Shown: positions 1 to 64,000 of the stretch, in pieces
How positions within the stretch are numbered: position 1 is the stretch's first letter
Layout: every line of letters begins with the position of its first letter
Assembly: GCA_945867815.1 (NCBI GenBank)
Contig: CAMBIX010000006.1
Coordinates: 1 to 64,000, forward strand
Reading direction: 5' to 3'
DNA: 64,000 nucleotides
Source: an uncultured Veillonellaceae bacterium
Lineage (GTDB): Bacteria > Bacillota > Negativicutes > Veillonellales > Veillonellaceae
Translations under genes and position numbers: made by a program
The notes under the pieces: generated by a model
Databases searched by the model: none
Seen by the model: only the letters and a program-made list of their open reading frames with translations
What the model was told of the DNA's origin: nothing

Positions 1-381
1 GACAGCTTAGTTATAATACCACGCTGACAAGTTCATGTCAACAAGATATTTTAACAGCCTTATGCCTATTTCTATCTTATACACTAATCAAAATAAGACT
101 AAATTTGCCTCTTAGGGAATAATCATAATTATCACCTAAACAATTTTTCATTCTTATATGATAGAGCTAAAACAGAATAAAACACATCGCTCAATAAATG
201 AACGATGTGCTAATTATACACAGACTCTCATAAGAATGCAAGCCTTTCATATAAAATTAATAAAACTTCCTAACCTCTTACCTATCCTACTTATTTATAG
301 CTTCCCTGCCTATCTATCCCTATAGGTCACGCATTACCATCCCTATAAGTCCACAGCCATATCGTGAAAACTAATTCTATT
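1..381. other. Intergenic stretch at window edge
   Basis: No gene was found on either strand. The stretch is AT-rich and lies downstream of nadD. The one recognisable element is a terminator hairpin at 183-209 for minus-strand transcription. The remainder shows no convincing reading frame or RNA. Confidence 0.6.
183..209 (-). terminator. Rho-independent terminator downstream of nadD
   Basis: On the minus strand the arms CACATCG and CGATGTG enclose a 13-nt loop and are followed by TTTTATT. It lies about 170 nt past the nadD stop and probably ends the nadE-nadD transcript. Confidence 0.6.
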
Positions 382-984
382 TCACCTATATAAGCCATGT
401 GCCTCTATGTACTGGATAACAAGGTCAGGCACAATATAACGGACTGTCTTTCCCTGACGAATACGTTGTCGCAGATCCGTACCTGACACTTCTAACTCGG
501 GTACAACTAAACGATATATCTTTTGTCGACCCAAGTCACCAAAATAAGCAATGGTGTCATCAATCACGGCTGACCCATCCGGCCGAGTAGCCCCTATAAA
601 ATACACTTCCTGTAAAAGTTCCTTATTGTATTTCCATGTAGGTAAGTCTCGTATAGAATCGGTCCCACAAATAAAATAAAAGGCCGTTCCTGCTTCATAT
701 AGCTTTTTTAAAGAATGAATCGTATCTACTGTATAGGAAGGTCCGTCTCTACGCAATTCAATATCTGAAATTTTAAATTTATCATTATCAGCTATAGCTA
801 AACGCGTCATTTCATAACGAGCTTCTGCCGGCGCAATATCACAAGCCTTATGAGGTGGCACATGAGCTGGGATAAATAAGGTATAATCTAAACCCAAAGT
901 CTGTGTCGCTATTTCTGCAATCATTAAATGGCCTATATGAATAGGATTAAAAGTCCCCCCGAACACACCTATTCGCTTCCCCAT
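382..984 (-). CDS. nadD: Nicotinate-nucleotide adenylyltransferase
   Basis: The enzyme transfers AMP from ATP to nicotinate mononucleotide, making deamido-NAD in the cytoplasm; this is the penultimate step of NAD synthesis. The N-terminus has the nucleotidyltransferase signature GGTFNPIHIGHL (about residues 9-20), and the SGTDLR motif near residue 168 matches the family's conserved C-terminal ATP-binding SxTxIR motif. The length of 200 aa is normal. The ATG follows a purine-rich GGGGAG ribosome binding site. nadE, the next enzyme of the pathway, lies 36 bp upstream on the same strand, so the two are probably co-transcribed. Identification is secure. Confidence 0.96.
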   Translation of the reverse strand: MGKRIGVFGGTFNPIHIGHLMIAEIATQTLGLDYTLFIPAHVPPHKACDIAPAEARYEMTRLAIADNDKFKISDIELRRDGPSYTVDTIHSLKKLYEAGTAFYFICGTDSIRDLPTWKYNKELLQEVYFIGATRPDGSAVIDDTIAYFGDLGRQKIYRLVVPELEVSGTDLRQRIRQGKTVRYIVPDLVIQYIEAHGLYR

Positions 985-1020
985 AACTAGCTCTCCCCTT
1001 TCTAGGCTCCTCCATGACTC

Positions 1021-1797
1021 TTACCGTTCATCTTGATTGAGTTTAAAAGCCGGCATTAAGCGCAACTTATGTAAATTTATCTTATGCAAATAATCAATGC
1101 GGTCTTTCGTCGCCCTATCTGTACACAGACCTGTCAAAATATACTTATCAAGCATAGCATAAGTAAAACCCAGTTTATCTTCATCTGTTTGTCCACTCAA
1201 GCCATCCGATGGTTTTTTATGGACTAGATTATTCGGAACACCTATAGCTTCACCAATTTGCAAAACTTCTTCTACCACTAACCCTTGTAAGGGCGAAAAA
1301 TCACCAGCTGCATCACCATACTTTGTGGAATACCCAACATAATCTTCCGATGCATTGCATGTATTAACCACGCGAGCACCACCAAGTAAGGATTGAGCCA
1401 CTGCGTACAAAGTCGTCATACGAATACGAGCTGGTAAATTAATCTGGCTGTCTTTAGACAAACTTCCACCAAGCAAGAGTGTCCCTACCCCATCCGCTTC
1501 TTCTATGGCTCCAGTCAAGCCAGTAACAGCTGCTCCTATATTAACAATCATATAAGAGATGCCTAAATGCTGAGCAATTTGTTTAGCGTCATCAATATCA
1601 CTTTGCACTCCATTAGGCATGAGCACACCAACCACACGTTCTTTTCCTAAAGCAGCTACACACAAGCTGGCTGTCACACTAGAATCCTTACCACCAGATA
1701 GACCAATAACCACCTTGCTATTCGCACCAGCTGCCTCCATGTAGGCACGAATCCATGCCTCTATTCGTTTTGCCGTTTTCTTTGGTTCCTTTAACAT
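1021..1797 (-). CDS. nadE: NH3-dependent NAD synthetase
   Basis: It amidates deamido-NAD to NAD with ATP. The PP-loop signature GLSGGKDSS sits at about residues 33-41, and the protein is 258 aa with no N-terminal glutaminase domain, so it should use free ammonia rather than glutamine. The C-terminal part keeps the conserved KKPSDGLSGQTDE stretch typical of short bacterial NadE. It lies immediately upstream of nadD, placing the last two steps of NAD synthesis together. A terminator separates it from the upstream tRNA genes, so it should have its own promoter in the 95 bp before the start. Confidence 0.95.
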   Translation of the reverse strand: MLKEPKKTAKRIEAWIRAYMEAAGANSKVVIGLSGGKDSSVTASLCVAALGKERVVGVLMPNGVQSDIDDAKQIAQHLGISYMIVNIGAAVTGLTGAIEEADGVGTLLLGGSLSKDSQINLPARIRMTTLYAVAQSLLGGARVVNTCNASEDYVGYSTKYGDAAGDFSPLQGLVVEEVLQIGEAIGVPNNLVHKKPSDGLSGQTDEDKLGFTYAMLDKYILTGLCTDRATKDRIDYLHKINLHKLRLMPAFKLNQDER

Positions 1798-1893
1798 ACA
1801 AGCCCTTCCTATACCATTATTGCCTATTTAATTCTATATAGTTAATTTCTGACTACTACATATCTTCTTCTATTATAACTCTCTTTTAAATAT

Positions 1894-1928
1894 AAAAAAA
1901 TACAGCCATGACTACGTCATGACTGTAT
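1894..1928 (-). terminator. Terminator of the tRNA His-Gln-Lys operon
   Basis: On the minus strand arms ATACAG-CATGAC and GTCATG-CTGTAT form a long stem with one mismatch, followed by TTTTTTT. It is 5 nt downstream of the tRNA-Lys 3' end. Confidence 0.85.
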
Positions 1929-1933
1929 CATTT

Positions 1934-2009
1934 TGGTGGCTCACCCGAGATTCGAACTCGGGACACCCTGATTAAAAGTCAGGTGCTCTGCCAACTGAGC
2001 TAGTGAACC
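1934..2009 (-). tRNA. tRNA-Lys (anticodon TTT)
   Basis: A cloverleaf can be drawn with acceptor arms GGTTCAC and GTGAGCC, a GGTTCGAATC-type T loop (GAGTTCGAATCTC), anticodon loop CTTTTAA and an encoded CCA. It is the last gene of a three-tRNA operon. Confidence 0.95.
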
Positions 2010-2012
2010 ACG

Positions 2013-2087
2013 TGGCAGGGGTAGCTGGAATCGAACCAGCGCATAACGGAGTCAAAGTCCGTTGCCTTACCGCTTGGCGATACCCCT
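2013..2087 (-). tRNA. tRNA-Gln (anticodon TTG)
   Basis: The acceptor arms AGGGGTA and TACCCCT pair, the anticodon loop reads CTTTGAC with TTG, the T loop has GGTTCGATTCC, and CCA is encoded. Only three bases separate it from tRNA-Lys. Confidence 0.95.
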
Positions 2088-2088
2088 A

Positions 2089-2165
2089 TGGGGTGAGTAG
2101 TGGGGATCGAACCCACGCGTAACGGAGCCACAATCCGCCGTGTTAACCGCTTCACCATACCCACC
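2089..2165 (-). tRNA. tRNA-His (anticodon GTG)
   Basis: The acceptor stem GTGGGTA/TACTCAC is extended by an encoded G at position -1 opposite C73, the identity mark of tRNA-His. The anticodon loop contains GTG and CCA is encoded. It is the first gene of the His-Gln-Lys operon. Confidence 0.95.
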
Positions 2166-2201
2166 ATGTGGACTTGCTACACTCTGTCGTGCAACAAGAA
2201 A

Positions 2202-2231
2202 AGTATACCAAATATATTCTCTTGTTGTCAA
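2202..2231 (-). promoter_or_regulatory. Promoter of the tRNA operon
   Basis: On the minus strand TTGACA (2226-2231) and TATACT (2202-2207) are 18 bp apart, placing the start site about 30 nt before tRNA-His. Confidence 0.8.
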
Positions 2232-2243
2232 CAGCAAGTTTTA

Positions 2244-3083
2244 CTATTTTTTATATAAATAGTCTTTTACGAAATTAGGTAGAGCAAAAGCTGCTTTATG
2301 CATGTCTGTATTATAATACTTCGTTGCAAAATCCTGCGTCCGATTAGGTTGCCATGTTAATGGTTCTATGGTTTTAGAGCCAATCGTAAAGCAGTGCATA
2401 CCTGTTGGATACAAAGGAATGTAAGCCGTATACAGACGAGTAATAGGAAAAGCCGCCCGAATATATTTATTAACGTCTGCTACCAACTGGCGATGCATAA
2501 AAGGTGATTCCGTTTGTTGTACAAATAGACCGTCTTTTTTTAGGGCCTTAAAGGTATTGGCATAAAATTCCTTTGTAAATAAACCCTTACCTGGTCCAAT
2601 TGGGTCAGAGCAGTCTACAATGATAACATCATATTCATCTTCCGCTTGAGCCATATAGCCTATGCCATCACCAATTTTAACTGTTAATTTAGGATCTTGA
2701 CAAATCATGGCATTGGCAATACTTGGCAAATATTTTTTAGCGAGTTCCACTACCTTACCATCAATTTCAACCATGGTTACCTTATCTACACAGGCATGAC
2801 GTACACATTCTCTAGCCACACCGCCATCGCCACCACCAATGATTAAGACATTTTTAGGGTTAGGATGCAAAAACAAAGGTACATGAGCAATCATTTCATG
2901 ATAAACAAATTCATCTTTTTCTGAGGTCTGAAAAACACCATCCAAAGACAACATATTGCCATATTCTAAACTATGAGCAACTTCAATATGTTGAAAATCA
3001 GACTGACCATCAAAATATATTTGATCCACTTCCGCACTCAATTTTAAATGTAGTGATTGTTCTTCAGTAATCCACTTTGTCAT
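2244..3083 (-). CDS. speE: Spermidine synthase (polyamine aminopropyltransferase)
   Basis: It transfers the aminopropyl group of decarboxylated S-adenosylmethionine to putrescine. The 279-aa protein has the family's N-terminal beta region with YHEM at 61-64, the nucleotide-binding GGGDGG at 83-88, and the catalytic VDCSDP segment near residue 156. Start choice is supported by AAGGAT upstream. It lies 4 bp after an uncharacterised papain-like protein and is the last gene before the tRNA operon; no clear terminator separates the two. No speD or speA is visible here, so the source of its substrates is not shown by this window. Confidence 0.95.
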   Translation of the reverse strand: MTKWITEEQSLHLKLSAEVDQIYFDGQSDFQHIEVAHSLEYGNMLSLDGVFQTSEKDEFVYHEMIAHVPLFLHPNPKNVLIIGGGDGGVARECVRHACVDKVTMVEIDGKVVELAKKYLPSIANAMICQDPKLTVKIGDGIGYMAQAEDEYDVIIVDCSDPIGPGKGLFTKEFYANTFKALKKDGLFVQQTESPFMHRQLVADVNKYIRAAFPITRLYTAYIPLYPTGMHCFTIGSKTIEPLTWQPNRTQDFATKYYNTDMHKAAFALPNFVKDYLYKK

Positions 3084-3087
3084 TTTA

Positions 3088-3717
3088 TCAATCCTTTTTT
3101 ATTAAATAAGAAAATCCCCCACCTAAGGCAGTTGATTTTAGCCAATACAATAGGGAGAAAGTACGGGCTCTTTCATCATCATAAACAACACAAGTGACAT
3201 CATCATCTGTTTCCTTCATACTAACAATAGGCACCCAATGCCAAGTATAAAGCTCCTTTTCCTCCCCTCGATGACGGTTAAGAAAAGCGACAGGACTATC
3301 AGAAGCAAGCCCTGCCCGTACAAAAGAAACAGCTTTTTTTATCACTGTATTGGTAATCATAAAAGGCATAATAGCCAAAGCCTGTGCCTGATAAGGCAAC
3401 TGACGTTCTTTACAAAACTTATCAAGTCCATGCTGAAGCCAGTCCACTTTAAACACGCCACCCCCATATCGCGGCTTCACATAGTTAAACATAGTCTCCA
3501 TACGTTTTAGAGCCGCCTCGCCATCAGCCTGCTGGCTTAGGTCCAACAGACCGTCTCGAAAGGCAATATAGCTCATAACCTGCGTCGCCGTTGTGGGCCC
3601 ACAACCAGCAACAACCTGCCACCCATCATAATACCATTCCTGATTATAGCCGTAAGAATGTTTACCATTCATTTCTACCTGCAGCCATTCAGGATGCTTT
3701 ATCTTCGTCTCTTTCAT
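3088..3717 (-). CDS. C39-like cysteine peptidase-fold protein, function unknown
   Basis: I do not recognise a named family. Visible features suggest a papain/C39-like fold. The segment VAGCGPTTA places a cysteine at residue 39 before Gly-Pro, as at C39-type active sites. WHWVPI has a histidine at 160, and VVYDDE has Asp 180-181, giving a plausible Cys-His-Asp order. No signal peptide or transmembrane segment is evident, so it is probably cytoplasmic. A GGAGGG ribosome binding site supports the start. It sits between a cyclophilin gene and speE, 4 bp from the latter, suggesting co-transcription. Function in polyamine metabolism is not implied. It may be an inactive homologue. Confidence 0.7.
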   Translation of the reverse strand: MKETKIKHPEWLQVEMNGKHSYGYNQEWYYDGWQVVAGCGPTTATQVMSYIAFRDGLLDLSQQADGEAALKRMETMFNYVKPRYGGGVFKVDWLQHGLDKFCKERQLPYQAQALAIMPFMITNTVIKKAVSFVRAGLASDSPVAFLNRHRGEEKELYTWHWVPIVSMKETDDDVTCVVYDDERARTFSLLYWLKSTALGGGFSYLIKKD

Positions 3718-3732
3718 CCCAATCCCTCCGGA

Positions 3733-4164
3733 TTAGTCATCTATGACTTCCAAGCTATTCATAGCATCACCTTGTTGAATCTGATCAACAACATCCATAC
3801 CTTCAATAACCTGTCCAAACACTGTATGTACACCATCTAAATGTGGTTGTGACTCATAGACAATAAAAAACTGGCTGCCAGCTGTATTAGGCCCACGATG
3901 GGCCATAGACAAGGCACCACGTACATGTTTATGAAAATTTCCTTCTAGTTCATCAGGGATAGTATAACCAGGGCCACCAACCCCTGTACCTAGCGGATCG
4001 CCCCCTTGGGCTACAAAACCAGGAATAACACGATGGAAAATAAGGCCATCATAAAACCCTTCTTTGATTAATTTTTCAAAATTAGCCACTGTTTTCGGTG
4101 CTTCCTTAGGGAATAATTCAATCACAATATCCCCTTTATCCATATGAATAATTGCCTTTTTCAT
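3733..4164 (-). CDS. Cyclophilin-type peptidyl-prolyl cis-trans isomerase
   Basis: The protein catalyses proline isomerisation during folding. It is a single cyclophilin domain of 143 aa with the conserved [14 protein letters not shown] segment around residues 44-57 and the AGSQFFI motif near 95, which carry the catalytic Arg and substrate-pocket residues. There is no signal peptide, so it should act in the cytoplasm. AGGAG precedes the ATG. It lies 15 bp upstream of the C39-like gene and 11 bp downstream of tcdA, all in one direction, consistent with a loose housekeeping operon. Confidence 0.93.
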
Positions 4165-4175
4165 ATATAAAACTC

Positions 4176-4880
4176 CTATTTATCTAATCCTTCTAATTGG
4201 CGTAAAACATACCCAGCCATAATAAGACCAGCTACCGATGGCATAACGCTAATAGTCCCTGGACTCTTAGAATCTTCATCACGAACAGGTGTAATCACTG
4301 GTTCTGGTGAATACACAACAGGCAGGCTTGTAATCTGCCGTTTACGCAGCTCCCGTCGCATAACCCGTGCCAAACGGCAAGTATGCGTCTTTTTAATATC
4401 CGCTAAAGTCAAAAGCTCTGGATGTAACTTATTGCCACACCCCATAGACATAATCATTGGGATATGTAGCCGTTTAGCCTCTTCCGCAATCTGAATCTTA
4501 GCCGTTACCATATCTATAGCATCAACAATAAAATCTACCTTGGCCTCTTCTATAAATTCAGGATATATATCTTTGGTATAGACCATATCATGAGCTTCTA
4601 CAACCATATCAGGCCGAATCTGCTTAACCCGATTATATTCAGCCTGCACTTTACGCATCCCCACCGTCTCAGGCAGAGCAATAAGCTGGCGATTAATATT
4701 ACTAACAGCCACCACATCACCATCAACGATAACAAGTCGGCCAATACCACCACGAGCCAAGGCCTCAATAGCATAGGATCCAACGCCACCACAACCAAAT
4801 ACAAGAACAGATTTAGTCGCCAAATCAGCTACCTTATCTTTACCAATTAACCATTCTAATCGTTGAAATGCTGTTTCCAT
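4176..4880 (-). CDS. tcdA: tRNA threonylcarbamoyladenosine dehydratase (ThiF/E1-like)
   Basis: TcdA uses ATP to cyclise t6A at position 37 of ANN-decoding tRNAs. This 234-aa protein has the E1-like nucleotide-binding glycine motif GCGGVGS at 29-35, an acidic VDGD after strand 2, and the NINRQLIAL motif at about 61-69 whose Arg contacts ATP. Cysteines typical of the C-terminal half are present. The length is slightly short of E. coli TcdA (268 aa) but fits Firmicute YrvM-type proteins. A ThiF/MoeB role is less likely, since no thiS/moaD partner is near. Confidence 0.88.
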
Positions 4881-4892
4881 ACACCTATCCTT

Positions 4893-5264
4893 TTAATACT
4901 TCATTGGTAAAATTTCTGTCCAATAACCATCTGGATCAGCTATAAAATAAATGCCCATCGATGGATTTTTATACACAATACAACCCATCTGCTGGTGTAA
5001 TTTTTTAGCCCCTTCAAAATCATCTGTGACAAAGGCCATATGGAATTCATTGTCACCTAAATTATATGGCTCCTTCCGGTCACGTAGCCAAGTCAATTCT
5101 AAGCGATGCGAGCTGTCAGCCCCTTCCATATAGACAATAATAAAGGCCCCATTCGAATCCGTAATACGACGAACTTCTTTTAGTTTTAAGGCCTTTTCAT
5201 AAAAGCCCATACTTTTCTTTAAATCAAACACATTAATATTATTATGATTACATACAAATTTCAT
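4893..5264 (-). CDS. Glyoxalase I family protein (lactoylglutathione lyase-like)
   Basis: A single vicinal-oxygen-chelate protein of 123 aa. The four metal ligands expected of glyoxalase I can be placed at His7, Glu56, His75 and Glu117, matching the H-E-H-E spacing of bacterial GloA. This suggests detoxification of methylglyoxal hemithioacetal, though the thiol cofactor in this organism is not known from the sequence. GGAGG precedes the ATG. It is 12 bp upstream of tcdA and about 60 bp downstream of sbcC, all on the same strand. Confidence 0.88.
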   Translation of the reverse strand: MKFVCNHNNINVFDLKKSMGFYEKALKLKEVRRITDSNGAFIIVYMEGADSSHRLELTWLRDRKEPYNLGDNEFHMAFVTDDFEGAKKLHQQMGCIVYKNPSMGIYFIADPDGYWTEILPMKY

Positions 5265-5321
5265 AAAAATCCCCCTCCAATCCTTATAATTTTATCACGC
5301 TAAGCCTTATATCGCCACTGC

Positions 5322-8252
5322 CTACACCACAAAATGAGCTTGGCTCCCCCTATCACCGGGTGTTACTTCCAAACGAGCCGAAATTCGCTGTTTAAGCTCT
5401 GGCACATGCGAAATGATGCCTACCAAACGACCCGATTCTTGCAAATCTACCAATGTCTGCATAGCTATATCCAAGGTTTCTGGATCTAAGGTGCCAAATC
5501 CTTCATCAATAAATATAGTATCCAAATGTAAGCCACCAGCATAGGCTTGAATACAATCAGCCAAGCCCAAGGCCAAGGCTAAAGAAGCTAAGAATGTTTC
5601 CCCGCCAGACAAAGTCTTAGCGGACCGTTCATAACCGGTATAACTATCAAAAACAGATAAATCTAAGCCTCGACTACCTCGTCCTTTTCCATCAAGGCCT
5701 TCTCGTCGCAGTTCATAACGGCCTCGGCTCATTTGAAGAAGCCGTTGATTAGCTGCTAGGGTCACCTCTTCCAATAAGGTACCTAGCACATAGCGTTCAA
5801 AAGTAACTCCCTTAATACCACTAGCTCCGCCATTAGCCACATCTGATAGGGAATAAATAAAAGCGTTTTCCTTATCCATATGATTTTTTTTCTGTCTAAG
5901 TGAGCTAATCTTTTGGAGGGCTTCTTGGCACTGCTCTTTTTCTTGCTTACTACGGGTCACTATTTCTAGGCACTCTTGCCGTTTCTTCTGAGCCTGATCT
6001 TTTTCCTCTTCACTTACCTCAGTATGGTCTTTAACGCCTTCTAACCGCTTCTGCAAATCTTGAATTCTAAGTGTTAATTCTTGCTCTTTTTTGTAATAGT
6101 CAGCCACGTCTTCTTTCCACTGAGGTAGATAATCTTGTTGCGTCTGCCACGTCATTAAATCAGCCTCGGTCATATTTTCTTTCTGACTAAGAGCCTGCCA
6201 TTTTTCATAAACGACTTGTTCTGCCTGTATAGCTTCCTTTTCTTGCTGGCGCTTACTAACTACTTGTGCCTCTCCTTTTATTACCTCGTCCTTTACCTGT
6301 TCATAAGCTGCCTCTATAGATTCTTCTTCTCGCTTAAAAAGCTCTACCTGCTTTGTCACCTGACTATATAACTTTTTATAGTCCTCATAAGAAGTAACCC
6401 CTGCTTGTTTATAAAGACTATCTCGTTCCTCTTGCAAACGTTTTATGTCTTCTTGTGCCTTCTGCTGGCGCTCTAATTTTACTTGCCTATCAGCCTGCTT
6501 ACTGACCCCTATAAGAGCCGCCGTCTTTCCAGCCCTCTGCCAAGCAGCAAGTAAAGCCTCCTTACATTGGTCCATACGGTTTTTATTAGCCTCTACCTGT
6601 TCTTCTAAACTAGCTACCAACTGTAAAACCCTGTCTTGCTCCTTCTTAGCCTCTTCCACATCAGCCTTATTACAAAGCCTTTCTGGAGGAATTGCTAAGG
6701 ATGGATGCTGTCGACTACCACAAACAGGACAGGCTTCATTGTCTTGCAGATGACTGGCTAATCGATAGGCTTCTCCTTGTTCATAACTAGCAGTCACCGC
6801 TTGATAAATACGTTGACATTGCTCTTTTTGAGCCAAAGCTGCTATTTGTTTTTCCTCTAGGTTTCTTTTATCCACAAGGATAGTTTGTCTTTTTTGCAGC
6901 CAAGCCGTAAGGTCTCCAAAGACTTGACTATACCAAGGAGCCTTTTTATACTGAACGACTAATTTATCAGCTAGCTGATAGGTATCTTCTGAAAAAACGC
7001 TTATACTGCTAATCACTTTAGCTACAGCCTGCAGGGACGAAATAAGTTTTTCTTCCTCTTCTGTCACTGAGGCCTTCGCAAGATCATCTTTACTAGCTTC
7101 TATCTGTCTATCTATACCAGGCACTTTTTTCATAGATTCTTCCATAAATTGCAAAGTCTGGCACTGCTTATTTAGAATTTGCCGGTCTGCTTCCCCTTGT
7201 GCCCACTGGTCTTTTTTTTCTTTACACTGCCTACACCTATCCTGAATACCTAGCAACTGGCTTTCTGCCTCACCAACTTCTTTACTTAATCGATTCCTAC
7301 TCGTAAGAGCGTCCTGCCATTGCGTATAAATAAGCAGGCCTTCTGTAAAAGCTCCTTCCCTTGCTAAATAGCTTTCTTTAGTCTGTATATCTTCTGCCTT
7401 AGCTTGCCAGCTTTTCTGCCCTTCTATTTGCTCTAGTAAGGCTCTTTCCCATTCCTTACGTTGTTTACTTAAACGCCAGCCCTCAGCAAAAGCCTCCGCC
7501 TCAACCTCAGCTAGACCTAAGGCTTTTTCTTCTTCTTCTATCGCATTGACTAAAACCTCTTGTTTATCTAAAAGCTCCTGTTTAGATGCACAAGCCCATT
7601 GGTCTAATAAAATTTGCTCCTGCCTCTGTAAATCAGCAATAAGGCTTCCCTTTTTATCATATTCTTCTTGTAGTAAGTCCTGTAGCCGCTTAAAAAGTTC
7701 CGTCTTAAAAAGTGTCTGCAGTAACTGTTCCCGTTCATTACTAGACGCAACGAGTAACTTACGAAAATCTCCTTGCGGCAATAATATAACCTGTAAAAAT
7801 TGATCAGCCCGAAAACCTATAATACCTTCTACGGCCTCTGCAATTTCCTTGGCCCGTGTACTCAGACTCTGCCAAGTGTTCGTTTCAGCGTCCCACTTGA
7901 ATAATTCTGCTCTAGCTTCCACGGTGCGCACACCTTGCCCACGCTTCCTATTTATGTCTTGCTTAGGTGCTCGGTACATTTGATACCGTTCCTGGCCCAT
8001 AGCAAAGGTAAAACGCACATAAGACACTTGGCTGCTATCTGCATAATCACTACGCATTTGCGCTCCATCGCGAATACCGCCACTAGTTTTACCATACAAG
8101 GCATAAGACATGGCATCAAGCAAGGTCGTCTTACCGGCTCCCGTCGGTCCTGCAATTAAAAATAAGTGCTGCTGGCCAAGTTTAGTAAAATCTAATACTA
8201 GCTTGTCTCGAAAGGCCCCAAAAGCAGATAATTCCAGTTCTATTGGCTTCAT
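5322..8252 (-). CDS. sbcC: Exonuclease subunit SbcC (Rad50-like SMC ATPase)
   Basis: With SbcD it forms an ATP-dependent nuclease that opens hairpins and processes DNA ends. The 976-aa protein shows Walker A GPTGAGKTT at 35-43, long coiled-coil arms, a zinc-hook CPVCG near residues 506-510, the ABC signature LSGGETFLAS near 876 and Walker B TIFIDEGFG near 910. The order is that of a complete Rad50-type protein. Its start overlaps the sbcD stop by 4 bp (ATGA), showing translational coupling. Identification is secure. Confidence 0.96.
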   Translation of the reverse strand: MKPIELELSAFGAFRDKLVLDFTKLGQQHLFLIAGPTGAGKTTLLDAMSYALYGKTSGGIRDGAQMRSDYADSSQVSYVRFTFAMGQERYQMYRAPKQDINRKRGQGVRTVEARAELFKWDAETNTWQSLSTRAKEIAEAVEGIIGFRADQFLQVILLPQGDFRKLLVASSNEREQLLQTLFKTELFKRLQDLLQEEYDKKGSLIADLQRQEQILLDQWACASKQELLDKQEVLVNAIEEEEKALGLAEVEAEAFAEGWRLSKQRKEWERALLEQIEGQKSWQAKAEDIQTKESYLAREGAFTEGLLIYTQWQDALTSRNRLSKEVGEAESQLLGIQDRCRQCKEKKDQWAQGEADRQILNKQCQTLQFMEESMKKVPGIDRQIEASKDDLAKASVTEEEEKLISSLQAVAKVISSISVFSEDTYQLADKLVVQYKKAPWYSQVFGDLTAWLQKRQTILVDKRNLEEKQIAALAQKEQCQRIYQAVTASYEQGEAYRLASHLQDNEACPVCGSRQHPSLAIPPERLCNKADVEEAKKEQDRVLQLVASLEEQVEANKNRMDQCKEALLAAWQRAGKTAALIGVSKQADRQVKLERQQKAQEDIKRLQEERDSLYKQAGVTSYEDYKKLYSQVTKQVELFKREEESIEAAYEQVKDEVIKGEAQVVSKRQQEKEAIQAEQVVYEKWQALSQKENMTEADLMTWQTQQDYLPQWKEDVADYYKKEQELTLRIQDLQKRLEGVKDHTEVSEEEKDQAQKKRQECLEIVTRSKQEKEQCQEALQKISSLRQKKNHMDKENAFIYSLSDVANGGASGIKGVTFERYVLGTLLEEVTLAANQRLLQMSRGRYELRREGLDGKGRGSRGLDLSVFDSYTGYERSAKTLSGGETFLASLALALGLADCIQAYAGGLHLDTIFIDEGFGTLDPETLDIAMQTLVDLQESGRLVGIISHVPELKQRISARLEVTPGDRGSQAHFVV

Positions 8253-9556
8253 ATGTCTTCCTTTCTAGCCCTTGTCCAAAGAGTCTGCATATAAGCTATT
8301 TCCTCTTTTGTTAAGGCCTGTCCTCTTGCCTCTTCTATAAAACGAATAAACAAAGATTCCTCATTAGACGGTTTTAAAGGATTATCTTTAACGGATAGTT
8401 TATGATCAACCTGCATACGCCCTACCGGTTCAATGGCCATAACATAAGGCAAAACCTGACGCAGGCGCTGCATCCCTTCAAAAACAGGCGCCGTGTCTAA
8501 AGTTCGAGCCAACACATAATCATTTTTATGGTCTTCTATAAAATCCTGATTTTCTAAGATAGCGTCAAAATAATCTTCTATAACAACGACCCTATGCTTA
8601 GGAAGAATAGGGACAAGCTCTATCTGACTTTTTCCCTTTGCGTCTATATCTACAATAGTAAAGGACTTCCGATCCTTAGCTTCATCAAAGGAGTAAGGCA
8701 ATAAGGACCCACTATAACGAATGGTCTCGCTGCCACAAGTTTGCGGTCTATGCAAATGGCCTAATGCCGTATAAGAAAAGCCTTCAAAGGCTTGCCTGCT
8801 AATCGTCTCCGTCCCACCTAAGGATAAAAGCCGCTCTGAACTCGACTCTTTACCACCCGTTACAAAGGCATGAGCCAAGGCAACAGAACGTCCTGCCAGC
8901 TTAGGCCTTTCTTCTATCTGTCCTAAAGAACTAGCTAAAGCTCGATTTGTCCATTGCCTGTATAGATCACCATAGGCATGTAGCTGACGCTTGGACTCTA
9001 TGGGCTTATCTGACTCTTCAAAGGCCACCTGTTCTTCTGGCTCTACATAATCAAATAATGTACCAAACGCCTCTTCACCTAAGCGACTACTTTCCACAGA
9101 AGAGCCTTTACTCGTAGTCTCTTCTCCTAAATAGGGCTCTAACTGTTGTGGTTCTACATAAGGAAATAAATAAAAAGCAATCAGTCCATAAGCATCTTCT
9201 AATAAAATAGGCTCTCTTTGTTGGTATAAGGGACCACGCATATAAAGACCCTGCTTAGCTAAAAGAGCCTGTCCCGCTGTTAAGCGCTGGCTGCTATCAT
9301 GGTTACCACTAATAAGGAATAAGGGTATATGCGCTTCCAAGACCGTCTTAGCTACTATCTGATCCCACAAACTAACCGCTTCTACTGGTGGTACCGCCCT
9401 ATCATACACATCGCCAGCTAAAACCACCGCATCAATGTTAGCTTCTTTTAACAAAGGCAAGAACTGATGATTTAAAACATAGTCTTGGTCCTCTGTCAAA
9501 TGTCTCCCATAAAATAAACGACCTAAATGCCAATCAGCTGTATGTAATATTCGCAT
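8249..9556 (-). CDS. sbcD: Exonuclease subunit SbcD (Mre11-like)
   Basis: Metal-dependent phosphoesterase partner of SbcC. The calcineurin-like motifs DWHLGR (8-13), GDVYDR (about 49-54) and SGNHDS (about 83-88) that bind the two Mn ions are all present, with a later ALGHLH motif. Length is 435 aa, a little longer than E. coli SbcD (400 aa), with an acidic insertion around residues 150-200. It is the first gene of the pair and lies behind the terminator of the upstream Fur-family gene, so it should have its own promoter within about 20 bp of the start or rely on readthrough. Confidence 0.95.
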   Translation of the reverse strand: MRILHTADWHLGRLFYGRHLTEDQDYVLNHQFLPLLKEANIDAVVLAGDVYDRAVPPVEAVSLWDQIVAKTVLEAHIPLFLISGNHDSSQRLTAGQALLAKQGLYMRGPLYQQREPILLEDAYGLIAFYLFPYVEPQQLEPYLGEETTSKGSSVESSRLGEEAFGTLFDYVEPEEQVAFEESDKPIESKRQLHAYGDLYRQWTNRALASSLGQIEERPKLAGRSVALAHAFVTGGKESSSERLLSLGGTETISRQAFEGFSYTALGHLHRPQTCGSETIRYSGSLLPYSFDEAKDRKSFTIVDIDAKGKSQIELVPILPKHRVVVIEDYFDAILENQDFIEDHKNDYVLARTLDTAPVFEGMQRLRQVLPYVMAIEPVGRMQVDHKLSVKDNPLKPSNEESLFIRFIEEARGQALTKEEIAYMQTLWTRARKEDI

Positions 9557-9577
9557 ACCCTACCCTTTCTTGCTTAT

Positions 9578-9612
9578 AAAAAAATCAGAGTAACTCTTTT
9601 GTTACTCTGATT
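9578..9612 (-). terminator. Terminator downstream of the Fur-family gene
   Basis: Minus-strand arms AATCAGAGTAAC and GTTACTCTGATT (12 bp, perfect) close a 6-nt loop and run into a T tract of seven. It lies 40 bp after the fur stop and 22 bp before sbcD. Confidence 0.9.
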
Positions 9613-9652
9613 ATAATATATTTTCTTATTTTCTGTAGTCCATCCGCAAGAC

Positions 9653-10072
9653 CTAGTGACTTTGTGCCTTACGACAGGCTGGACAAAGCCCGTCAAAAAG
9701 CAAATGATGATCATGAATCTTATAACCACTAATTTCTTCTACAGTCTTAACCATAGCCGAAATATTTAATCCATCTAAGTCATCTACTCGGTGACAACAA
9801 GTACAAACTAGATGTGAATGTTCATGCGTATCCCAGTCATAACGACAAGAATCATTGCCTACATTAATAATTTGCACTAAACCGATTTTTGCAAATATAT
9901 CCATTGTTTTATATATAGTCGCCAAACTCATTGTCGGGTTTTCTTCATGTAGTTCTCGATAAATTGTTTCTGCAGTCGGATGGTCAGTACGGCCATGCAA
10001 TACCTCATAAATAGCAACACGCTGAGGCGTAACTTTATAACCCTCATAACGTAACTTATGCGCAATATCCAT
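9653..10072 (-). CDS. Fur-family transcriptional regulator (PerR-like)
   Basis: A 139-aa repressor with an N-terminal winged helix (TPQRVAIYEVL; recognition helix around SLATIYKTMDIF) and a C-terminal metal-binding half. Structural zinc ligands are the pairs Cys90/Cys93 and Cys130/Cys133. Histidines at 83, 85 and 87 and the IHDHH cluster at 119-123 supply regulatory metal ligands. The composition suits a PerR-type peroxide sensor, but Fur or Zur cannot be excluded from sequence alone. Transcription is monocistronic (own promoter, own terminator). A 19-bp inverted repeat overlapping its -35 box suggests autoregulation. Confidence 0.88.
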   Translation of the reverse strand: MDIAHKLRYEGYKVTPQRVAIYEVLHGRTDHPTAETIYRELHEENPTMSLATIYKTMDIFAKIGLVQIINVGNDSCRYDWDTHEHSHLVCTCCHRVDDLDGLNISAMVKTVEEISGYKIHDHHLLFDGLCPACRKAQSH

Positions 10073-10111
10073 ACCATTACCCTCTTTCCTTGCAAAATAG
10101 TATTCAAATAT

Positions 10112-10149
10112 ATACTATATCTATCAACTATATAATACAATAAATTATA
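10112..10149 (-). promoter_or_regulatory. fur-family gene promoter with candidate autoregulatory operator
   Basis: On the minus strand TTGTAT (10135-10140) and TAGTAT (10112-10117) are 17 bp apart. A 19-bp element at 10131-10149, with arms TATAAT and ATTATA separated by 7 bp, overlaps the -35 box. Its size and AT-rich arms resemble PerR/Fur boxes, but the match is partial. Confidence 0.5.
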
Positions 10150-10227
10150 CATATAGGCAATACTGATTCTACATTATTTTTAAATATATTCACGAATTTT
10201 TAATGAAGTTTAAAATTCTTTTACTAC

Positions 10228-11790
10228 TTATGCCTTGAAATAGGGTTTAAAAGAGCTTGTATTTTGGTTATCTTCATAGCTATGTTCATTGCGCGGGCGA
10301 TTGTCTCGACGAGGGCGTCGTCTATCATCAGACCGACGACGGTCATCCCTGCGATGGCCTTGCCCCTCTCTACTATCACGACTATCTGAATGACGACGAT
10401 GACTACGGTAGTTACGACGACCACCTTCACGGCGACTATCTCGACCACTCCGCCGACGACGTACTCGTAAAGGGGCTTCCTCTGTAATTTTAACCGGTGT
10501 CATATCCGGTTCCTTCGTTAACAACTTAATGGCTGCGGAAACCAAAGCTACAGAATCCATATCCGTTAACAATTCTTCCGCACTAGCCCGATAGGTTTCT
10601 AACCGATCGCCACTTTCTACAGCGGCAATTAATTTTTGTACTGCTATTCGTTGCTGTCCTTCTAAAACTTCTGATAAAGATGGAGCCTTACGCCGTTCGA
10701 TTTTGCGTTTCATTAAACGTTCGATAGCATGTAAATGTTCAATTTCTCTAGGAATAACAAAGGTTGTTGCCTTGCCTGTACGACCAGCTCGACCAGTACG
10801 GCCAACACGGTGAACATAACTTTCAGGGTCTTGCGGCAAATCATAGTTATATACATGGGTAACCCCACTAATATCAAGACCACGAGCAGCTACATCAGTA
10901 GCTACCAAGATATCAATAGTTCCTTCGCGGAACTGACGAATAACACTATCTCGTTTAGGCTGAGATAAGTCACCATGAATGCCTTCGGCCATATAACCGC
11001 GTTTCTTTAAGCCTTCTGTAATTTCATCTACACGGCGTTTTGTCCGTCCAAAAATGATGGCTAAATCTGGATCCTGCATATCTAATAAACGACAAAGCAA
11101 GTCAAATTTTTGCCGATCTTGTACTTCAATATAATATTGTTCAATTAAATCCATGGTCACCTGTGTTGGTTTCATGCGGATTAATTGCGGTTCTTTTAAG
11201 TAAGTCTCTGCCAAATTCTGAATCGCCTTAGGCATAGTTGCTGAGAACAACAAGACCTGACGCTCTTCTGGTACAGCCGCTAAAATTGTATTAATATCAT
11301 CAATAAAGCCCATGTTCAACATTTCATCGGCTTCATCAAGAACAACCATTTTTACTTGATCAAACTGAATAGACTTGCGATTCATGTGGTCCATCAAACG
11401 ACCTGGCGTCGCTACAATAATCTGCGGTTTCTTCTTTAGGCTGCGGAACTGTCGCTGAATATCCTGCCCCCCATAAATAGGCAAGGCCTGAATGCTCATA
11501 TATTGAGCCATCTTATTAATTTCTTCAGCTACTTGAATAGCTAATTCCCGCGTTGGCGATAATACAAGGACCTGTACTTCATGATTATCTGGGTCAATTT
11601 TTTCTAAAGCCGGAATACCAAAAGCAGCCGTCTTACCTGTCCCCGTCTGAGCTTGCCCAATCATGTCCTGTCCAGCCATAGCCACTGGAATAGCTTCTTT
11701 TTGAATCGGTGTTGGTTCTTCAAAGCCCATATCATTCAAGGCTTTTAAAATAGCATCATTAATTTGTAAATTCTTAAAATTTTCTAACAT
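10228..11790 (-). CDS. cshA: DEAD-box ATP-dependent RNA helicase (CshA-type)
   Basis: An RNA helicase expected to act in RNA decay and ribosome assembly. The 520-aa protein has the Q motif, Walker A QTGTGKT near residue 47, DEAD within VLDEADEMLN, SAT, and the HRVGRTGRAG motif VI, in normal order. After residue 430 comes a low-complexity tail rich in Arg, Asp, Ser and His, typical of RNA-binding CshA tails. The gene stands alone behind a 220-bp leader with repeats and alternative pairings (see 11877-11991). RNase Y, a usual partner of CshA, is encoded at 50.4 kb. Confidence 0.93.
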   Translation of the reverse strand: MLENFKNLQINDAILKALNDMGFEEPTPIQKEAIPVAMAGQDMIGQAQTGTGKTAAFGIPALEKIDPDNHEVQVLVLSPTRELAIQVAEEINKMAQYMSIQALPIYGGQDIQRQFRSLKKKPQIIVATPGRLMDHMNRKSIQFDQVKMVVLDEADEMLNMGFIDDINTILAAVPEERQVLLFSATMPKAIQNLAETYLKEPQLIRMKPTQVTMDLIEQYYIEVQDRQKFDLLCRLLDMQDPDLAIIFGRTKRRVDEITEGLKKRGYMAEGIHGDLSQPKRDSVIRQFREGTIDILVATDVAARGLDISGVTHVYNYDLPQDPESYVHRVGRTGRAGRTGKATTFVIPREIEHLHAIERLMKRKIERRKAPSLSEVLEGQQRIAVQKLIAAVESGDRLETYRASAEELLTDMDSVALVSAAIKLLTKEPDMTPVKITEEAPLRVRRRRSGRDSRREGGRRNYRSHRRHSDSRDSREGQGHRRDDRRRSDDRRRPRRDNRPRNEHSYEDNQNTSSFKPYFKA

Positions 11791-11876
11791 ATATGTCTGT
11801 CTCCTATAAAGGGACGCCTTCCGCTATCCCTTACTTTACTTTTAGTCTTTTTATTTATTTCTCTTAACACAAGGCT

Positions 11877-11991
11877 TTATCTTGTGTGTATAACAAGGCC
11901 CGCTAAGGTGATTAGGCTGGCATTAAGAATAGGTTATGTTTTATCTTATATATATAACAAAGCACGCAAAAGCCTAATGGCTTAACCTATT
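11877..11991 (-). promoter_or_regulatory. Structured leader upstream of the DEAD-box helicase
   Basis: Two 27-bp imperfect repeats (11877-11903 and 11941-11967, 22 identities, offset 64 bp) lie between tex and the helicase gene. Two sets of complementary arms interleave: ATTAGGC (11911-11917) with GCCTAAT (11972-11978), and AATAGGTTA (11928-11936) with TAACCTATT (11983-11991). The order implies either a pseudoknot or mutually exclusive hairpins. No assigned function. Confidence 0.45.
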
Positions 11992-12014
11992 TTTATTAGT
12001 CGTCTTTCCCATCG

Positions 12015-14177
12015 CTACCGTTTCGCTTTGGGTAAAGTTAACCCTATCCGGTTACGCTGGCTATCTACTGTTAAAATTTCTACTTCTATCCGTTGTCCCA
12101 CAGCCACTATATCCTCCGGATGCTGATTGCGCTTACAAAACTGACTGCGATGCAAGAGACCAGCCGTCTTAAGACCTAAATCAACAAAAGCACCAAAATC
12201 AACAACATTTTGTATGGTTCCTGTAATGACTGTTCCTACCTGCAAATCTTCCAGCTTTACAATATGTGCTCGAGGAATCGGTGCCGGTAATTCATCTCGT
12301 GGGTCACGTCCTGGCCGCTTCAAAGCTTCCATAATATCTCGCACAGTCGGTTCCCCAGCTCCTAGACGAAGTGCTAAATCAGCCGCATCTAGTCTATCTA
12401 ATTGAGCCCGCACACGAGCAATACCTTCCTTAGTCAGTAAGTCTTCTAACTGACACCCCGTTTCTTCTATAATTTTTGCAGCTAACTCATAGGATTCCGG
12501 ATGAACTGATGTCCTATCTAGACCAATCTGACTATCTTTTATCCGCAAAAAACCAGCACATTGAGTAAAGGCCGCTGGCCCTAGACGAGCCACTTTTAAC
12601 AAGGCCTTACGAGATTGAAAGGCTCCATGCTCCTTACGATAGGCCACAATATTATCGGCAATAGTCGCCGTAATACCAGCTACATGCTTAAGTATGGCTG
12701 GTGAAGCTGTGTTCAATTCAACACCGACATGATTAACAACAGACTCAACCACCTGATCTAAGGTATGTGCCAATTGTTTTTGATTTACATCATGCTGATA
12801 TTGACCAACACCAATGGATTTTGGGTCAATTTTAACAGATTCTGCCATAGGGTCCTGCACACGGCGAGCAATAGAAACCGCCCCACGAATAGATACATCC
12901 AAATCAGGTAGTTCTTCTACGGCTAGCTTTGATGCCGAGTAAATAGAAGCCCCAGCTTCATTAGTAATGACATATTTACAAGCAATGCCTTCTTCTTCAA
13001 TTAATTCTGACACAAACTGTTCCGTTTCATAAGAGGCCGTTCCATTACCAATAGATAAAAGTGTCACCCGCCACTTGCGAATCATGGCCGCCATACGCTG
13101 CTTGGCTTCGTCCTTGCGTTCTTGGCTCATAGTTAAATAGAAAATAGCATGGTCCAGCACATTTCCTTGGGCGTCAATAACAGCCGTCTTACACCCATTT
13201 CGATAACCAGGATCAAGCCCCATAATAACATGGCCAGCCAAGGGCGATTGCAAAAGCACATGCCGTAAATTAACACCAAAAACGCGAATAGCCTGCTCAT
13301 CAGCTTTTTCTGTTAACTCGCGTCGAATATCCCGTTCTAGACTTGGAAAAATCAATCGCTTATAAGCATCACGAACGGCATTAGCCTTCCAGTCATCAAA
13401 AAGGCCCGGCTTAGGGGAAATCTGCCGAATTAAGCCCCTTATATAATGCTCATCAGGTGCTTGCAAGATTACTTTTAAAAAGCCTAACTTCTCGCCCCGA
13501 TTAATAGCCAAAATTCGATGAGACGGTAATTGCTTAACTGGTTCTTCATAATCATCATATTGTAAAAATACCTGTTTTTCTTCTTGGTCATCACCAACAA
13601 GTTCCGTATATAAGACGCCATCTCTAATGAGCGCCTTACGTAGACGAGCCCGCACATCCGCCGAATCACTAATCATTTCAGCTAGAATATCACTAGCCCC
13701 CTGCAAGGCCTCTCTGACTGTTGGTAAGTCCTGACTTATAAATGCTTTAGCTGCTTCTTCAGCAGACTCTGCCTGCGTCCGTCCAGTAACCATCAGTTCA
13801 GCTAAAGGTTCAAGGCCTCGCTCTTTAGCAATCATGGCCCGCGTCCGTCGCTTCGGCCGATAAGGCAAGTATATATCTTCTAATTCTTGCAGCTTATAAG
13901 ACTGATTAATCTTATCTGCTAAGGCATCTGTCAATTGGCCCTGCTCACTAATGGAACGAATAATCTCTTCCTTGCGAGTCTCCACATTACGCAAATAGGA
14001 TAATCGGTCTTCTATTGTCCGCAACTGCTCGTCTGTTAATTCGCCTGTTTTTTCCTTACGGTACCTAGCGACAAAGGGTAGCGTATTGCCTTCATCAAAT
14101 AAAGAAACCGCTGCCTCTACTTGCCACGATTTTACTGCTAATTCCTTAGCAATCATCCCATAGATGGGTGTCGTCAT
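12015..14177 (-). CDS. tex: Tex-family RNA-binding transcription accessory protein
   Basis: A 720-aa protein of the Tex/Spt6-like family. The N-terminal helical domain is followed by a YqgF-like RNase H fold around residues 320-450 (IMGLDPGYRNGCKTAV). A helix-hairpin-helix region follows near 480-560, and a C-terminal S1 RNA-binding domain lies at about 645-715 (GTVITGTIQNVVDFGAFVDL). The length is standard. The start overlaps the folA stop by 4 bp, making tex the last gene of the recQ-thyA-folA-tex run. Its molecular role is poorly defined in the family, so only nucleic-acid binding is claimed. Confidence 0.94.
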   Translation of the reverse strand: MTTPIYGMIAKELAVKSWQVEAAVSLFDEGNTLPFVARYRKEKTGELTDEQLRTIEDRLSYLRNVETRKEEIIRSISEQGQLTDALADKINQSYKLQELEDIYLPYRPKRRTRAMIAKERGLEPLAELMVTGRTQAESAEEAAKAFISQDLPTVREALQGASDILAEMISDSADVRARLRKALIRDGVLYTELVGDDQEEKQVFLQYDDYEEPVKQLPSHRILAINRGEKLGFLKVILQAPDEHYIRGLIRQISPKPGLFDDWKANAVRDAYKRLIFPSLERDIRRELTEKADEQAIRVFGVNLRHVLLQSPLAGHVIMGLDPGYRNGCKTAVIDAQGNVLDHAIFYLTMSQERKDEAKQRMAAMIRKWRVTLLSIGNGTASYETEQFVSELIEEEGIACKYVITNEAGASIYSASKLAVEELPDLDVSIRGAVSIARRVQDPMAESVKIDPKSIGVGQYQHDVNQKQLAHTLDQVVESVVNHVGVELNTASPAILKHVAGITATIADNIVAYRKEHGAFQSRKALLKVARLGPAAFTQCAGFLRIKDSQIGLDRTSVHPESYELAAKIIEETGCQLEDLLTKEGIARVRAQLDRLDAADLALRLGAGEPTVRDIMEALKRPGRDPRDELPAPIPRAHIVKLEDLQVGTVITGTIQNVVDFGAFVDLGLKTAGLLHRSQFCKRNQHPEDIVAVGQRIEVEILTVDSQRNRIGLTLPKAKR

Positions 14178-14671
14178 ATAGACTCCTTCCGTTTATAGGT
14201 AACAAAATCATAAGTTACCTTTGCTTTACCTTGTTCTCTTCCAGGTCGTCGTTCAATTTCTTCAAATATATGCCTATCAATCGGGGGAAAATAGGCATCC
14301 CCTTCATAATCGTTGTTCACTTCTGTTACGTAGAGATAGCTCGCATAAGGCAGCAATAACTTATAAATCTCTGCCCCGCCAATACAATAAACTTCTCTTT
14401 CCTTTTTAACTGCTTCTAATAATTCCGGCAAACTATAAAAAACACGGACGCCTTCAAAAGGTGGTACATAATTTTTATTTCGCGTTAACACCCAATGCGT
14501 TCGATTGGGCAACTGACCTGGTAATGATTCCAATGTACGCCGTCCCATTATTATAACATGATTAGTCGTCATTTGCTTAAAATGTCTTAAATCTTCACCA
14601 ATATGCCATAGTAAGGCATTATTTTTACCAATTACATTATTATGAGCCTTAGCCACAATGATATGAAGCAT
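14174..14671 (-). CDS. folA: Dihydrofolate reductase
   Basis: Reduces dihydrofolate to tetrahydrofolate with NADPH. The 165-aa sequence begins with the usual IIVAKAHNNVIGKNN core and the LLWHIGEDLRHFK helix that holds the folate-binding acidic residue. IMGRRTLESLP and CIGGAEIY are the cofactor motifs. The start codon overlaps the last base of thyA. Pairing with thymidylate synthase makes functional sense, because ThyA oxidises methylenetetrahydrofolate to dihydrofolate, which FolA recycles. Confidence 0.96.
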   Translation of the reverse strand: MLHIIVAKAHNNVIGKNNALLWHIGEDLRHFKQMTTNHVIIMGRRTLESLPGQLPNRTHWVLTRNKNYVPPFEGVRVFYSLPELLEAVKKEREVYCIGGAEIYKLLLPYASYLYVTEVNNDYEGDAYFPPIDRHIFEEIERRPGREQGKAKVTYDFVTYKRKESI

Positions 14672-15462
14672 TAAACAGCTACCTCCATAGACAATTTACC
14701 TAAATGTTCATAGCCTTCTAAGCGAATATCCTCTGGTTTAAACTGATAAAAATCAGTTACCTCTGGATTAATCCATAGACTTGGTGCTGTCTTAGCCTGT
14801 TCAGCCCGTTCTAGCTGTGTCTTTAAGGCCTCTACATGATTTTCATAAATATGTGCATTATTAATAACATGCATAAAAGTACCTGGACGAAAACCACTGA
14901 CCTGAGCAATCAAATGAATCAAAACGGCATATTGAGCCATATTAAAAGGAATACCTAGGCCCATATCACCACTGCGTTGTACCAAAGTACAATTTAAACG
15001 ACCATCTGTTACATCCCATAAGGTTTCATAAGCACAAGGCTGCAAGGCCATATCTGGCAAATCTTCTACATTCCACAAGGTAACAATCATACGACGACTT
15101 TGGGGATTATCCTTCAAGGTAGCTAACAAAGTATCTAATTGATGAAATTTAGCTATCTGATAACCATAGGCTTTACCTATAGTGCCATCAGGCCGCATCC
15201 ATTCATTCCACACCTTGACGCCCATATCCTGTAATTTATGCACATCATTGCTCTGCAGCTGCCAAATCCATAAAAGTTCCTTAACCGCTGTTTTAAAAGC
15301 CACAAACTTAGTTGTCAAAATAGGAAACTCTTTTTCTAAATCAAATCGCATCACCTGTTGTGGCAATTTATAGGCGGGCACGCCCGTCCGATTGTTAGCA
15401 TAATAACCATGATCCAAAATATCTTTTACAATCTGTAAATATTGCTTATCCGCTTGACTCAT
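14671..15462 (-). CDS. thyA: Thymidylate synthase (ThyA type)
   Basis: Methylates dUMP to dTMP using methylenetetrahydrofolate. The length of 263 aa, the RRMIVTLWN phosphate-binding segment, [13 protein letters not shown] and HIYENHVE are classical ThyA features. The catalytic cysteine is near residue 143 in [10 protein letters not shown]; the usual PCH is here PCA, a variation seen by eye that deserves comparison with relatives. It is 3 bp downstream of recQ and overlaps folA by one base. Confidence 0.94.
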
Positions 15463-15465
15463 TTC

Positions 15466-17292
15466 TTACTCCTTATCTATATAACTGCCTATAACTTTCA
15501 AAAAAGCTAGTCCATATCGCTTTAACTTAGCCTGACCAATCCCCTTAATCTCACACATATCAGCCAAGGTCTTTGGTTTTTTAGCAGCCATATCAATTAA
15601 TACCGTATCAGCAAAAATCAAATACGGTGGTATATGCTGCTCATCGGCTAAGCGTTTACGTAACTGCCGTAAATGTTCAAACAAACTAGCCGACTCCTTA
15701 GAGGATACGCCTTGCCGTCTTGTAGTCGTTGCGTTTCGTCCTACATGACCGGTCTTCACAATCTGCCGCCGTACTTCATGGACTTCAACTTGACCAGCTA
15801 ATACCTCTTCTCCACCTGGTGTTAATTGCAAAATAGGGTATTTGCCTGTAGTCATAAGCAAATAGCCAGTCCCTACTAACATACGAATAAAGCCCTTTAC
15901 ATCCGCCTCCGTCATAGCCTGGAGACTCCCAAACATAGATAAACCATCAAGGCCTAACCGCATAATGCGGTCTGTCCGATGCCCTCTCACAATATCCGTA
16001 ATCATAGATAAGCCATACCGTTCTTCTGTCATGCGAACCGCCCGCAAGACAAGTTTAGCCTGTGGTGTCATATCTCGCTGAGCCTGCCTATGCAGACAAG
16101 AGGAACAATTATCACAATGAGTCCACGATACATGCTCACCAAAATAAGCCAACATAAACTTCCGTAAGCACCCACTAGTAAAACAATAATCAATCATACT
16201 CTGCAATTTAGATAATTCCACACGTTGTCTAGCTGGGTCCTGCACAGACTGCTCAATTAAATACTTATGAATCATCACATCACGGCCACTATATAAAAGG
16301 ACACACTCTGATGGTGCCCCATCGCGACCTGCTCGTCCCGCCTCTTGATAGTAACTTTCCATATTACGAGGCATCTGATAATGCAACACATAACGTACGT
16401 TACTCTTATCTATACCCATACCAAAAGCATTGGTAGCCACCATAACCTGCACCTTGTCATAAGCATAACGCGCCTGCTCCGTCTTACGTACTTCATCAGA
16501 TAAACCGCCATGATAATAACCCGCCTCTATACCGGCCTTAATTAAGGTCTGATAGACTTGCTCTACATCTTTACGAGTCGAACAATAAATAATACCGTTT
16601 TCTTTTTTATGATTCTTTACATACTGCAACATATACTGCATGCGGTTATCAGCCTGTACAACAGCAAAAGATAAATTAGGCCGATCAAAGCCAGTAATAT
16701 GCAAGACGGCTTTTTCCAACCCCAAGAGGCGCCTCATATCTTGTTGCACTTCTTTTGTAGCACTAGCTGTGAAAGCCCCTACCACTGGCTTATGAGGCAA
16801 CTCATTAATAAAATCGCCAATCAAGCGATAGGACGGCCTAAAGTCATGCCCCCATTGAGAAACACAGTGGGCTTCGTCGATAATGACTTGGGCAATAGGC
16901 AGGCTTAGTAAAATACTTCGAAAATAATCGACTCCTAACCGTTCCGGTGCTAAATAAACCAATTTAACATGCCCACTTCGCACTTGGTATAACTGTTTAT
17001 TAAACTCATCACGTTTCAATAGACTGTTAAAACAAACGGCAGGTATATGTTGCTGCCGTAAGCCCTCTACTTGATCCTGCATCAAAGATATTAACGGAGA
17101 AAAGACCAAAGTGATTCCCTTCTTGACTAGGGCTGGAATCTGAAAGCATATAGACTTACCGGCTCCTGTTGGCATAATAGCCAGTATATCTTGTCCATTT
17201 AATAAGGCCTGCACCGGTTTTTCTTGCGCTGGTCGAAAGGAATCATAACCAAAATATTCTTTTAATAAAGACAAGGCTTCTGGTGCTACCAT
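15466..17292 (-). CDS. recQ: ATP-dependent DNA helicase RecQ
   Basis: A 3'-5' DNA helicase for recombination and fork repair. The 608-aa protein has Walker A MPTGAGKS near residue 41, the DEAH box ([20 protein letters not shown]), and motif [13 protein letters not shown] zinc-binding RQC region follows with its cysteines around 375-400 ([17 protein letters not shown]). A C-terminal HRDC domain ends near residue 600. It is the first gene of the recQ-thyA-folA-tex run and is transcribed divergently from tmcAL. Confidence 0.95.
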
Positions 17293-17354
17293 TCTATAGT
17301 CCTTCCTACTTCATTTAATCTAACTTCTTCCATGAATCCTCTTTCTCTAATTTC

Positions 17355-17378
17355 TAATTGACTACTAGTAGTCAATTA
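17355..17378. promoter_or_regulatory. Perfect 24-bp palindrome, candidate operator
   Basis: The half-site TAATTGACTACT is followed directly by its exact reverse complement. It lies in the 212-bp divergent interval between recQ (minus) and tmcAL (plus), 63 bp upstream of recQ. No T tract follows, so an operator is more likely than a terminator. The binding protein is unknown. Confidence 0.5.
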
Positions 17379-17504
17379 ATCCTTCTTTATATCTGTCTAA
17401 CCAATCTTATAATAGGTCTCTTACCTATAATAGTATATAATACATATAGATTATTGTAAGCGTAAAGTTATACGCTCTTTAACTGTCTACAATATAGAGG
17501 TCTT

Positions 17505-18794
17505 ATGCAATCCATTGGTATTATCACAGAATACAACCCCTTTCACTCAGGGCATGCTTACCAACTCGCTTGGTTAAAAAATAAATTTCCTAATCATATG
17601 CTCATAATCGCCATGAGTGGCGCATTTACCCAGCGCGGCTTACCTGCCCTTATGAGTAAATTTGTACGAGCCCAAATGGCTATTAGCTGTGGCGCTGACA
17701 TTGTCCTTGAACTACCAGCCGCCTATGCTCTTTGCAGTGCCCAAGGCTTTGCATCTGGTGGCCTGTCCCTCTTATCACAAGTGGGGTGTTCCTATCTCGC
17801 CTTTGGTAGTGAACTCACCAATACTAACTTATTTATAAAAACAGCTCACATCAGCCTGTCTCCTCTTGTACAAGACGACTGCCGAAAACTCCTACAAGAA
17901 GGTCATGCCTATGGCTACGCCCTACGGCAGGCCATTATAAAGGCCCTGCCAGAAAGTGTCCCACTCTTAAGTCAACCTAACGCCCTCTTAGGGCTCGAAT
18001 ATGTAAAAGCGATTATAAGTGGGCATTTACCCATACAGCCCCTGCCTATCAAACGCCAAGGACACTACAACCAAGCACAAGCACCCAAGGATGCCGCAGC
18101 TCCTTCTGGCCGCTTCTTACGCCAAGTCATTCAAAAGGAGCTAACTTCCTGTCCAAATTCTATAGGTGCCGCATTAAATCAAGAACTACCTATCTATAAC
18201 ACCTTAACTAAACTAGCGCCTTATATTCCACCAGAAACGTTGACTCTTTATAAGGACGTCTTACAGGCAGGTGCCCTTACAGACTATACCCGTTTTGACG
18301 ATCAAAGCTTAAGTGCTTGGCGCCGTGCTAACCTAGCTAGTATAATAAGCCTACCTACCGTAAACGAAGGCCTAGAAAACACCTTCTTACAAGCAGCCGC
18401 TCAGCCATCTATGCAGGATTTTTACAAAATGTGTAAATCAAAACGCTACTCCTATAGCCGCCTACAACGAATCAGTGCCTACCTACTCTTAAATTATCCT
18501 AAAAATCTCTACCAAGAAATACAAACCGCAGCAAGGGCTGTTCCCTATGCCCGCCTCCTAGGGGCTTCCTCTCGCGGCCGTTTCTGGTTAAAAGAAAGCC
18601 CTAAGCTTCCTATTCCTTTAATTCAAAAATGGGCCCCTTTTTATCGACAATCTCAAGGCTTAAGCAAGGAACTCGCCCAATTAGACACCTTAGCAAGCAA
18701 TCTGCAGTCCCTTTGCTTTTGGTCACCTAAGGCTAGACAAGGTCAAAAAGATTTTACACAAAACCCCTATATCCAAAAGGCCACCCAGCTATAG
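17505..18794 (+). CDS. tmcAL: tRNA(Met) cytidine acetate ligase
   Basis: TmcAL activates acetate with ATP and forms N4-acetylcytidine at the wobble position of elongator tRNA-Met. The 429-aa sequence begins with the nucleotidyltransferase signature GIITEYNPFHSGH (about 5-17). It keeps the downstream family motifs SKFVRAQMAISCGADIVLELP and SYSRLQRISAYLLL. It is one of only three plus-strand genes in the window. Its last codons form the left half of a terminator shared with pyrR, which converges from the other side with 8 bp between the stops. AATATAGAGG precedes the ATG. Confidence 0.93.
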   Translation: MQSIGIITEYNPFHSGHAYQLAWLKNKFPNHMLIIAMSGAFTQRGLPALMSKFVRAQMAISCGADIVLELPAAYALCSAQGFASGGLSLLSQVGCSYLAFGSELTNTNLFIKTAHISLSPLVQDDCRKLLQEGHAYGYALRQAIIKALPESVPLLSQPNALLGLEYVKAIISGHLPIQPLPIKRQGHYNQAQAPKDAAAPSGRFLRQVIQKELTSCPNSIGAALNQELPIYNTLTKLAPYIPPETLTLYKDVLQAGALTDYTRFDDQSLSAWRRANLASIISLPTVNEGLENTFLQAAAQPSMQDFYKMCKSKRYSYSRLQRISAYLLLNYPKNLYQEIQTAARAVPYARLLGASSRGRFWLKESPKLPIPLIQKWAPFYRQSQGLSKELAQLDTLASNLQSLCFWSPKARQGQKDFTQNPYIQKATQL

Positions 18795-18803
18795 CTGGGT
18801 GGC
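18780..18803. terminator. Bidirectional terminator overlapping tmcAL and pyrR stop codons
   Basis: A 24-bp perfect palindrome with arms GCCACCCAGC and GCTGGGTGGC around TATA. The plus side runs into a pyrimidine-rich TATTCTTCTTTT, the minus side into CTTTTGG. It contains the tmcAL stop (18792-18794) and its last base is part of the pyrR stop (18803-18805), so it ends both convergent genes. Confidence 0.8.
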
Positions 18804-19327
18804 TATTCTTCTTTTAATAGCACAACTTCATCCAAGCCATCATATTCTTCCATCTTCACCTGGACATTTTCCGTATGAGATGTAGGAATGTTTTTACCTA
18901 CATAATCAGCTCGAATCGGTAGTTCCCGATGCCCCCTATCAACCAAAACGGCTAACTGTATGGCCCTGGGCCGGCCAACTTCCATTAAGGCATTTAAAGC
19001 CGCACGAATGGTCCGTCCTGTATATAAGACATCATCAACAAGAATAATAAGCTTATCTGTCGTATCTAGATTAAAAGGACGTCCCTCCTTAGACCGTCGA
19101 TCTCGATCATCCCTATACAAGGACACATCCATAGTCGCACAATCAATTTGTACCCCTTCAATAGCTTCAATCTGTCGTTGCAGGCGTTGTGCCAAATAGA
19201 CACCACGCCGCTCAATACCAACAATTAAGGCGTTAGACAAACCTTGATTCCGTTCCAAAATTTCATGGCTAATCCGCCGTATGGCTCGCATCATAGCCGC
19301 CTCATCCATTAAAATCTGTTTACTCAT
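18803..19327 (-). CDS. pyrR: PyrR bifunctional pyrimidine regulator / uracil phosphoribosyltransferase
   Basis: In Firmicutes PyrR binds pyr mRNA leaders in response to UMP and can also make UMP from uracil and PRPP. The 174-aa sequence has the PRPP loop VDDVLYTGRTIRAAL near residues 97-111 and the family-typical RRGVYLAQRLQ segment. No pyr biosynthetic genes follow it here; it is instead the third gene after lspA and rluD, a common Firmicute arrangement. The gene ends on the shared terminator with tmcAL. Confidence 0.94.
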   Translation of the reverse strand: MSKQILMDEAAMMRAIRRISHEILERNQGLSNALIVGIERRGVYLAQRLQRQIEAIEGVQIDCATMDVSLYRDDRDRRSKEGRPFNLDTTDKLIILVDDVLYTGRTIRAALNALMEVGRPRAIQLAVLVDRGHRELPIRADYVGKNIPTSHTENVQVKMEEYDGLDEVVLLKEE

Positions 19328-19332
19328 ACTGC

Positions 19333-20262
19333 CTACCTATTATGTTCTTTTGCATATGCTATACAAGCTAAGAAATCATCTGGCAAGGGGGCCTCAAAGT
19401 GCATAGGTTCCTCTGTAATTGGATGCTTTACATCTAAAGTTCTCGAATGTAATGCTTGGCCCTGAATAGGAAAATCCATTTTCTTATACCCATACAGAGG
19501 ATCGTTAACTAAGGGATGCCCAATATAAGCCATATGCACACGAATCTGATGGGTCCGCCCTGTTTCTAAGAGGCATTCGACTAGCGTCTGCTTGCCATAC
19601 CGTTCTAAAACGGTAAAATGAGTCACCGCCTCTTTACTATTTTCAAAGACGACAGCCATCTTTAAACGGTCTTTAGGATGACGCCCAATAGGCGCCTTTA
19701 TAGTGCCCTTACTTTCCTCAATATTTCCCTGTACAAGGGCATAATAAGTTCGTTTGGCTGAATGAGCCTTTACCTGCTTAGCCAAGCCTATATGAGCCAA
19801 ATCATTCTTAGCGGCCATCATTACCCCAGATGTATCCTTATCTAGACGATGCACAATGCCTGGGCGAATCTCCCCATTAATACCGGACAAATCCTTACAA
19901 TGGAACAGCAATGCATTGACTAAGGTGCCATCTTCATTACCTGGCGCTGGATGCACCACCATGCCCCTCGGCTTGTTGATTATGATAATATCATGGTCTT
20001 CATAAATAATAGAGAGAGGTATATCTTCTGGCTTTACTTCTAACCTATGAACCGGTGGAATACTTACCCGAATCTGCATATCCTTTACCAACTTTACATT
20101 GGCTTTGGCTTTTTTTACTCGGCCTCCTTCTTCCAGTACAATCTGGCCATCCTTTATAAGTTGCTGTACATAGCTGCGAGATCCTTCCATTTGCGCTGTT
20201 AAATAGACATCTAAGCGAAAGCCCTGTGCTGCTTCATTAACAATATACGTTAACTCTTTCAT
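19333..20262 (-). CDS. rluD: Pseudouridine synthase, RluA/RluD family
   Basis: Expected to convert uridines of large-subunit rRNA to pseudouridine. The 309-aa protein has an N-terminal S4 RNA-binding domain (residues about 14-75) and the catalytic motif HRLDKDTSGVM near 132-142 containing the active-site Asp. The length matches RluD and Bacillus YlyB. It overlaps the lspA stop by 4 bp and is followed 5 bp later by pyrR, so the three genes form one operon. The exact target position cannot be read from sequence. Confidence 0.92.
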   Translation of the reverse strand: MKELTYIVNEAAQGFRLDVYLTAQMEGSRSYVQQLIKDGQIVLEEGGRVKKAKANVKLVKDMQIRVSIPPVHRLEVKPEDIPLSIIYEDHDIIIINKPRGMVVHPAPGNEDGTLVNALLFHCKDLSGINGEIRPGIVHRLDKDTSGVMMAAKNDLAHIGLAKQVKAHSAKRTYYALVQGNIEESKGTIKAPIGRHPKDRLKMAVVFENSKEAVTHFTVLERYGKQTLVECLLETGRTHQIRVHMAYIGHPLVNDPLYGYKKMDFPIQGQALHSRTLDVKHPITEEPMHFEAPLPDDFLACIAYAKEHNR

Positions 20263-20714
20263 GCATCCTCCTCTTCATCCTTTTTATCATCTAAGCGCCA
20301 AAAACCAATCATCACCATAACTACGCCTAAGCAAATACCAATATCAGCTAGATTAAAAATAGGCCAATAAGGAACTTCAATAAAATCAACAACAGCCCTA
20401 TGAAACAAACGATCCCAGCCATTACCTAAGGCACCACTAAATACTAAGGCCGTCCCGTACTTTATCCACCAAGATCCATGCATAATGGCCTTATAGTAAT
20501 AAGCAATCACTAAAGCTAACCCGCAAACAATGCCTAAAAGCAGTGGCCGCTGATAAGATAAAAGGCCAAAAGCAGCCCCATAATTTAAAATATACGTAAT
20601 CGATAAGACGTGAGGAATAAGGGGAATACTCTGCCCCACGGTCATTAAGGAAGACACTAACCACTTAGTACCTAAATCAGCTACTAACCACAAAACAAGA
20701 ACCAAATAAAACAA
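20259..20714 (-). CDS. lspA: Lipoprotein signal peptidase (signal peptidase II)
   Basis: A membrane aspartic peptidase that removes signal peptides from prolipoproteins. The 151-aa protein has four hydrophobic segments and the two catalytic regions: NGWDRLFHRAVVDF, in which the first Asp lies, and FNLADIGI with the second. The start is TTG, placed 8 nt after GAGG; an upstream ATG is followed at once by a stop. It is the first gene of the lspA-rluD-pyrR operon. Confidence 0.95.
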   Translation of the reverse strand: MFYLVLVLWLVADLGTKWLVSSLMTVGQSIPLIPHVLSITYILNYGAAFGLLSYQRPLLLGIVCGLALVIAYYYKAIMHGSWWIKYGTALVFSGALGNGWDRLFHRAVVDFIEVPYWPIFNLADIGICLGVVMVMIGFWRLDDKKDEEEDA

Positions 20715-20749
20715 TACTACAGCCTCATTTCCTTTATTAGTCTGTCTGT

Positions 20750-20758
20750 ATTATACCA
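20750..20758 (-). promoter_or_regulatory. Extended -10 promoter of lspA operon
   Basis: On the minus strand TGGTATAAT fits an extended -10 (TG-N-TATAAT) 36 nt before the TTG start. No good -35 box is visible. Confidence 0.4.
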
Positions 20759-20815
20759 TTAGTTATAACTATATGCCTATCCAATCCTTACTATATAAAC
20801 ATAAAATAGACATAT

Positions 20816-20852
20816 AAAAAGTGCGTTCTGTTAATACAATAACAGAACGCAC
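20816..20852 (-). terminator. Terminator of the ferredoxin gene
   Basis: Perfect 13-bp stem, arms GTGCGTTCTGTTA and TAACAGAACGCAC, with a TTTTT tract on the minus strand, 40 bp after the ferredoxin stop. Confidence 0.9.
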
Positions 20853-20891
20853 TCTCATATAAGCTACTTACTAGCTTATGACCTGAATTGA

Positions 20892-21059
20892 TTATTCAGC
20901 TGGGTGAATTGTACCTACTGGGCAAACGGATTCGCAAGAACCGCAGTCGATGCAAGTATCATTAATTTCATACTTAGTTTCGCCTTCGGAAATAGCGCCT
21001 ACTGGGCAAACAGATGCGCAAGAACCACATTTAATGCAATCATCACCAATAACTCTCAT
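20892..21059 (-). CDS. 2[4Fe-4S] ferredoxin
   Basis: A 55-aa clostridial-type ferredoxin, a soluble low-potential electron carrier. It contains two CxxCxxCxxxCP motifs: CIKCGSCASVCPVG near residues 8-21 and CIDCGSCESVCPVG near 36-49. These bind two [4Fe-4S] clusters with the normal cysteine crossover. GGAGG lies 7 nt before the ATG. It has a near-consensus promoter and its own strong terminator, pointing to high monocistronic expression. Electron partners such as hydrogenase or pyruvate:ferredoxin oxidoreductase are likely but not shown here. Confidence 0.95.
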   Translation of the reverse strand: MRVIGDDCIKCGSCASVCPVGAISEGETKYEINDTCIDCGSCESVCPVGTIHPAE

Positions 21060-21145
21060 TGTATAGACCTCCGAAAAAAATCATATATAAGAGCAACCTA
21101 CTTAGGCTGCCTTTTTATGAGATACTTACCTCAAATTTCGTTCTC

Positions 21146-21174
21146 ATTATGACACGGAAAGTAACCCTTGTCAA
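21146..21174 (-). promoter_or_regulatory. Strong promoter of the ferredoxin gene
   Basis: TTGACA (21169-21174) and CATAAT (21146-21151) on the minus strand are 17 bp apart, giving a leader of about 80 nt. Confidence 0.85.
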
Positions 21175-21422
21175 ACAAATTCTCCTATTTATTTATTCGT
21201 AATAAACATTTTTATTATGTTGTTACAAGATGATTACTGCGTTATAAAACCAGTATTGAAAGCATTTTTCATTACTTTTTCTAGTAATGACTCTCGTTTC
21301 TTCTAATAAATCAATAACTAACAATCTGATTTTATTTATTCTCATTTACGAGGCTAAACCCTATCGTAACCTATTGAAAACGATTCTACAAGATAGACAG
21401 ACTATCCATCCTCTATAAAATT
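21175..21422. other. Intergenic stretch between pgi and ferredoxin
   Basis: AT-rich interval downstream of pgi. A short hairpin (GATAG-CTATC) near 21395-21410 is too weak to call a terminator. I see no coding frame or RNA gene here. Confidence 0.5.
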
Positions 21423-22856
21423 CTATGCTTTCTGCTTGCGTTCTTGTAACTTAGGCCCTAATAGGCGCTTATAAATTTCTACGCCTGGCTGGTCAAAGGC
21501 ATCTACATCGGCTAGGATGCTTTCATAGAAAATAGCCCAACAAAATAAAAACATAAGCTGCCCCAAGTAAAAAGCATTCAACTTAGGCAAGGTAATGCAC
21601 AGGTTAAACCGTCCATCCATGGCCTGTGCCTCTGCATTGGATTCTAGCGCTACATCCATAATATCTGCCAGACTATGACCAGATAGACTGGCTAACTTAG
21701 CATACTTAGGATAGCGGTCAGGCACAAGAATCGTCTTATCCCAATCAGCTACCCGAATAAACTGAACCACCTTATTGTATAAACCTTCTTGGTGTTCCTG
21801 TACCTGCGCATGCATATCGGTCGTACCTATAGCCACGACTGGCGTTCGCCCATAATGACTACCATCTGACCGTTTTTTACCAAGTGATTCCGCCAAGAGT
21901 TGTACATACCATTCAGATAAAGACTTAAGGCAGGCACCATAAGGCATACATACTTCAATAACCCGGTCATAAGAAACGGCGCTAATATATTTCAATACCG
22001 CTAATAGCAAGGCTGGATTGTCTCTTAAGTTAGCAGATTCACAAATCTGATCCATGGCCCTTGCCCCTAACAAAAAGGACTCAATGTCAAAGCCAACAGC
22101 CGCTCCGACTAATAGACCAACTTCTGTAAAGACGGAAAAACGTCCACCTACCCCATCAGGCACAGAAAAAATAGGCCACTGATTCTCTACGGCCATCTTG
22201 TGAAGCAGGGTCTCCTTGTCATCTTGGCATAAATCTGTAACCGCTGTCACTTCATAAGCAATCTGAGCATCAATAAGCGCCTGCTCTATAATCATAAAAT
22301 TGGACATAGGCTCTATAGTTGACCCTGATTTAGAAATAACAATCAGCATGACCTTATAGCCTGACTTAGCCTTAGCCTGCAACTGTAAGGCATGGATTAA
22401 TTCACTTACAGCCACTGTATCCACATTATTACCACTAAAATACAAGCGAGGATACCCATCCCGCTCTAGGTCGGAATGACTATTCCAAAAGGAGCCACAA
22501 TGAACATCAAATAAGACCTTACCGCCCAAATAGGAACCACCGACGCCAAAGGCAACGACTGCATCGATGTCATCTTGGCAATGCTGGCGAAAAACGTCTA
22601 AACGCTCCATTAATTCCGGCGTATTTAATCCATCTGGACGAATATAGGGTAACTGTGAAAATAAAACGGCTTCCTCTTCCCCATCTTTAGATAGGTGGCC
22701 CTCAACGCGCCCTTCTTGACGCAAATACTGACCACAAGAAAGAGCCTTATCAATCTTATCTTTAATGGCCTCTATATCAAAAGAGCTAATCCCTTTTTCA
22801 TTTTCTATATACCTTGTATCTATCTCTATCCCTGTTGGATATGTATATACTCCCAT
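21423..22856 (-). CDS. pgi: Glucose-6-phosphate isomerase
   Basis: Interconverts glucose-6-phosphate and fructose-6-phosphate. The 477-aa protein has AFGVGGSYLGGK near residues 103-114, the sugar-phosphate-binding VISKSGSTIEP, GVGGRFSVFTEVGLL with the catalytic Arg, and the conserved Glu/His region around SLSEWYVQLLAESLGKK. The gene stands alone, between the ferredoxin and a divergent polysaccharide deacetylase. An extended -10 element lies about 130 bp upstream. Confidence 0.95.
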   Translation of the reverse strand: MGVYTYPTGIEIDTRYIENEKGISSFDIEAIKDKIDKALSCGQYLRQEGRVEGHLSKDGEEEAVLFSQLPYIRPDGLNTPELMERLDVFRQHCQDDIDAVVAFGVGGSYLGGKVLFDVHCGSFWNSHSDLERDGYPRLYFSGNNVDTVAVSELIHALQLQAKAKSGYKVMLIVISKSGSTIEPMSNFMIIEQALIDAQIAYEVTAVTDLCQDDKETLLHKMAVENQWPIFSVPDGVGGRFSVFTEVGLLVGAAVGFDIESFLLGARAMDQICESANLRDNPALLLAVLKYISAVSYDRVIEVCMPYGACLKSLSEWYVQLLAESLGKKRSDGSHYGRTPVVAIGTTDMHAQVQEHQEGLYNKVVQFIRVADWDKTILVPDRYPKYAKLASLSGHSLADIMDVALESNAEAQAMDGRFNLCITLPKLNAFYLGQLMFLFCWAIFYESILADVDAFDQPGVEIYKRLLGPKLQERKQKA

Positions 22857-23230
22857 ACTATCCCTTTACCCTTTACTAACTAATCTCTTATTTACTAGTT
22901 TTATCTTTATATATTCCTTTTATTTTACATCTGCTATAGGTAACGTTTTAAGTGGTATTTCTTTCTTTGCATCTAACGAATAAAATTATATCACATATAG
23001 GCTTTATTTTATACCAAGCCCATCTATAACAAGTCTATAAATTATCTGTCTCTCATCTTGTAAGAGCCACTAAGCCTATGCTATTCTTAGTAGGCAAGTG
23101 ATTAAAGCAACTAGCATTCATTTTATAAAGAGAGAGATAGTTAACCGTATTCTACGTGATTTCTAAGACGTGTAAGAATCCACCTGCCTAGCAAGACATG
23201 TATCATTTCTTATACTAACAAGGGCAAACT
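22857..23230. other. Divergent intergenic region pgi / polysaccharide deacetylase
   Basis: The interval carries promoters for both neighbours. For pgi (minus) an extended -10, TGATATAAT, lies at 22985-22993. For the deacetylase (plus) a promoter at 23058-23087 overlaps an inverted repeat. No coding frame with a ribosome binding site was seen. Confidence 0.5.
23058..23095 (+). promoter_or_regulatory. Deacetylase promoter overlapped by an inverted repeat
   Basis: TTGTAA (23058-23063) and TATTCT (23082-23087) are 18 bp apart, with TG in the extended -10 position. An imperfect inverted repeat at 23066-23095, GCC-ACTAAG and CTTAGT-A-GGC, spans the spacer and -10, a possible repressor site. Confidence 0.4.
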
Positions 23231-24082
23231 ATGTACAAACAAATTGGATTAAAACTATTACTGACCATCGTCGCCATTCTAGCCTGCATCGGCTTATATA
23301 CAGGCTTTACCTGGGAAACGGCACCAGACTATAACCTTTATGGCGTCCCTGTCTTAAACTACCATGAAGTAAACGATGATAAATTCTCTCCTCTCGCCAT
23401 GGGAATCGGCCATTTTGAACAACAAATGGATTACCTACACAAAAACGGTTATCACACCATTACACCCGACCAGTTATATGACTATCTCACCAAAGGCACG
23501 GCTCTGCCAGATAAGCCTGTACTCATCACCTTTGATGATGGCTATGAAGATAATTACAAAAACGCCTTTCCTTATCTCCGTAAATATAATATGAAAGCTA
23601 CCCTCTTTGTTATTGGCGATGACGTAGGTAAGCCGAACTTTATGACGGCAGCCCAACTTCAAGAAATAGACAAGCAAAATATTGATGTACAAGGCCACAC
23701 CTGGACTCATCGCGATATGCGTAAATTATCCTACCAAGAAGTCCTTGACGAACAAACCCACGTAAAGCACTACTTGGAGAATCTACTACATAAACCCATT
23801 TACTATACAGCCTACCCTTGTGGCTTTACCTCTCCGACCGTAGAAGCCGCCACCAAGGCGGCAGGTTACCGTCTAGCTTGGACTGTAAAAACAGGCGATG
23901 ACAAACCAGGGCAAAATCTATACGCCCTGCCTCGTATGCCTGTCTTTGAAGGTGACGACGCCTTCCTAAGTTTGCGCTTACGCCTTCATATGTCCCCTAC
24001 CGTTACCGATTTATGGACTTTACGTGATGATTTGGTAGCTCGTCATTTGTATTGGTTAGCTAATTTTGTACCATTATTTTAA
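23231..24082 (+). CDS. Membrane-anchored polysaccharide deacetylase (NodB domain)
   Basis: A 283-aa protein with a hydrophobic N-terminal segment (residues 7-25), probably a signal anchor, and a NodB-type CE4 domain. The metal-binding motif TFDDGYEDN is at 100-108 and the HTWTHRDM histidine motif is near 155-162, so zinc-dependent N-deacetylase activity is plausible. Likely substrates are cell-envelope polysaccharides or peptidoglycan; the sequence does not decide. It is one of three plus-strand genes, alone, and followed by unusual tandem hairpins that could terminate it. Confidence 0.9.
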   Translation: MYKQIGLKLLLTIVAILACIGLYTGFTWETAPDYNLYGVPVLNYHEVNDDKFSPLAMGIGHFEQQMDYLHKNGYHTITPDQLYDYLTKGTALPDKPVLITFDDGYEDNYKNAFPYLRKYNMKATLFVIGDDVGKPNFMTAAQLQEIDKQNIDVQGHTWTHRDMRKLSYQEVLDEQTHVKHYLENLLHKPIYYTAYPCGFTSPTVEAATKAAGYRLAWTVKTGDDKPGQNLYALPRMPVFEGDDAFLSLRLRLHMSPTVTDLWTLRDDLVARHLYWLANFVPLF

Positions 24083-24102
24083 TAAGAAATAAATAGATAA
24101 AA

Positions 24103-24166
24103 AGAGAGGCGTATCTCGCCAAAGAGCCTTAAGTTATACTAGCTCACAAAGGATACGCCTCTTTTT
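24103..24166. terminator. Structured hairpin element, copy 1 (terminator)
   Basis: Outer stem AGAGGCGTATC (24105-24115) with GATACGCCTCT (24152-24162), inner stem GAGC-GCTC and a 14-nt apical loop, followed by TTTTT on the plus strand. The minus strand also ends in CTCTCTTTTT. It probably terminates the deacetylase and, from the other side, thrS. Confidence 0.65.
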
Positions 24167-24187
24167 CTATTTCTATGCACACGAAGA

Positions 24188-24250
24188 AGAGAGGCATATC
24201 CCGTCAAGAGTCTTACATAATACCAGCTCACGAGGGATGTACCTCTCTTT
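24188..24250. repeat. Structured hairpin element, copy 2
   Basis: A diverged copy of the preceding hairpin, 85 bp further on. The outer stem AGAGAGGCATATCCC (24188-24202) pairs with 24234-24248 with one mismatch and one wobble. The inner stem is GAGT-GCTC and the apical loop ends ACCAGCTCAC as in copy 1. Confidence 0.6.
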
Positions 24251-24292
24251 CATTATGTCCTTATTTTATTTATTGTAACTATCTTTTATCTA

Positions 24293-26203
24293 TTAAGCAC
24301 GGTCCTTAACTTCTTTTTGAATCTGTGCTAAGAAATCTTGCCACTTCATTGTACCCTGTTCTCCTTGTCCGCGTTTACGAATGGCAACTGTTCCATCTTC
24401 TGCTTCGCGGTCACCCACAACTAACATATAAGGTACCTTTTCCATCTGTGCCTGACGAATCTTATAGCCAATCTTTTCATTGCGGTCATCTAATTCCACA
24501 CGAATGTAAGCTTTCTTAAAGGCCTGACGAATTTCTTCCGCATAGGCATTATGTTTTTCACTAATTGGCATAATCTTAACCTGTACAGGAGCCAACCAAG
24601 TTGGGAACGCACCAGCATAATGTTCAATTAGGATACCAATAAAGCGTTCCATAGAACCAAAGCAAGCACGATGAATCATAATTGGTTGATGTTTCTGTCC
24701 ATCTTCACCAATGTATTCCATATGGAAACGTTCTGGCAAGTTCATATCTAACTGAATCGTACCACACTGCCAAGTACGTCCCAAGGAATCCCGAATATGG
24801 TAATCAAGCTTAGGACCATAGAAAGCACCGTCCCCTTCATTAATCTGGTAAGGAATCTGCTTTTCTTCAATAGCTTCCTTCAGAGCCTGAGTAGCCATAT
24901 CCCAAATCTTATCATCCCCCATAGCATTGTCTGGTTTTGTACTTAATTCAACACGATATGTTAAACCAAACTGGCTATAAATACGATCAAATAAGTCCAT
25001 AACGCTCATTAATTCCGACTTAATCTGAGATGGCAACATGAATACATGCGCATCATCCTGAGTGAAACTGCGTACACGGAACAAACCATGCAAGGCACCA
25101 CTTAGTTCATGACGATGGACAAGACCTAGTTCAGCCATACGTATTGGTAGATCTCGGTAAGAATGGGGTTCGTTTTCATAAACCAAGATACCACCTGGGC
25201 AGTTCATTGGTTTAATAGCATAATCTTCCCCATCAATTTTCGTTGTGTACATATTTTCACGATAATGATCCCAGTGACCAGACTGTTCCCATAACTGGCG
25301 GTTCAAAATAATCGGCGTACGTACTTCTTCATAATCAAAATCATGATGCACTTCCCGCCAGAAATTTTCTAATTCATTGCGAAGAGCCATACCCTTTGGC
25401 AAGAAGAATGGGAACCCAGGCCCTTGTTCCTTAATAACGAACAAGCCTAATTCTTTACCCAATTTACGATGGTCACGGCGAGCCGCTTCTTCTAATAAAG
25501 CAATATAATTATCTAATTCAGCCTGTTTTTCAAAAGCCGTTCCATAAATACGCTGCAACATCTTATTCTTTTCATTACCACGCCAGTAAGCACCAGCTAA
25601 GCTCTGTAATTTAAAGGCTTTTACCTTGCCTGTGGAAGCCAAATGCGGACCTGCACAAAGGTCTATAAAATCGCCTTGTTTGTAAGTAGAAATAACCGCA
25701 TCAGCTGGCAAATCATTAATTAGCTCTACCTTATAATCTTCCTTCTTACTCTTAAACAAGTCTAAGGCTTCTTGACGGGACATAACTTCCTTCGTAATTG
25801 GATAATTTTCCTTTACGATTTTATGCATTTCCGCTTCAATTTTAGGCAAATCCTCTGGCACCAATACATGTTCCATATCAATGTCATAATAGAAACCATT
25901 TTCAATGGATGGACCAATGGCTAATTTAGCTTCTGGCCAAATCCGCTTAATAGCCTGAGCCATAACATGAGAAGCGGTATGACGAAGTGTATCTTTACCA
26001 CCCTGATCAGCAAAAGTTAAAAAATTAACATGCGAACCATCAACTAAAGCTTCTCGTAAATCTGTCGTTTGTCCATCTACGTCAGCAGCTAAAACTTTCT
26101 TAGCCAAACTATTGGAAATCGCTTTAACCGCTTCCCCTAACGTTGTACCAGCTGGATAGGATTTACTACTGCCGTCTGGTAATATAATTGCTACATCTGC
26201 CAT
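24293..26203 (-). CDS. thrS: Threonyl-tRNA synthetase
   Basis: Charges tRNA-Thr. The 636-aa protein shows the N-terminal TGS domain (residues 1-62), the editing domain with HTASHVMAQAI near 76-86, and class II catalytic motifs (MNCPGG, RSFTQDDAH). The C-terminal anticodon-binding domain starts about residue 540. Length is normal. The ATG follows TAGGAGG. Expression is controlled by a T-box leader at 26375-26613 with its own promoter, so the gene should be induced when tRNA-Thr is uncharged. Confidence 0.97.
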   Translation of the reverse strand: MADVAIILPDGSSKSYPAGTTLGEAVKAISNSLAKKVLAADVDGQTTDLREALVDGSHVNFLTFADQGGKDTLRHTASHVMAQAIKRIWPEAKLAIGPSIENGFYYDIDMEHVLVPEDLPKIEAEMHKIVKENYPITKEVMSRQEALDLFKSKKEDYKVELINDLPADAVISTYKQGDFIDLCAGPHLASTGKVKAFKLQSLAGAYWRGNEKNKMLQRIYGTAFEKQAELDNYIALLEEAARRDHRKLGKELGLFVIKEQGPGFPFFLPKGMALRNELENFWREVHHDFDYEEVRTPIILNRQLWEQSGHWDHYRENMYTTKIDGEDYAIKPMNCPGGILVYENEPHSYRDLPIRMAELGLVHRHELSGALHGLFRVRSFTQDDAHVFMLPSQIKSELMSVMDLFDRIYSQFGLTYRVELSTKPDNAMGDDKIWDMATQALKEAIEEKQIPYQINEGDGAFYGPKLDYHIRDSLGRTWQCGTIQLDMNLPERFHMEYIGEDGQKHQPIMIHRACFGSMERFIGILIEHYAGAFPTWLAPVQVKIMPISEKHNAYAEEIRQAFKKAYIRVELDDRNEKIGYKIRQAQMEKVPYMLVVGDREAEDGTVAIRKRGQGEQGTMKWQDFLAQIQKEVKDRA

Positions 26204-26374
26204 CTTACTTACCTCCTATAATTTAATGTTGCCGGCGGGACACGACTAACATCAAATATACACTTGTATCAAAATTTTCTATTATTCTATTTATATTGCT
26301 ATCCTTTAGCCACTAGAAAGAACCAAATCTATAACCAATGATTCTAAAATAGGACTTACTTTCTTGCAATATAA

Positions 26375-26613
26375 AAGACCCCGTCCGCCAAGGGACGAGG
26401 TCATCGTGGTTCCACCCTAGTTAACGAATTGATAGGCATCAATCCATTCACTTTACAACGGCTAACGGCGTTACCCGGATAAATCTACTCATCTTCAACC
26501 TATCAGTTTGAAGGGGGTAATAGCTACATATCTATAAAAGGCTCACAGCCAAGGCCTTTCTCTCTGCTATAGAGGGATGTGTTATCATGTCCTTCGCATT
26601 ACTTTTTTCGTAT
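26375..26613 (-). promoter_or_regulatory. T-box leader of thrS
   Basis: On the minus strand the hallmark AGGGTGGAACCACG is followed by a terminator (26375-26402) with GACC-CGTCC and GGACGGGGTC arms and a T tract. That T-box sequence would form the alternative antiterminator when uncharged tRNA binds. A long stem I region precedes it. The ACC triplet at 26516-26518 is a possible Thr specifier, not proven without folding. The leader ends about 170 bp before the thrS start. Confidence 0.9.
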
Positions 26614-26619
26614 GCACAT

Positions 26620-26648
26620 ACTCTAACAGGAATACATCCATCTGTCAA
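26620..26648 (-). promoter_or_regulatory. Promoter of the thrS T-box transcript
   Basis: TTGACA (26643-26648) and TAGAGT (26620-26625) on the minus strand are 17 bp apart, just upstream of the T-box. Confidence 0.8.
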
Positions 26649-26772
26649 TACATAAAAGACAAAAGAATTTAAGTTATGTGTAAAAACTAGTCTCATACTC
26701 TTATTAGCCTAATTTCTTCTTCCTATCAGGAAGTGTAAAAAGCTAGTACCTATAAAGGGTCTTGACAGGTCA

Positions 26773-26781
26773 TGCTATAAT
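26773..26781 (+). promoter_or_regulatory. Extended -10 promoter of the small toxin-like gene
   Basis: TGCTATAAT is a consensus extended -10. The TTGACA at 26762-26767 is only 8 bp away and cannot act as its -35. Transcription would begin near 26788, about 15 nt before the Shine-Dalgarno-proximal start. Confidence 0.6.
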
Positions 26782-26802
26782 TATCTCGCTCTTTGAAGGG
26801 AG

Positions 26803-26898
26803 GTGATTATCATAGACCTATTCATTTTAATATGGGCAACATTTATTGCCCCAAGCTTACTACTATTACTAAAGTGGTGGCTAGAAAAATATAAATAA
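26803..26898 (+). CDS. Small hydrophobic peptide, Fst/par-like type I toxin candidate
   Basis: A frame of at most 31 codons encoding a peptide with one membrane-spanning stretch. It begins near IIDLFILIWATFIAPSL, continues Leu-rich, and ends with a Trp-Trp pair and a charged tail (WWLEKYK). The DLF start, an internal I-A-P motif and a short charged tail recall Fst-family toxins of Gram-positive type I systems. A very strong GGGAGGTGAT precedes it, but no ATG is in frame. The only GTG (26803) lies inside the Shine-Dalgarno, so the real start may be ATC or ATA at 26809-26814. It is too short to identify by homology from sequence alone. Confidence 0.6.
   Translation: MIIIDLFILIWATFIAPSLLLLLKWWLEKYK
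26815..26827. repeat. 13-bp direct repeat, copy A (toxin start region)
   Basis: GACCTATTCATTT, covering the first codons after the probable start of the small peptide. An identical copy lies at 26946-26958 inside the opposing transcript. Confidence 0.85.
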
Positions 26899-26902
26899 AT
26901 AG

Positions 26903-26932
26903 AAAAAAGGACGGCGTTTGCCGTCCTTTTTT
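26903..26932. terminator. Bidirectional terminator shared by toxin and antisense RNA
   Basis: A perfect 7-bp GGACGGC-GCCGTCC stem with GTTT loop is flanked by AAAAAA on the left and TTTTTT on the right, so it works from both directions. It starts 5 nt after the small-peptide stop. Confidence 0.92.
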
Positions 26933-26945
26933 CTTGCTCTTTTAT

Positions 26946-26958
26946 GACCTATTCATTT
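26946..26958. repeat. 13-bp direct repeat, copy B (antisense RNA region)
   Basis: GACCTATTCATTT again, identical to 26815-26827. A partial third copy, GACCTATTA, begins at 26994 within the antisense promoter spacer. Confidence 0.85.
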
Positions 26959-26984
26959 CTAGGTTAACTAATCCCTATATGTTA

Positions 26985-27012
26985 ATTATATCAGACCTAT
27001 TATAAAAAGCAA
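26985..27012 (-). promoter_or_regulatory. Promoter of the antisense RNA
   Basis: On the minus strand TTGCTT (27007-27012) and TATAAT (26985-26990) are 16 bp apart, with TGA giving an extended -10. It points toward the toxin gene. Confidence 0.7.
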
Positions 27013-27044
27013 GGAATAAATAAAATCATCAACATATTATTTTA

Positions 27045-27287
27045 TTAACTAAGAAAGCGCACGGACCGCCCTACATGTAAAAGTACTTCTTTGGCTAACT
27101 TGCGTGTACCTTCTGTCGTCCGCAGCATAGTTAGACCTGATTGATCATCTAAGGTTGTCATAACGCCTAAGTACTCATACCCTTCCAAAATACGATTAAT
27201 ATAGTTAGTATCCTTAGGTTCTATATAGAAGAAGAGATAGTCTGTATGCTTCAATTCTTCTTCTATGGATAAGACTTTATGTTTCAT
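27045..27287 (-). CDS. DUF4911 family small protein
   Basis: An 80-aa cytoplasmic protein recognised as DUF4911-like by its pattern: a short strand DYLFFYIEPKDTNYINRILEGYEYLG followed by a basic C-terminal helix. No function is known for the family. It lies about 110 bp downstream of trhP on the same strand, where small proteins of this sort are often found in Negativicutes and Clostridia, so it may be the last member of the alaS-to-trhP block. AAAGAG precedes the ATG. Confidence 0.7.
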   Translation of the reverse strand: MKHKVLSIEEELKHTDYLFFYIEPKDTNYINRILEGYEYLGVMTTLDDQSGLTMLRTTEGTRKLAKEVLLHVGRSVRFLS

Positions 27288-27398
27288 ACAAAACCACTCT
27301 TTTCTGTCCTATATCAAGTCCTCAGTCAATTATAAATCATTGACACTCAAAATAGCTAACCAATACAGCTTAAATTATTAGCACTTAACACTTAATAC

Positions 27399-28685
27399 CT
27401 AACAAGAACCACAAGAATCGCAATCCTTATGAATCATCGGTTCTTCCGGTAACGGCGTGCCCTTACATTTCCGCCGCATCATAGAATAGGTTTCTAAAGG
27501 TCTATCAATATAAATCCGCGTCTTCATCTGAGGGTGAGGCGCTACACTAATGTCCACTCCATTTTCATCTGTCAGTTTACTAATAGTATACTTGACCAAG
27601 GGTCCATGAGGCTGACAAAATTCCACCTGATCACCTAGCTTAAAGTTATTACGCTGTTCTACAATAGCATAGCCTTCTTCTGTATTATATCCTTCAACAA
27701 GACCAATAAAATCATGGGTCTGCGTATTACTAGACTGGCCATAATTTTGCGCCTGTTCATCCGGTTTATCCACAGAAAAACCTTCCGTATAAGGACGATG
27801 AGAAATCTTTTGTAATTCTTCTACCCATTCTGGACGAACCTTCCAATTATCCCCTTCTTCTAAATAGGCATCAATGGCTTCTCTATATACATGAGTTACC
27901 GTAGCTGCATAATGGACACTCTTCATACGCCCTTCAATTTTAAGACTATCCACACCGGCCTTGAAGAAATCAGGAATATGATAAAGCAAACACAAATCCT
28001 TAGAGTTAAAAATATAGGTACCATGTTCATCTTCCTCTATGGGATAGTATTCTCCTGGCCGTGTTTCTTCCACTAAATGATAGCGCCAACGACAAGCCTG
28101 GGCACATTGTCCCCGATTAGCATCTCGCGTCTTAGTAAAATAATTGCTCAACAAACACCGTCCCGAATAAGAAATACACATAGCCCCATGAACAAAGGCT
28201 TCTACTTCAATATCGGTTGCTTCTTTCATGGAATGAATATCCTTAATACTCATTTCACGAGCTGCTACAACACGGTCAGCGCCATTTTCTTTCCAAAACT
28301 TAGCCGTTAAATAATTGGTCGTATTAGCCTGTGTGCTTACATGTAACTGCAACTTAGGCGCCACCTTACGAGCCAAATAAAAGACCCCTAAATCAGCCAC
28401 AATAATGGCATCCACACCGATAGATTCCAAAAATTTCAAATAGTCTTCTAAACCTACCAAATCTTCATTATGAGGGATAATATTGCAGGTAACATGTATC
28501 TTTTTACCATGCGTATGCACAAAGTCTACAGCTTCTTTTAATTCTTCATTACTAAAATTAGAGCTAGAAGCCCGTAATCCAAAACGCTGGCCCGCACAAT
28601 AAACAGCATCCGCACCATAGCGAATAGCCATTTTTAATTTATCCATATTACCAGCTGGTGCTAGTAATTCAATCGTCTGTTTCAT
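27399..28685 (-). CDS. trhP: U32 family protein, tRNA hydroxylation protein TrhP
   Basis: U32 proteins of the TrhP group use prephenate-dependent chemistry and an Fe-S cluster to hydroxylate U34 of tRNAs. The 428-aa protein has the family signature around AMCISYSGRCLLSNY followed by RGQCAQACRWRY, supplying the conserved cysteines, and a cysteine-rich C-terminus ending CDSCGSC. It is 17 bp overlapped with trmR, whose product methylates the resulting 5-hydroxyuridine, so context strongly supports the assignment. Bacillus has two such proteins (YrrN/YrrO); only one is here. Confidence 0.88.
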   Translation of the reverse strand: MKQTIELLAPAGNMDKLKMAIRYGADAVYCAGQRFGLRASSSNFSNEELKEAVDFVHTHGKKIHVTCNIIPHNEDLVGLEDYLKFLESIGVDAIIVADLGVFYLARKVAPKLQLHVSTQANTTNYLTAKFWKENGADRVVAAREMSIKDIHSMKEATDIEVEAFVHGAMCISYSGRCLLSNYFTKTRDANRGQCAQACRWRYHLVEETRPGEYYPIEEDEHGTYIFNSKDLCLLYHIPDFFKAGVDSLKIEGRMKSVHYAATVTHVYREAIDAYLEEGDNWKVRPEWVEELQKISHRPYTEGFSVDKPDEQAQNYGQSSNTQTHDFIGLVEGYNTEEGYAIVEQRNNFKLGDQVEFCQPHGPLVKYTISKLTDENGVDISVAPHPQMKTRIYIDRPLETYSMMRRKCKGTPLPEEPMIHKDCDSCGSC

Positions 28686-29295
28686 GACTTACTGTTTGTC
28701 CTTTCCAAATGCTTACGCTCATCCCATCCCCCATAGGATAAATCGTCGTATTAAATTGTGACTTATCTTCTACTGTCTCTAAATACATCCGTAACCGCTT
28801 AGCAATCGTTCGAAAACGATGCGGTACCTCTTTATCGCCCCGTACATAGCCTCTAAATAATACATTATCAGCTAAGACAGCTGCCCCTACAGTCAACTTG
28901 GGCAAGATGGCTTGCAGCTGCTTAAGATACTGCCCCTTAGGTCCATCTAAGAAAACTAAATCAAAAGGGCCTTTTAAGCTAGAAATTAACTCTGTCGCAT
29001 CGCCCTGCAAAACCTGAATCCGATTTGTAAAACCAGCTTGATCAATCCACTGCTTAGCTAATTCGCAACGCGTCTCATCAAGCTCTATAGTTGTTATATG
29101 CCCCTCAGGGCCCAAATGTCGTGCTAAGAGTAAGGTTGAATAACCAATGGCCGTTCCTACTTCTAAGACCTGCCTTGGCTGATACATGGCAATTAAGTCT
29201 TCAAATAAAGGTACTTCAGCTTCTCTTAAAATTGGCACTTTATTCATTACTGCATAAATACGTTGTTCATTTAAGACTTCTTTAATTGTGGCCAT
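28669..29295 (-). CDS. trmR: tRNA 5-hydroxyuridine methyltransferase (YrrM-type)
   Basis: An O-methyltransferase of the class I SAM fold, 208 aa, with motif I LEVGTAIGYSTLLLA near residues 40-54, an acidic ITTIELDE after strand 2, and FDLVFLDGPKGQY. TrmR forms 5-methoxyuridine at U34 by methylating the hydroxyl added by TrhP. The gene overlaps trhP by 17 bp and overlaps mltG by 14 bp, reproducing the Bacillus yrrL-yrrM-yrrN-yrrO order. A catechol-type O-methyltransferase is an alternative by fold, but context argues against it. Confidence 0.88.
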   Translation of the reverse strand: MATIKEVLNEQRIYAVMNKVPILREAEVPLFEDLIAMYQPRQVLEVGTAIGYSTLLLARHLGPEGHITTIELDETRCELAKQWIDQAGFTNRIQVLQGDATELISSLKGPFDLVFLDGPKGQYLKQLQAILPKLTVGAAVLADNVLFRGYVRGDKEVPHRFRTIAKRLRMYLETVEDKSQFNTTIYPMGDGMSVSIWKGQTVSHETDD

Positions 29296-30391
29296 AAATA
29301 CTTGCTACCGCCTTCATATGTTCTTCATAGGTCTTTGTAAATTTATGATGTCCATCTTTTTCTGCAACAAAAAATAGATAATCTGTCTTAGGTGCATTGA
29401 GTACTGCTTCCATAGATTTCAAACCTGGGTTAGCAATGGGTCCTGGCGGCAAGCCCTTATGTGTATAAGTATTATACGGATTATTAATCTTCGTATCAGT
29501 AATACTTACGTTCGCACTAGGTCGACCTAAAATATACTGAATACCACTATCTTCTTGCAAAGGCATGCCTAAAGCTAAACGTTTTAAGAAAACAGCTGCA
29601 ATAAGCGGTCTATCTTCATCAAACTTAGCCTCTTTTTCTACTAAGGAAGCCAAGGTTATAAACTCAAAAATCGTCATATGCTTTTTCTTAAGTTCTGCCC
29701 GCATAGCCGGCGTAATTTGCTGATTCATTTCAGCCGCCATCATATGGAGGATTTCTTTTGGTGTACTATTAACAGGAATCTCATAGGTACTTGGGAATAA
29801 GAACCCTTCCATGCGATAGTCCACCTTTTCCGGTCCATACATGTATTGATACGGCACATAAGTCTTCGCTTCTTTTAGAAAGGCTGCCTTATTGGCAAGC
29901 CCATCATGCTGCAATAAATCCGCAATCTGTTGAATGGTATAGCCTTCTGGAATCGTTACCTTAATCACCTTTAATCGTCCCTGTTGAAGAAGGGAAATAA
30001 CGTCGTGAAGACTTGATTTATAAGGGATCTGATAATAGCCACTTTGCAATTTATCCATAGTTCCCGTTAGGCGCAAAGCCAACCGGAACAGCCAAGGAGA
30101 GCGTATTAAACCTTTCTCATATAAGACGTCACCAATCTCAGCCCCTGTCTCACCCTTATTAACAATAATAACCTCTTCTTGGGTCGAACCGAACTGATTA
30201 GGCCAATTATAGAGACCAATCAAAGTACCAAAAACAAGTACACACAGAAAAACAAGAACACCTACCAAAACAGCTATATGGCGTTTCCATCCACCACCAA
30301 CTAGATAGTGAAAAAAACGACTAACTAATCCCCGTTGTTTTTGCTTTCTCGTCTCCCCAAATGCCTCATCAAATGATACCTTATCACTCAT
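29282..30391 (-). CDS. mltG: Endolytic transglycosylase MltG
   Basis: Cuts nascent glycan strands of peptidoglycan at the inner membrane. The preferred start is the ATG at 30391, behind AAGGAG, giving 369 aa; an upstream TTG would add 12 residues. There is a basic cytoplasmic stretch, one transmembrane segment (about residues 38-62), a LysM-like region, and the YceG catalytic domain with LASLVEKEAKFDED (catalytic Glu), LPPGPIANPG and YLFFV near the end. The family fit is complete. Confidence 0.93.
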   Translation of the reverse strand: MSDKVSFDEAFGETRKQKQRGLVSRFFHYLVGGGWKRHIAVLVGVLVFLCVLVFGTLIGLYNWPNQFGSTQEEVIIVNKGETGAEIGDVLYEKGLIRSPWLFRLALRLTGTMDKLQSGYYQIPYKSSLHDVISLLQQGRLKVIKVTIPEGYTIQQIADLLQHDGLANKAAFLKEAKTYVPYQYMYGPEKVDYRMEGFLFPSTYEIPVNSTPKEILHMMAAEMNQQITPAMRAELKKKHMTIFEFITLASLVEKEAKFDEDRPLIAAVFLKRLALGMPLQEDSGIQYILGRPSANVSITDTKINNPYNTYTHKGLPPGPIANPGLKSMEAVLNAPKTDYLFFVAEKDGHHKFTKTYEEHMKAVASIYGHN

Positions 30392-30425
30392 TGTCTTGCT
30401 CCTTACTACCTTGTTGCCGGACGAC

Positions 30426-30456
30426 AAAAGAGGGAGCCTTAATAAGTCCCCCTTTT
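30426..30456 (-). terminator. Hairpin between the DUF1292 gene and mltG
   Basis: Minus-strand arms AAAAGGGGGA and TCCCTCTTTT (10 bp, one G-U) close an 11-nt loop. Only four T follow, so it is a weak terminator or attenuator about 35 nt before mltG. Confidence 0.45.
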
Positions 30457-30468
30457 GCTGCTATTATC

Positions 30469-30747
30469 CTATTCTTCCGCTTCTGTGTATATAGCAGCCA
30501 CTGCATCAAACTCTTCTTCTGTTGGTGCTACATACACGTCCTCTCCCGCCTCTTGTTCAATGCGGGCAATAATAATATCGGGTTCATCATCTTGATGGCC
30601 TGTTTCTTCCTCATCCGGCAAAGATAAGAGAATAGCAAAACGTTTATTATCATAAGGAATTTGCATTTCTTCTTCATAATACGTTTCATGGCCCTCTTCG
30701 TCAGCAATAACAATGACATCCATTTCGCCTTCATAATTAGCGTCCAT
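30469..30747 (-). CDS. DUF1292 family protein (YrzB-like)
   Basis: A 92-aa acidic protein of unknown function belonging to DUF1292. It opens with DVIVIADEEGHETYYEEEMQ-type sequence, a small beta-rich core (KRFAILLSLPD, DIIIARIEQE), and an acidic tail. The start at 30747 is chosen because GGAGG lies 6 nt upstream; longer frames lack one. Position between ruvX and mltG matches Bacillus yrzB exactly, which supports the family call better than sequence alone. Confidence 0.85.
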   Translation of the reverse strand: MDANYEGEMDVIVIADEEGHETYYEEEMQIPYDNKRFAILLSLPDEEETGHQDDEPDIIIARIEQEAGEDVYVAPTEEEFDAVAAIYTEAEE

Positions 30748-30856
30748 AAGGCACCTCCTATCTAACTTACGAAGCTCTAAGTTTATAATGCACATACATA
30801 CACTACCAAATTACTATTGGCAATCAGCTAAAAGTAAACAACTCAAATGCTAGGCC

Positions 30857-31285
30857 TCACAAGCTAGTCTTATGCATAGCCCGATGATCTAAATAGCCTT
30901 GCAAGATAACAACAGCAGCCATCTTGTCAATCACCTGTTTACGCTTTTTACGGCTTACATCAGCCGCTATTAAGGACCGTTCCGCCATGACTGTTGTTAA
31001 TCGTTCATCCCAATACGTAACAGGCGTCGTAATAACTTCTTTCATTTTAGCTACAAAGGCTTCGGTCTTTTCTGCACGATCACCCTTTGTGCCATTCATA
31101 TTCTTAGGCATTCCTACAACAAGCTCTTCTACTTCATATTGGTCAATTAACTCTTGGATTCGTTGAAAATCCTTGACGAGAGACGTACGCCGTATAGTCT
31201 CAATGCCCTGCGCCGTCATATACAAGGCATCACTACAAGCAATGCCTATGGTCCGACTGCCTACATCTAATGACATAATCCTCAT
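30857..31285 (-). CDS. ruvX: Putative pre-16S rRNA nuclease / Holliday-junction resolvase-like YqgF
   Basis: A 142-aa RNase H-fold protein. The first strand [19 protein letters not shown] carries the catalytic Asp7; the second acidic site lies in [10 protein letters not shown] and TYWDERLTT. The family is linked to 16S rRNA 5'-end maturation in E. coli and to Holliday-junction cleavage in some species; the sequence does not separate these. The ruvX stop is about 110 bp upstream of the DUF1292 start, and its start lies 1 bp after the ireB stop. Confidence 0.93.
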
Positions 31286-31286
31286 A

Positions 31287-31547
31287 TTATAACTGCTTTG
31301 TCTTTACATATTCACGAACGAGTTCTTCAATAAGTTCATCTCGTTCCATACGGCGAATAGTGCTGCGTGCATTATTATAACTTGTTATATAGGTAGGGTC
31401 ACCAGATATAAGGTATCCTACAATTTGATTAATTGGATTATAGCCCTTATCCTGCATAGCTTGATACACTTCACGCAATACATCAGCCGCCGTTAGCGGT
31501 TGATCATCCACTTTTGTAAACATCATTGTTTCATCAGATACACTCAT
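31287..31547 (-). CDS. ireB: IreB family regulatory phosphoprotein (DUF965)
   Basis: An 86-aa protein containing the highly conserved DUF965 core [31 protein letters not shown] region at about residues 26-56. In enterococci IreB is phosphorylated by the Ser/Thr kinase IreK and lowers cephalosporin resistance; whether that applies here is unknown, and no kinase gene is in the window. Threonines near the N-terminus (TMMFTKVDD) are present, where phosphorylation occurs in IreB. TTAAAGGAGGGA precedes the start. Confidence 0.93.
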
Positions 31548-31683
31548 GTCAGTCCCTCCTTTAAGGTATAGGTACTAGTACCATTAAAACTAAATTTATT
31601 ACTTATAACTAAAAATTACTATCCCCCAATACAATTGGGTATCAACGACAGTAACTTGCTAAAGCTAAAAAACTAAACAAACC

Positions 31684-34302
31684 TTATTTCACTAAATCTA
31701 AGATAGCCTGTTTACCTGCTTCTAAGGCATCGGATAGCTTATCTGGTTCTTTACCACCAGCCTGGGCCATATCTGGACGGCCACCGCCATTACCACCAGC
31801 AGCCTGGGCAGCGGCTTTAACGATAGTACCTGCATGAAGACCTGATTTTACTGCATCCTTAGTTACCATACAAACGAAGTTAACCTTATCGCCATGAACC
31901 ATGCCAAATAAAACAACACCAGAGCCAATCTGGTCACGAGCCATATCAGCCATATTACGTAATTCATCCATATCGTGGGCATCGACAGACGCTACCAATC
32001 CTGTTAAACCATTAATATCAAACTTACCAGATAGTAAGTCACCCATCGATTGTGCTGCTGCTTCTTGACGCATGGCACTAATTGTATGTTCTAAATCTTT
32101 TACCTGACTAAGTACCTGTTCTACGCGTGCACAAGCCTTAGCCGGTTTAGCTTTTACCATATCAGCAATAGCTGCTAATCGCTTTTGGTCTTGTTTAGCC
32201 ATAGCTAAAGCCTCACCGCCAGTGACGGCTTCGATACGACGTACACCAGACCCAATACCACTTTCCGATAAAATACGGAAAGAGCTAATAACGGCTGTGT
32301 TGGCAACATGGGAGCCACCACACAATTCAATACTAAAATCTGGTACAGTAACAACACGTACAACATCACCGTATTTTTCGCCAAATAAAGCACGAGCCCC
32401 TAAAGCCTTAGCGTCAGCAATTGGCATTTCCTTAATAACTAGGTCCTGCGCCTTTAAAATTTCTTCGTTAACTAAGCTTTCTACCTGATCTAATTCTTCT
32501 TGCGTCATAGCGGAGAAATGAGTGAAATCAAAACGTAAGCGATCCGGCAAAACTAAAGAACCTGCCTGATTAACATGATCACCTAAAACCTTGCGAAGGG
32601 CCGCTTGTAATAAATGCGTTGCCGTATGGTTACGGGCAATGTTCAGATGACGACCACTAGCTACTTCCATACTTACTTGGTCACCAGTAGAAAGAGTCCC
32701 TTCTATAACTTTACCAAACTGACACGTTGTCCCATCTGGCAAGTTACGTGTATTTTCTATCTGAATTTTGCCCATAGGTCCTGTAATCATACCCGTATCG
32801 CCTACCTGGCCACCGCCTTCCGCATGGAACGGCGTTGTTTCCAAGATAAGAGTAACTTCTTCACCATCAGCTACTTCAGTAACGACCTCTGTACCTCTAG
32901 CCAATAACATAATTTTTGAAGAGGTAGCACGTTCATCACAAATCAAGTTCTGACCAGCCAAAGAGGTAATATCCGGATTCACTTGAACCTTAGCCCCTAA
33001 TTCTTCACGAGCAGCACGAGCTCGGTCACGCTGTGCCTTCATTTCCACATCAAAGCCTTTTTCGTCAATAGCAAAGCCTGCATCATGGGCAATTTCTGCT
33101 GTCAATTCAACAGGAAATCCATAGGTATCATATAACTTAAATACATCAGCCCCATTAATGGTTTCTTTCTTATCTGCCTTTAATTGATCCATCAAATCAG
33201 ACAACAAAGTCAGGCCTTGTGCCAAGGTCTGATTAAAACGTTGTTCTTCATTAGCTACTACACGTTTAATGAAATCTTTCTTTTCCACTAAGTCTGGTAA
33301 AGCCGGTCCTAAAATAGAAATAACTACATCGACTAAATCAGCTAAAAAGGCCTTTTCAATACCTAACAAACGACCATGCCGAACAGCCCGACGCAAAATA
33401 CGACGAAGAACATAACCACGACCTTCATTAGACGGAAGTACCCCATCACTAATCAAGACCGTAATAGCCCGAATATGGTCTCCAATAACCTTTAGAGAAA
33501 TATCTGTCTTAGCATCACTGTGGTAAGTAACGCCGGCTTCTTTAGCTACCGCTTCAATAATTGGGAAAATCAAGTCTGTTTCAAAGTTACTTTCTGTCCC
33601 TTGTAATACAGAAGCCAAACGTTCTAACCCACAGCCTGTATCAATATTCTTATGTTCTAATGGTTCATACTTACCATCAGCCGTCCGATTGAATTGGGTA
33701 AATACGAGGTTCCAAATTTCAAGATAGCGATCACAATCACAACCAGGCGCGCAATCTGGGCTGCCACAACCACGTTCTGGACCTAAATCAAAGAAAATTT
33801 CACTATCAGGACCACATGGGCCTTCTCCAATTTCCCAAAAGTTATCTTCTAACTTACTGATGTGATCTTCCGGCATACCCACTTGGCGCCACAAATCATA
33901 AGCTTCCTTATCTTCTGGATAAACCGTAACATATAATTTTTCAACAGGCAATTCAATAACCTGTGTCAAAAATTCCCAAGCCCAATGAATGGCATCGGTT
34001 TTAAAATAATCTCCGAAGGAAAAATTTCCTAACATTTCAAAAAATGTATGGTGACGAGCTGTGCGTCCAACATTTTCAATATCACCTGTACGAATACACT
34101 TCTGGCAAGTAGTTACCCGTGTACGAGGTGGCACTAATTTACCTGTAAAAAAAGGTTTTAACGGTGCCATCCCTGCCCCAATCAGCAATAGAGTTGGGTC
34201 GTTTTGTGGAATAAGTGAGAAACTATCTAATCGTAAATGTCCTTTACTTTCAAAGAACGATAAATATGCTTGACGCAGTTCATTACCTGTCATGGATTTC
34301 AT
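31684..34302 (-). CDS. alaS: Alanyl-tRNA synthetase
   Basis: Charges tRNA-Ala. The start at 34302 follows AGGAGG by 9 nt, giving 872 aa; a longer frame to 34365 overlaps the promoter. Domains in order are a class II catalytic core with TTCQKCIRTGDIENVG-type motif, tRNA-recognition helices, editing domain with HTATHLL and CGGSHVANT (zinc ligands), and a C-terminal oligomerisation domain with GGGNGGGRPDMAQAGG. It heads the conserved alaS-ireB-ruvX-DUF1292-mltG-trmR-trhP block. Confidence 0.97.
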   Translation of the reverse strand: MKSMTGNELRQAYLSFFESKGHLRLDSFSLIPQNDPTLLLIGAGMAPLKPFFTGKLVPPRTRVTTCQKCIRTGDIENVGRTARHHTFFEMLGNFSFGDYFKTDAIHWAWEFLTQVIELPVEKLYVTVYPEDKEAYDLWRQVGMPEDHISKLEDNFWEIGEGPCGPDSEIFFDLGPERGCGSPDCAPGCDCDRYLEIWNLVFTQFNRTADGKYEPLEHKNIDTGCGLERLASVLQGTESNFETDLIFPIIEAVAKEAGVTYHSDAKTDISLKVIGDHIRAITVLISDGVLPSNEGRGYVLRRILRRAVRHGRLLGIEKAFLADLVDVVISILGPALPDLVEKKDFIKRVVANEEQRFNQTLAQGLTLLSDLMDQLKADKKETINGADVFKLYDTYGFPVELTAEIAHDAGFAIDEKGFDVEMKAQRDRARAAREELGAKVQVNPDITSLAGQNLICDERATSSKIMLLARGTEVVTEVADGEEVTLILETTPFHAEGGGQVGDTGMITGPMGKIQIENTRNLPDGTTCQFGKVIEGTLSTGDQVSMEVASGRHLNIARNHTATHLLQAALRKVLGDHVNQAGSLVLPDRLRFDFTHFSAMTQEELDQVESLVNEEILKAQDLVIKEMPIADAKALGARALFGEKYGDVVRVVTVPDFSIELCGGSHVANTAVISSFRILSESGIGSGVRRIEAVTGGEALAMAKQDQKRLAAIADMVKAKPAKACARVEQVLSQVKDLEHTISAMRQEAAAQSMGDLLSGKFDINGLTGLVASVDAHDMDELRNMADMARDQIGSGVVLFGMVHGDKVNFVCMVTKDAVKSGLHAGTIVKAAAQAAGGNGGGRPDMAQAGGKEPDKLSDALEAGKQAILDLVK

Positions 34303-34335
34303 GAATTCCAGCCTCCTAAAAATATCTTTCCCTTC

Positions 34336-34365
34336 ATTATATCGTATAGGGACAAGATAAGGCAA
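34336..34365 (-). promoter_or_regulatory. Promoter of alaS
   Basis: TTGCCT (34360-34365) and TATAAT (34336-34341) on the minus strand with 18 bp spacing, giving a short leader of about 25 nt; no T-box is present. Confidence 0.7.
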
Positions 34366-34436
34366 ACCAATACCTACTGTTTACCTATTATATCATAGAG
34401 CCTTAGCTCATTTCTCCTTCTATAAAAAAGCAAAAC

Positions 34437-35237
34437 CTAGCGTCGCCCATAAGACAAAACAAAGGTAAGAATATATAAAGCAATAGCCGTCATAACAATC
34501 GTGCCACCTGGCGCTATATCAAAATAAAAAGCCCCAAAGAGACCGGCAATAACAGCACCTACCGCATAGGCTTCAGCTATCCATAAAGTCTTAGCAAAAC
34601 CAACATGCCATAAATGAGCGGATGCCACAGGAATAATCATTAAGGCACTAATAAGCAAAATACCAACTACAGACATGCCCATAACAACAACCAAGGCCGT
34701 AAGAATCGCAAAAATCATATTCACTCGATTAACGGCAACCCCGCCTACCTTGGCTACCTCTTCATCAAAGGCTGTCACCAATAGACGCGAATAAATATAT
34801 TTCATTAGCACAGCCACGACAAGCGCCGCTAAAATAATACTATAAATATCCGCATCAGTTACTGTCAAAATACTACCAAATAAGAAATTTAAAAGACTGG
34901 TACTAGGAATATTGCTGATAGAAGAAAAAATAACGGCCAAAGCCAAACCAGCATAAAAAAACAAAGCCATAATCATATCCACATACTGACTCTGTCGTCG
35001 CCGCACCCATTCAATCCCCATAACTGCCAAAACAGTCAAGCCAGCAGCACCTAACGGTGGATACAGATTTAACAAGGACGCTCCTGTCACACCAGCAAAA
35101 GCAATATGACCTAGACCATCACCTAATAAGGACTGCCTCTTTATAACAATAAAGGTTCCAATCAAAGGGCACATAAGAGCCACAATAATACCCGCTATAA
35201 ATGCGCGTTGCATAAAGGTATAGGTAAAAATATCCAT
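34437..35237 (-). CDS. Metal ABC transporter permease (ZnuB/MntB family)
   Basis: A 266-aa integral membrane protein with about eight hydrophobic helices and the family's GDGLGHIAFAGVTGASLL segment near residue 40. The chosen start overlaps the TAA of the ATPase gene (TAATG), showing coupling; a start 21 bp upstream is possible. With the ATPase it should import Zn, Mn or Fe. The metal cannot be told from the permease, and the substrate-binding lipoprotein is not in this window. Confidence 0.9.
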   Translation of the reverse strand: MDIFTYTFMQRAFIAGIIVALMCPLIGTFIVIKRQSLLGDGLGHIAFAGVTGASLLNLYPPLGAAGLTVLAVMGIEWVRRRQSQYVDMIMALFFYAGLALAVIFSSISNIPSTSLLNFLFGSILTVTDADIYSIILAALVVAVLMKYIYSRLLVTAFDEEVAKVGGVAVNRVNMIFAILTALVVVMGMSVVGILLISALMIIPVASAHLWHVGFAKTLWIAEAYAVGAVIAGLFGAFYFDIAPGGTIVMTAIALYILTFVLSYGRR

Positions 35238-35977
35238 TACAGCACCCCCATATGCCAAGCTAATTTCTTACCTGTATGACTGGTTAAAAAGCCCTTACAG
35301 TCGCCAAAGTAGCACACATGCCTATCGATACACAGAGTATAATCAGCCACCTTAGACGCATCATCAATATCATGAGTGACCATGACAATAGTCATCTGAT
35401 TTTCTTCCTGTATCTTCTTTAAAAGATTAAAAATATGGGCACTGCCTTCCATATCAACACCACTTGTTGGTTCATCTAATAACAAATAAGTAGGCTTACA
35501 AAGTAATGCCTGGGCTAACATGACTCGTTGCTGTTGACCACCACTTAAGTCGCCAATCCGCCGTTTAGCAAGGCCGGCCATTCCCACCAAATGAAGGGCT
35601 TTATGAATCTGTTCTTTGGTGCTCTTACCTTCTTTTGGAGCCCCCATGCGAAAGGCTAAGCCCACCACTTCTTCTACCGTTGCTGGGAACTGTGCGGCGT
35701 TACGATTATAGAGCTGAGGTACCAAATGGATATGTCCTGCCTTTTGGCAACTTTCCACTGTTTCTCCCCCCATGTAAATACATCCCTTTTGCGGCGTCAA
35801 TAGTCCCCCTAAAAGGCGTAAAAAAGTCGTTTTACCAGCTCCATTTGGACCCACAATAATAGTAAAGCTATTTTTAGGTATAGTTACCGTAATATCCTGC
35901 AGAATAGGTTCAGTGCTATAAGCATAAACAAGCTGTTGGCAATCAATACCTACTTGTCCTTCTTTCTTTACTCCCAC
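35237..35977 (-). CDS. Metal ABC transporter ATP-binding protein (ZnuC/MntA family)
   Basis: A 246-aa ABC ATPase with Walker A GPNGAGKTT near residues 43-51, Q-loop VPQ, signature LSGGQQQR near 144-151, Walker B YLLLDEPTSGVD and a switch His in TIVMVTHDID. It is the cytoplasmic motor for the downstream permease, to which its stop codon is fused. Genes of this type are often under Fur/Zur/MntR control, but no operator is evident here. Confidence 0.92.
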   Translation of the reverse strand: MGVKKEGQVGIDCQQLVYAYSTEPILQDITVTIPKNSFTIIVGPNGAGKTTFLRLLGGLLTPQKGCIYMGGETVESCQKAGHIHLVPQLYNRNAAQFPATVEEVVGLAFRMGAPKEGKSTKEQIHKALHLVGMAGLAKRRIGDLSGGQQQRVMLAQALLCKPTYLLLDEPTSGVDMEGSAHIFNLLKKIQEENQMTIVMVTHDIDDASKVADYTLCIDRHVCYFGDCKGFLTSHTGKKLAWHMGVL

Positions 35978-36002
35978 AAGCTGCTCCTTATAAATACCAT
36001 AT

Positions 36003-36024
36003 AAAAAAGGAGGCTCTCGCCTCC
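36003..36024 (-). terminator. Terminator of the NlpC/P60 gene
   Basis: A perfect GGAGGC-GCCTCC stem with GAGA loop, followed by TTTTTT on the minus strand, about 30 bp after the NlpC/P60 stop. Confidence 0.9.
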
Positions 36025-36052
36025 CCTTAATTTACTCGATTCAATTTTGAGA

Positions 36053-36871
36053 CTACATAACGCGTCGAGCGCCTAAATAACGTTCGCCCCAGTATCCTGT
36101 ATCTAAAGGAGCAATTGCAATACCACGACTGCTAGTAGCGCTAATAAAGTTACCATTACCTACATAGATACCAGAATGAGACGCACCTGGTTCATAGGTT
36201 TCAAAAAATACTAAATCGCCTGGCCGCAAATTACTGCGAGACACCTGTGTCCCTACTTCATATTGGGCATCTGCTAACCGTGGCAAATGAATACCTACCT
36301 TATTAAACACATATTGTGTGTACCCTGAGCAGTCAAAGCCATCTGGTGTAGTACCGCCCCATACATAAGGCACGCCTTCATATTGTTCAGCAATACGAAG
36401 GAGGCGCTGAGCACTTGGTGAAGCTTCTGCATTACGAGTAATGGCCTGAGCCACATTATTATTGGCATATTTCTGCGAATAGTTCGTTGTCTTCTGTTTT
36501 TGCTGCTTAGTATATTCTGCTTTCCACTTTGTAATTCGCGCATTGGCCGATGCATGGTCAATATTCTTTCTTACAAAAGCATCTGTTAATGGTGTGCCCA
36601 TCAATTTCTTATACGTTTCAGGTCCCACAATACCATCAACAGGTAGGCCATGATCACGCTGAAATAAGCGCACAGCCCATTTTGTATTGGCATCATATTC
36701 GTTCGTCGCTCTTGCATGATAGCCATAGGTAATTAATTTTTTCTGGATTGACGTTACTCCGCTGCCAGCGTCGCCATACTGAATCGACGCCGCACTTGCA
36801 GTAAAGCAAACACACGCCAACATCGCTGTCACGATAAGTGTTTTAGTCTTTTTCTTGGGATTTCGTTTCAT
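36053..36871 (-). CDS. Secreted NlpC/P60 cell-wall hydrolase with peptidoglycan-binding domain
   Basis: A 272-aa exported protein expected to cut peptide bonds in peptidoglycan stems. A basic start and hydrophobic stretch form a signal peptide (about 1-28, AXA-like SAA site). A PG_binding_1 domain spans about 33-92 (VTSIQKKLITYGYHA to VDGIVGPETYKKL), then a linker. An NlpC/P60 domain covers about 155-272, with catalytic Cys in DGFDCSGYTQ, His in SHSGIYVGNG and a third polar residue further on. It ends at its own terminator. Confidence 0.92.
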   Translation of the reverse strand: MKRNPKKKTKTLIVTAMLACVCFTASAASIQYGDAGSGVTSIQKKLITYGYHARATNEYDANTKWAVRLFQRDHGLPVDGIVGPETYKKLMGTPLTDAFVRKNIDHASANARITKWKAEYTKQQKQKTTNYSQKYANNNVAQAITRNAEASPSAQRLLRIAEQYEGVPYVWGGTTPDGFDCSGYTQYVFNKVGIHLPRLADAQYEVGTQVSRSNLRPGDLVFFETYEPGASHSGIYVGNGNFISATSSRGIAIAPLDTGYWGERYLGARRVM

Positions 36872-36908
36872 GTATTATGTTTCCTCTTTCGATACTGACA
36901 TATAACTG

Positions 36909-37859
36909 CTATTTCGTGTGTGTGTTGTCCGGTTTCTCACAGTTATAACACTCTTTTGTCCAATATAAAGGCCGATGCTTAACTTCTTCAAACACCCGTC
37001 CTAAATATTCTCCAATAATCCCTAAAGCGATTAATTGAACGCCACCTAAAAAGAAGATAGCTACAGCTAAAGTAGCCCACCCACTTACAACCGTGGCCGA
37101 CATAAAGTGTACAAATAAAATATGAAGAATCATTAAAATGCTTAACAAGCCGCTAGCTAAACCTACGTACATAGCTAATCTAAGAGGCACTGTTGAAAAA
37201 GCAGCCACCCCGTCTAAGGCCAAATGTATCATCTTGCGGACACTAAATTTAGAAACACCAGCAAAACGTGGTGGTGCCACAAAATGTAGCTCAACTTGCT
37301 TATACCCTAAGTCACCTACGATACCACGTAAAAACCGTCCGTGTTCTCGAAAGCGCTTTAATGTATTGAGAGCCTTCCGATTCATTAACCGAAAATCAGA
37401 ACCACCTTCTACAATAGGTACATTCGCCATAATATTCATTACTTTATAGTAATATTTTGATGTAAATGCCTTCATCCAACTCGCATCTTCTGTAGAGTCA
37501 CGAATCGTCCGCACCACATCATTACCTTCTTCCCATAAGCGCACAAGCTCAGGGATTAAAGCTGGCGGATGCTGCATATCGCCATCCATGGTAATAACCG
37601 CATCACCATGAGCGTAATCAAGCCCGCATGTCAATGCGATTTGATGCCCAAAATTCCGAGCGAGCAACAACACTTTAACTCGTTTATCTCTGTCTGCTAA
37701 TTCATGTAATAAAGACGACGACGAATCTGTTGAGCCATCATCAACATAAATGAGTTCATAGTCATAAGCAAGCTTAGTCATGACCTCTGTAACAGACTGA
37801 TAAAACTTTAAAATATTAGCCTCTTCATTATAAACAGGCACCACAATTGACAATAGCAT
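36909..37859 (-). CDS. Family 2 glycosyltransferase, polyprenyl-phosphate type (GtrB/DPM1-like)
   Basis: A 316-aa protein with a GT2 domain (VVPVYNEEANI, VDDGSTDSS, MDGDMQHPP with the metal-binding DxD) and two C-terminal transmembrane segments at about 230-255 and 264-290. This layout is that of enzymes that load glucose or another sugar onto undecaprenyl phosphate at the inner face of the membrane. A flippase (GtrA) is not adjacent, so the pathway is unclear. It sits about 37 bp upstream of the NlpC/P60 gene. Confidence 0.88.
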   Translation of the reverse strand: MLLSIVVPVYNEEANILKFYQSVTEVMTKLAYDYELIYVDDGSTDSSSSLLHELADRDKRVKVLLLARNFGHQIALTCGLDYAHGDAVITMDGDMQHPPALIPELVRLWEEGNDVVRTIRDSTEDASWMKAFTSKYYYKVMNIMANVPIVEGGSDFRLMNRKALNTLKRFREHGRFLRGIVGDLGYKQVELHFVAPPRFAGVSKFSVRKMIHLALDGVAAFSTVPLRLAMYVGLASGLLSILMILHILFVHFMSATVVSGWATLAVAIFFLGGVQLIALGIIGEYLGRVFEEVKHRPLYWTKECYNCEKPDNTHTK

Positions 37860-37934
37860 TTAACTTTCTCCATATTGAATACGTATCTATTTTACTAAAT
37901 TTTATGAAATTTAGCAAATTTCACGAATTCTGAC

Positions 37935-39497
37935 CTACTCTTTAAAGATACGTTTAGCCTCATCTAAGCTGCTAAGTTCGCTGGATACATACAATTCATC
38001 TTGCGCGTGCAATATCGTTCTCGGCTCTGGAAATACATGTTCTCCATGACGCTCAATAGAAACAATAAAAACACCATCTGGCAGCTGTAAATCTTGTATC
38101 CGTTTTCCTTCCCACTGACTAATCGTCGATAATTTAGCATTAAAGAAGGTTTGAGATAAATCCCCTTCTACTTCTTTCTTATTCTTCAACATTAATTCCA
38201 ATAAGCCGTCATAAATAGGAATTTCCTTACATAGTTCAGCAACTGCATAAGCTATAACAGCTGTAATCCCTACCTGGTAAAAACTATACAAACTATCTGA
38301 CATTTCAAGAACCAACAAAATACCTAATAAAGGTGTCCGCATAGCTGATGCCAAAATGCCGCTCATGGCGCAAATGGCAAAATTAGCCTGAAAAGTACCG
38401 GCCGGCACCCAGCCAAGACCTACAAAAAAAGTATATAAGAAGGCTCCTGCTGACGCCCCTATAGTCAGCATAGGGAAGAACAAGCCACCTTGGGCTCCAC
38501 AACCATAACATAGAGACGTCAATAAAATCTTACCTGCTAAAATCCCCAAACAGAACAATAAAGCATGTTCTTCTAAGGCAATATGACCAATTAATAAATT
38601 GCCTCCATTTAAAAGCTCCTGCGCATCATAGCCAACCATAGTTACAATTAAAAAGGTAGCGATGATTTTTAAGGAACCAAGTATGGGCATAGCCGTAAAG
38701 ACCCGCTTAAATAATAGAATGGACTTATTAAAGATAATGCCGATAAAACCAATAAAAAAGCCTAAGGCTATCAACGGGCCAAAATAAGTAAGAGGCAAAG
38801 GATTAGTTACAGTAAAACTTAAAGACGGTCCCATACCAAAAATCATAGCCGTCACTAAATTAGCAACCATACAAGCTGTAAGTACAGGCACAACGAGCAA
38901 GGGATAAAAGCTCTTATGCACTTCTTCAAAGGCAAACATAGAAGACGCTACTGGTGCACTAAAAGCGGCTGTTAAACCAGAGGCAGCTCCCGCTGTAATC
39001 AAGAGACGAGTCTCATGAAGAGAACTTTTGAACCAGTTAGCTACAATCTTAGCCGCCGCCCCACCTAACTGGATAGACGGCCCTTCTCGACCTACCGAAA
39101 AACCACACAAACCATCCATAACCCCACCAGCATACTTTGAGATGAGTGTTCGTGCAGCCCGCATATTAAAAATTCCCATCAATTCGGCTTCAATCTGAGG
39201 TATCCCTGAACCGCCAGATAAAGGCGCCCATTCAAGGAGCTTATAACAGCCCCAGCCTAGCACAATCATCAAAAGAACCCAGCCTAGGCTCTGCCAAAAA
39301 GTAATACTCGCAAACAAGGCATGACGATACAGCTCCCCTTCTTGAATTAAATAGCGAAAAGTCGCTCCAAAAAAGCCAGCTACCGCCCCAACAACAATGG
39401 ATTTAGCCCATAACCGAAGAAAAACCTTCGTCGTCATGTCTTCATAGTGCAAATTGGGATTTATTTGATTAACTATCGTCCGAAACCGCCTAAACAT
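37935..39497 (-). CDS. ClC-family chloride channel/antiporter with TrkA-C domain
   Basis: A 520-aa membrane protein. The ClC selectivity and gating motifs are present in order: GSGIPQIEAEL, GREGPSIQLGG (the gating Glu) and GGLFFPMLTIGASAG. About residues 440-520 form a soluble RCK_C/TrkA-C domain (FFNAKLSTISQW to the end), which suggests regulation by a ligand or nucleotide. It probably exchanges Cl- for H+. It stands alone between hydrogenase genes and the glycosyltransferase. Confidence 0.92.
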   Translation of the reverse strand: MFRRFRTIVNQINPNLHYEDMTTKVFLRLWAKSIVVGAVAGFFGATFRYLIQEGELYRHALFASITFWQSLGWVLLMIVLGWGCYKLLEWAPLSGGSGIPQIEAELMGIFNMRAARTLISKYAGGVMDGLCGFSVGREGPSIQLGGAAAKIVANWFKSSLHETRLLITAGAASGLTAAFSAPVASSMFAFEEVHKSFYPLLVVPVLTACMVANLVTAMIFGMGPSLSFTVTNPLPLTYFGPLIALGFFIGFIGIIFNKSILLFKRVFTAMPILGSLKIIATFLIVTMVGYDAQELLNGGNLLIGHIALEEHALLFCLGILAGKILLTSLCYGCGAQGGLFFPMLTIGASAGAFLYTFFVGLGWVPAGTFQANFAICAMSGILASAMRTPLLGILLVLEMSDSLYSFYQVGITAVIAYAVAELCKEIPIYDGLLELMLKNKKEVEGDLSQTFFNAKLSTISQWEGKRIQDLQLPDGVFIVSIERHGEHVFPEPRTILHAQDELYVSSELSSLDEAKRIFKE

Positions 39498-39509
39498 ATA
39501 CGCCTCCCT

Positions 39510-39887
39510 TTACATACTAGCAGCATCAATCCAGCTTTGAATATCCTTTTCTGCTTCTTCCATATCCTCTACGTAAGCTCCAGCAATTTCTGGATATTTA
39601 CATACTTCTACAGTATATAAAATAGCAGCGCCTGTACTATTGCGGTAAACGCCAACCCAAACACCTGGAAAGGTACTTTCATACCATTCCACCGGTTCGT
39701 CACCTTCTTTGAAGTTAATCGTAATTGAACCCTTACCTAGTGCTTCTATGACTTCAACCACTTCTTCTTCCATGAGGCCTGACTTATCTAGATAAATAGT
39801 ATAGGTCTTCCCTTCCGTGCGCAGTGCATGAAGGGCATGCTTAATTTCTTTTAACACGGCCTTAATACGGCCATAATCTTCTATCAT
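39510..39887 (-). CDS. HupH_C/HyaF C-terminal-like hydrogenase accessory protein
   Basis: A 125-aa soluble protein that I relate to the HupH/HyaF C-terminal domain. The similarity is the order LGKGSITI-like strand, ESTFPGVWVGVYRNSTG with the conserved PGVW, then TVEVCKYPEI. Full-length HupH/HyaF is about 285 aa, so this is a single-domain form. HupH-type proteins assist maturation of the hydrogenase small subunit. It overlaps the protease gene by 4 bp at the end of the operon, strongly supporting a hydrogenase role. The family call is by eye. Confidence 0.75.
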   Translation of the reverse strand: MIEDYGRIKAVLKEIKHALHALRTEGKTYTIYLDKSGLMEEEVVEVIEALGKGSITINFKEGDEPVEWYESTFPGVWVGVYRNSTGAAILYTVEVCKYPEIAGAYVEDMEEAEKDIQSWIDAASM

Positions 39888-40390
39888 TTTTTATGTGCCT
39901 CCACGCCCCATGAACGCAAAACAGCAAGAACACGTTGTTCTACATCTGGCATAACAGCCTGGACGGTCTGCGTTGGCTCTAATCCAAACTCTAAATCTTC
40001 CGGTTCAACACCAATCACAACTGCATCATCTAAGGGATCATCTTGGGCAAACCGAATAGCTAATACATCTTGTATGCCAATTTCATGCATAGAGATTTCA
40101 TCATTATTAAAATACTTATTCATTTCTTGATGATGAAACTGATAGACTGTTCCTGGCTTTTCTTCACCACTAATAGCATCAAGCAACAAAAGCTTACGCA
40201 TACCTACCATAAAGGACATGATTTCCATACCCATAGTGCCACCATCAAGCAAAGTAATATTAGGCGTAAAAGAGTAGGTGTCACGTAGTTTATTAACTAC
40301 GTGAACGCCTACTCCTTCATCACTGAGTAAAATATTACCAACGCCTAAGACCACTATAGGTTCCGAGTTATAGGCTGTAATTCCACTCAT
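39884..40390 (-). CDS. hyaD: Hydrogenase maturation endopeptidase (HyaD/HybD family)
   Basis: Cleaves the C-terminal extension of the large subunit once nickel is inserted. The 168-aa protein has the family signature GVGNILLSDEGVGVHVV at about 16-32, with metal-binding Asp/Glu in LSDEG, and LLLDAISGEE later. Its substrate is visible next door: the large subunit ends DPCMACSTH plus a 20-residue tail. The start overlaps the cytochrome b stop by 4 bp. Confidence 0.93.
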   Translation of the reverse strand: MSGITAYNSEPIVVLGVGNILLSDEGVGVHVVNKLRDTYSFTPNITLLDGGTMGMEIMSFMVGMRKLLLLDAISGEEKPGTVYQFHHQEMNKYFNNDEISMHEIGIQDVLAIRFAQDDPLDDAVVIGVEPEDLEFGLEPTQTVQAVMPDVEQRVLAVLRSWGVEAHKK

Positions 40391-41124
40391 TTGTTTTCTT
40401 CCTTTTTAGCTACATAATCCTTGCCGTACAAATCAGCTATATCTTCTGGGTCTTCTGGGTAAAATTTCATACCTGAAACCATACTGGATACTTCCCCAGA
40501 TTCTTCCATAACATCTTCACGGAAAGCCATATATACATGAATAATAACAAACAATAAGAAAATCCATGCAATATAGTGGTGAATAACATGTACTTGGTAT
40601 TCTGTAAATAGCATATTTATTGGATTAAAGAGAATAGCCAACCAACTATTCGGATTAATCATGGCATACATAGCTAAGCCTGTGCAAATTTCTACAACAA
40701 ACAAAATGTACACAACAAAATAACTAGTTCTAGCCAAGGAATTACGTAAAAAGCGATGTTCTTCCTGACGTGGCAACATCAAATAATGCTTGATTGTAAT
40801 CCAAAGACCTCTCCAAAATAAGGCTTGATTAAACTTAGGCAACAAACGATCGCCCTTGTTTAAATACGCCCCATACAGGCGAATAACAAAAGAAGCAATC
40901 AAGACAAAGCCAGCATAGAAATGAATACGCCGCATGGTTTCCATAGAAAACCAGCCATCAACAGCATAAGTTGGAATCCCATTACCTGTTAATCCTTGGA
41001 ATCCTGGATCCCCAATATACAAGCCAGTCCAAAACAAGGCCGTTACACAAAGTACCATGGCCCAATGAAACACACGAAGCCATAAACTAAACACACGATA
41101 AGGCTTCTTATCTTTTTCTACCAT
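40387..41124 (-). CDS. hyaC: Ni/Fe-hydrogenase b-type cytochrome subunit
   Basis: A 245-aa membrane protein with four transmembrane helices (about 13-35, 65-82, 125-150, 185-205) and paired histidines in LRVFHW, IHFYAGF and VIHHYIAWIFLLFVIIHVYM that would ligate two b hemes. It anchors the hydrogenase dimer in the cytoplasmic membrane and passes electrons to quinone. It overlaps the maturation protease gene by 4 bp and follows the large subunit by 12 bp. Confidence 0.93.
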   Translation of the reverse strand: MVEKDKKPYRVFSLWLRVFHWAMVLCVTALFWTGLYIGDPGFQGLTGNGIPTYAVDGWFSMETMRRIHFYAGFVLIASFVIRLYGAYLNKGDRLLPKFNQALFWRGLWITIKHYLMLPRQEEHRFLRNSLARTSYFVVYILFVVEICTGLAMYAMINPNSWLAILFNPINMLFTEYQVHVIHHYIAWIFLLFVIIHVYMAFREDVMEESGEVSSMVSGMKFYPEDPEDIADLYGKDYVAKKEENK

Positions 41125-41136
41125 AATAGCCTCCCG

Positions 41137-43041
41137 TTATTTACAAATTGAGTCTGTATTTACAGCCACAATTTCCTTGCTGCCATCCTTATTATACAAA
41201 TGTGTCGAGCAAGCCATGCAAGGGTCGAAGGAATGCAAACTACGGATGATTTCTAGTGGTTTTTCAGGAATAATAACCTTAGTATCAATCATACTAGCTT
41301 CAAAAGCACCGTGTTCATTAGTCCGTGTCTTAGGCGCTGCATTCCAAGTCGTAGGTACAATACATTGATAATTATTGCTAGTACCATTCTTAATGGATAC
41401 CCAATGACCAAGAGCCCCACGTGGTGCATCCAATACACCAACCCCTTTAGCTTCTTTTGGCCAAGAAGATGGTTCCCACTTATCATTATTTTGAACTGTT
41501 GTATCGCCATTTTTAATATTATTCGTCAACTTAGTAAAGAAATAACGGCTCATGCTAGCAGCTACCTGCGCGTCTAACCCACGGCAAGCAGTACGTCCAA
41601 TAGAGGAAAGCATCCATTGATGTGGCTGCAAGTTAAGAATCTTAGACACTGTATCTACTTGGTTAACAACCATTTTTTCCGCCCAAGTTGGGTTCTTAAT
41701 AATACCTTGTTTTACTTTTGTATAAATAATGATATATTTAGCCAATGGGCCAACTTCACAAGGTTTACCCTTAAATGTTGGCGTCTTAACCCAAGAATAC
41801 TTCTTATCTTCATCTAAGTATTCCCAGTTCGTCTTTGTTCCTGTCTTAGGGCCAGTGAATTCCGGCTTCGTAATCCCTTGACTTGGATTTAAGTTAGTTA
41901 CTCCACTTGGATACTTGTACCAAGAATGGTCAACTTCTTCTGTTACAATATTGTCCTTCATCAAATCCGGACCATCCAATGGAATAAAGGTAGCTTTATC
42001 AACACCGAGTTCAAAGTTTTCTACCACACCGTTAGACCGTTCAATAATTTGTTTGAAATAATCACCATTGCTAATGCCAGTATATGGTTCATTTGGATAA
42101 GAACCATAAGCAATAACGCGTTTCTTAGATAAGCCGCCACCATCGGTACGACCTGCTTTTATATAAGCAGCACCAATAGCTAATAAATCTGGTAAATAGA
42201 AATAATTAGCTATATCTTGTCCCAAATTAATAGCATCACTAACAATATCTAAGCGATCAGCATTAATTGGGGCGTTCATATCATTCAAAGAAATAGAGCA
42301 AGGCATCCCGCCTACGGTGTAATGTGGATGTGGATTTTTACCACCAAAAACAACTTGTGGCACAATAATGTCACGTTGTTTATCAAGCACATGTAAGTAA
42401 TGGGCAATAGCCATCAAATGTACTTCTGGCGGCAATAAATCATAATCTGGATGATCCCACCACTGGGCTGAAAAAATACCTAATTGACCACTGTCAACAA
42501 TTTTCTGCAATTTAGCCTTAATAGCTGTAAAATAAGCTGCACTAGCCTTAGGGAAAGTCTTTGGATAAGCCGATGTAGAGCTCTTACCTTCATTAGGCAC
42601 TAGCGGTTCTACATTATACGTATTCAATACCGTTTCCTGTAATTGTGCTGTCTTAGCTGGATCTGCCTGCAAAGCCTTCAAAGGACTAACAAAGTCCAAG
42701 GCATGGAGGTGGTAAAAATGAACAACATGGTCATGTAACTCTAAGCAGCTAAGCATAATATTACGAATATAGTTAGCATTCTTAGGAATAGTAATATGCA
42801 AAGCATCTTCTACAGCACGTAAGGATGCCAAAGCATGTGTGGAAGTACATACACCACAAATACGTTGTACATAAGCCCATAAGGCACGTGGATCACGGTC
42901 TTTAGCAACAAGTTCAATTCCACGCCATGCTGGACTGCTAGACAAGGCATCTTGTACCTTACCACTGCCTTCATCAACATTAATTTCTACACGTAAATGG
43001 CCTTCAATACGGGAAATCGGATCTACTACCACTCTCTTCAT
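41137..43041 (-). CDS. hyaB: [NiFe] hydrogenase large subunit
   Basis: Holds the NiFe active site. The 634-aa protein has the N-terminal L1 motif RICGVCTSTHALAS (about 62-75) and the C-terminal L2 motif DPCMACSTH, which supply the four nickel cysteines. Twenty residues after this His form a removable C-terminal tail, matching the maturation protease encoded two genes downstream. The start shares one base with the small-subunit stop. Motifs and partner order fit group 1 membrane-bound uptake hydrogenases. Hyp maturation genes are not in the window. Confidence 0.95.
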   Translation of the reverse strand: MKRVVVDPISRIEGHLRVEINVDEGSGKVQDALSSSPAWRGIELVAKDRDPRALWAYVQRICGVCTSTHALASLRAVEDALHITIPKNANYIRNIMLSCLELHDHVVHFYHLHALDFVSPLKALQADPAKTAQLQETVLNTYNVEPLVPNEGKSSTSAYPKTFPKASAAYFTAIKAKLQKIVDSGQLGIFSAQWWDHPDYDLLPPEVHLMAIAHYLHVLDKQRDIIVPQVVFGGKNPHPHYTVGGMPCSISLNDMNAPINADRLDIVSDAINLGQDIANYFYLPDLLAIGAAYIKAGRTDGGGLSKKRVIAYGSYPNEPYTGISNGDYFKQIIERSNGVVENFELGVDKATFIPLDGPDLMKDNIVTEEVDHSWYKYPSGVTNLNPSQGITKPEFTGPKTGTKTNWEYLDEDKKYSWVKTPTFKGKPCEVGPLAKYIIIYTKVKQGIIKNPTWAEKMVVNQVDTVSKILNLQPHQWMLSSIGRTACRGLDAQVAASMSRYFFTKLTNNIKNGDTTVQNNDKWEPSSWPKEAKGVGVLDAPRGALGHWVSIKNGTSNNYQCIVPTTWNAAPKTRTNEHGAFEASMIDTKVIIPEKPLEIIRSLHSFDPCMACSTHLYNKDGSKEIVAVNTDSICK

Positions 43042-44192
43042 TATTGATTGCCTCCTTCAGATTTGTTATTCTTGGCTTCGTCTGCCTTTTTAGCAGCTTC
43101 AGCGGCTTCTTTCTTTTCTAATTGAATATCATCATATTTATGTTTAGCTAGGGTAATGCCGCCATGAGCAATAACGGCGCCAGTAGCTACGAAGCCTGCA
43201 ATCGTACCAATTGTATCCGCTGACGTAATAGTACCAGGCAATGGAATATTAGGAAGACGCGTATAGAAGTCACCATTATCCCAGAAGTGTGGCTCGCTGC
43301 AACCAATACAGCCATGACCAGATTGGATTGGATAAGATAAGCCGTTCCACCAACGTAAATTACCGCAGGAATTATACGTTTCTGGTCCACGACAACCAAT
43401 TTTATACAAGCACCAACCAGCCTTTGACGCATCATCATCAAATTCATCTACATACATGCCAGAATCAAAAAAGGCACGACGATAGCAAGTATCATGAATA
43501 CGATTACCATAGAATTGTTTTGGACGGCCCTGGTCATCTACAGGAGGTAATTCACCAAACATGGCGTAACTCATAATTGTTCCTGTCATAACTTCAGGAA
43601 TTGGAGGACAACCAGGAACGCGGATAATTTTCTTGCCATAAATGACATTGCTAATTTCTACACTGTCTGTTGGATTTGGATCAGCTGCCTGAATACCACC
43701 CCAACTAGAGCATGAGCCATAGGCAATAATGAAAGCAGCCCCTGCAGCAGCTTGTTTCAAACGTTCATTAAATGGTTTACCAGCAATCATGCAATAGGTA
43801 CCATCATTGCCAAGAGCCGTAGCCCCTTCAACAACAAGCACATATTTACCATATTGTTCCTTCATAACCTGATCTAAATGAGCTTCTAATGGTGCCCCAG
43901 CAGCTGCATCCAAGGTATCATCATATTCTAAATTAATGATATTTAGAATCATGTCAGTCGCATAAGGTGCTTTAGAACGCAAGAACGATTCACTGCATCC
44001 TGTACATTCCTGTCCATGGAGCCACAATACTGTCGGCACATCTTTTGTTTCCGCTGCTTCAACCACCTTATTAAGCATTGTTGGTGGCAGCCCTAAAATA
44101 GCCGTCAAGGCTACGCATGATTTCATAAATGTTCGGCGGCTAAGTTTACGTTCACGGAATAAATTCCATAAAGTATTTTTACCTTCGCTCAC
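43041..44192 (-). CDS. hyaA: [NiFe] hydrogenase small subunit, Tat-exported
   Basis: Carries three Fe-S clusters that wire the active site to the cytochrome. The 383-aa sequence starts with GTG behind AAGGAGGAG and has a twin-arginine signal RRTFMK at 19-24 followed by a hydrophobic stretch. The proximal cluster motif is HGQECTGCSES (about 59-69). Cysteines for the medial and distal clusters lie around 250-300 (GCRGPETYNSCG, GHGCIGCSEPHFWD). A C-terminal transmembrane helix is near 330-350. The Tat signal implies the dimer faces the periplasm. Confidence 0.95.
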   Translation of the reverse strand: MSEGKNTLWNLFRERKLSRRTFMKSCVALTAILGLPPTMLNKVVEAAETKDVPTVLWLHGQECTGCSESFLRSKAPYATDMILNIINLEYDDTLDAAAGAPLEAHLDQVMKEQYGKYVLVVEGATALGNDGTYCMIAGKPFNERLKQAAAGAAFIIAYGSCSSWGGIQAADPNPTDSVEISNVIYGKKIIRVPGCPPIPEVMTGTIMSYAMFGELPPVDDQGRPKQFYGNRIHDTCYRRAFFDSGMYVDEFDDDASKAGWCLYKIGCRGPETYNSCGNLRWWNGLSYPIQSGHGCIGCSEPHFWDNGDFYTRLPNIPLPGTITSADTIGTIAGFVATGAVIAHGGITLAKHKYDDIQLEKKEAAEAAKKADEAKNNKSEGGNQ

Positions 44193-44249
44193 AGGAAGAC
44201 TCCTCCTTAGTTATCACAAAACCTACTTTTTATCAATACCTCTTTACTT

Positions 44250-44287
44250 ACATGAATGTAAATATATTATATAGAAAACATTCATGT
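44250..44287. promoter_or_regulatory. Inverted repeat in the hydrogenase operon promoter region
   Basis: Perfect 10-bp arms ACATGAATGT (44250-44259) and ACATTCATGT (44278-44287) enclose an 18-bp AT-only-rich core containing TATAAT on the minus strand. It lies 58-95 bp before the hyaA start. An upstream extended -10 (TGATATACT) would make it an operator near the start site. The regulator is unknown. Confidence 0.5.
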
Positions 44288-44391
44288 CTTTAGTATATCA
44301 CCAAGCATGATTTACGGCTACAAGAAATAAGTTATTACTTATATCAATGACTTCTAGTATAAATAGTTCCTATGTAGTATAACTGTTTTCC

Positions 44392-44485
44392 GCAAATCCA
44401 TAATAGCTTTTTCTTTTATCTTACATAGTCCTTATTACTCTATGGATTTGCCTAAGTAATTCGCACACTTTTGCGTATTGCTTAG
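44392..44485. other. Two adjacent hairpins of unknown role
   Basis: GCAAATCCATA (44392-44402) pairs perfectly with TATGGATTTGC (44441-44451), loop 38 nt. Immediately after, 44452-44485 forms a second stem with CTAAG-CTTAG, AAT-ATT and CGCA-TGCG segments. Neither is followed by a T tract on either strand, so they are not simple terminators. Confidence 0.4.
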
Positions 44486-44520
44486 TTCCTTCAAAAGTGG
44501 CTCTCTACTTAAAATAAGTA

Positions 44521-44540
44521 GACCGCCCTTACGGACGGTC
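44521..44540 (-). terminator. Terminator of rnpB
   Basis: Minus-strand GACCGTCC-GTAA-GGGCGGTC stem with one G-U pair, followed by TACTTATTTT, directly after the rnpB 3' end. Confidence 0.75.
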
Positions 44541-44541
44541 T

Positions 44542-44900
44542 CTACAAGTAGTCAATAAGCCGAGTTCTGTACTGCAAAGCAGCGATAATTATCTTTCTAG
44601 GCATGCAGTTACCTGCATGCTCAAGCGGCACAACCCGAAAAGCCGGCGGGCCACCGGTATTCTTTTCCTATTCGGCCTTGCTCCGGATGGGGTTTACCGA
44701 GCCAGTACGTTACCGTACTGCTGGTGCGCTCTTACCGCACCGTTCCACCCTTACCGCAAATGCGGCGGTCTACGTTTCTGTGGCACTATTCCCTATGGTC
44801 ACCCACGCCGGACGTTATCCGGCATCCTGCCCTATGGAGCTCGGACTTTCCTCGAGTCAAAGACTCGCAATTATCTTTCGTACTTGCTTGTCTAGTCTAT
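44542..44900 (-). ncRNA. rnpB: RNase P RNA (bacterial class A)
   Basis: The catalytic RNA that removes tRNA 5' leaders. On the minus strand the conserved 5' core GAGGAAAGTCCGAGCTCC, GGGTGGAACGGTGCGGTAAG, the GCTCGGTAAACCCC element and the 3' core ACAGAACTCGGCTTA are all present in order over about 360 nt. CAAGTA/TACTTG near the ends fit helix P1. The long loops and layout suit the class A form rather than the Bacillus class B form. The 5' end is estimated. Reading frames across this stretch are spurious. Confidence 0.95.
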
Positions 44901-44922
44901 CACACCTATACAGTAAGAGCAA

Positions 44923-46041
44923 CTAAAAGAAAAAATCCCTTTGTTCACTAAAGGCTTCTACCTCTATATCTGGTCGACCTAACTGACCTAACGCCTCTTT
45001 AATCTTGCCAGCTAGTAATTTAGCTGCCATTTCTTCTGTACCGAAATGCCCCGCATCAACAACCAAAAGACCTAATTCCTTAGCTCGCTGCATGTCATGA
45101 TATTTTACATCGCCTGTAATATAAGCATCTGCTCCTAAACTAGCTGCCTTATCAATAAATTCAGCACCCCCACCCGTACACAAAGCAATCCTTTGAATAC
45201 ACTGACATTTATGACCACCTAGGCGCAAATGTGCTTGAGGAAAGGCCTCTTGCACACGTTCCTTGAAATCATCAAAAGAAAGTGCCTGTGCAAAAGAACC
45301 AATCCGTCCTAGCCCATAAGCTTTATGCGGCACATCTAAAGATACAACTTCATAAGCCGGTGTTTCATATGGATGTACAGCTAACATCTCTTTTACTACC
45401 TTAGAAAGAACGGGTCTAGGCACGACTACTGAAATTTCTTCCTCTCGCACATTGGTTAAAATTTCCACCTGTCCAATAGCTGGATGAGCCCCTCTTAAAG
45501 GTAGAAAACGCCCCGTCCCCGTTACTGAAAAAGAACAATGGCTATAATTACCAATAGCGCCGGCACCAGCATTTCCTATAGCCTGCCGCACCTTATCAGC
45601 TTCTAATTCAGGCACAAAAACTCTTAACTTAACAAAGTCTTCTTGCCCTGTCTTATCTAATACATCCGTGTTTTCTAGGCCTAATCGCTTAACCGCCTCA
45701 TCATTAAGACCACCACTAACAATATCTAAATTGGTATGCATAGCATAAATAGATATATCATGTTTTAATAAGTCAGCAATCAGACGGCCATGCGCCGTTG
45801 TTAAGGTAATTTGCTTCATACCTTTAAATATATAAGGATGATGACTAACTATAAAATTAGCCCCCACTTCTTTTGCCCTATCTACAACCTGCGGAGTTAT
45901 ATCGAGACTAGTAACAACGCCAGTAATAAGCGATTCTGGATTACCTACAGTTAAACCCGGATTATCCCAAGCTTCAGCCAAAGACAAAGGAGCCCACGCT
46001 TCTAATTTTTCTGTTACATCCTTAACTCGTACATCTTTCAT
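44923..46041 (-). CDS. Nif3-like dinuclear metal center protein (YqfO type, DUF34)
   Basis: A 372-aa protein of the NIF3/DUF34 family, whose biochemical role is not settled. Metal ligands are visible in SHHPYIFKG (about 65-73), a following AMHTNLD, and near the C-terminus DAGHFGTEE. The middle part (about 130-235) is the inserted PII-like domain typical of the long Firmicute form. It overlaps trmK by 4 bp, an arrangement conserved as yqfN-yqfO in Bacillus, and ends about 20 bp before rnpB. Confidence 0.92.
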   Translation of the reverse strand: MKDVRVKDVTEKLEAWAPLSLAEAWDNPGLTVGNPESLITGVVTSLDITPQVVDRAKEVGANFIVSHHPYIFKGMKQITLTTAHGRLIADLLKHDISIYAMHTNLDIVSGGLNDEAVKRLGLENTDVLDKTGQEDFVKLRVFVPELEADKVRQAIGNAGAGAIGNYSHCSFSVTGTGRFLPLRGAHPAIGQVEILTNVREEEISVVVPRPVLSKVVKEMLAVHPYETPAYEVVSLDVPHKAYGLGRIGSFAQALSFDDFKERVQEAFPQAHLRLGGHKCQCIQRIALCTGGGAEFIDKAASLGADAYITGDVKYHDMQRAKELGLLVVDAGHFGTEEMAAKLLAGKIKEALGQLGRPDIEVEAFSEQRDFFF

Positions 46042-46880
46042 AAAAAAGCCTCCAATACATCTTTTTCTTGTCTTGCTTTTATATAAACAGCCAACACTTT
46101 TTCATCTAACCAATCTTTTTTATCACTAGCTTCAGCCATAGTTACCATGGTATCCGTCAGCCCATAAGAACTTGGTTCCCAAAAAGATAGGCCAGCCACA
46201 TGTCGCTCTACTTTATCTATAGATCTCATCACTTCCATCCAATGCGTATCAGCAAAGTCCCTAATAGTTGCTGGCAAAGAATCCATAATGACCTGCCTCT
46301 TTCTTAAATGCCACCTAAGAAAATCATCACGCAAGGGATGTGAACTCGCAACTAACAAAGCACCTACTTCCCATAAAATTGACGACAAGGGCCGTTCCCT
46401 ATAGACAGTATCCCTGCCTTGAACTACGACCCAAGCCTCATACCAATGACGACCTTCTTTTATAGGTACTTCTTTTACTATCTTATAACCATGACTAACC
46501 AAATATTGACGAAGCTCTACCTGTCCATTCTGCGGCTGAAGTACATACGTAGGCACCTTGCCCGGCGCCCCTTCTATAATGTGACGCATCAAAAAACCAC
46601 CCATACCACAAATAACAGCACAATCAACTTCGCCAAGACCCGTTGTCTCCAAACCATCACCCAAACGGCAGTCAATATATTGACTCAGGCCATAATCTTG
46701 AACCGTTCGCTTAGCTGCTTCTAAGGGTCCCTTATGAACATCAGTAGCTATAACCCGCTTAGCCTTTCCTTCTTTTATTAAAGCTACAGCTAATTGCCCA
46801 TGGTCCGTACCTACATCAGCTATAGTATGACAAGTGGGCACTAAACTTAACACCTCTTGTAAGCGCTTCGGTATTCCCAT
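46038..46880 (-). CDS. trmK: tRNA (adenine-22-N1) methyltransferase TrmK
   Basis: Methylates A22 of tRNAs with S-adenosylmethionine. The 280-aa protein has the SAM motif IADVGTDHGQLAVAL near residues 19-33, then VIATDVHKGPLEAA and the catalytic-region AVICGMGGFLMRHI. The C-terminal coiled part is longer than in Bacillus YqfN (about 237 aa). Linkage to rpoD upstream and the Nif3-like gene downstream reproduces the Firmicute order. Confidence 0.92.
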   Translation of the reverse strand: MGIPKRLQEVLSLVPTCHTIADVGTDHGQLAVALIKEGKAKRVIATDVHKGPLEAAKRTVQDYGLSQYIDCRLGDGLETTGLGEVDCAVICGMGGFLMRHIIEGAPGKVPTYVLQPQNGQVELRQYLVSHGYKIVKEVPIKEGRHWYEAWVVVQGRDTVYRERPLSSILWEVGALLVASSHPLRDDFLRWHLRKRQVIMDSLPATIRDFADTHWMEVMRSIDKVERHVAGLSFWEPSSYGLTDTMVTMAEASDKKDWLDEKVLAVYIKARQEKDVLEAFL

Positions 46881-47002
46881 ATTTCACCTTTCTATACACT
46901 TAACCTCTTAAGAAAAGGCTAAGACTAGTCTTCCTCATCAACAGATACGCTTCCTCTAAAATAGCAAGCATCTAACATTTAATTCTATCAAAAAGCATAA
47001 AT

Positions 47003-47044
47003 AAAAAAGACTGTGAAAAAGAAATTACCTCTTATCACAGTCTC
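47003..47044 (-). terminator. Terminator of the tRNA-CAT gene
   Basis: Arms GACTGTGA and TCACAGTC (47009-47016, 47035-47042) with a TTTTTTATTT tail on the minus strand, about 15 nt after the tRNA. Confidence 0.85.
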
Positions 47045-47056
47045 TTGCTATTTAAT

Positions 47057-47131
47057 TGGTGGGCCCACCTGGGATCGAACCAGGGACCGACCGGTTATGA
47101 GCCGGTTGCTCTACCCCTGAGCTATAGGCCC
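47057..47131 (-). tRNA. tRNA with CAT anticodon (elongator Met or Ile2)
   Basis: Acceptor arms GGGCCTA and TGGGCCC, D arm with AGCTCAGGGGTAGAGC, anticodon stem ACCGG-CCGGT with loop CTCATAA, T loop GGTTCGATCCC, encoded CCA. The fully paired first base pair excludes initiator tRNA. Elongator Met and lysidine-modified Ile2 cannot be separated by eye. Confidence 0.9.
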
Positions 47132-47171
47132 AATGGTATATAAGCTTGCACCTATACGTCCATTACGCTTT

Positions 47172-47201
47172 ATTATACCCAATGGAACCTATAATCGTCA
47201 A
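47172..47201 (-). promoter_or_regulatory. Promoter of the tRNA-CAT gene
   Basis: TTGACG (47196-47201) and TATAAT (47172-47177) on the minus strand, spaced 18 bp, between rpoD and the tRNA. Confidence 0.82.
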
Positions 47202-47208
47202 GATTCTT

Positions 47209-48399
47209 TTATAAGAAGTCTTTAATCTTATCTCGTTTACCACGATTACGTAATTTAGTTAAGGCCTTACCTTCAATTTGACGAATACGTTCACGTGTTA
47301 CATTAAAGTGTTGACCAACTTCTTCCAAAGTACGTGGTTTGCCATCTTTTAAGCCAAACCGCAAAGTTAATACCTGCTGTTCCCTATCTGTCAAGCAATT
47401 AAAGACATCATCAATTTGTTCTCGCAATAAGATAAAGCTAACCGCATCTTCTGGAGCTACACTTTCCTTATCTTCAATAAAGTCACCTAAGTGCGAATCT
47501 TCTTCTTCACCAATTGGCGTTTCCAAAGATACAGGTTCTTGAGAAATCTTCTGAATTTCTCGTACCCGTTCCACACTAATCCCCATACCTTCTGCAATTT
47601 CTTCTGGTGTCGGTTCGCGCCCCTTATCTTGCAATAACTGTCTAGAAATGCGAATCAACTTATTAATGGTTTCTACCATATGAACTGGAATACGGATGGT
47701 ACGAGCTTGGTCAGCTATAGCACGCGTAATAGCCTGACGAATCCACCACGTAGCATAAGTCGAAAACTTATATCCCTTTGTATAGTCAAACTTATCAACG
47801 GCTTTAATTAGGCCTAAGTTACCTTCTTGAATTAAATCCAAGAACAACATACCTCGACCTACATAGCGTTTAGCAATACTAACAACCAAACGCAAGTTAG
47901 CATCAATCAATTTCTGTTTAGCTTGATCCCCCTGCCGCATTTCTTTAAAACTAGCATCTTCCTTATTGCCAGCTTCAATCTGCTTAGCCAACAAAATTTC
48001 TTCATCAGCAGATAGTAAGGACACACGACCAATTTCTTTTAAATACATACGGACAGGATCATCAATATTAACCGTATCTGGCACCTTTACATCAAGCCGT
48101 ACCTTTTTTGCTTCACGAACATCCGAATTCTCTTCTTCATCATCGGTATCCACATCATCTAAACTATCATCTGTATCCGATTCACTCGGTTCTTTTTCTT
48201 CCTCATCTACTTCTTCTATGTCGATCCCCATCTTCTGGAAGATTTCGTACATATCGTCTAGCTGTTCGGAAGTAAGTTCTGTTTCTTCATGTAGAGTTTC
48301 TACAATTTCTGCACTGGTCAAGGAACCTTTTTTTTTCCCTTTTTCTACCAAAGTTGCAATAATTTCCTCTACACGAGATTTCTTTTTCTTCTTAGCCAC
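47209..48399 (-). CDS. rpoD: RNA polymerase primary sigma factor
   Basis: The housekeeping sigma-70. The start is taken as GTG at 48399, 6 nt after AGGAAG, giving 396 aa; an upstream ATG would overlap dnaG by 40 bp. After a lysine-rich start and acidic region 1.1 come region 1.2 ([16 protein letters not shown]), region 2 ([21 protein letters not shown] and [14 protein letters not shown]), region 3 and region 4 with [18 protein letters not shown]. The promoters called in this window have TTGACA/TATAAT boxes consistent with it. It follows dnaG as in many Firmicutes. Confidence 0.97.
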
Positions 48400-48419
48400 A
48401 ACGCTCTTCCTTTCATACT

Positions 48420-50189
48420 TTAGGACCACTCTTGGATTTCCTTTTGGATTTCCTGACACTTCTTTAATTCTTCAATGAAAGCCGTATCTCCTGCACGACT
48501 CATTTTATCCGCCGCTATACTATGTTCCTTATACTGCCTGCGCAAAGATTGTATACGCAATCTACGAATACTTTCTTCTAAACGAATTTCATCAAATTGT
48601 GTATCCGTCAGAACTAGTAAGCGAGAATAAGCGGTTTTTTCTTCCTCCGATAAAACAGTTTCAAGGGCGGCTGAAGATAGACCACCCGTTTCCTGTAAAA
48701 CTTTGCCACAAGTAGCTAACAAAGTCCTATACACCTCTTGAACAATATCCTTATCCTCTACATAGTCATGCACCATCTGCCAGGCCTTTGGAAATTGTAC
48801 AGCTTGCGCTACAATATAGGTCTCGTCCGAATCTGGCTCAATAAGCGTCTTTACAGGTTGTGCTTCACTTACAAGCGTAATCCGCCCCCGCCTAGTAAAC
48901 TCTTTAAAAGACTGGCGTATCGTTCCCATATCCAGCCATAAAGGAAGCGCCAAAGCCCGTAAATAACTATCACGTTTCACACTATTTTCTGTATGACTAA
49001 TAAAAGGAAATAGTTCATCTAATATAGCCTGCTTACCTGCCATATCTGTACTATCATGACCTATCATGGCCTGATTTAATAAAAATTCAAAGGGCGGTAT
49101 CGCTTTATCTATAATAGTCAAAAAGCCATCACGCCCGTGATTACTCACATAATCATCTGGGTCTTTTCCATCTGGCATAGCCAGAACTCGCACCTTAAAA
49201 TCTGTATTCTGTAATAAATCAATGGCACGTCGAACGGCTTTACGACCGGCCCCATCCATATCATAAGCAAGTATAATCTCTTCTGCCTGTCGCATCAAAA
49301 GACGCCCATGATCTTTTGTGTAAGCCGTGCCTAATGAAGCGACTACATTGGTAACGCCTGCATTATGGGCACTAATAACATCCATATAGCCTTCGACTAG
49401 TATAGCCTGTTTAGTTCGGCGGATGGTCTTATAAGCCTTATCAAAGGCAAATAACAAGTGTCCCTTATTAAATATTTCTGTTTCTGGTGAATTTAAATAC
49501 TTAGGCGTACTATCATCTAATACACGACCGCCAAAGCCAACAACACGACCCTTGCCATCACAAATAGGAAACATAACACGATTACGAAAATAATCATAAA
49601 CGCGGCCGTTATCATTCTTACGTACTAGGCCCAACTTCAGCAAATACGCTTCTGGAATCTTCCGCTCTGTAAAAGCCCTATATAACTTGTCCCAGCTATC
49701 CGGTGCATAACCAAGACGAAATTTATCTATCGTTTCTCTCGATAAGCCTCGCTTTTGAAAATACTCGAGTCCTACTTTTCCCATTTCTGTTTTCGTTAAA
49801 CAATTATGGAAAAAATTAGCCGCTAATTCATTAATTTCATAAAGACGACGTCGTTTTTCATTCTGTCGACGTTCCACGTCTGTTAATTCTTCTTCCGGCA
49901 AAGGAATACCTGCCCGTTCAGCTAACTTTCCTAAGGCTTCTGGAAAAGACAACCCCTCTTCCTGCATAAGAAAATTAATCACTGTTCCCGACGCATGACA
50001 GCCAAAACAATAATAAAAACCTTTCTCCGGCGTAACACTAAAAGACGGCGTTTTTTCATTATGAAAAGGACAACAGCCCCAATAATTACGACCTTTCTTC
50101 TTTAACGGAACGTATTCGGAAATGACGTTAACAATATCATTCGCTTCTTTTATCTGTTCAATCAATTCGTTCGAATATCTACGACTCAT
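48420..50189 (-). CDS. dnaG: DNA primase
   Basis: Makes RNA primers for replication. The 589-aa protein has the N-terminal CHC2 zinc finger ([14 protein letters not shown], with partner CFGCHASG, about residues 40-65). A TOPRIM catalytic domain follows ([15 protein letters not shown] near 265, later [11 protein letters not shown]), and a C-terminal DnaB-interacting helical region. The upstream neighbour is rny on the other side of a strong terminator, and rpoD follows 20 bp downstream, so dnaG-rpoD form one unit. Confidence 0.96.
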
Positions 50190-50312
50190 TTCCTCAACTC
50201 CTTCCGCTTAGCCTATCATTACTATTCGATTTAACACTAGAAGACTCCTCTTTATAAAAAGTAAAACAATTATAAATTTTATCATTTCTTCCTTAGTCTG
50301 AAAAGTCTTTAT

Positions 50313-50351
50313 AAAAATACGACCTAAAGATATAAACACCTTTAGGTCGTA
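50313..50351 (-). terminator. Terminator of rny
   Basis: Perfect 12-bp arms TACGACCTAAAG and CTTTAGGTCGTA with a 10-nt loop and TTTTTAT tail on the minus strand, 37 bp after the rny stop. Confidence 0.92.
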
Positions 50352-50387
50352 CTCAGTTTATATTTCTTTTATTTGCCTAATAAAAAC

Positions 50388-51932
50388 TTATTTAGCATAG
50401 TCAACAGCACGAGTTTCTCTGATGACAACTACCTTAATCTGTCCTGGATATTCCAATTCATCCTGAATGCGAGCAGCAATATCATGAACTAATAAAGCCG
50501 ATTCCGCTTCATCCACCTTGTCTGGTGTAACCATAACACGAATTTCACGACCCGCCTGAATAGCAAAACATTTTTCTACACCTTCAAAAGATTGGGCAAT
50601 TTCTTCCAACTTAGTCAAGCGTTTTAAATAATTTTCTAAGGTTTCTCGTCTTGCGCCTGGCCGTGCAGCCGATACAGCATCAGCAGCAGCTACCAACACA
50701 GCTTCAATAGACTTGAATTCCGTATCCCCATGATGAGCAGCAATACAATTAATAACGGCTGCACTTTCATGGTATTTCTTAGCTACATCTACACCAATTT
50801 CTACGTGTGAGCCTTCTAATTCATGGTCTAAGGCCTTACCCAAATCATGCAGTAAGCCACCCCGTTTAGCTAAGGCTACATCACAGCCCAACTCAGCTGC
50901 CATCATGCCTGCCAAGTGAGACACTTCAATAGAGTGGCGCAACACATTCTGACCATAACTTGTCCGATACTTTAAACGACCAATAATACGTACCACTTCT
51001 GGGTGAAGTCCATGAACACCTGTTTCAAACATAGCCTGTTCACCAGCTTCTTTAATAGCTTGGTCAACCTCTTTACGAGCCTTACCAACCATTTCTTCAA
51101 TACGAGCTGGATGAATACGTCCATCAACAATTAACTTTTCTAAGGCAATACGTGCCACTTCTCGACGTACCGGTTCAAAACAAGACAAGATAACAGCTTC
51201 TGGCGTATCATCAATAATTAAATCAACACCTGTTAAAGTTTCCAAGGCTCGAATATTACGACCTTCACGACCAATAATACGGCCTTTCATTTCATCATTC
51301 GGTAAAGATACAACCGACACTGTCGTCTCAGCCACATGATCAGCTGCACAACGTTGAATGGCTCCAGCAATAATTTCCCGTGCATTTTTATCGGCTTCTT
51401 CCTTAGCCTGTTGTTCTAATTCCTTAACCATAACGGCTGTTTCATGACGAATATCTTTCTTTACATTTGAGAGTAAGATTTCTTTAGCCTCTTCCGTCGT
51501 AAACCCAGAAATCCGTTCTAATTCCGCAACCTGTTTGTCATGCAATTTAGAAATGCGTTCCTTACTAGCATTTAACTCATTAGTCTTTCTCTGCAAGGTT
51601 TCTTCCTTACGTTCTAAGCCTTCTAATTTCTTGTCTAAATGCTCTTCTTTTTGTAAAATCCGTCGTTCTAAACGCTGCAATTCAGATCGTCTTTCACGAT
51701 TCTCTTTATCAACATCAGCACGAAGTTTATGTATTTCTTCTTTGGCCTCAAGTAATGCTTCCTTCTTACGTGATTGTGCTAACCGTTCCCCATCAGCAAC
51801 AATACGTTCTGCTTCTTTTTCTGCTTGATTCAGCTTACCTTCCGCTATATTTTTACGTAAAAAATAGCCTACGCTAAGTCCAATTAATACCATAACAACT
51901 GCGATTACGCTATATTCAAGAATGTGACTCAC
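50388..51932 (-). CDS. rny: Ribonuclease Y
   Basis: Membrane-anchored endoribonuclease that starts mRNA decay in Firmicutes. The 514-aa protein has an N-terminal transmembrane helix (about 8-26), a long coiled coil (about 30-200), a KH domain ([17 protein letters not shown] near 210-226) and an HD domain with [12 protein letters not shown]. The GTG start lies inside the Shine-Dalgarno AGGAGGTGA, so the true start may be the ATT 9 nt downstream. A strong terminator ends about 10 nt upstream of this site, suggesting controlled readthrough. Confidence 0.95.
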
Positions 51933-51942
51933 CTCCTACAAC

Positions 51943-51979
51943 AAAAAAGTAAGAAGCCGACATAAATTCGGCTTCTTAC
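51943..51979 (-). terminator. Terminator/attenuator abutting the rny ribosome binding site
   Basis: Minus-strand arms GTAAGAAGCCGA and TCGGCTTCTTAC (12 bp, perfect) with a 7-nt loop and a TTTTTT tail. The tail ends within a few bases of the rny Shine-Dalgarno, leaving no room for a promoter downstream. Confidence 0.88.
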
Positions 51980-52033
51980 TAGTAACCGACTGTCTCATTT
52001 TAGAAATAAAATCCATATAAACGAACACTTTTA

Positions 52034-52062
52034 ATTTTATACCGTCATAGAAAGACAGTCAA
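52034..52062 (-). promoter_or_regulatory. Probable rny promoter at the end of recX
   Basis: TTGACT (52057-52062) and TAAAAT (52034-52039) on the minus strand, 17 bp apart. It overlaps the recX stop and would give a leader of about 95 nt that includes the hairpin at 51943-51979. Confidence 0.55.
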
Positions 52063-52508
52063 GAATTCGCATCCTGTATTGACAGTTCTTGAGCTATATT
52101 TTTTATTGTTCTACTAGAAAACCCACGATTTCCTAAAAAGCGATATAAACTCGTCCAAGTAAAAACCTTACTTACCTTACGAGATACAATCCGCCTAGCT
52201 GCCGCCTCTTCATCATAATCAGATAAGGCCTCTGAAATACATAAACCTCGTTGAAACATTTTATTTTCTATATAGCGACGGCTATACTTACCTTCCTCCA
52301 TATAGAGCCTAAGAGCCTCTTTACTTAAGCGCTCATCATTTAAATAATCAAGTTCAAAAAGTCGCTTCTCTACTTGATCAATTAAGTCTATAGGACAAGC
52401 CTTACGCATCATTTTTTCTCGTAATTCTTTTTCACTTAGAAAACGAACAGACAAAAAGCGTAAGGCCTGATCCATAGCTGACTCATAGGTAAATACCTTA
52501 GTCTTCAT
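52059..52508 (-). CDS. recX: Regulatory protein RecX
   Basis: Modulates RecA filament growth. The preferred ATG at 52508 gives 149 aa; a GTG five codons earlier is also possible behind GTAGGTG. The helical-repeat pattern of RecX is visible: [20 protein letters not shown], then [15 protein letters not shown] and [13 protein letters not shown]. The start lies within the end of recA (11-bp overlap), so the two are translationally coupled. Confidence 0.88.
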
Positions 52509-53529
52509 CTTTTTGTTCTTCACCTACAACAAATTCTTCTGGGCCAACCGCTAAGGTATCACGAATAATCTTATCAATTTCTGCTTCTACATCTGGATGT
52601 TCTTTCAAATAAGCCTTAGCCGCTTCTTTGCCTTGTCCTAAACGTTCCCCATTATAGGAATACCAAGCACCTGACTTCTTAACAATATCTATATTAGTAC
52701 CAATATCGATTAAAGTTCCTTCATAAGAAATACCTGTACCATACATCAAGTCGAACTCAGCCATCTTAAAGGGAGGGGCTACCTTATTTTTAACAACTTT
52801 AACTTTCGTACGAGCTCCCACATTTTCATTGTTTTGTTTAATAAGTTCACCTTTACGGACATCTAAACGAATTGTCGAGTAAAATTTAAGAGCACGGCCG
52901 CCTGTTGTTGTTTCTGGATTACCAAACATGACCCCTACTTTTTCACGTAATTGGTTAATAAAGATAACAACGGTCTTAGACTTACTAATAATGCCCGTCA
53001 ATTTACGAAGGGCCTTACTCATCAACCGTGCCTGCAAACCAACTTGGGCATCGCCCATTTCTCCTTCAATTTCAGCCTTTGGTACCAAAGCAGCTACAGA
53101 GTCAACAACAATAATATCAACGGCGCCACTACGAACCAAAGCTTCTGTAATTTCCAAAGCCTGTTCCCCACAGTCTGGTTGTGATATTAACAAGTTATTA
53201 ATATCCACCCCTAAATTACGTGCATACACAGGATCTAAAGCATGTTCCGCATCAATAAAGGCAGCCACGCCGCCTTCTTTTTGTGCCGATGCAATGGCAT
53301 GCAAAGCAACCGTTGTTTTACCAGAAGATTCTGGTCCATAAATTTCAATTACGCGGCCACGTGGAAAACCACCCACGCCAACAGCTAGATCTAAGGCCAG
53401 ACAACCGGTAGGAATGACGTCAATATTCATCTGTCCAGCGGCTTCACCCAGACGCATGATAGCCCCTTTACCATAATCTTTTTCAATCTTTTTTAATGCA
53501 TTCTCTAATGCTTGCTCTCTACCTTCCAT
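52498..53529 (-). CDS. recA: Recombinase RecA
   Basis: Central strand-exchange and SOS protein. The 343-aa sequence contains Walker [10 protein letters not shown] near residues 65-73, VDSVAALVP with Walker B, the L1/L2 DNA-binding loops ([40 protein letters not shown]) and an acidic C-terminus. The length is standard. It lies 11 bp after cinA, a common coupling. No LexA-type operator was recognised upstream, and expression may come from within or ahead of cinA. Confidence 0.98.
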
Positions 53530-53540
53530 GCTAACTCCTT

Positions 53541-54791
53541 CTATTTTTTCTTATCTTCTTCTATCATTTTATACAGAAAATATAAGGCTCGTTCAGCTGC
53601 TCCCTGCCGAATACTTTCTCGATTACCAATTAACTCATTACGATATACTTTCGTACCATTGGGACCCGCTACACCAATATAGACAAGTCCAATCGGTTTG
53701 TCTGCTGTAGCGCCACCAGGACCAGCTAAACCAGTCGTTGATACACCATACGTTGTCTCTACAGACTTTCTTGTACCTTCAGCCATGGCTGCTGCCACTT
53801 GTTCACTAACAGCCCCATAAGTAGCAAGCATCTCTTGCGGCACAGCCAAAAGGCGATGCTTACAATCATTACTATAGGAAATGATGCCCCCCATAAGATA
53901 TTCACTACTACCTGGCAAATTACCTAGGCGTTTGCCAACAAGCCCTGATGTACAAGACTCTGCTGTAGCTACCGTTTTACCTGTCCCTTTTAAGCTATCC
54001 CTGAGCAATTCTTCCATACCAATATCTAGGGTACGCCCAATATAAGCCCCTAACCGTTCACGAATAATCACGTCCCATGGTGCTAATAATTCTTTTGCTT
54101 CCGACTTTGACTGAGCCTTAGCCGTAATACGAACCTCTATATATCCATTTTTAATCAAAAAGGCTATGGTTGGATTTTTTTGACTATCTACCAAATCTCT
54201 CAAGGTATTTTCTAATTCTAATTCGCGCTTTTGATACAAGGCATAGCGATAAGAAAAAACAACCCCTTGTGAGCCAAATCGTTTATACAGATAGGGCTGT
54301 ACAGAATCAGTGAAAACAGCCTTCATCTCCGCTGGTGGACCTGGCAAAAGGATAAAAGTCTTACCTTCTGCTTCTAAGGCCACACCAGGTGCTACCCCCC
54401 TATTATTTTCTAGTGCTAGGCTACCTTCCGGCAAAGTCCACTCCCTATTACTTTCTGTTGGCACACTCCGTTGATGAGCAGCAAAAAAAGCTTCCACTAA
54501 CTGCTTAGCTTTTTCATTTTCTACCATAGGAAGATGTAAGGTATCCGCTAATATTTGCCGCGTAATATCCCCCTGAGTTGGACCCAATCCACCAGTGCAG
54601 ATAATTATATCAGCCCGATTCTTAGCTATCGTAAATGCATGAGCCATACGCGCTGGATTATCTCCCACTGTCTGCTGAAAAGCCACTGTATACCCATCTT
54701 CATTTAAGGCATGGCCTAGCCAAGACGAATTCGTATTAATCGTATCTCCTAATAAAAGTTCAGAACCTGTGGCAATAATTTCTACAATCAT
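53541..54791 (-). CDS. cinA: CinA family nicotinamide-nucleotide amidohydrolase / competence-damage protein
   Basis: A 416-aa two-domain protein. The N-terminal MoaB/COG1058 domain ([31 protein letters not shown]) acts on ADP-ribose-like compounds in relatives. The C-terminal PncC domain ([27 protein letters not shown]) deamidates NMN to NaMN. It lies directly upstream of recA, the usual Firmicute order. The products of this enzyme would feed nadD and nadE found at the window start. Confidence 0.93.
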
Positions 54792-54814
54792 GACACAACC
54801 TTCTTTCTTAGCAA

Positions 54815-56164
54815 CTACTTTTCCTGTACACGATCAACAACAACATCATAAGCAAATCCTTGTGAAACAACAACGGGTAAAATAGAACCTACTTCTACCC
54901 CCTCTGCTTCTTCTAAATACATATTACCATCTACATCTGGTGCTTGACATTCTAAACGTCCCTTCGCCAGCAACTGTCCTTCTTCTGTTTCTTCAAGTTC
55001 TTCTACTAAAGCCTCATGAATCGTACCTTCTAAATCACGGTTATTTTCTTCTGATATCTTAGCCTGTATAGCCATTAACTGATGGTACCGTTCTTCCTTT
55101 ACCTCGTCTGGCACTTGGTCTTCCATAGCGCCTGCTATAGTGCCATCTTCCTGAGAATATGTAAACACTCCCATATTATCAAAACGAACTTTTTTTACAA
55201 ATTCGCATAATTCTTGGAATTGTTCTTCTGTTTCACCTGGAAACCCTACAATTAAGGAGGTCCGTAAAGTCACATGAGAAGATTTAGCCCGTACTTTCTC
55301 TAATAAGTCTTCAATATCTGCCCGTGTATCCTTACGATTCATGCGCTTTAAAATAGTATCATTAATATGTTGTAGAGGTAAGTCAATGTAATTGCAAATC
55401 TTAGGCTGGTCCACAATAAAATCAAGTAATTCATCAGAGAAATGTCTTGGATATAAATATAACAGCCGAATCCAAGAAATACCTTCTACCTCTACTAATT
55501 TTCTTAATAAATCTAATAGCATTGGCTTCCCATCATTCAAATCGATACCGTAATCCGTCGTATCTTGAGCTATTAAATTAATTTCCTTAACCCCTTGCTG
55601 AGCCAATTCTTCTACTTCATTAAGAATAGATTCTATACTACGGCTGCGATAAGCACCACGAACCTTAGGAATAATACAAAATGTACAACCATTGTTACAG
55701 CCTTCGGAAATTTTTACATAGGCACTATAGGTTGGTGTTGTCTGTATACGAGGCATTCGTTCATCATACATATTAGTCATCGCATCCATAATACAAATAC
55801 GATTTCCCTTTTCTATACTGTCTACCGCTTCCATAATCCGATTCCAAGACCCCGTTCCTATAAGGGCATCCACTTCAGGAATTTCTTTAAAAAGTTCTTC
55901 TTGATACTGCTGACTTAAACAACCAGCTACAATAAGACCACGGCAGGCGCCGGTTTGTTTATATTGAGCAGCCTCTAAAATTGTATTAATGGATTCTTCC
56001 TTAGCTTTCTCAATAAAAGTGCAGGTGTTAATAATAATTAAATCCGCTTGTGATAAATCAACAACAATCGTATAGCCTGCTTCTTTCAATTCTCCCAACA
56101 TAACTTCTGTATCTACTAAATTTTTAGCACAACCTAGGCTAATATATCCTAATCGTTTACGCAT
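54815..56164 (-). CDS. rimO: Ribosomal protein uS12 methylthiotransferase RimO
   Basis: A radical SAM enzyme that adds a methylthio group to an Asp of S12. The start at 56164 follows AAAGGA and gives 449 aa, consistent with family length; a longer frame intrudes on the upstream gene. The N-terminal UPF0004 cluster domain has its Cys at CAKNLVDTE near residues 11-19. The radical SAM motif CNNGCTFCIIP is near 145-155, and a C-terminal TRAM domain follows about residue 375. RimO versus MiaB is decided by the SLGCAKN start and length. Confidence 0.93.
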   Translation of the reverse strand: MRKRLGYISLGCAKNLVDTEVMLGELKEAGYTIVVDLSQADLIIINTCTFIEKAKEESINTILEAAQYKQTGACRGLIVAGCLSQQYQEELFKEIPEVDALIGTGSWNRIMEAVDSIEKGNRICIMDAMTNMYDERMPRIQTTPTYSAYVKISEGCNNGCTFCIIPKVRGAYRSRSIESILNEVEELAQQGVKEINLIAQDTTDYGIDLNDGKPMLLDLLRKLVEVEGISWIRLLYLYPRHFSDELLDFIVDQPKICNYIDLPLQHINDTILKRMNRKDTRADIEDLLEKVRAKSSHVTLRTSLIVGFPGETEEQFQELCEFVKKVRFDNMGVFTYSQEDGTIAGAMEDQVPDEVKEERYHQLMAIQAKISEENNRDLEGTIHEALVEELEETEEGQLLAKGRLECQAPDVDGNMYLEEAEGVEVGSILPVVVSQGFAYDVVVDRVQEK

Positions 56165-56165
56165 G

Positions 56166-57203
56166 TTAGTCCTTTCTAAATCGTACATTTCCAATCCATG
56201 CATTTAATAATTCTTTTTTCCCTTCTTGTGTATAGCCACCATTTACAGGGAATAAAACAGGTGAACGACCCAAGGAATCAAGAATTTTAGGAAGTTCTGG
56301 ATTAGTATAAGCAAAATAATAGCCTTGCTTAGCTAAGATATTCGCCGTTTCTTTACTTCCTAACCATTTCATAAATTGAATCGCTTCTTCTTCATCAGGG
56401 GCTTCCTGTAATAAAGCCACCCCTGTTAAGTAATAAGGCGTTCCGTCTTGCGGAAAAATAATAACTAAGGGATATTTTTTCTGTACGTACTGTTCCGCAT
56501 CGGTATAGGTACCTATTCCAATATCTGTTTCTCCTAGAGCCGCTAAGCGAACCGGCGTTGATAAAAACTTAGTATACTGGACTACATGATCTCTAAGCTG
56601 GGCTAAATAACCAATGGCATGATCCGCCCCTTGTACTTCAACCATAGCATATAAGATATTAGCCGCTTCTGTAGACGCTACAAAATCTGGCATAATAATC
56701 CGCCAAGGGCCTGGTTTAGCTAAGGTCGTCCACGTCTTTATATTCTTTCCAACCTGATTATAAAATGTTTTATTTTCAGCAAAAACTATGGGATCATACC
56801 AAATACCTGTCCAATAACCATCTGCATTTTTAAAACGAGAGGCTACTTCGTCAAAACCTGGTAAAATAACTGGCTTAAAATGCCCTTCCTTTGTCCCTGC
56901 CATTAAGTTATCTTGCGTTGTCACTACAAGGTCGGCCCCCTTAATAGCTTCCTTATGAGATAACTTATTCCACATCTGACTATCAGTAATGGATACCATA
57001 CGTACCTTAATATGTGCCTTGTTCTGATAAGTTTCAGCCAAGATACTTGTCAAATCAGACGGCAAATCAGTATACACAGTAATCGTCCCGCGCATAGGGG
57101 GCAAAGCCTGCTCTCTAATTCGTTCTTGATTCACTGCCATGCCCACAAACAATATAATAAGAGCAAAAACAAATAAAATTAAAATTGCTACTACGCGGCG
57201 CAT
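56166..57203 (-). CDS. Family 1 extracellular solute-binding protein, orphan
   Basis: A 345-aa periplasmic-binding-protein-like sequence of the AfuA/FbpA-type fold. It has a single N-terminal hydrophobic helix (about 4-23) without a lipobox cysteine, so it is probably signal-anchored or cleaved. Segments ADLVVTTQDNL and YWTGIWYDPIVFAEN resemble those of ferric-iron, putrescine or thiamine binding proteins. No ABC permease or ATPase is adjacent; the gene sits between ygiQ and rimO, with its stop 1 bp before the rimO start. The ligand is unknown. Confidence 0.8.
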   Translation of the reverse strand: MRRVVAILILFVFALIILFVGMAVNQERIREQALPPMRGTITVYTDLPSDLTSILAETYQNKAHIKVRMVSITDSQMWNKLSHKEAIKGADLVVTTQDNLMAGTKEGHFKPVILPGFDEVASRFKNADGYWTGIWYDPIVFAENKTFYNQVGKNIKTWTTLAKPGPWRIIMPDFVASTEAANILYAMVEVQGADHAIGYLAQLRDHVVQYTKFLSTPVRLAALGETDIGIGTYTDAEQYVQKKYPLVIIFPQDGTPYYLTGVALLQEAPDEEEAIQFMKWLGSKETANILAKQGYYFAYTNPELPKILDSLGRSPVLFPVNGGYTQEGKKELLNAWIGNVRFRKD

Positions 57204-57244
57204 AACCAGCCTCCATTATCATAAAGCATAAAAGAGGTAACTGC

Positions 57245-59164
57245 CTATTTCTTTTTAGGCATATATACAGCTCTTATATGCGAATTTTTACCTGAACGGT
57301 TTACTTTACCCCTTGGTCTCACCGATTTGTTTCGCAAATCTTGCTTTTTACGACTTTGCCCCAAGGGTCTCGGTGGAATTAAACAATGTGGACCAAATCC
57401 AATTAAATCTTGTCGCCTTGTCTTAATTAAAGCTTCTCGAACCAAGGCATAATTATCAGGATTTTTATACTGCATCAAAGCCCTTTGCATGGCCTTATCA
57501 TGGCCTTTTCTAGGCACGTAGATGGGCTTTCCTGTTAAGGGATGAATCCCCGTATAAAAGATAGCTGTCGATAAACTACCTGGCGTCGGTATAAAATCTT
57601 GTACCTGTTCTGGTGTCATATGCATATCGCGCAAAAATTCAGCTAACTCAACAGCATTTTCTAAGGTACACCCAGGATGAGAACTCATAAAATACGGAAC
57701 TAAGTATTGTTTTTTCCCCAATTCCTTATTGGCTTGATCAAACCACTTCTTAAATTTTAAAAAGCAAGCCTTATCCGCCTTACCCATAATATCTGTTACA
57801 TTTTTAACAATATGTTCCGGTGCCACTTTCAATTGACCACTTACATGGTACTTACAAAGTTCCTTAATAAAAGCTTTATTATTATCCGCTAGCACATAAT
57901 CATAACGAAGCCCAGACCGGACGAAAACTTTTTTTACACCGGTCAAATTACGTATCTCACGCAAGAGCTTACTATAATCCTCATGACTCGTATCCAATTG
58001 AGCACAAGGAACAGGAGCCGCACAAGTACGACCTCGGCAGGCACCCAAAGTCTTTTGCTTAGCACATGCCAGGTGCCTAAAATTTGCTGTTGGTCCACCT
58101 AGGTCATGGATATAGCCCTTAAAGTTAGGCATACCTATCATCCGTTTAGCTTCTTTAATTAAAGAGGCGTGACTGCGATTCTGTATAATCCGCCCTTGAT
58201 GTGACGTAATGGCACAAAAAGAACAAGAACCAAAACAACCTCGATGACTCACCAAGCTAAATTGTACTTCCTCTAAAGCTGGCACGCCTCCTTTGGCGTC
58301 ATACATAGGATGCCACTGCCGTGTATAAGGCAAATCATACACCTGATCTATTTCCTCTTGTGATAAAGGTTTAGCTGGTGGATTCTGTACCAAATAACGT
58401 TCACCATGCTTCTGTACTATCATGCACCCATAAAAAGGATCCTGTTCATTGTATTGTATCTTAAAAGCCTCTGCAAAAGCCTTTTTATCTGACTTGACCT
58501 CTTCAAAAGACGGACACTCAACAAGGCCGCCATCTGGTAATACGGAACTCATGTAACAAATACCACGGATGACCGGTAATTTCTCTTTAAATTGGCCCTT
58601 ATCTAAGGCAGCTGCTAATTCTACAATTTGCTTTTCACCCATACCATAAATAAGCGCATCAGCTTTACTATCCGTTAAAATAGACCGACGTACCGTATCT
58701 GACCAATAATCATAATGGGCAAAACGCCGTAAACTGGCTTCAATTCCACCAATAATAACGGGCACATCATGAAAGGCTTGACGCATACAATTCGTATATA
58801 CTAGCGTAGCCCGATCTGGTCTATGTCCAATCTCTCCACCTGGTGAATAGTCATCAGTATGACGATATTTCTTAGCCGCTGTAAATTTATTAAGCATAGA
58901 ATCCAAGTTACCAGCCGTTACTAAAGAGGCCAGTCGAGGCCGACCAAGTATACGAAAGCTATCAATATCATGCCAATCAGGCTGGGCAATAATACCTACC
59001 CGATAGCCCTTATGTTCTAATAAGCGTCCAATAACAGCTGGCGCAAAGGAGGGATGATCCACATAAGCATCACCACTAATTAAGACAAAATCTAATTCTG
59101 CCCATCCGCGCTCTTTCATATCCTCTTGGCTTGTTACCAAATAGTCTTTCATTACAGTTGTCAT
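57245..59164 (-). CDS. YgiQ family radical SAM protein
   Basis: A 639-aa protein of the uncharacterised YgiQ family. An N-terminal B12-binding-like/Rossmann region (to about 200) is followed by a radical SAM core with CFGSCSFCAITSHQG near residues 310-324, and a basic C-terminal tail. A further Cys-rich stretch, CAKQKTLGACRGRTCAAPVPC near 365-385, probably belongs to the family. The reaction and substrate are not known. It lies 6 bp downstream of the rodZ-like gene and 40 bp upstream of the solute-binding protein. Confidence 0.9.
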   Translation of the reverse strand: MTTVMKDYLVTSQEDMKERGWAELDFVLISGDAYVDHPSFAPAVIGRLLEHKGYRVGIIAQPDWHDIDSFRILGRPRLASLVTAGNLDSMLNKFTAAKKYRHTDDYSPGGEIGHRPDRATLVYTNCMRQAFHDVPVIIGGIEASLRRFAHYDYWSDTVRRSILTDSKADALIYGMGEKQIVELAAALDKGQFKEKLPVIRGICYMSSVLPDGGLVECPSFEEVKSDKKAFAEAFKIQYNEQDPFYGCMIVQKHGERYLVQNPPAKPLSQEEIDQVYDLPYTRQWHPMYDAKGGVPALEEVQFSLVSHRGCFGSCSFCAITSHQGRIIQNRSHASLIKEAKRMIGMPNFKGYIHDLGGPTANFRHLACAKQKTLGACRGRTCAAPVPCAQLDTSHEDYSKLLREIRNLTGVKKVFVRSGLRYDYVLADNNKAFIKELCKYHVSGQLKVAPEHIVKNVTDIMGKADKACFLKFKKWFDQANKELGKKQYLVPYFMSSHPGCTLENAVELAEFLRDMHMTPEQVQDFIPTPGSLSTAIFYTGIHPLTGKPIYVPRKGHDKAMQRALMQYKNPDNYALVREALIKTRRQDLIGFGPHCLIPPRPLGQSRKKQDLRNKSVRPRGKVNRSGKNSHIRAVYMPKKK

Positions 59165-59170
59165 CTTTCT

Positions 59171-59620
59171 CTATACTAAAAATAACCAGCAGAAGAATAA
59201 AACAATAATAATCAGCAAAATACCTAAAAAGACACGTTCTTGATTAGCTGTTTGACGGCGTCGTTCCCGCCGTCCTCGTCTCGTTAATTCTTCTTTCTTT
59301 TCCTGCACCTTTTTGTGCTGTTCCAAGGCTTCTTTTGTCTCTCTCGGTGACTTACCAATATAACGTTTAATCGATATAGACGCATGATCACCAACTACAT
59401 TCTCATAATTAGCCACCAAGCGATTCGCATCTAAGCCTAAATATTGAGCATAATTACGAATAAATCCCTTACAGAACAAAGAAGCCTTAATTTCCTTATA
59501 TTGGTCAGATTCTAATGCTGATAAATAGTTAATGCGAATATGCAAAGCATTCGCTGCATCCTGCAGAGTAATTCCCCGACGCTGTCGTTCTCGCCGTAAT
59601 TCTTCTCCTACTGTTGCCAC
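59171..59620 (-). CDS. RodZ-like helix-turn-helix membrane protein, short form
   Basis: A 149-aa protein with an N-terminal HTH_25 domain (LRRERQRRGITLQDAANALHIRINYLSALE, within residues 8-40), a basic stretch, and one transmembrane helix at about 130-148. The N-terminal part matches RodZ, the MreB-linked cell-shape factor, but the periplasmic DUF4115 domain is absent, so the protein ends right after the membrane. The start is GTG behind GGAGAAG. It follows ftsK by 18 bp, which supports a cell-division/shape context. Confidence 0.82.
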   Translation of the reverse strand: MATVGEELRRERQRRGITLQDAANALHIRINYLSALESDQYKEIKASLFCKGFIRNYAQYLGLDANRLVANYENVVGDHASISIKRYIGKSPRETKEALEQHKKVQEKKEELTRRGRRERRRQTANQERVFLGILLIIIVLFFCWLFLV

Positions 59621-59638
59621 AATCTTCTCCTACCCTAT

Positions 59639-62518
59639 CTACTCATTTGTCTTTTTATTAAACAAAGCCTGTGCTTCTTCTTTTGACATTAAAATATCTC
59701 GTGCCTTACTTCCTTGATTAGGGCCTACAATACCTAATTCTTCCATAGTATCCACTAACCGAGCAGCCCTCGTATACCCAATACGGAACCGTCGCTGCAA
59801 CATAGATACAGAAGCCTGCCCCGAACTCATAACCAAATCAACGGCCCGTTCTAAATATTCGTCCTGTTCCGCTAAGGAATGATGAGCTTCTTCTGCTTCT
59901 GTCTCCTCTTCTTCCGCAATAACCGATGTATCATACGTAGCTTGTCCCTGTTTTTTTATAAAAGCAACCAAAGACTCTACTTCTTCATCAGAAATAAAGG
60001 CACCTTGAATACGTAATGGCTTACTAGCACCAATTGGATTAAAGAGCATATCCCCTTTTCCTAATAATTTTTCGGCTCCTGCCATATCAAGAATAGTACG
60101 GGAATCTACCTGCGTCGCCACAGCAAAAGAAATACGACTTGGAATATTGGCCTTAATCGTCCCTGTAATAACATTAACAGACGGTCTCTGCGTAGCAAGT
60201 ACCATATGAATCCCCGCTGCTCGAGCCTTAGCAGCTAATCGATTAATCGATTCTTCCACATCAGGTGCCACTAACATTAAATCTGCCAATTCGTCAATAA
60301 TAATCAAAATTAAAGGCATAGTCGTCTTAGGATACATCTCATTATATTTTTTTATATCACGAAGCCCAACTGTTGATAAGGTTCGATAACGGGAATCCAT
60401 TTCTCGTACAGCCCAGCGCAACACTGTCGCTGCCTTTTTCATATCAGTAACAACCGGCACCATTAAATGAGGGATACCATTATAAACCGACAATTCCACC
60501 ATCTTAGGATCGACTAAAATCAGTTTCACTTCTTCTGGCTTACGACTAAATAAGATGCTAGCAATCAAAGTATTTACGCAAACTGATTTTCCTGAGCCCG
60601 TCGAACCAGCAACTAATAAATGAGGCATCTTAGCAAGGTCCGTAATGACAGCCTTACCTGCAATATCCTTACCAAGACCAACGGGAATGCCTCCCTTAGC
60701 ATACCTAAATTCATCGCTGTCAAGTACATCTCGTAAGTGCACAGCTGTAACAACCTTATTAGGCACTTCTATGCCAATGGCTGCTTTACCAGGAATAGGT
60801 GCCTCCATACGAATGTCCGTAGCTGCCAAGTTCAATTTTAAGTCATCTGTTAAATTTAAGATGCGGCTTACCTTAGTACCCGGCGCTGGTTCCAATTCAT
60901 ACCTTGTAACTGTTGGACCTTGTGTTGCATTAACAACCTTAGCTGTAATGCCAAAACTCTTTAACGTTGATTCTAAGGTGACTGCATTTTGCGCAATTTC
61001 CGATTGTGAAACGGTACCCTCTTCTCCCTTAGACAACATGGCTAACGGTGGATAGTGATACATAAGCTCAGCCCGTCTCGGCTGTCTCCCTTCCGTTGAC
61101 ACAGACACTTCCGCCATATCCGCCATCGTATCTTCTACGGCTTTTGGTACTAACGGTTCACTTATAGGTAACACACCTTCATTAGCGGTCTGCTCTATAC
61201 CTGTAGTCCTAGATGGTGCCGGCCTTATACTTTCTTTTGCTAGGCTATCTGCCTCTCCCACTATGCCTTGTGCTAGCTCTTCTTTATATACCAGTTCTAA
61301 TTCAGAAGACGCATAACTAGTCATTCCATCATCCATAGGTGGATACTGAGTAGACGATACTTCATCGCTAATATACGATTCTCTTCGATACTTACTTGCT
61401 ATATGTGGATTGGTTAGTCCCCTGTCTGATGACCAAACCTCTGCGTGATCATCTTCTACTGAATTATTCGCTACTAAACTATCTTCCTTCATCCAATCTA
61501 CTGGCTCGTTATCATGCCACCTATCTTCTCCAGCTTCTTCCACCCTATCCATGAAAGACGTACTTTCATTACTACCATCTCTACGGCTATCTTCTACTGG
61601 GGTTACCGTCTCTTCTACAGCTGACATAGATTCTATCTCATGAGTTCCTGCATCCTTATAAGCAGATGATCTTAACGACTCATCATTGTTTTCTACTAAT
61701 TGACTCTTACTTTCATTAGTTAAACCTTCTCCTTTGTATACCTTATCCTGCTCTTGATTATAAGCCCGTCGTTCTTGTCGTTCCTGTCGCTTCTGCTCCT
61801 GCCAATCTTCAATCCGTTCTTTTACATCATGTACATGTTCTTCAGCCGCTTCACGAACTCGCTCTATACCAGCAGCTGTATGTTTACCCGCTTTATGAAG
61901 GCCTGTCCGTACGGATAATCTAAATATGCAAAAAAAAGCCGCCACAATAAGTCCCGTATCAAGAATAATAGCCCCAGCATTACCAAAAGTTCGCATCATA
62001 TAGGCACATAAGCCACCAATTAAACCGCCATAATCAGCTAAGCGTGTCGTAGCAAATTCTTGATTCTCTGGCACACTCCATAAAGTAATATAGGTAATTA
62101 ATAAAATATAGAAAAAAGCGAACAAATACATGCGTCGTGTAATCACTAATTTTGTATCTGTCCAGCACATATAAAAGCCACCGGCAAATAAGGTTAAAAT
62201 AGGTATAAAGGCGGTAATACCAAAGCCATATTGAAACAAGCCAGTCCACAAACGACCTAAAGAACCTGCGGAATAGCCAAAGTCACCAACAAGTGCCATA
62301 ACAGCTAATACACAAATAATAAGACCTTTTATTTCGCGTGGTATGGTAAAACTTGTTTGCTTCTTCTTAGTCTTTCGCGTCCGCTTTATTGCTGTACCTC
62401 GTACAGACCGTTTAGCACTCGCCTTACTTGCTTCCGTTTTCTTTACAGATCGTCCAGCCTTTGCTTGTCCTCTTGTTGTCCGCTTTCTATCCGTACTTGT
62501 TCTCTTACTTTCTGACAT
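59639..62518 (-). CDS. ftsK: DNA translocase FtsK/SpoIIIE
   Basis: Septal DNA pump that clears chromosomes at division. The 959-aa protein has a very basic N-terminus (residues 1-60, Lys/Arg/Ser/Thr), four membrane helices (about 65-205), and a long acidic linker (about 220-470). A RecA-like motor follows with Walker A AGSTGSGKSVCVN near 640 and LILIIIDELADLM. The C-terminal winged-helix gamma domain (QASVSMLQRRFRIGYTRAARLVD) reads orienting DNA sequences. An extended -10 (TGCTATAAT, 62563-62571) lies about 45 bp upstream. Confidence 0.96.
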   Translation of the reverse strand: MSESKRTSTDRKRTTRGQAKAGRSVKKTEASKASAKRSVRGTAIKRTRKTKKKQTSFTIPREIKGLIICVLAVMALVGDFGYSAGSLGRLWTGLFQYGFGITAFIPILTLFAGGFYMCWTDTKLVITRRMYLFAFFYILLITYITLWSVPENQEFATTRLADYGGLIGGLCAYMMRTFGNAGAIILDTGLIVAAFFCIFRLSVRTGLHKAGKHTAAGIERVREAAEEHVHDVKERIEDWQEQKRQERQERRAYNQEQDKVYKGEGLTNESKSQLVENNDESLRSSAYKDAGTHEIESMSAVEETVTPVEDSRRDGSNESTSFMDRVEEAGEDRWHDNEPVDWMKEDSLVANNSVEDDHAEVWSSDRGLTNPHIASKYRRESYISDEVSSTQYPPMDDGMTSYASSELELVYKEELAQGIVGEADSLAKESIRPAPSRTTGIEQTANEGVLPISEPLVPKAVEDTMADMAEVSVSTEGRQPRRAELMYHYPPLAMLSKGEEGTVSQSEIAQNAVTLESTLKSFGITAKVVNATQGPTVTRYELEPAPGTKVSRILNLTDDLKLNLAATDIRMEAPIPGKAAIGIEVPNKVVTAVHLRDVLDSDEFRYAKGGIPVGLGKDIAGKAVITDLAKMPHLLVAGSTGSGKSVCVNTLIASILFSRKPEEVKLILVDPKMVELSVYNGIPHLMVPVVTDMKKAATVLRWAVREMDSRYRTLSTVGLRDIKKYNEMYPKTTMPLILIIIDELADLMLVAPDVEESINRLAAKARAAGIHMVLATQRPSVNVITGTIKANIPSRISFAVATQVDSRTILDMAGAEKLLGKGDMLFNPIGASKPLRIQGAFISDEEVESLVAFIKKQGQATYDTSVIAEEEETEAEEAHHSLAEQDEYLERAVDLVMSSGQASVSMLQRRFRIGYTRAARLVDTMEELGIVGPNQGSKARDILMSKEEAQALFNKKTNE

Positions 62519-62562
62519 CGTTACTCAATCTACCATCCCTCAAACTCGATTTATATAAAAAT

Positions 62563-62571
62563 ATTATAGCA
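62563..62571 (-). promoter_or_regulatory. Extended -10 promoter upstream of ftsK
   Basis: TGCTATAAT on the minus strand, 45 bp before the ftsK ATG; no strong -35 is seen. It would drive ftsK and the genes behind it. Confidence 0.5.
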
Positions 62572-62629
62572 TAGAATACGTAAAAATATAATAGTAATAT
62601 CGAACAAATGCCTGTTTTATTTTTTACTA

Positions 62630-63946
62630 TTAGAATTTACTATTAAAACCTTCAATCCTATTCTGCCAAGCTGATAACAATTCCTTTTCTTTTCCTCTTT
62701 TAAGACCAGTGTAATACGTATGTCCGATTAATTCATCTGGCAAATACTGCTGCTTTACATATCCTATTGGATACGCTTGTGGATATAAATAACCACTTCC
62801 ATGGCCCAAGGCCTTAGCCCCCTTATAATGAGCATCTTTCAAATGATTAGGCACCTGTCCCTGTACACCATGTCGTACTTCTTCAAGAGCACTATCAATA
62901 GCCACATAGGAACTGTTGCTCTTAGGCGCTAACGCCACATATAAGGCAGCCTCCGACAAAATAATTCGTGCTTCAGGAAAACCTACCATATGAGCAGCCT
63001 GTGCCGCACTGGTAGCTAACATTAAAGCCTGTGGATCTGCTAATCCTACATCTTCAGCTGCACAAATCATAATTCGACGGGCAATAAAAACAGGATCCTC
63101 CCCCGCCTCAATCATACGAGCCAAATAATAAGAAACGGCTTGTGGATCCGAGCCACGCATACTTTTAATAAAAGCAGAAATCGTATCATAATGATTATCG
63201 CCTTTCTTATCGTAAGAATAAATACGCTGACCCAAAACTTTCTCTATAAGAGCCGTATCTAATCTACCGCCCACTGTCACCAAAGCTGCCGCCTGTTCCA
63301 GTATATTTAAGGCCATACGGGCATCCCCGTTAACAAAACGGCCTATATCTTCTAATACCTCATCAGACGCCTCTATTTTTTTAGCACCTAAGCCTTTATC
63401 TGTATCAATAAGAGCTCGTCGCAAAATACGACCAATCGCTTCCGGAGACAAAGTCTCTAGTGTAATCAATCGGAGTCTTGACAATAATGGCCGATTTACT
63501 TCAAAAAAAGGATTTTCCGTCGTCGCCCCAATTAAAATAATGCTTCCATCCTCAACTGACGGTAATAGCACATCCTGTTGCCCCTTATTAAAACGATGAA
63601 TTTCATCTAAAAATAAAATCGTCCGTTGCTGGAAAGACAAAATATACTTTCTCGCCTCTTCAATGCATTTACGGAGCTCCGTCGTCCCCGTATTCGTAGC
63701 ATTTAAATTAATGAAACGGCTGTGTGTAATCTCAGCGATAACACGAGCCAAAGTCGTCTTCCCTGTCCCTGATGGCCCATAAAATAGCAAAGAAGGAATT
63801 GCATCCTCCTCAATCATACGCCGCAAAAAACTATTTGGTCCAACAACCTCCTCCTGCCCTTGAAAATCCTCTAGCCGAGTAGGCCGCATACGAACAGCCA
63901 AAGGCTCAAACCGCTTCGTCTCTACTTCATCAAATAAACTGTCCAT
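62630..63946 (-). CDS. rarA: Replication-associated recombination protein A (RarA/MgsA AAA ATPase)
   Basis: A clamp-loader-like ATPase acting at stalled forks. The ATG at 63946 gives 438 aa. Motifs are RMRPTRLEDFQGQEEVVGP at the start, Walker A FYGPSGTGKTTLA near residues 55-67, Walker B LFLDEIHRFNKGQQD, sensor 1 IGATTENPFFEVN and SRLRLI arginine finger region. A C-terminal tetramerisation domain carries YVAIDSALEEVRHG and VPNHLKD. It is the first complete gene at the right edge. Confidence 0.95.
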   Translation of the reverse strand: MDSLFDEVETKRFEPLAVRMRPTRLEDFQGQEEVVGPNSFLRRMIEEDAIPSLLFYGPSGTGKTTLARVIAEITHSRFINLNATNTGTTELRKCIEEARKYILSFQQRTILFLDEIHRFNKGQQDVLLPSVEDGSIILIGATTENPFFEVNRPLLSRLRLITLETLSPEAIGRILRRALIDTDKGLGAKKIEASDEVLEDIGRFVNGDARMALNILEQAAALVTVGGRLDTALIEKVLGQRIYSYDKKGDNHYDTISAFIKSMRGSDPQAVSYYLARMIEAGEDPVFIARRIMICAAEDVGLADPQALMLATSAAQAAHMVGFPEARIILSEAALYVALAPKSNSSYVAIDSALEEVRHGVQGQVPNHLKDAHYKGAKALGHGSGYLYPQAYPIGYVKQQYLPDELIGHTYYTGLKRGKEKELLSAWQNRIEGFNSKF

Positions 63947-64000
63947 ACACACCTACCCACTTTCTATATAAAAACGATTCTTTTTCTATTTAATTATAAT

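Follow-up and report, generated by a model that had tools for sequence, protein, structure and literature searches.

The twin hairpins in the window, a stretch of 64,000 nucleotides from the genome of an uncultured Veillonellaceae bacterium, belong to a family of structured hairpin repeats that is specific to its lineage and dispersed over the genome. The copies probably lie at transcript 3' ends and would serve there as a 3'-end module. The family is real, abundant and restricted to its lineage, and it represents a variant of dispersed hairpin repeats with an RNA-like architecture.

The twin hairpins and their copies in the genome

Both hairpins lie in the gap between two convergent genes, at 24101-24166 and about 24186-24250. 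The sequence-only reading had placed two copies of an element there, 85 bp apart, and this observation proved real: the copies align, and their starts are 85 nt apart. The features of the locus are as follows.

23231..24082, + strand: polysaccharide deacetylase family gene, convergent neighbour, whose end at 24082 is about 16 nt from the hairpins
24098..24167, - strand: hairpin copy 1, second behind thrS; arms of the outer stem P1 at 24101-24116 and 24151-24166
24183..24251, - strand: hairpin copy 2, first transcribed behind thrS; P1 arms at about 24186-24205 and 24232-24250, with the conserved head between them
24293..26203, - strand: thrS, threonine--tRNA ligase, ending at 24293, with the twin hairpins at its 3' end

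Copy 1 has an outer stem of 16 bp and a GAGC/GCTC inner stem, formed by 24124-24127 with 24142-24145 in the plus-strand fold. The outer stem of copy 2 is interrupted and has 18 pairs, and the proposed pairing of GAGT with GCTC in its inner stem is seen in the fold. The inner stem of GAGC-GCTC type is present as described, but the inner part consists of two helices, P2 and P3, the latter imperfect in copy 1. The unit spans about 67-70 nt rather than the 63 nt claimed at first, and the loop ends TACTAGCTCAC and TACCAGCTCAC were recognised in the aligned copies. Each hairpin folds better than 200 of 200 dinucleotide shuffles on either strand, with z values of -4.2 to -6.2. A simple terminator scan that admits loops of 3-8 only, a limit that shuts out heads of this kind, reported neither of them on the minus strand. 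The window also contains an 84-nt repeat at 20907-21074, present as two head-to-tail copies with 70% identity, the first of 20 direct-repeat families listed.

The genome comprises 17 contigs with 1,968,100 bases (1.97 Mb) and is the sole representative of its genus in the comparison. A plain DNA search across all contigs revealed other hairpins that share the interior and have different outer stems. The genome search with covariance model R1, built from 12 sequences that match by construction while the others do not, yielded 82 matches up to E=5, of which 71 had E<=1e-5, so further copies exist, as a family of hairpins would require. In the extracted loci R1 gave 68 distinct aligned matches at E<=1e-6, and model R2, built from these 68 copies, returned 85 matches at E<=0.05 in the genome, mostly its own training copies. 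Out of several hundred first-look candidates, 82 to 150 were scored in the whole-genome searches (150 of about 550 for R1 and R2), and the counts may be low. At the other end, the weakest matches could be long hairpins of the ordinary kind, and therefore we take about 70 clear copies as the safe count, with up to 85 in all. R1 found no third copy in the 64-kb window. Copy 1 scored 63.9 bits with R1 and 57.8 bits with R2, and copy 2 scored 71.8 and 60.6 bits, both copies being in the training sets of both models; the two are more alike than 95% of all copy pairs. The pattern GCTGGTN{5,12}AAGGC matched 57 times against 3 times for the reversed control, many of the 57 being plainly not the head.

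Structure and paired change

In most copies a conserved two-helix head is enclosed by a variable outer stem, P1, of about 16 bp. Read on the upstream gene's strand, the predicted fold is a rod, in which P1, of nearly free sequence, is followed by an internal loop, P2, a small internal loop, P3 and the cap. The internal loop above P1 is UC / UAC in subtype B. P2 is GAGCU / GGCUC with variable extensions, the small internal loop is RR / A, and P3 is UAC/GUA, closed by a small cap. The head consensus is approximately CCC-UCG-(N)GAGCU-RR-UAC-UAUC-GUA-A-GGCUC-UUUAAC-GGG. Among the 68 aligned rows, head columns hold U in 67, C in 59 and G in 59, then G in 62, A in 64, G in 62, C in 66 and U in 64; the next two positions are purines in 66 and 63 rows, an A precedes the 3' half GGCUC in 66, and the letters of GGCUC occur in 62-65 rows each. 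Such a head, fixed across about 70-85 copies, bears out the suggestion that the loop is conserved beyond what terminators show. P1 is free in sequence except at its top (C-Y-Y opposite R-R-G types), and nearly every copy has its own stem sequence. By eye, one subtype has the cap UAUC; subtype B is marked by a longer P3, a cap resembling UUCG and short conserved flanks of its own; and a third subtype, whose foot resembles CTTTTCTCAAATAA, frequently begins no more than a few nucleotides from the stop codon.

In the alignment of the 68 copies, which was fitted to the model and leans towards the structure, 94.6% of the pair cells are standard-paired against 68.5% in shuffles, and 434 cells are changed on both sides against 124. 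The covariation score is 0.682 versus 0.186 in shuffles, structures slid by 1-3 columns reaching 0.203 at most. Two-sided change occurs in 20 of 24 pairs versus 16.1 in shuffles, and 1 of 500 shuffles was as high. Covariation beyond both the shuffled and the slid controls, the mark of a structured RNA, is therefore present. Within the head, 8 copies have G-C in place of A-U in P3, and the extension pairs of P2 differ among copies.

The 36 closest copy pairs, which are not independent of each other, show 72 double changes from Watson-Crick to Watson-Crick, 8 other double changes and 29 one-sided changes, of which 11 give G-U, 14 A-C and 4 other combinations. Two copies at locus L081 lie 705 nt from each other, and the only difference in their modelled P1 is one fully compensated pair. 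Over all P1 cells, G-U (44) is not significantly above A-C (30; p=0.13), and therefore the pairing of P1 does not single out RNA. That G-U shows no clear excess argues against selection at the RNA level being all that maintains P1. The arms seem to change as pairs, which might reflect either very strict selection on perfect pairing or the rewriting of one arm from the other by template switching at replication. Template switching at quasipalindromes is described as a mutational route in E. coli in PMC7202029. It would treat both strands alike, and the P1 pattern may be tied to it in this way.

Some copies are directly preceded by an extra, slightly diverged 5' arm, as if duplicated by slippage.

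L016, about 1570-1594, - strand: extra 5' arm
L072, about 1803-1827, - strand: extra 5' arm
L053, about 1541-1565, + strand: extra 5' arm

Orientation, dispersal and distribution

Positions were evaluated on 90 aligned matches less 4, of which 3 lay on the opposite strand of counted copies and one (L014:1746-1813) was weak and dropped by hand; 84 of the 86 kept rows have an upstream gene in the stretch. With genes called as simple ORFs, 76 of these 84 copies stand behind a same-strand gene (p=5e-15) and 8 do not. They begin 3 to 415 nt past the upstream stop, with a median of about 40 nt. In co-directional gene gaps 46 of 53 copies point with the genes (p=4e-8); 30 copies lie in convergent gaps, 1 of 84 in a divergent gap, and 3 of 86 overlap a called ORF of at least 80 codons. 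The window pair, behind the minus-strand thrS, fits this rule. The sequence-only reading had described the elements on the plus strand, whereas the strand that follows the upstream gene throughout the family is the other one, minus here. Position and direction together make a role at the transcript end most likely, and from the orientation we infer a function as RNA. The host genes are varied, including those for enolase, RecG, YchF, ribosomal protein L9, transketolase and several transporters; 28 of the 30 scanned (64 listed) have a Pfam family, at most the C-terminal 366 aa being scanned.

The 3' feet were examined in 83 of the 86 rows, 59-79 nt long. At least 5 T in 7 nt were found at the 3' foot in 46 of 83, on the mirror side in 39 of 83 and further downstream in 22 of 83; the foot count for subtype B is 9 of 25. 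As the U-run is fair in only about half of the copies, termination alone is doubtful for many, and many copies are probably not textbook intrinsic terminators.

L034 and L047 share 68 nt at 97% identity, and elsewhere in about 3 kb only two 15-nt matches at chance level. Their hosts, membrane-transport and ribonucleotide reductase genes, are unrelated. Therefore, the hairpin was copied as a unit. Among the 85 listed copies, 17 pairs are neighbours within less than 300 nt; in 13 of them the two copies share a direction and in 4 they are opposed. Uniform scatter would give about 1.1 such pairs, a naive expectation that is too low because it ignores the confinement to gene gaps. When 10 tandem pairs were compared, 7 proved more similar than 87% of all pairs and 3 came out near the median, and therefore tandem copies are not always local duplicates. 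Comparison of sequences thus demonstrates dispersal as a sharp-ended unit and local tandem duplication, in addition to the family itself, its covariation-based structure and its orientation behind genes. At L081, a duplicated set of two hairpins (1319-1506 and 2048-2211, - strand) flanks a thioesterase-family gene, each set being one family hairpin and a second, of weaker score, with a CGTCAA-type stem.

R2 has matches at E<=0.001 in 13 of 28 family genomes, the window's genome included. Outside its own genus, the same kind of head (CAAACUGAUACUAUCGUUAGGUUUG) occurs only in 5 of the 6 genomes of sister genus g2, at one or two loci. In 5 of 5 the hairpin stands behind leuB on the same strand, 19-26 nt past the stop, and in 3 of 5 a second one stands behind a PepSY-domain gene, 134-148 nt past the stop (leuB and PepSY were named on L084 and L103, and the other g2 loci by the same C-terminus). 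The head of the leuB copies is kept and P1 drifts a little. A pattern scan of named genomes gave 5 matches. Veillonella sp. VA137, VA142 and 3891 carry the leuB hairpin, and g2 is therefore taken to be a Veillonella clade; matches in two unrelated MAGs (L089, L091) were rejected as chance, the outer stem being absent. With stricter filters, 61 genomes of the order gave matches at E<=1e-5 only in the window's genome and three of g2.

Within 260 nt behind thrS the element was found in 0 of 27 relatives, where other hairpins stand (judged by eye and by no R2 matches), and a different hairpin follows the leuB of the window's genome. Positional orthology behind thrS or leuB is not conserved between the genera. 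Based on the sharing with g2 and on these shifting sites, we propose that the family probably predates the split of the two genera, multiplied in the window's genus and changes places. R2 matches in g3 (5 of 7 genomes) and g4 (2 of 14) were rejected as members, having long stems and, by eye, other heads. These terminator-like long hairpins (L095, L096, L097, L100 and L107 in g3; L098 and L101 in g4) show, by eye, a similarly short internal loop (UC / UAC or UC / UUC), two similar ones lie about 810 nt apart in two genomes, and they possibly represent further head families.

Known families and the proposed role

Rfam gave no match at the window elements at the gathering threshold, and at seven other loci with E up to 5 it gave sub-threshold matches only, those over the elements being mostly microRNA-precursor models with E of 0.65 or worse. 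Viral contigs had 0 matches to two exact core patterns and no phage match was found, while plasmid records yielded only one 27-nt match (E 0.4); a viral, phage or plasmid origin was rejected, as those records hold no copies. The element is not described in the open-access literature consulted, including PMC8632094, PMC2267715, PMC7202029 and PMC3733652. PMC2267715 catalogues stem-loop sequence families in 40 bacterial genomes, which resemble the present family as repeated stem-loops with many members outside genes; its main text contains no Veillonella and neither of the terms compensatory and conserved loop.

The nearest known relatives in character are the REP/REPIN elements, which are likewise short dispersed palindromes, mostly behind genes, clustered and plausibly transcribed; extragenic location in many copies is matched here by 71-85 copies, 76 of 84 behind same-strand genes. 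In REPs the stem is conserved rather than the head. The present family, with its free stem and conserved head, is the reverse, and it also differs in its length of about 70 nt, compared with 20-40 nt, in its strict orientation with the upstream gene and in having neighbours mostly in the same direction, whereas many REP families pair in opposite orientation. According to PMC3733652 and PMC3116915, REP/REPIN palindromes carry GTAG or CGTC tags, and the GTAG ones are thought to be mobilised by RAYTs; the CGTC ones are said to lack a dedicated RAYT. GTAG was found in 6 of 83 copies near the 5' end and 3 of 83 near the 3' end, and CGTC in 0 of 83 at either end, giving no consistent tag. The Y1 transposase/RAYT family (PF01797) has 0 matches at E<=1e-5 in the window's genome, while 13 of 28 family genomes have one; a Y1 transposase was thus rejected as the mover. 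Neither tag nor Y1 transposase being found, the family is therefore not classed as REP. In the sister genus g4, Y1 matches reach up to 12 per genome, some of them fragments (e.g. G003, G012, G040).

A selfish DNA hairpin repeat of REP or MITE-like type, recognised as single-stranded DNA by a trans-acting mobilising enzyme and placed at gene ends by insertion tolerance, is a conceivable but unlikely account. Copying as an exact hairpin unit, the flanking letters peculiar to subfamilies, clustering, and P1 pairing without significant strand asymmetry would suit it. However, the absence of a Y1/RAYT-type transposase (the search being limited to Y1) and of a consistent tag argues against it, the stems differ in nearly every copy, and the orientation with the upstream gene is stricter than insertion tolerance needs. 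The idea of a mobile hairpin family or structured RNA put forward from the sequence is upheld by the copy number of about 70-85, the conserved head, the strong covariation and the unit dispersal, but the search for Y1 transposases identified no mover. We also consider it rather unlikely that the element is a self-propagating RNA/DNA hairpin, whose fixed head would be recognised, whose arms would be rewritten by template switching, and whose copies the host would use as a 3'-end module read at the head. In that case, nearly every copy would carry a fresh but well-paired stem.

It is improbable that the hairpin is a cis-regulatory or protein-binding RNA whose head binds a dedicated protein or ligand controlling termination or decay of many genes. 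Conservation of the head far above that of the stem, covariation within it (the P3 switch, 8 cells, and the P2 extensions) and its retention behind the sister-genus leuB while P1 drifts a little are consistent with such a role, but the scanned hosts have no common function, and the other hairpins behind thrS in 27 relatives and behind the genome's own leuB leave no fixed regulon to be seen.

The family shares with intrinsic (Rho-independent) terminators the position behind stop codons and the long stem, and about half of the copies have a U-rich foot, little more often than on the mirror side; unlike them, it has a large, structured and conserved head, a weak U-run in many copies and the nature of a repeated family. 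Ordinary intrinsic terminators with inner parts alike by chance or regional duplication are highly improbable: the sites are those of terminators and several copies have A-runs before and U-runs after, but about 70 copies share the head despite different stems and neighbours, the thrS hairpins of 27 relatives lack it, and none of the 61 genomes of the order reaches E<=1e-5 apart from those of its own genus and g2. Chance likeness of the inner parts is refuted, which leaves the reading that termination may be the sole effect. In DNA uptake sequence terminators, the repeat forms the stem arms. Those terminators, as presented in PMC2267715, also have a repeated motif possibly doubling as terminator, whereas in the present family the stem is free, the repeat is the folded interior and the copies number in the tens.

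We thus favour the reading that the element is a REP-like repeat which acts at the 3' end of transcripts, as terminator or as stabiliser. The rod would form during transcription of the gene's 3' end. At copies with a U-run behind P1, transcription would terminate; elsewhere, or in addition, the rod may protect the 3' end and could block 3' exonucleases. The conserved head may be kept because something reads it, either a protein or the copying machinery.

As a rule, a conserved stem is what marks dispersed palindromes in bacteria. In this family it is the interior that is fixed, the stem being free, and even close copies differ by more paired than single changes. With about 70-85 stems in one genome, the family is a natural set in which compensatory change by selection can be compared with template switching, and it suggests that the Veillonella family has a 3'-end structure not yet described.
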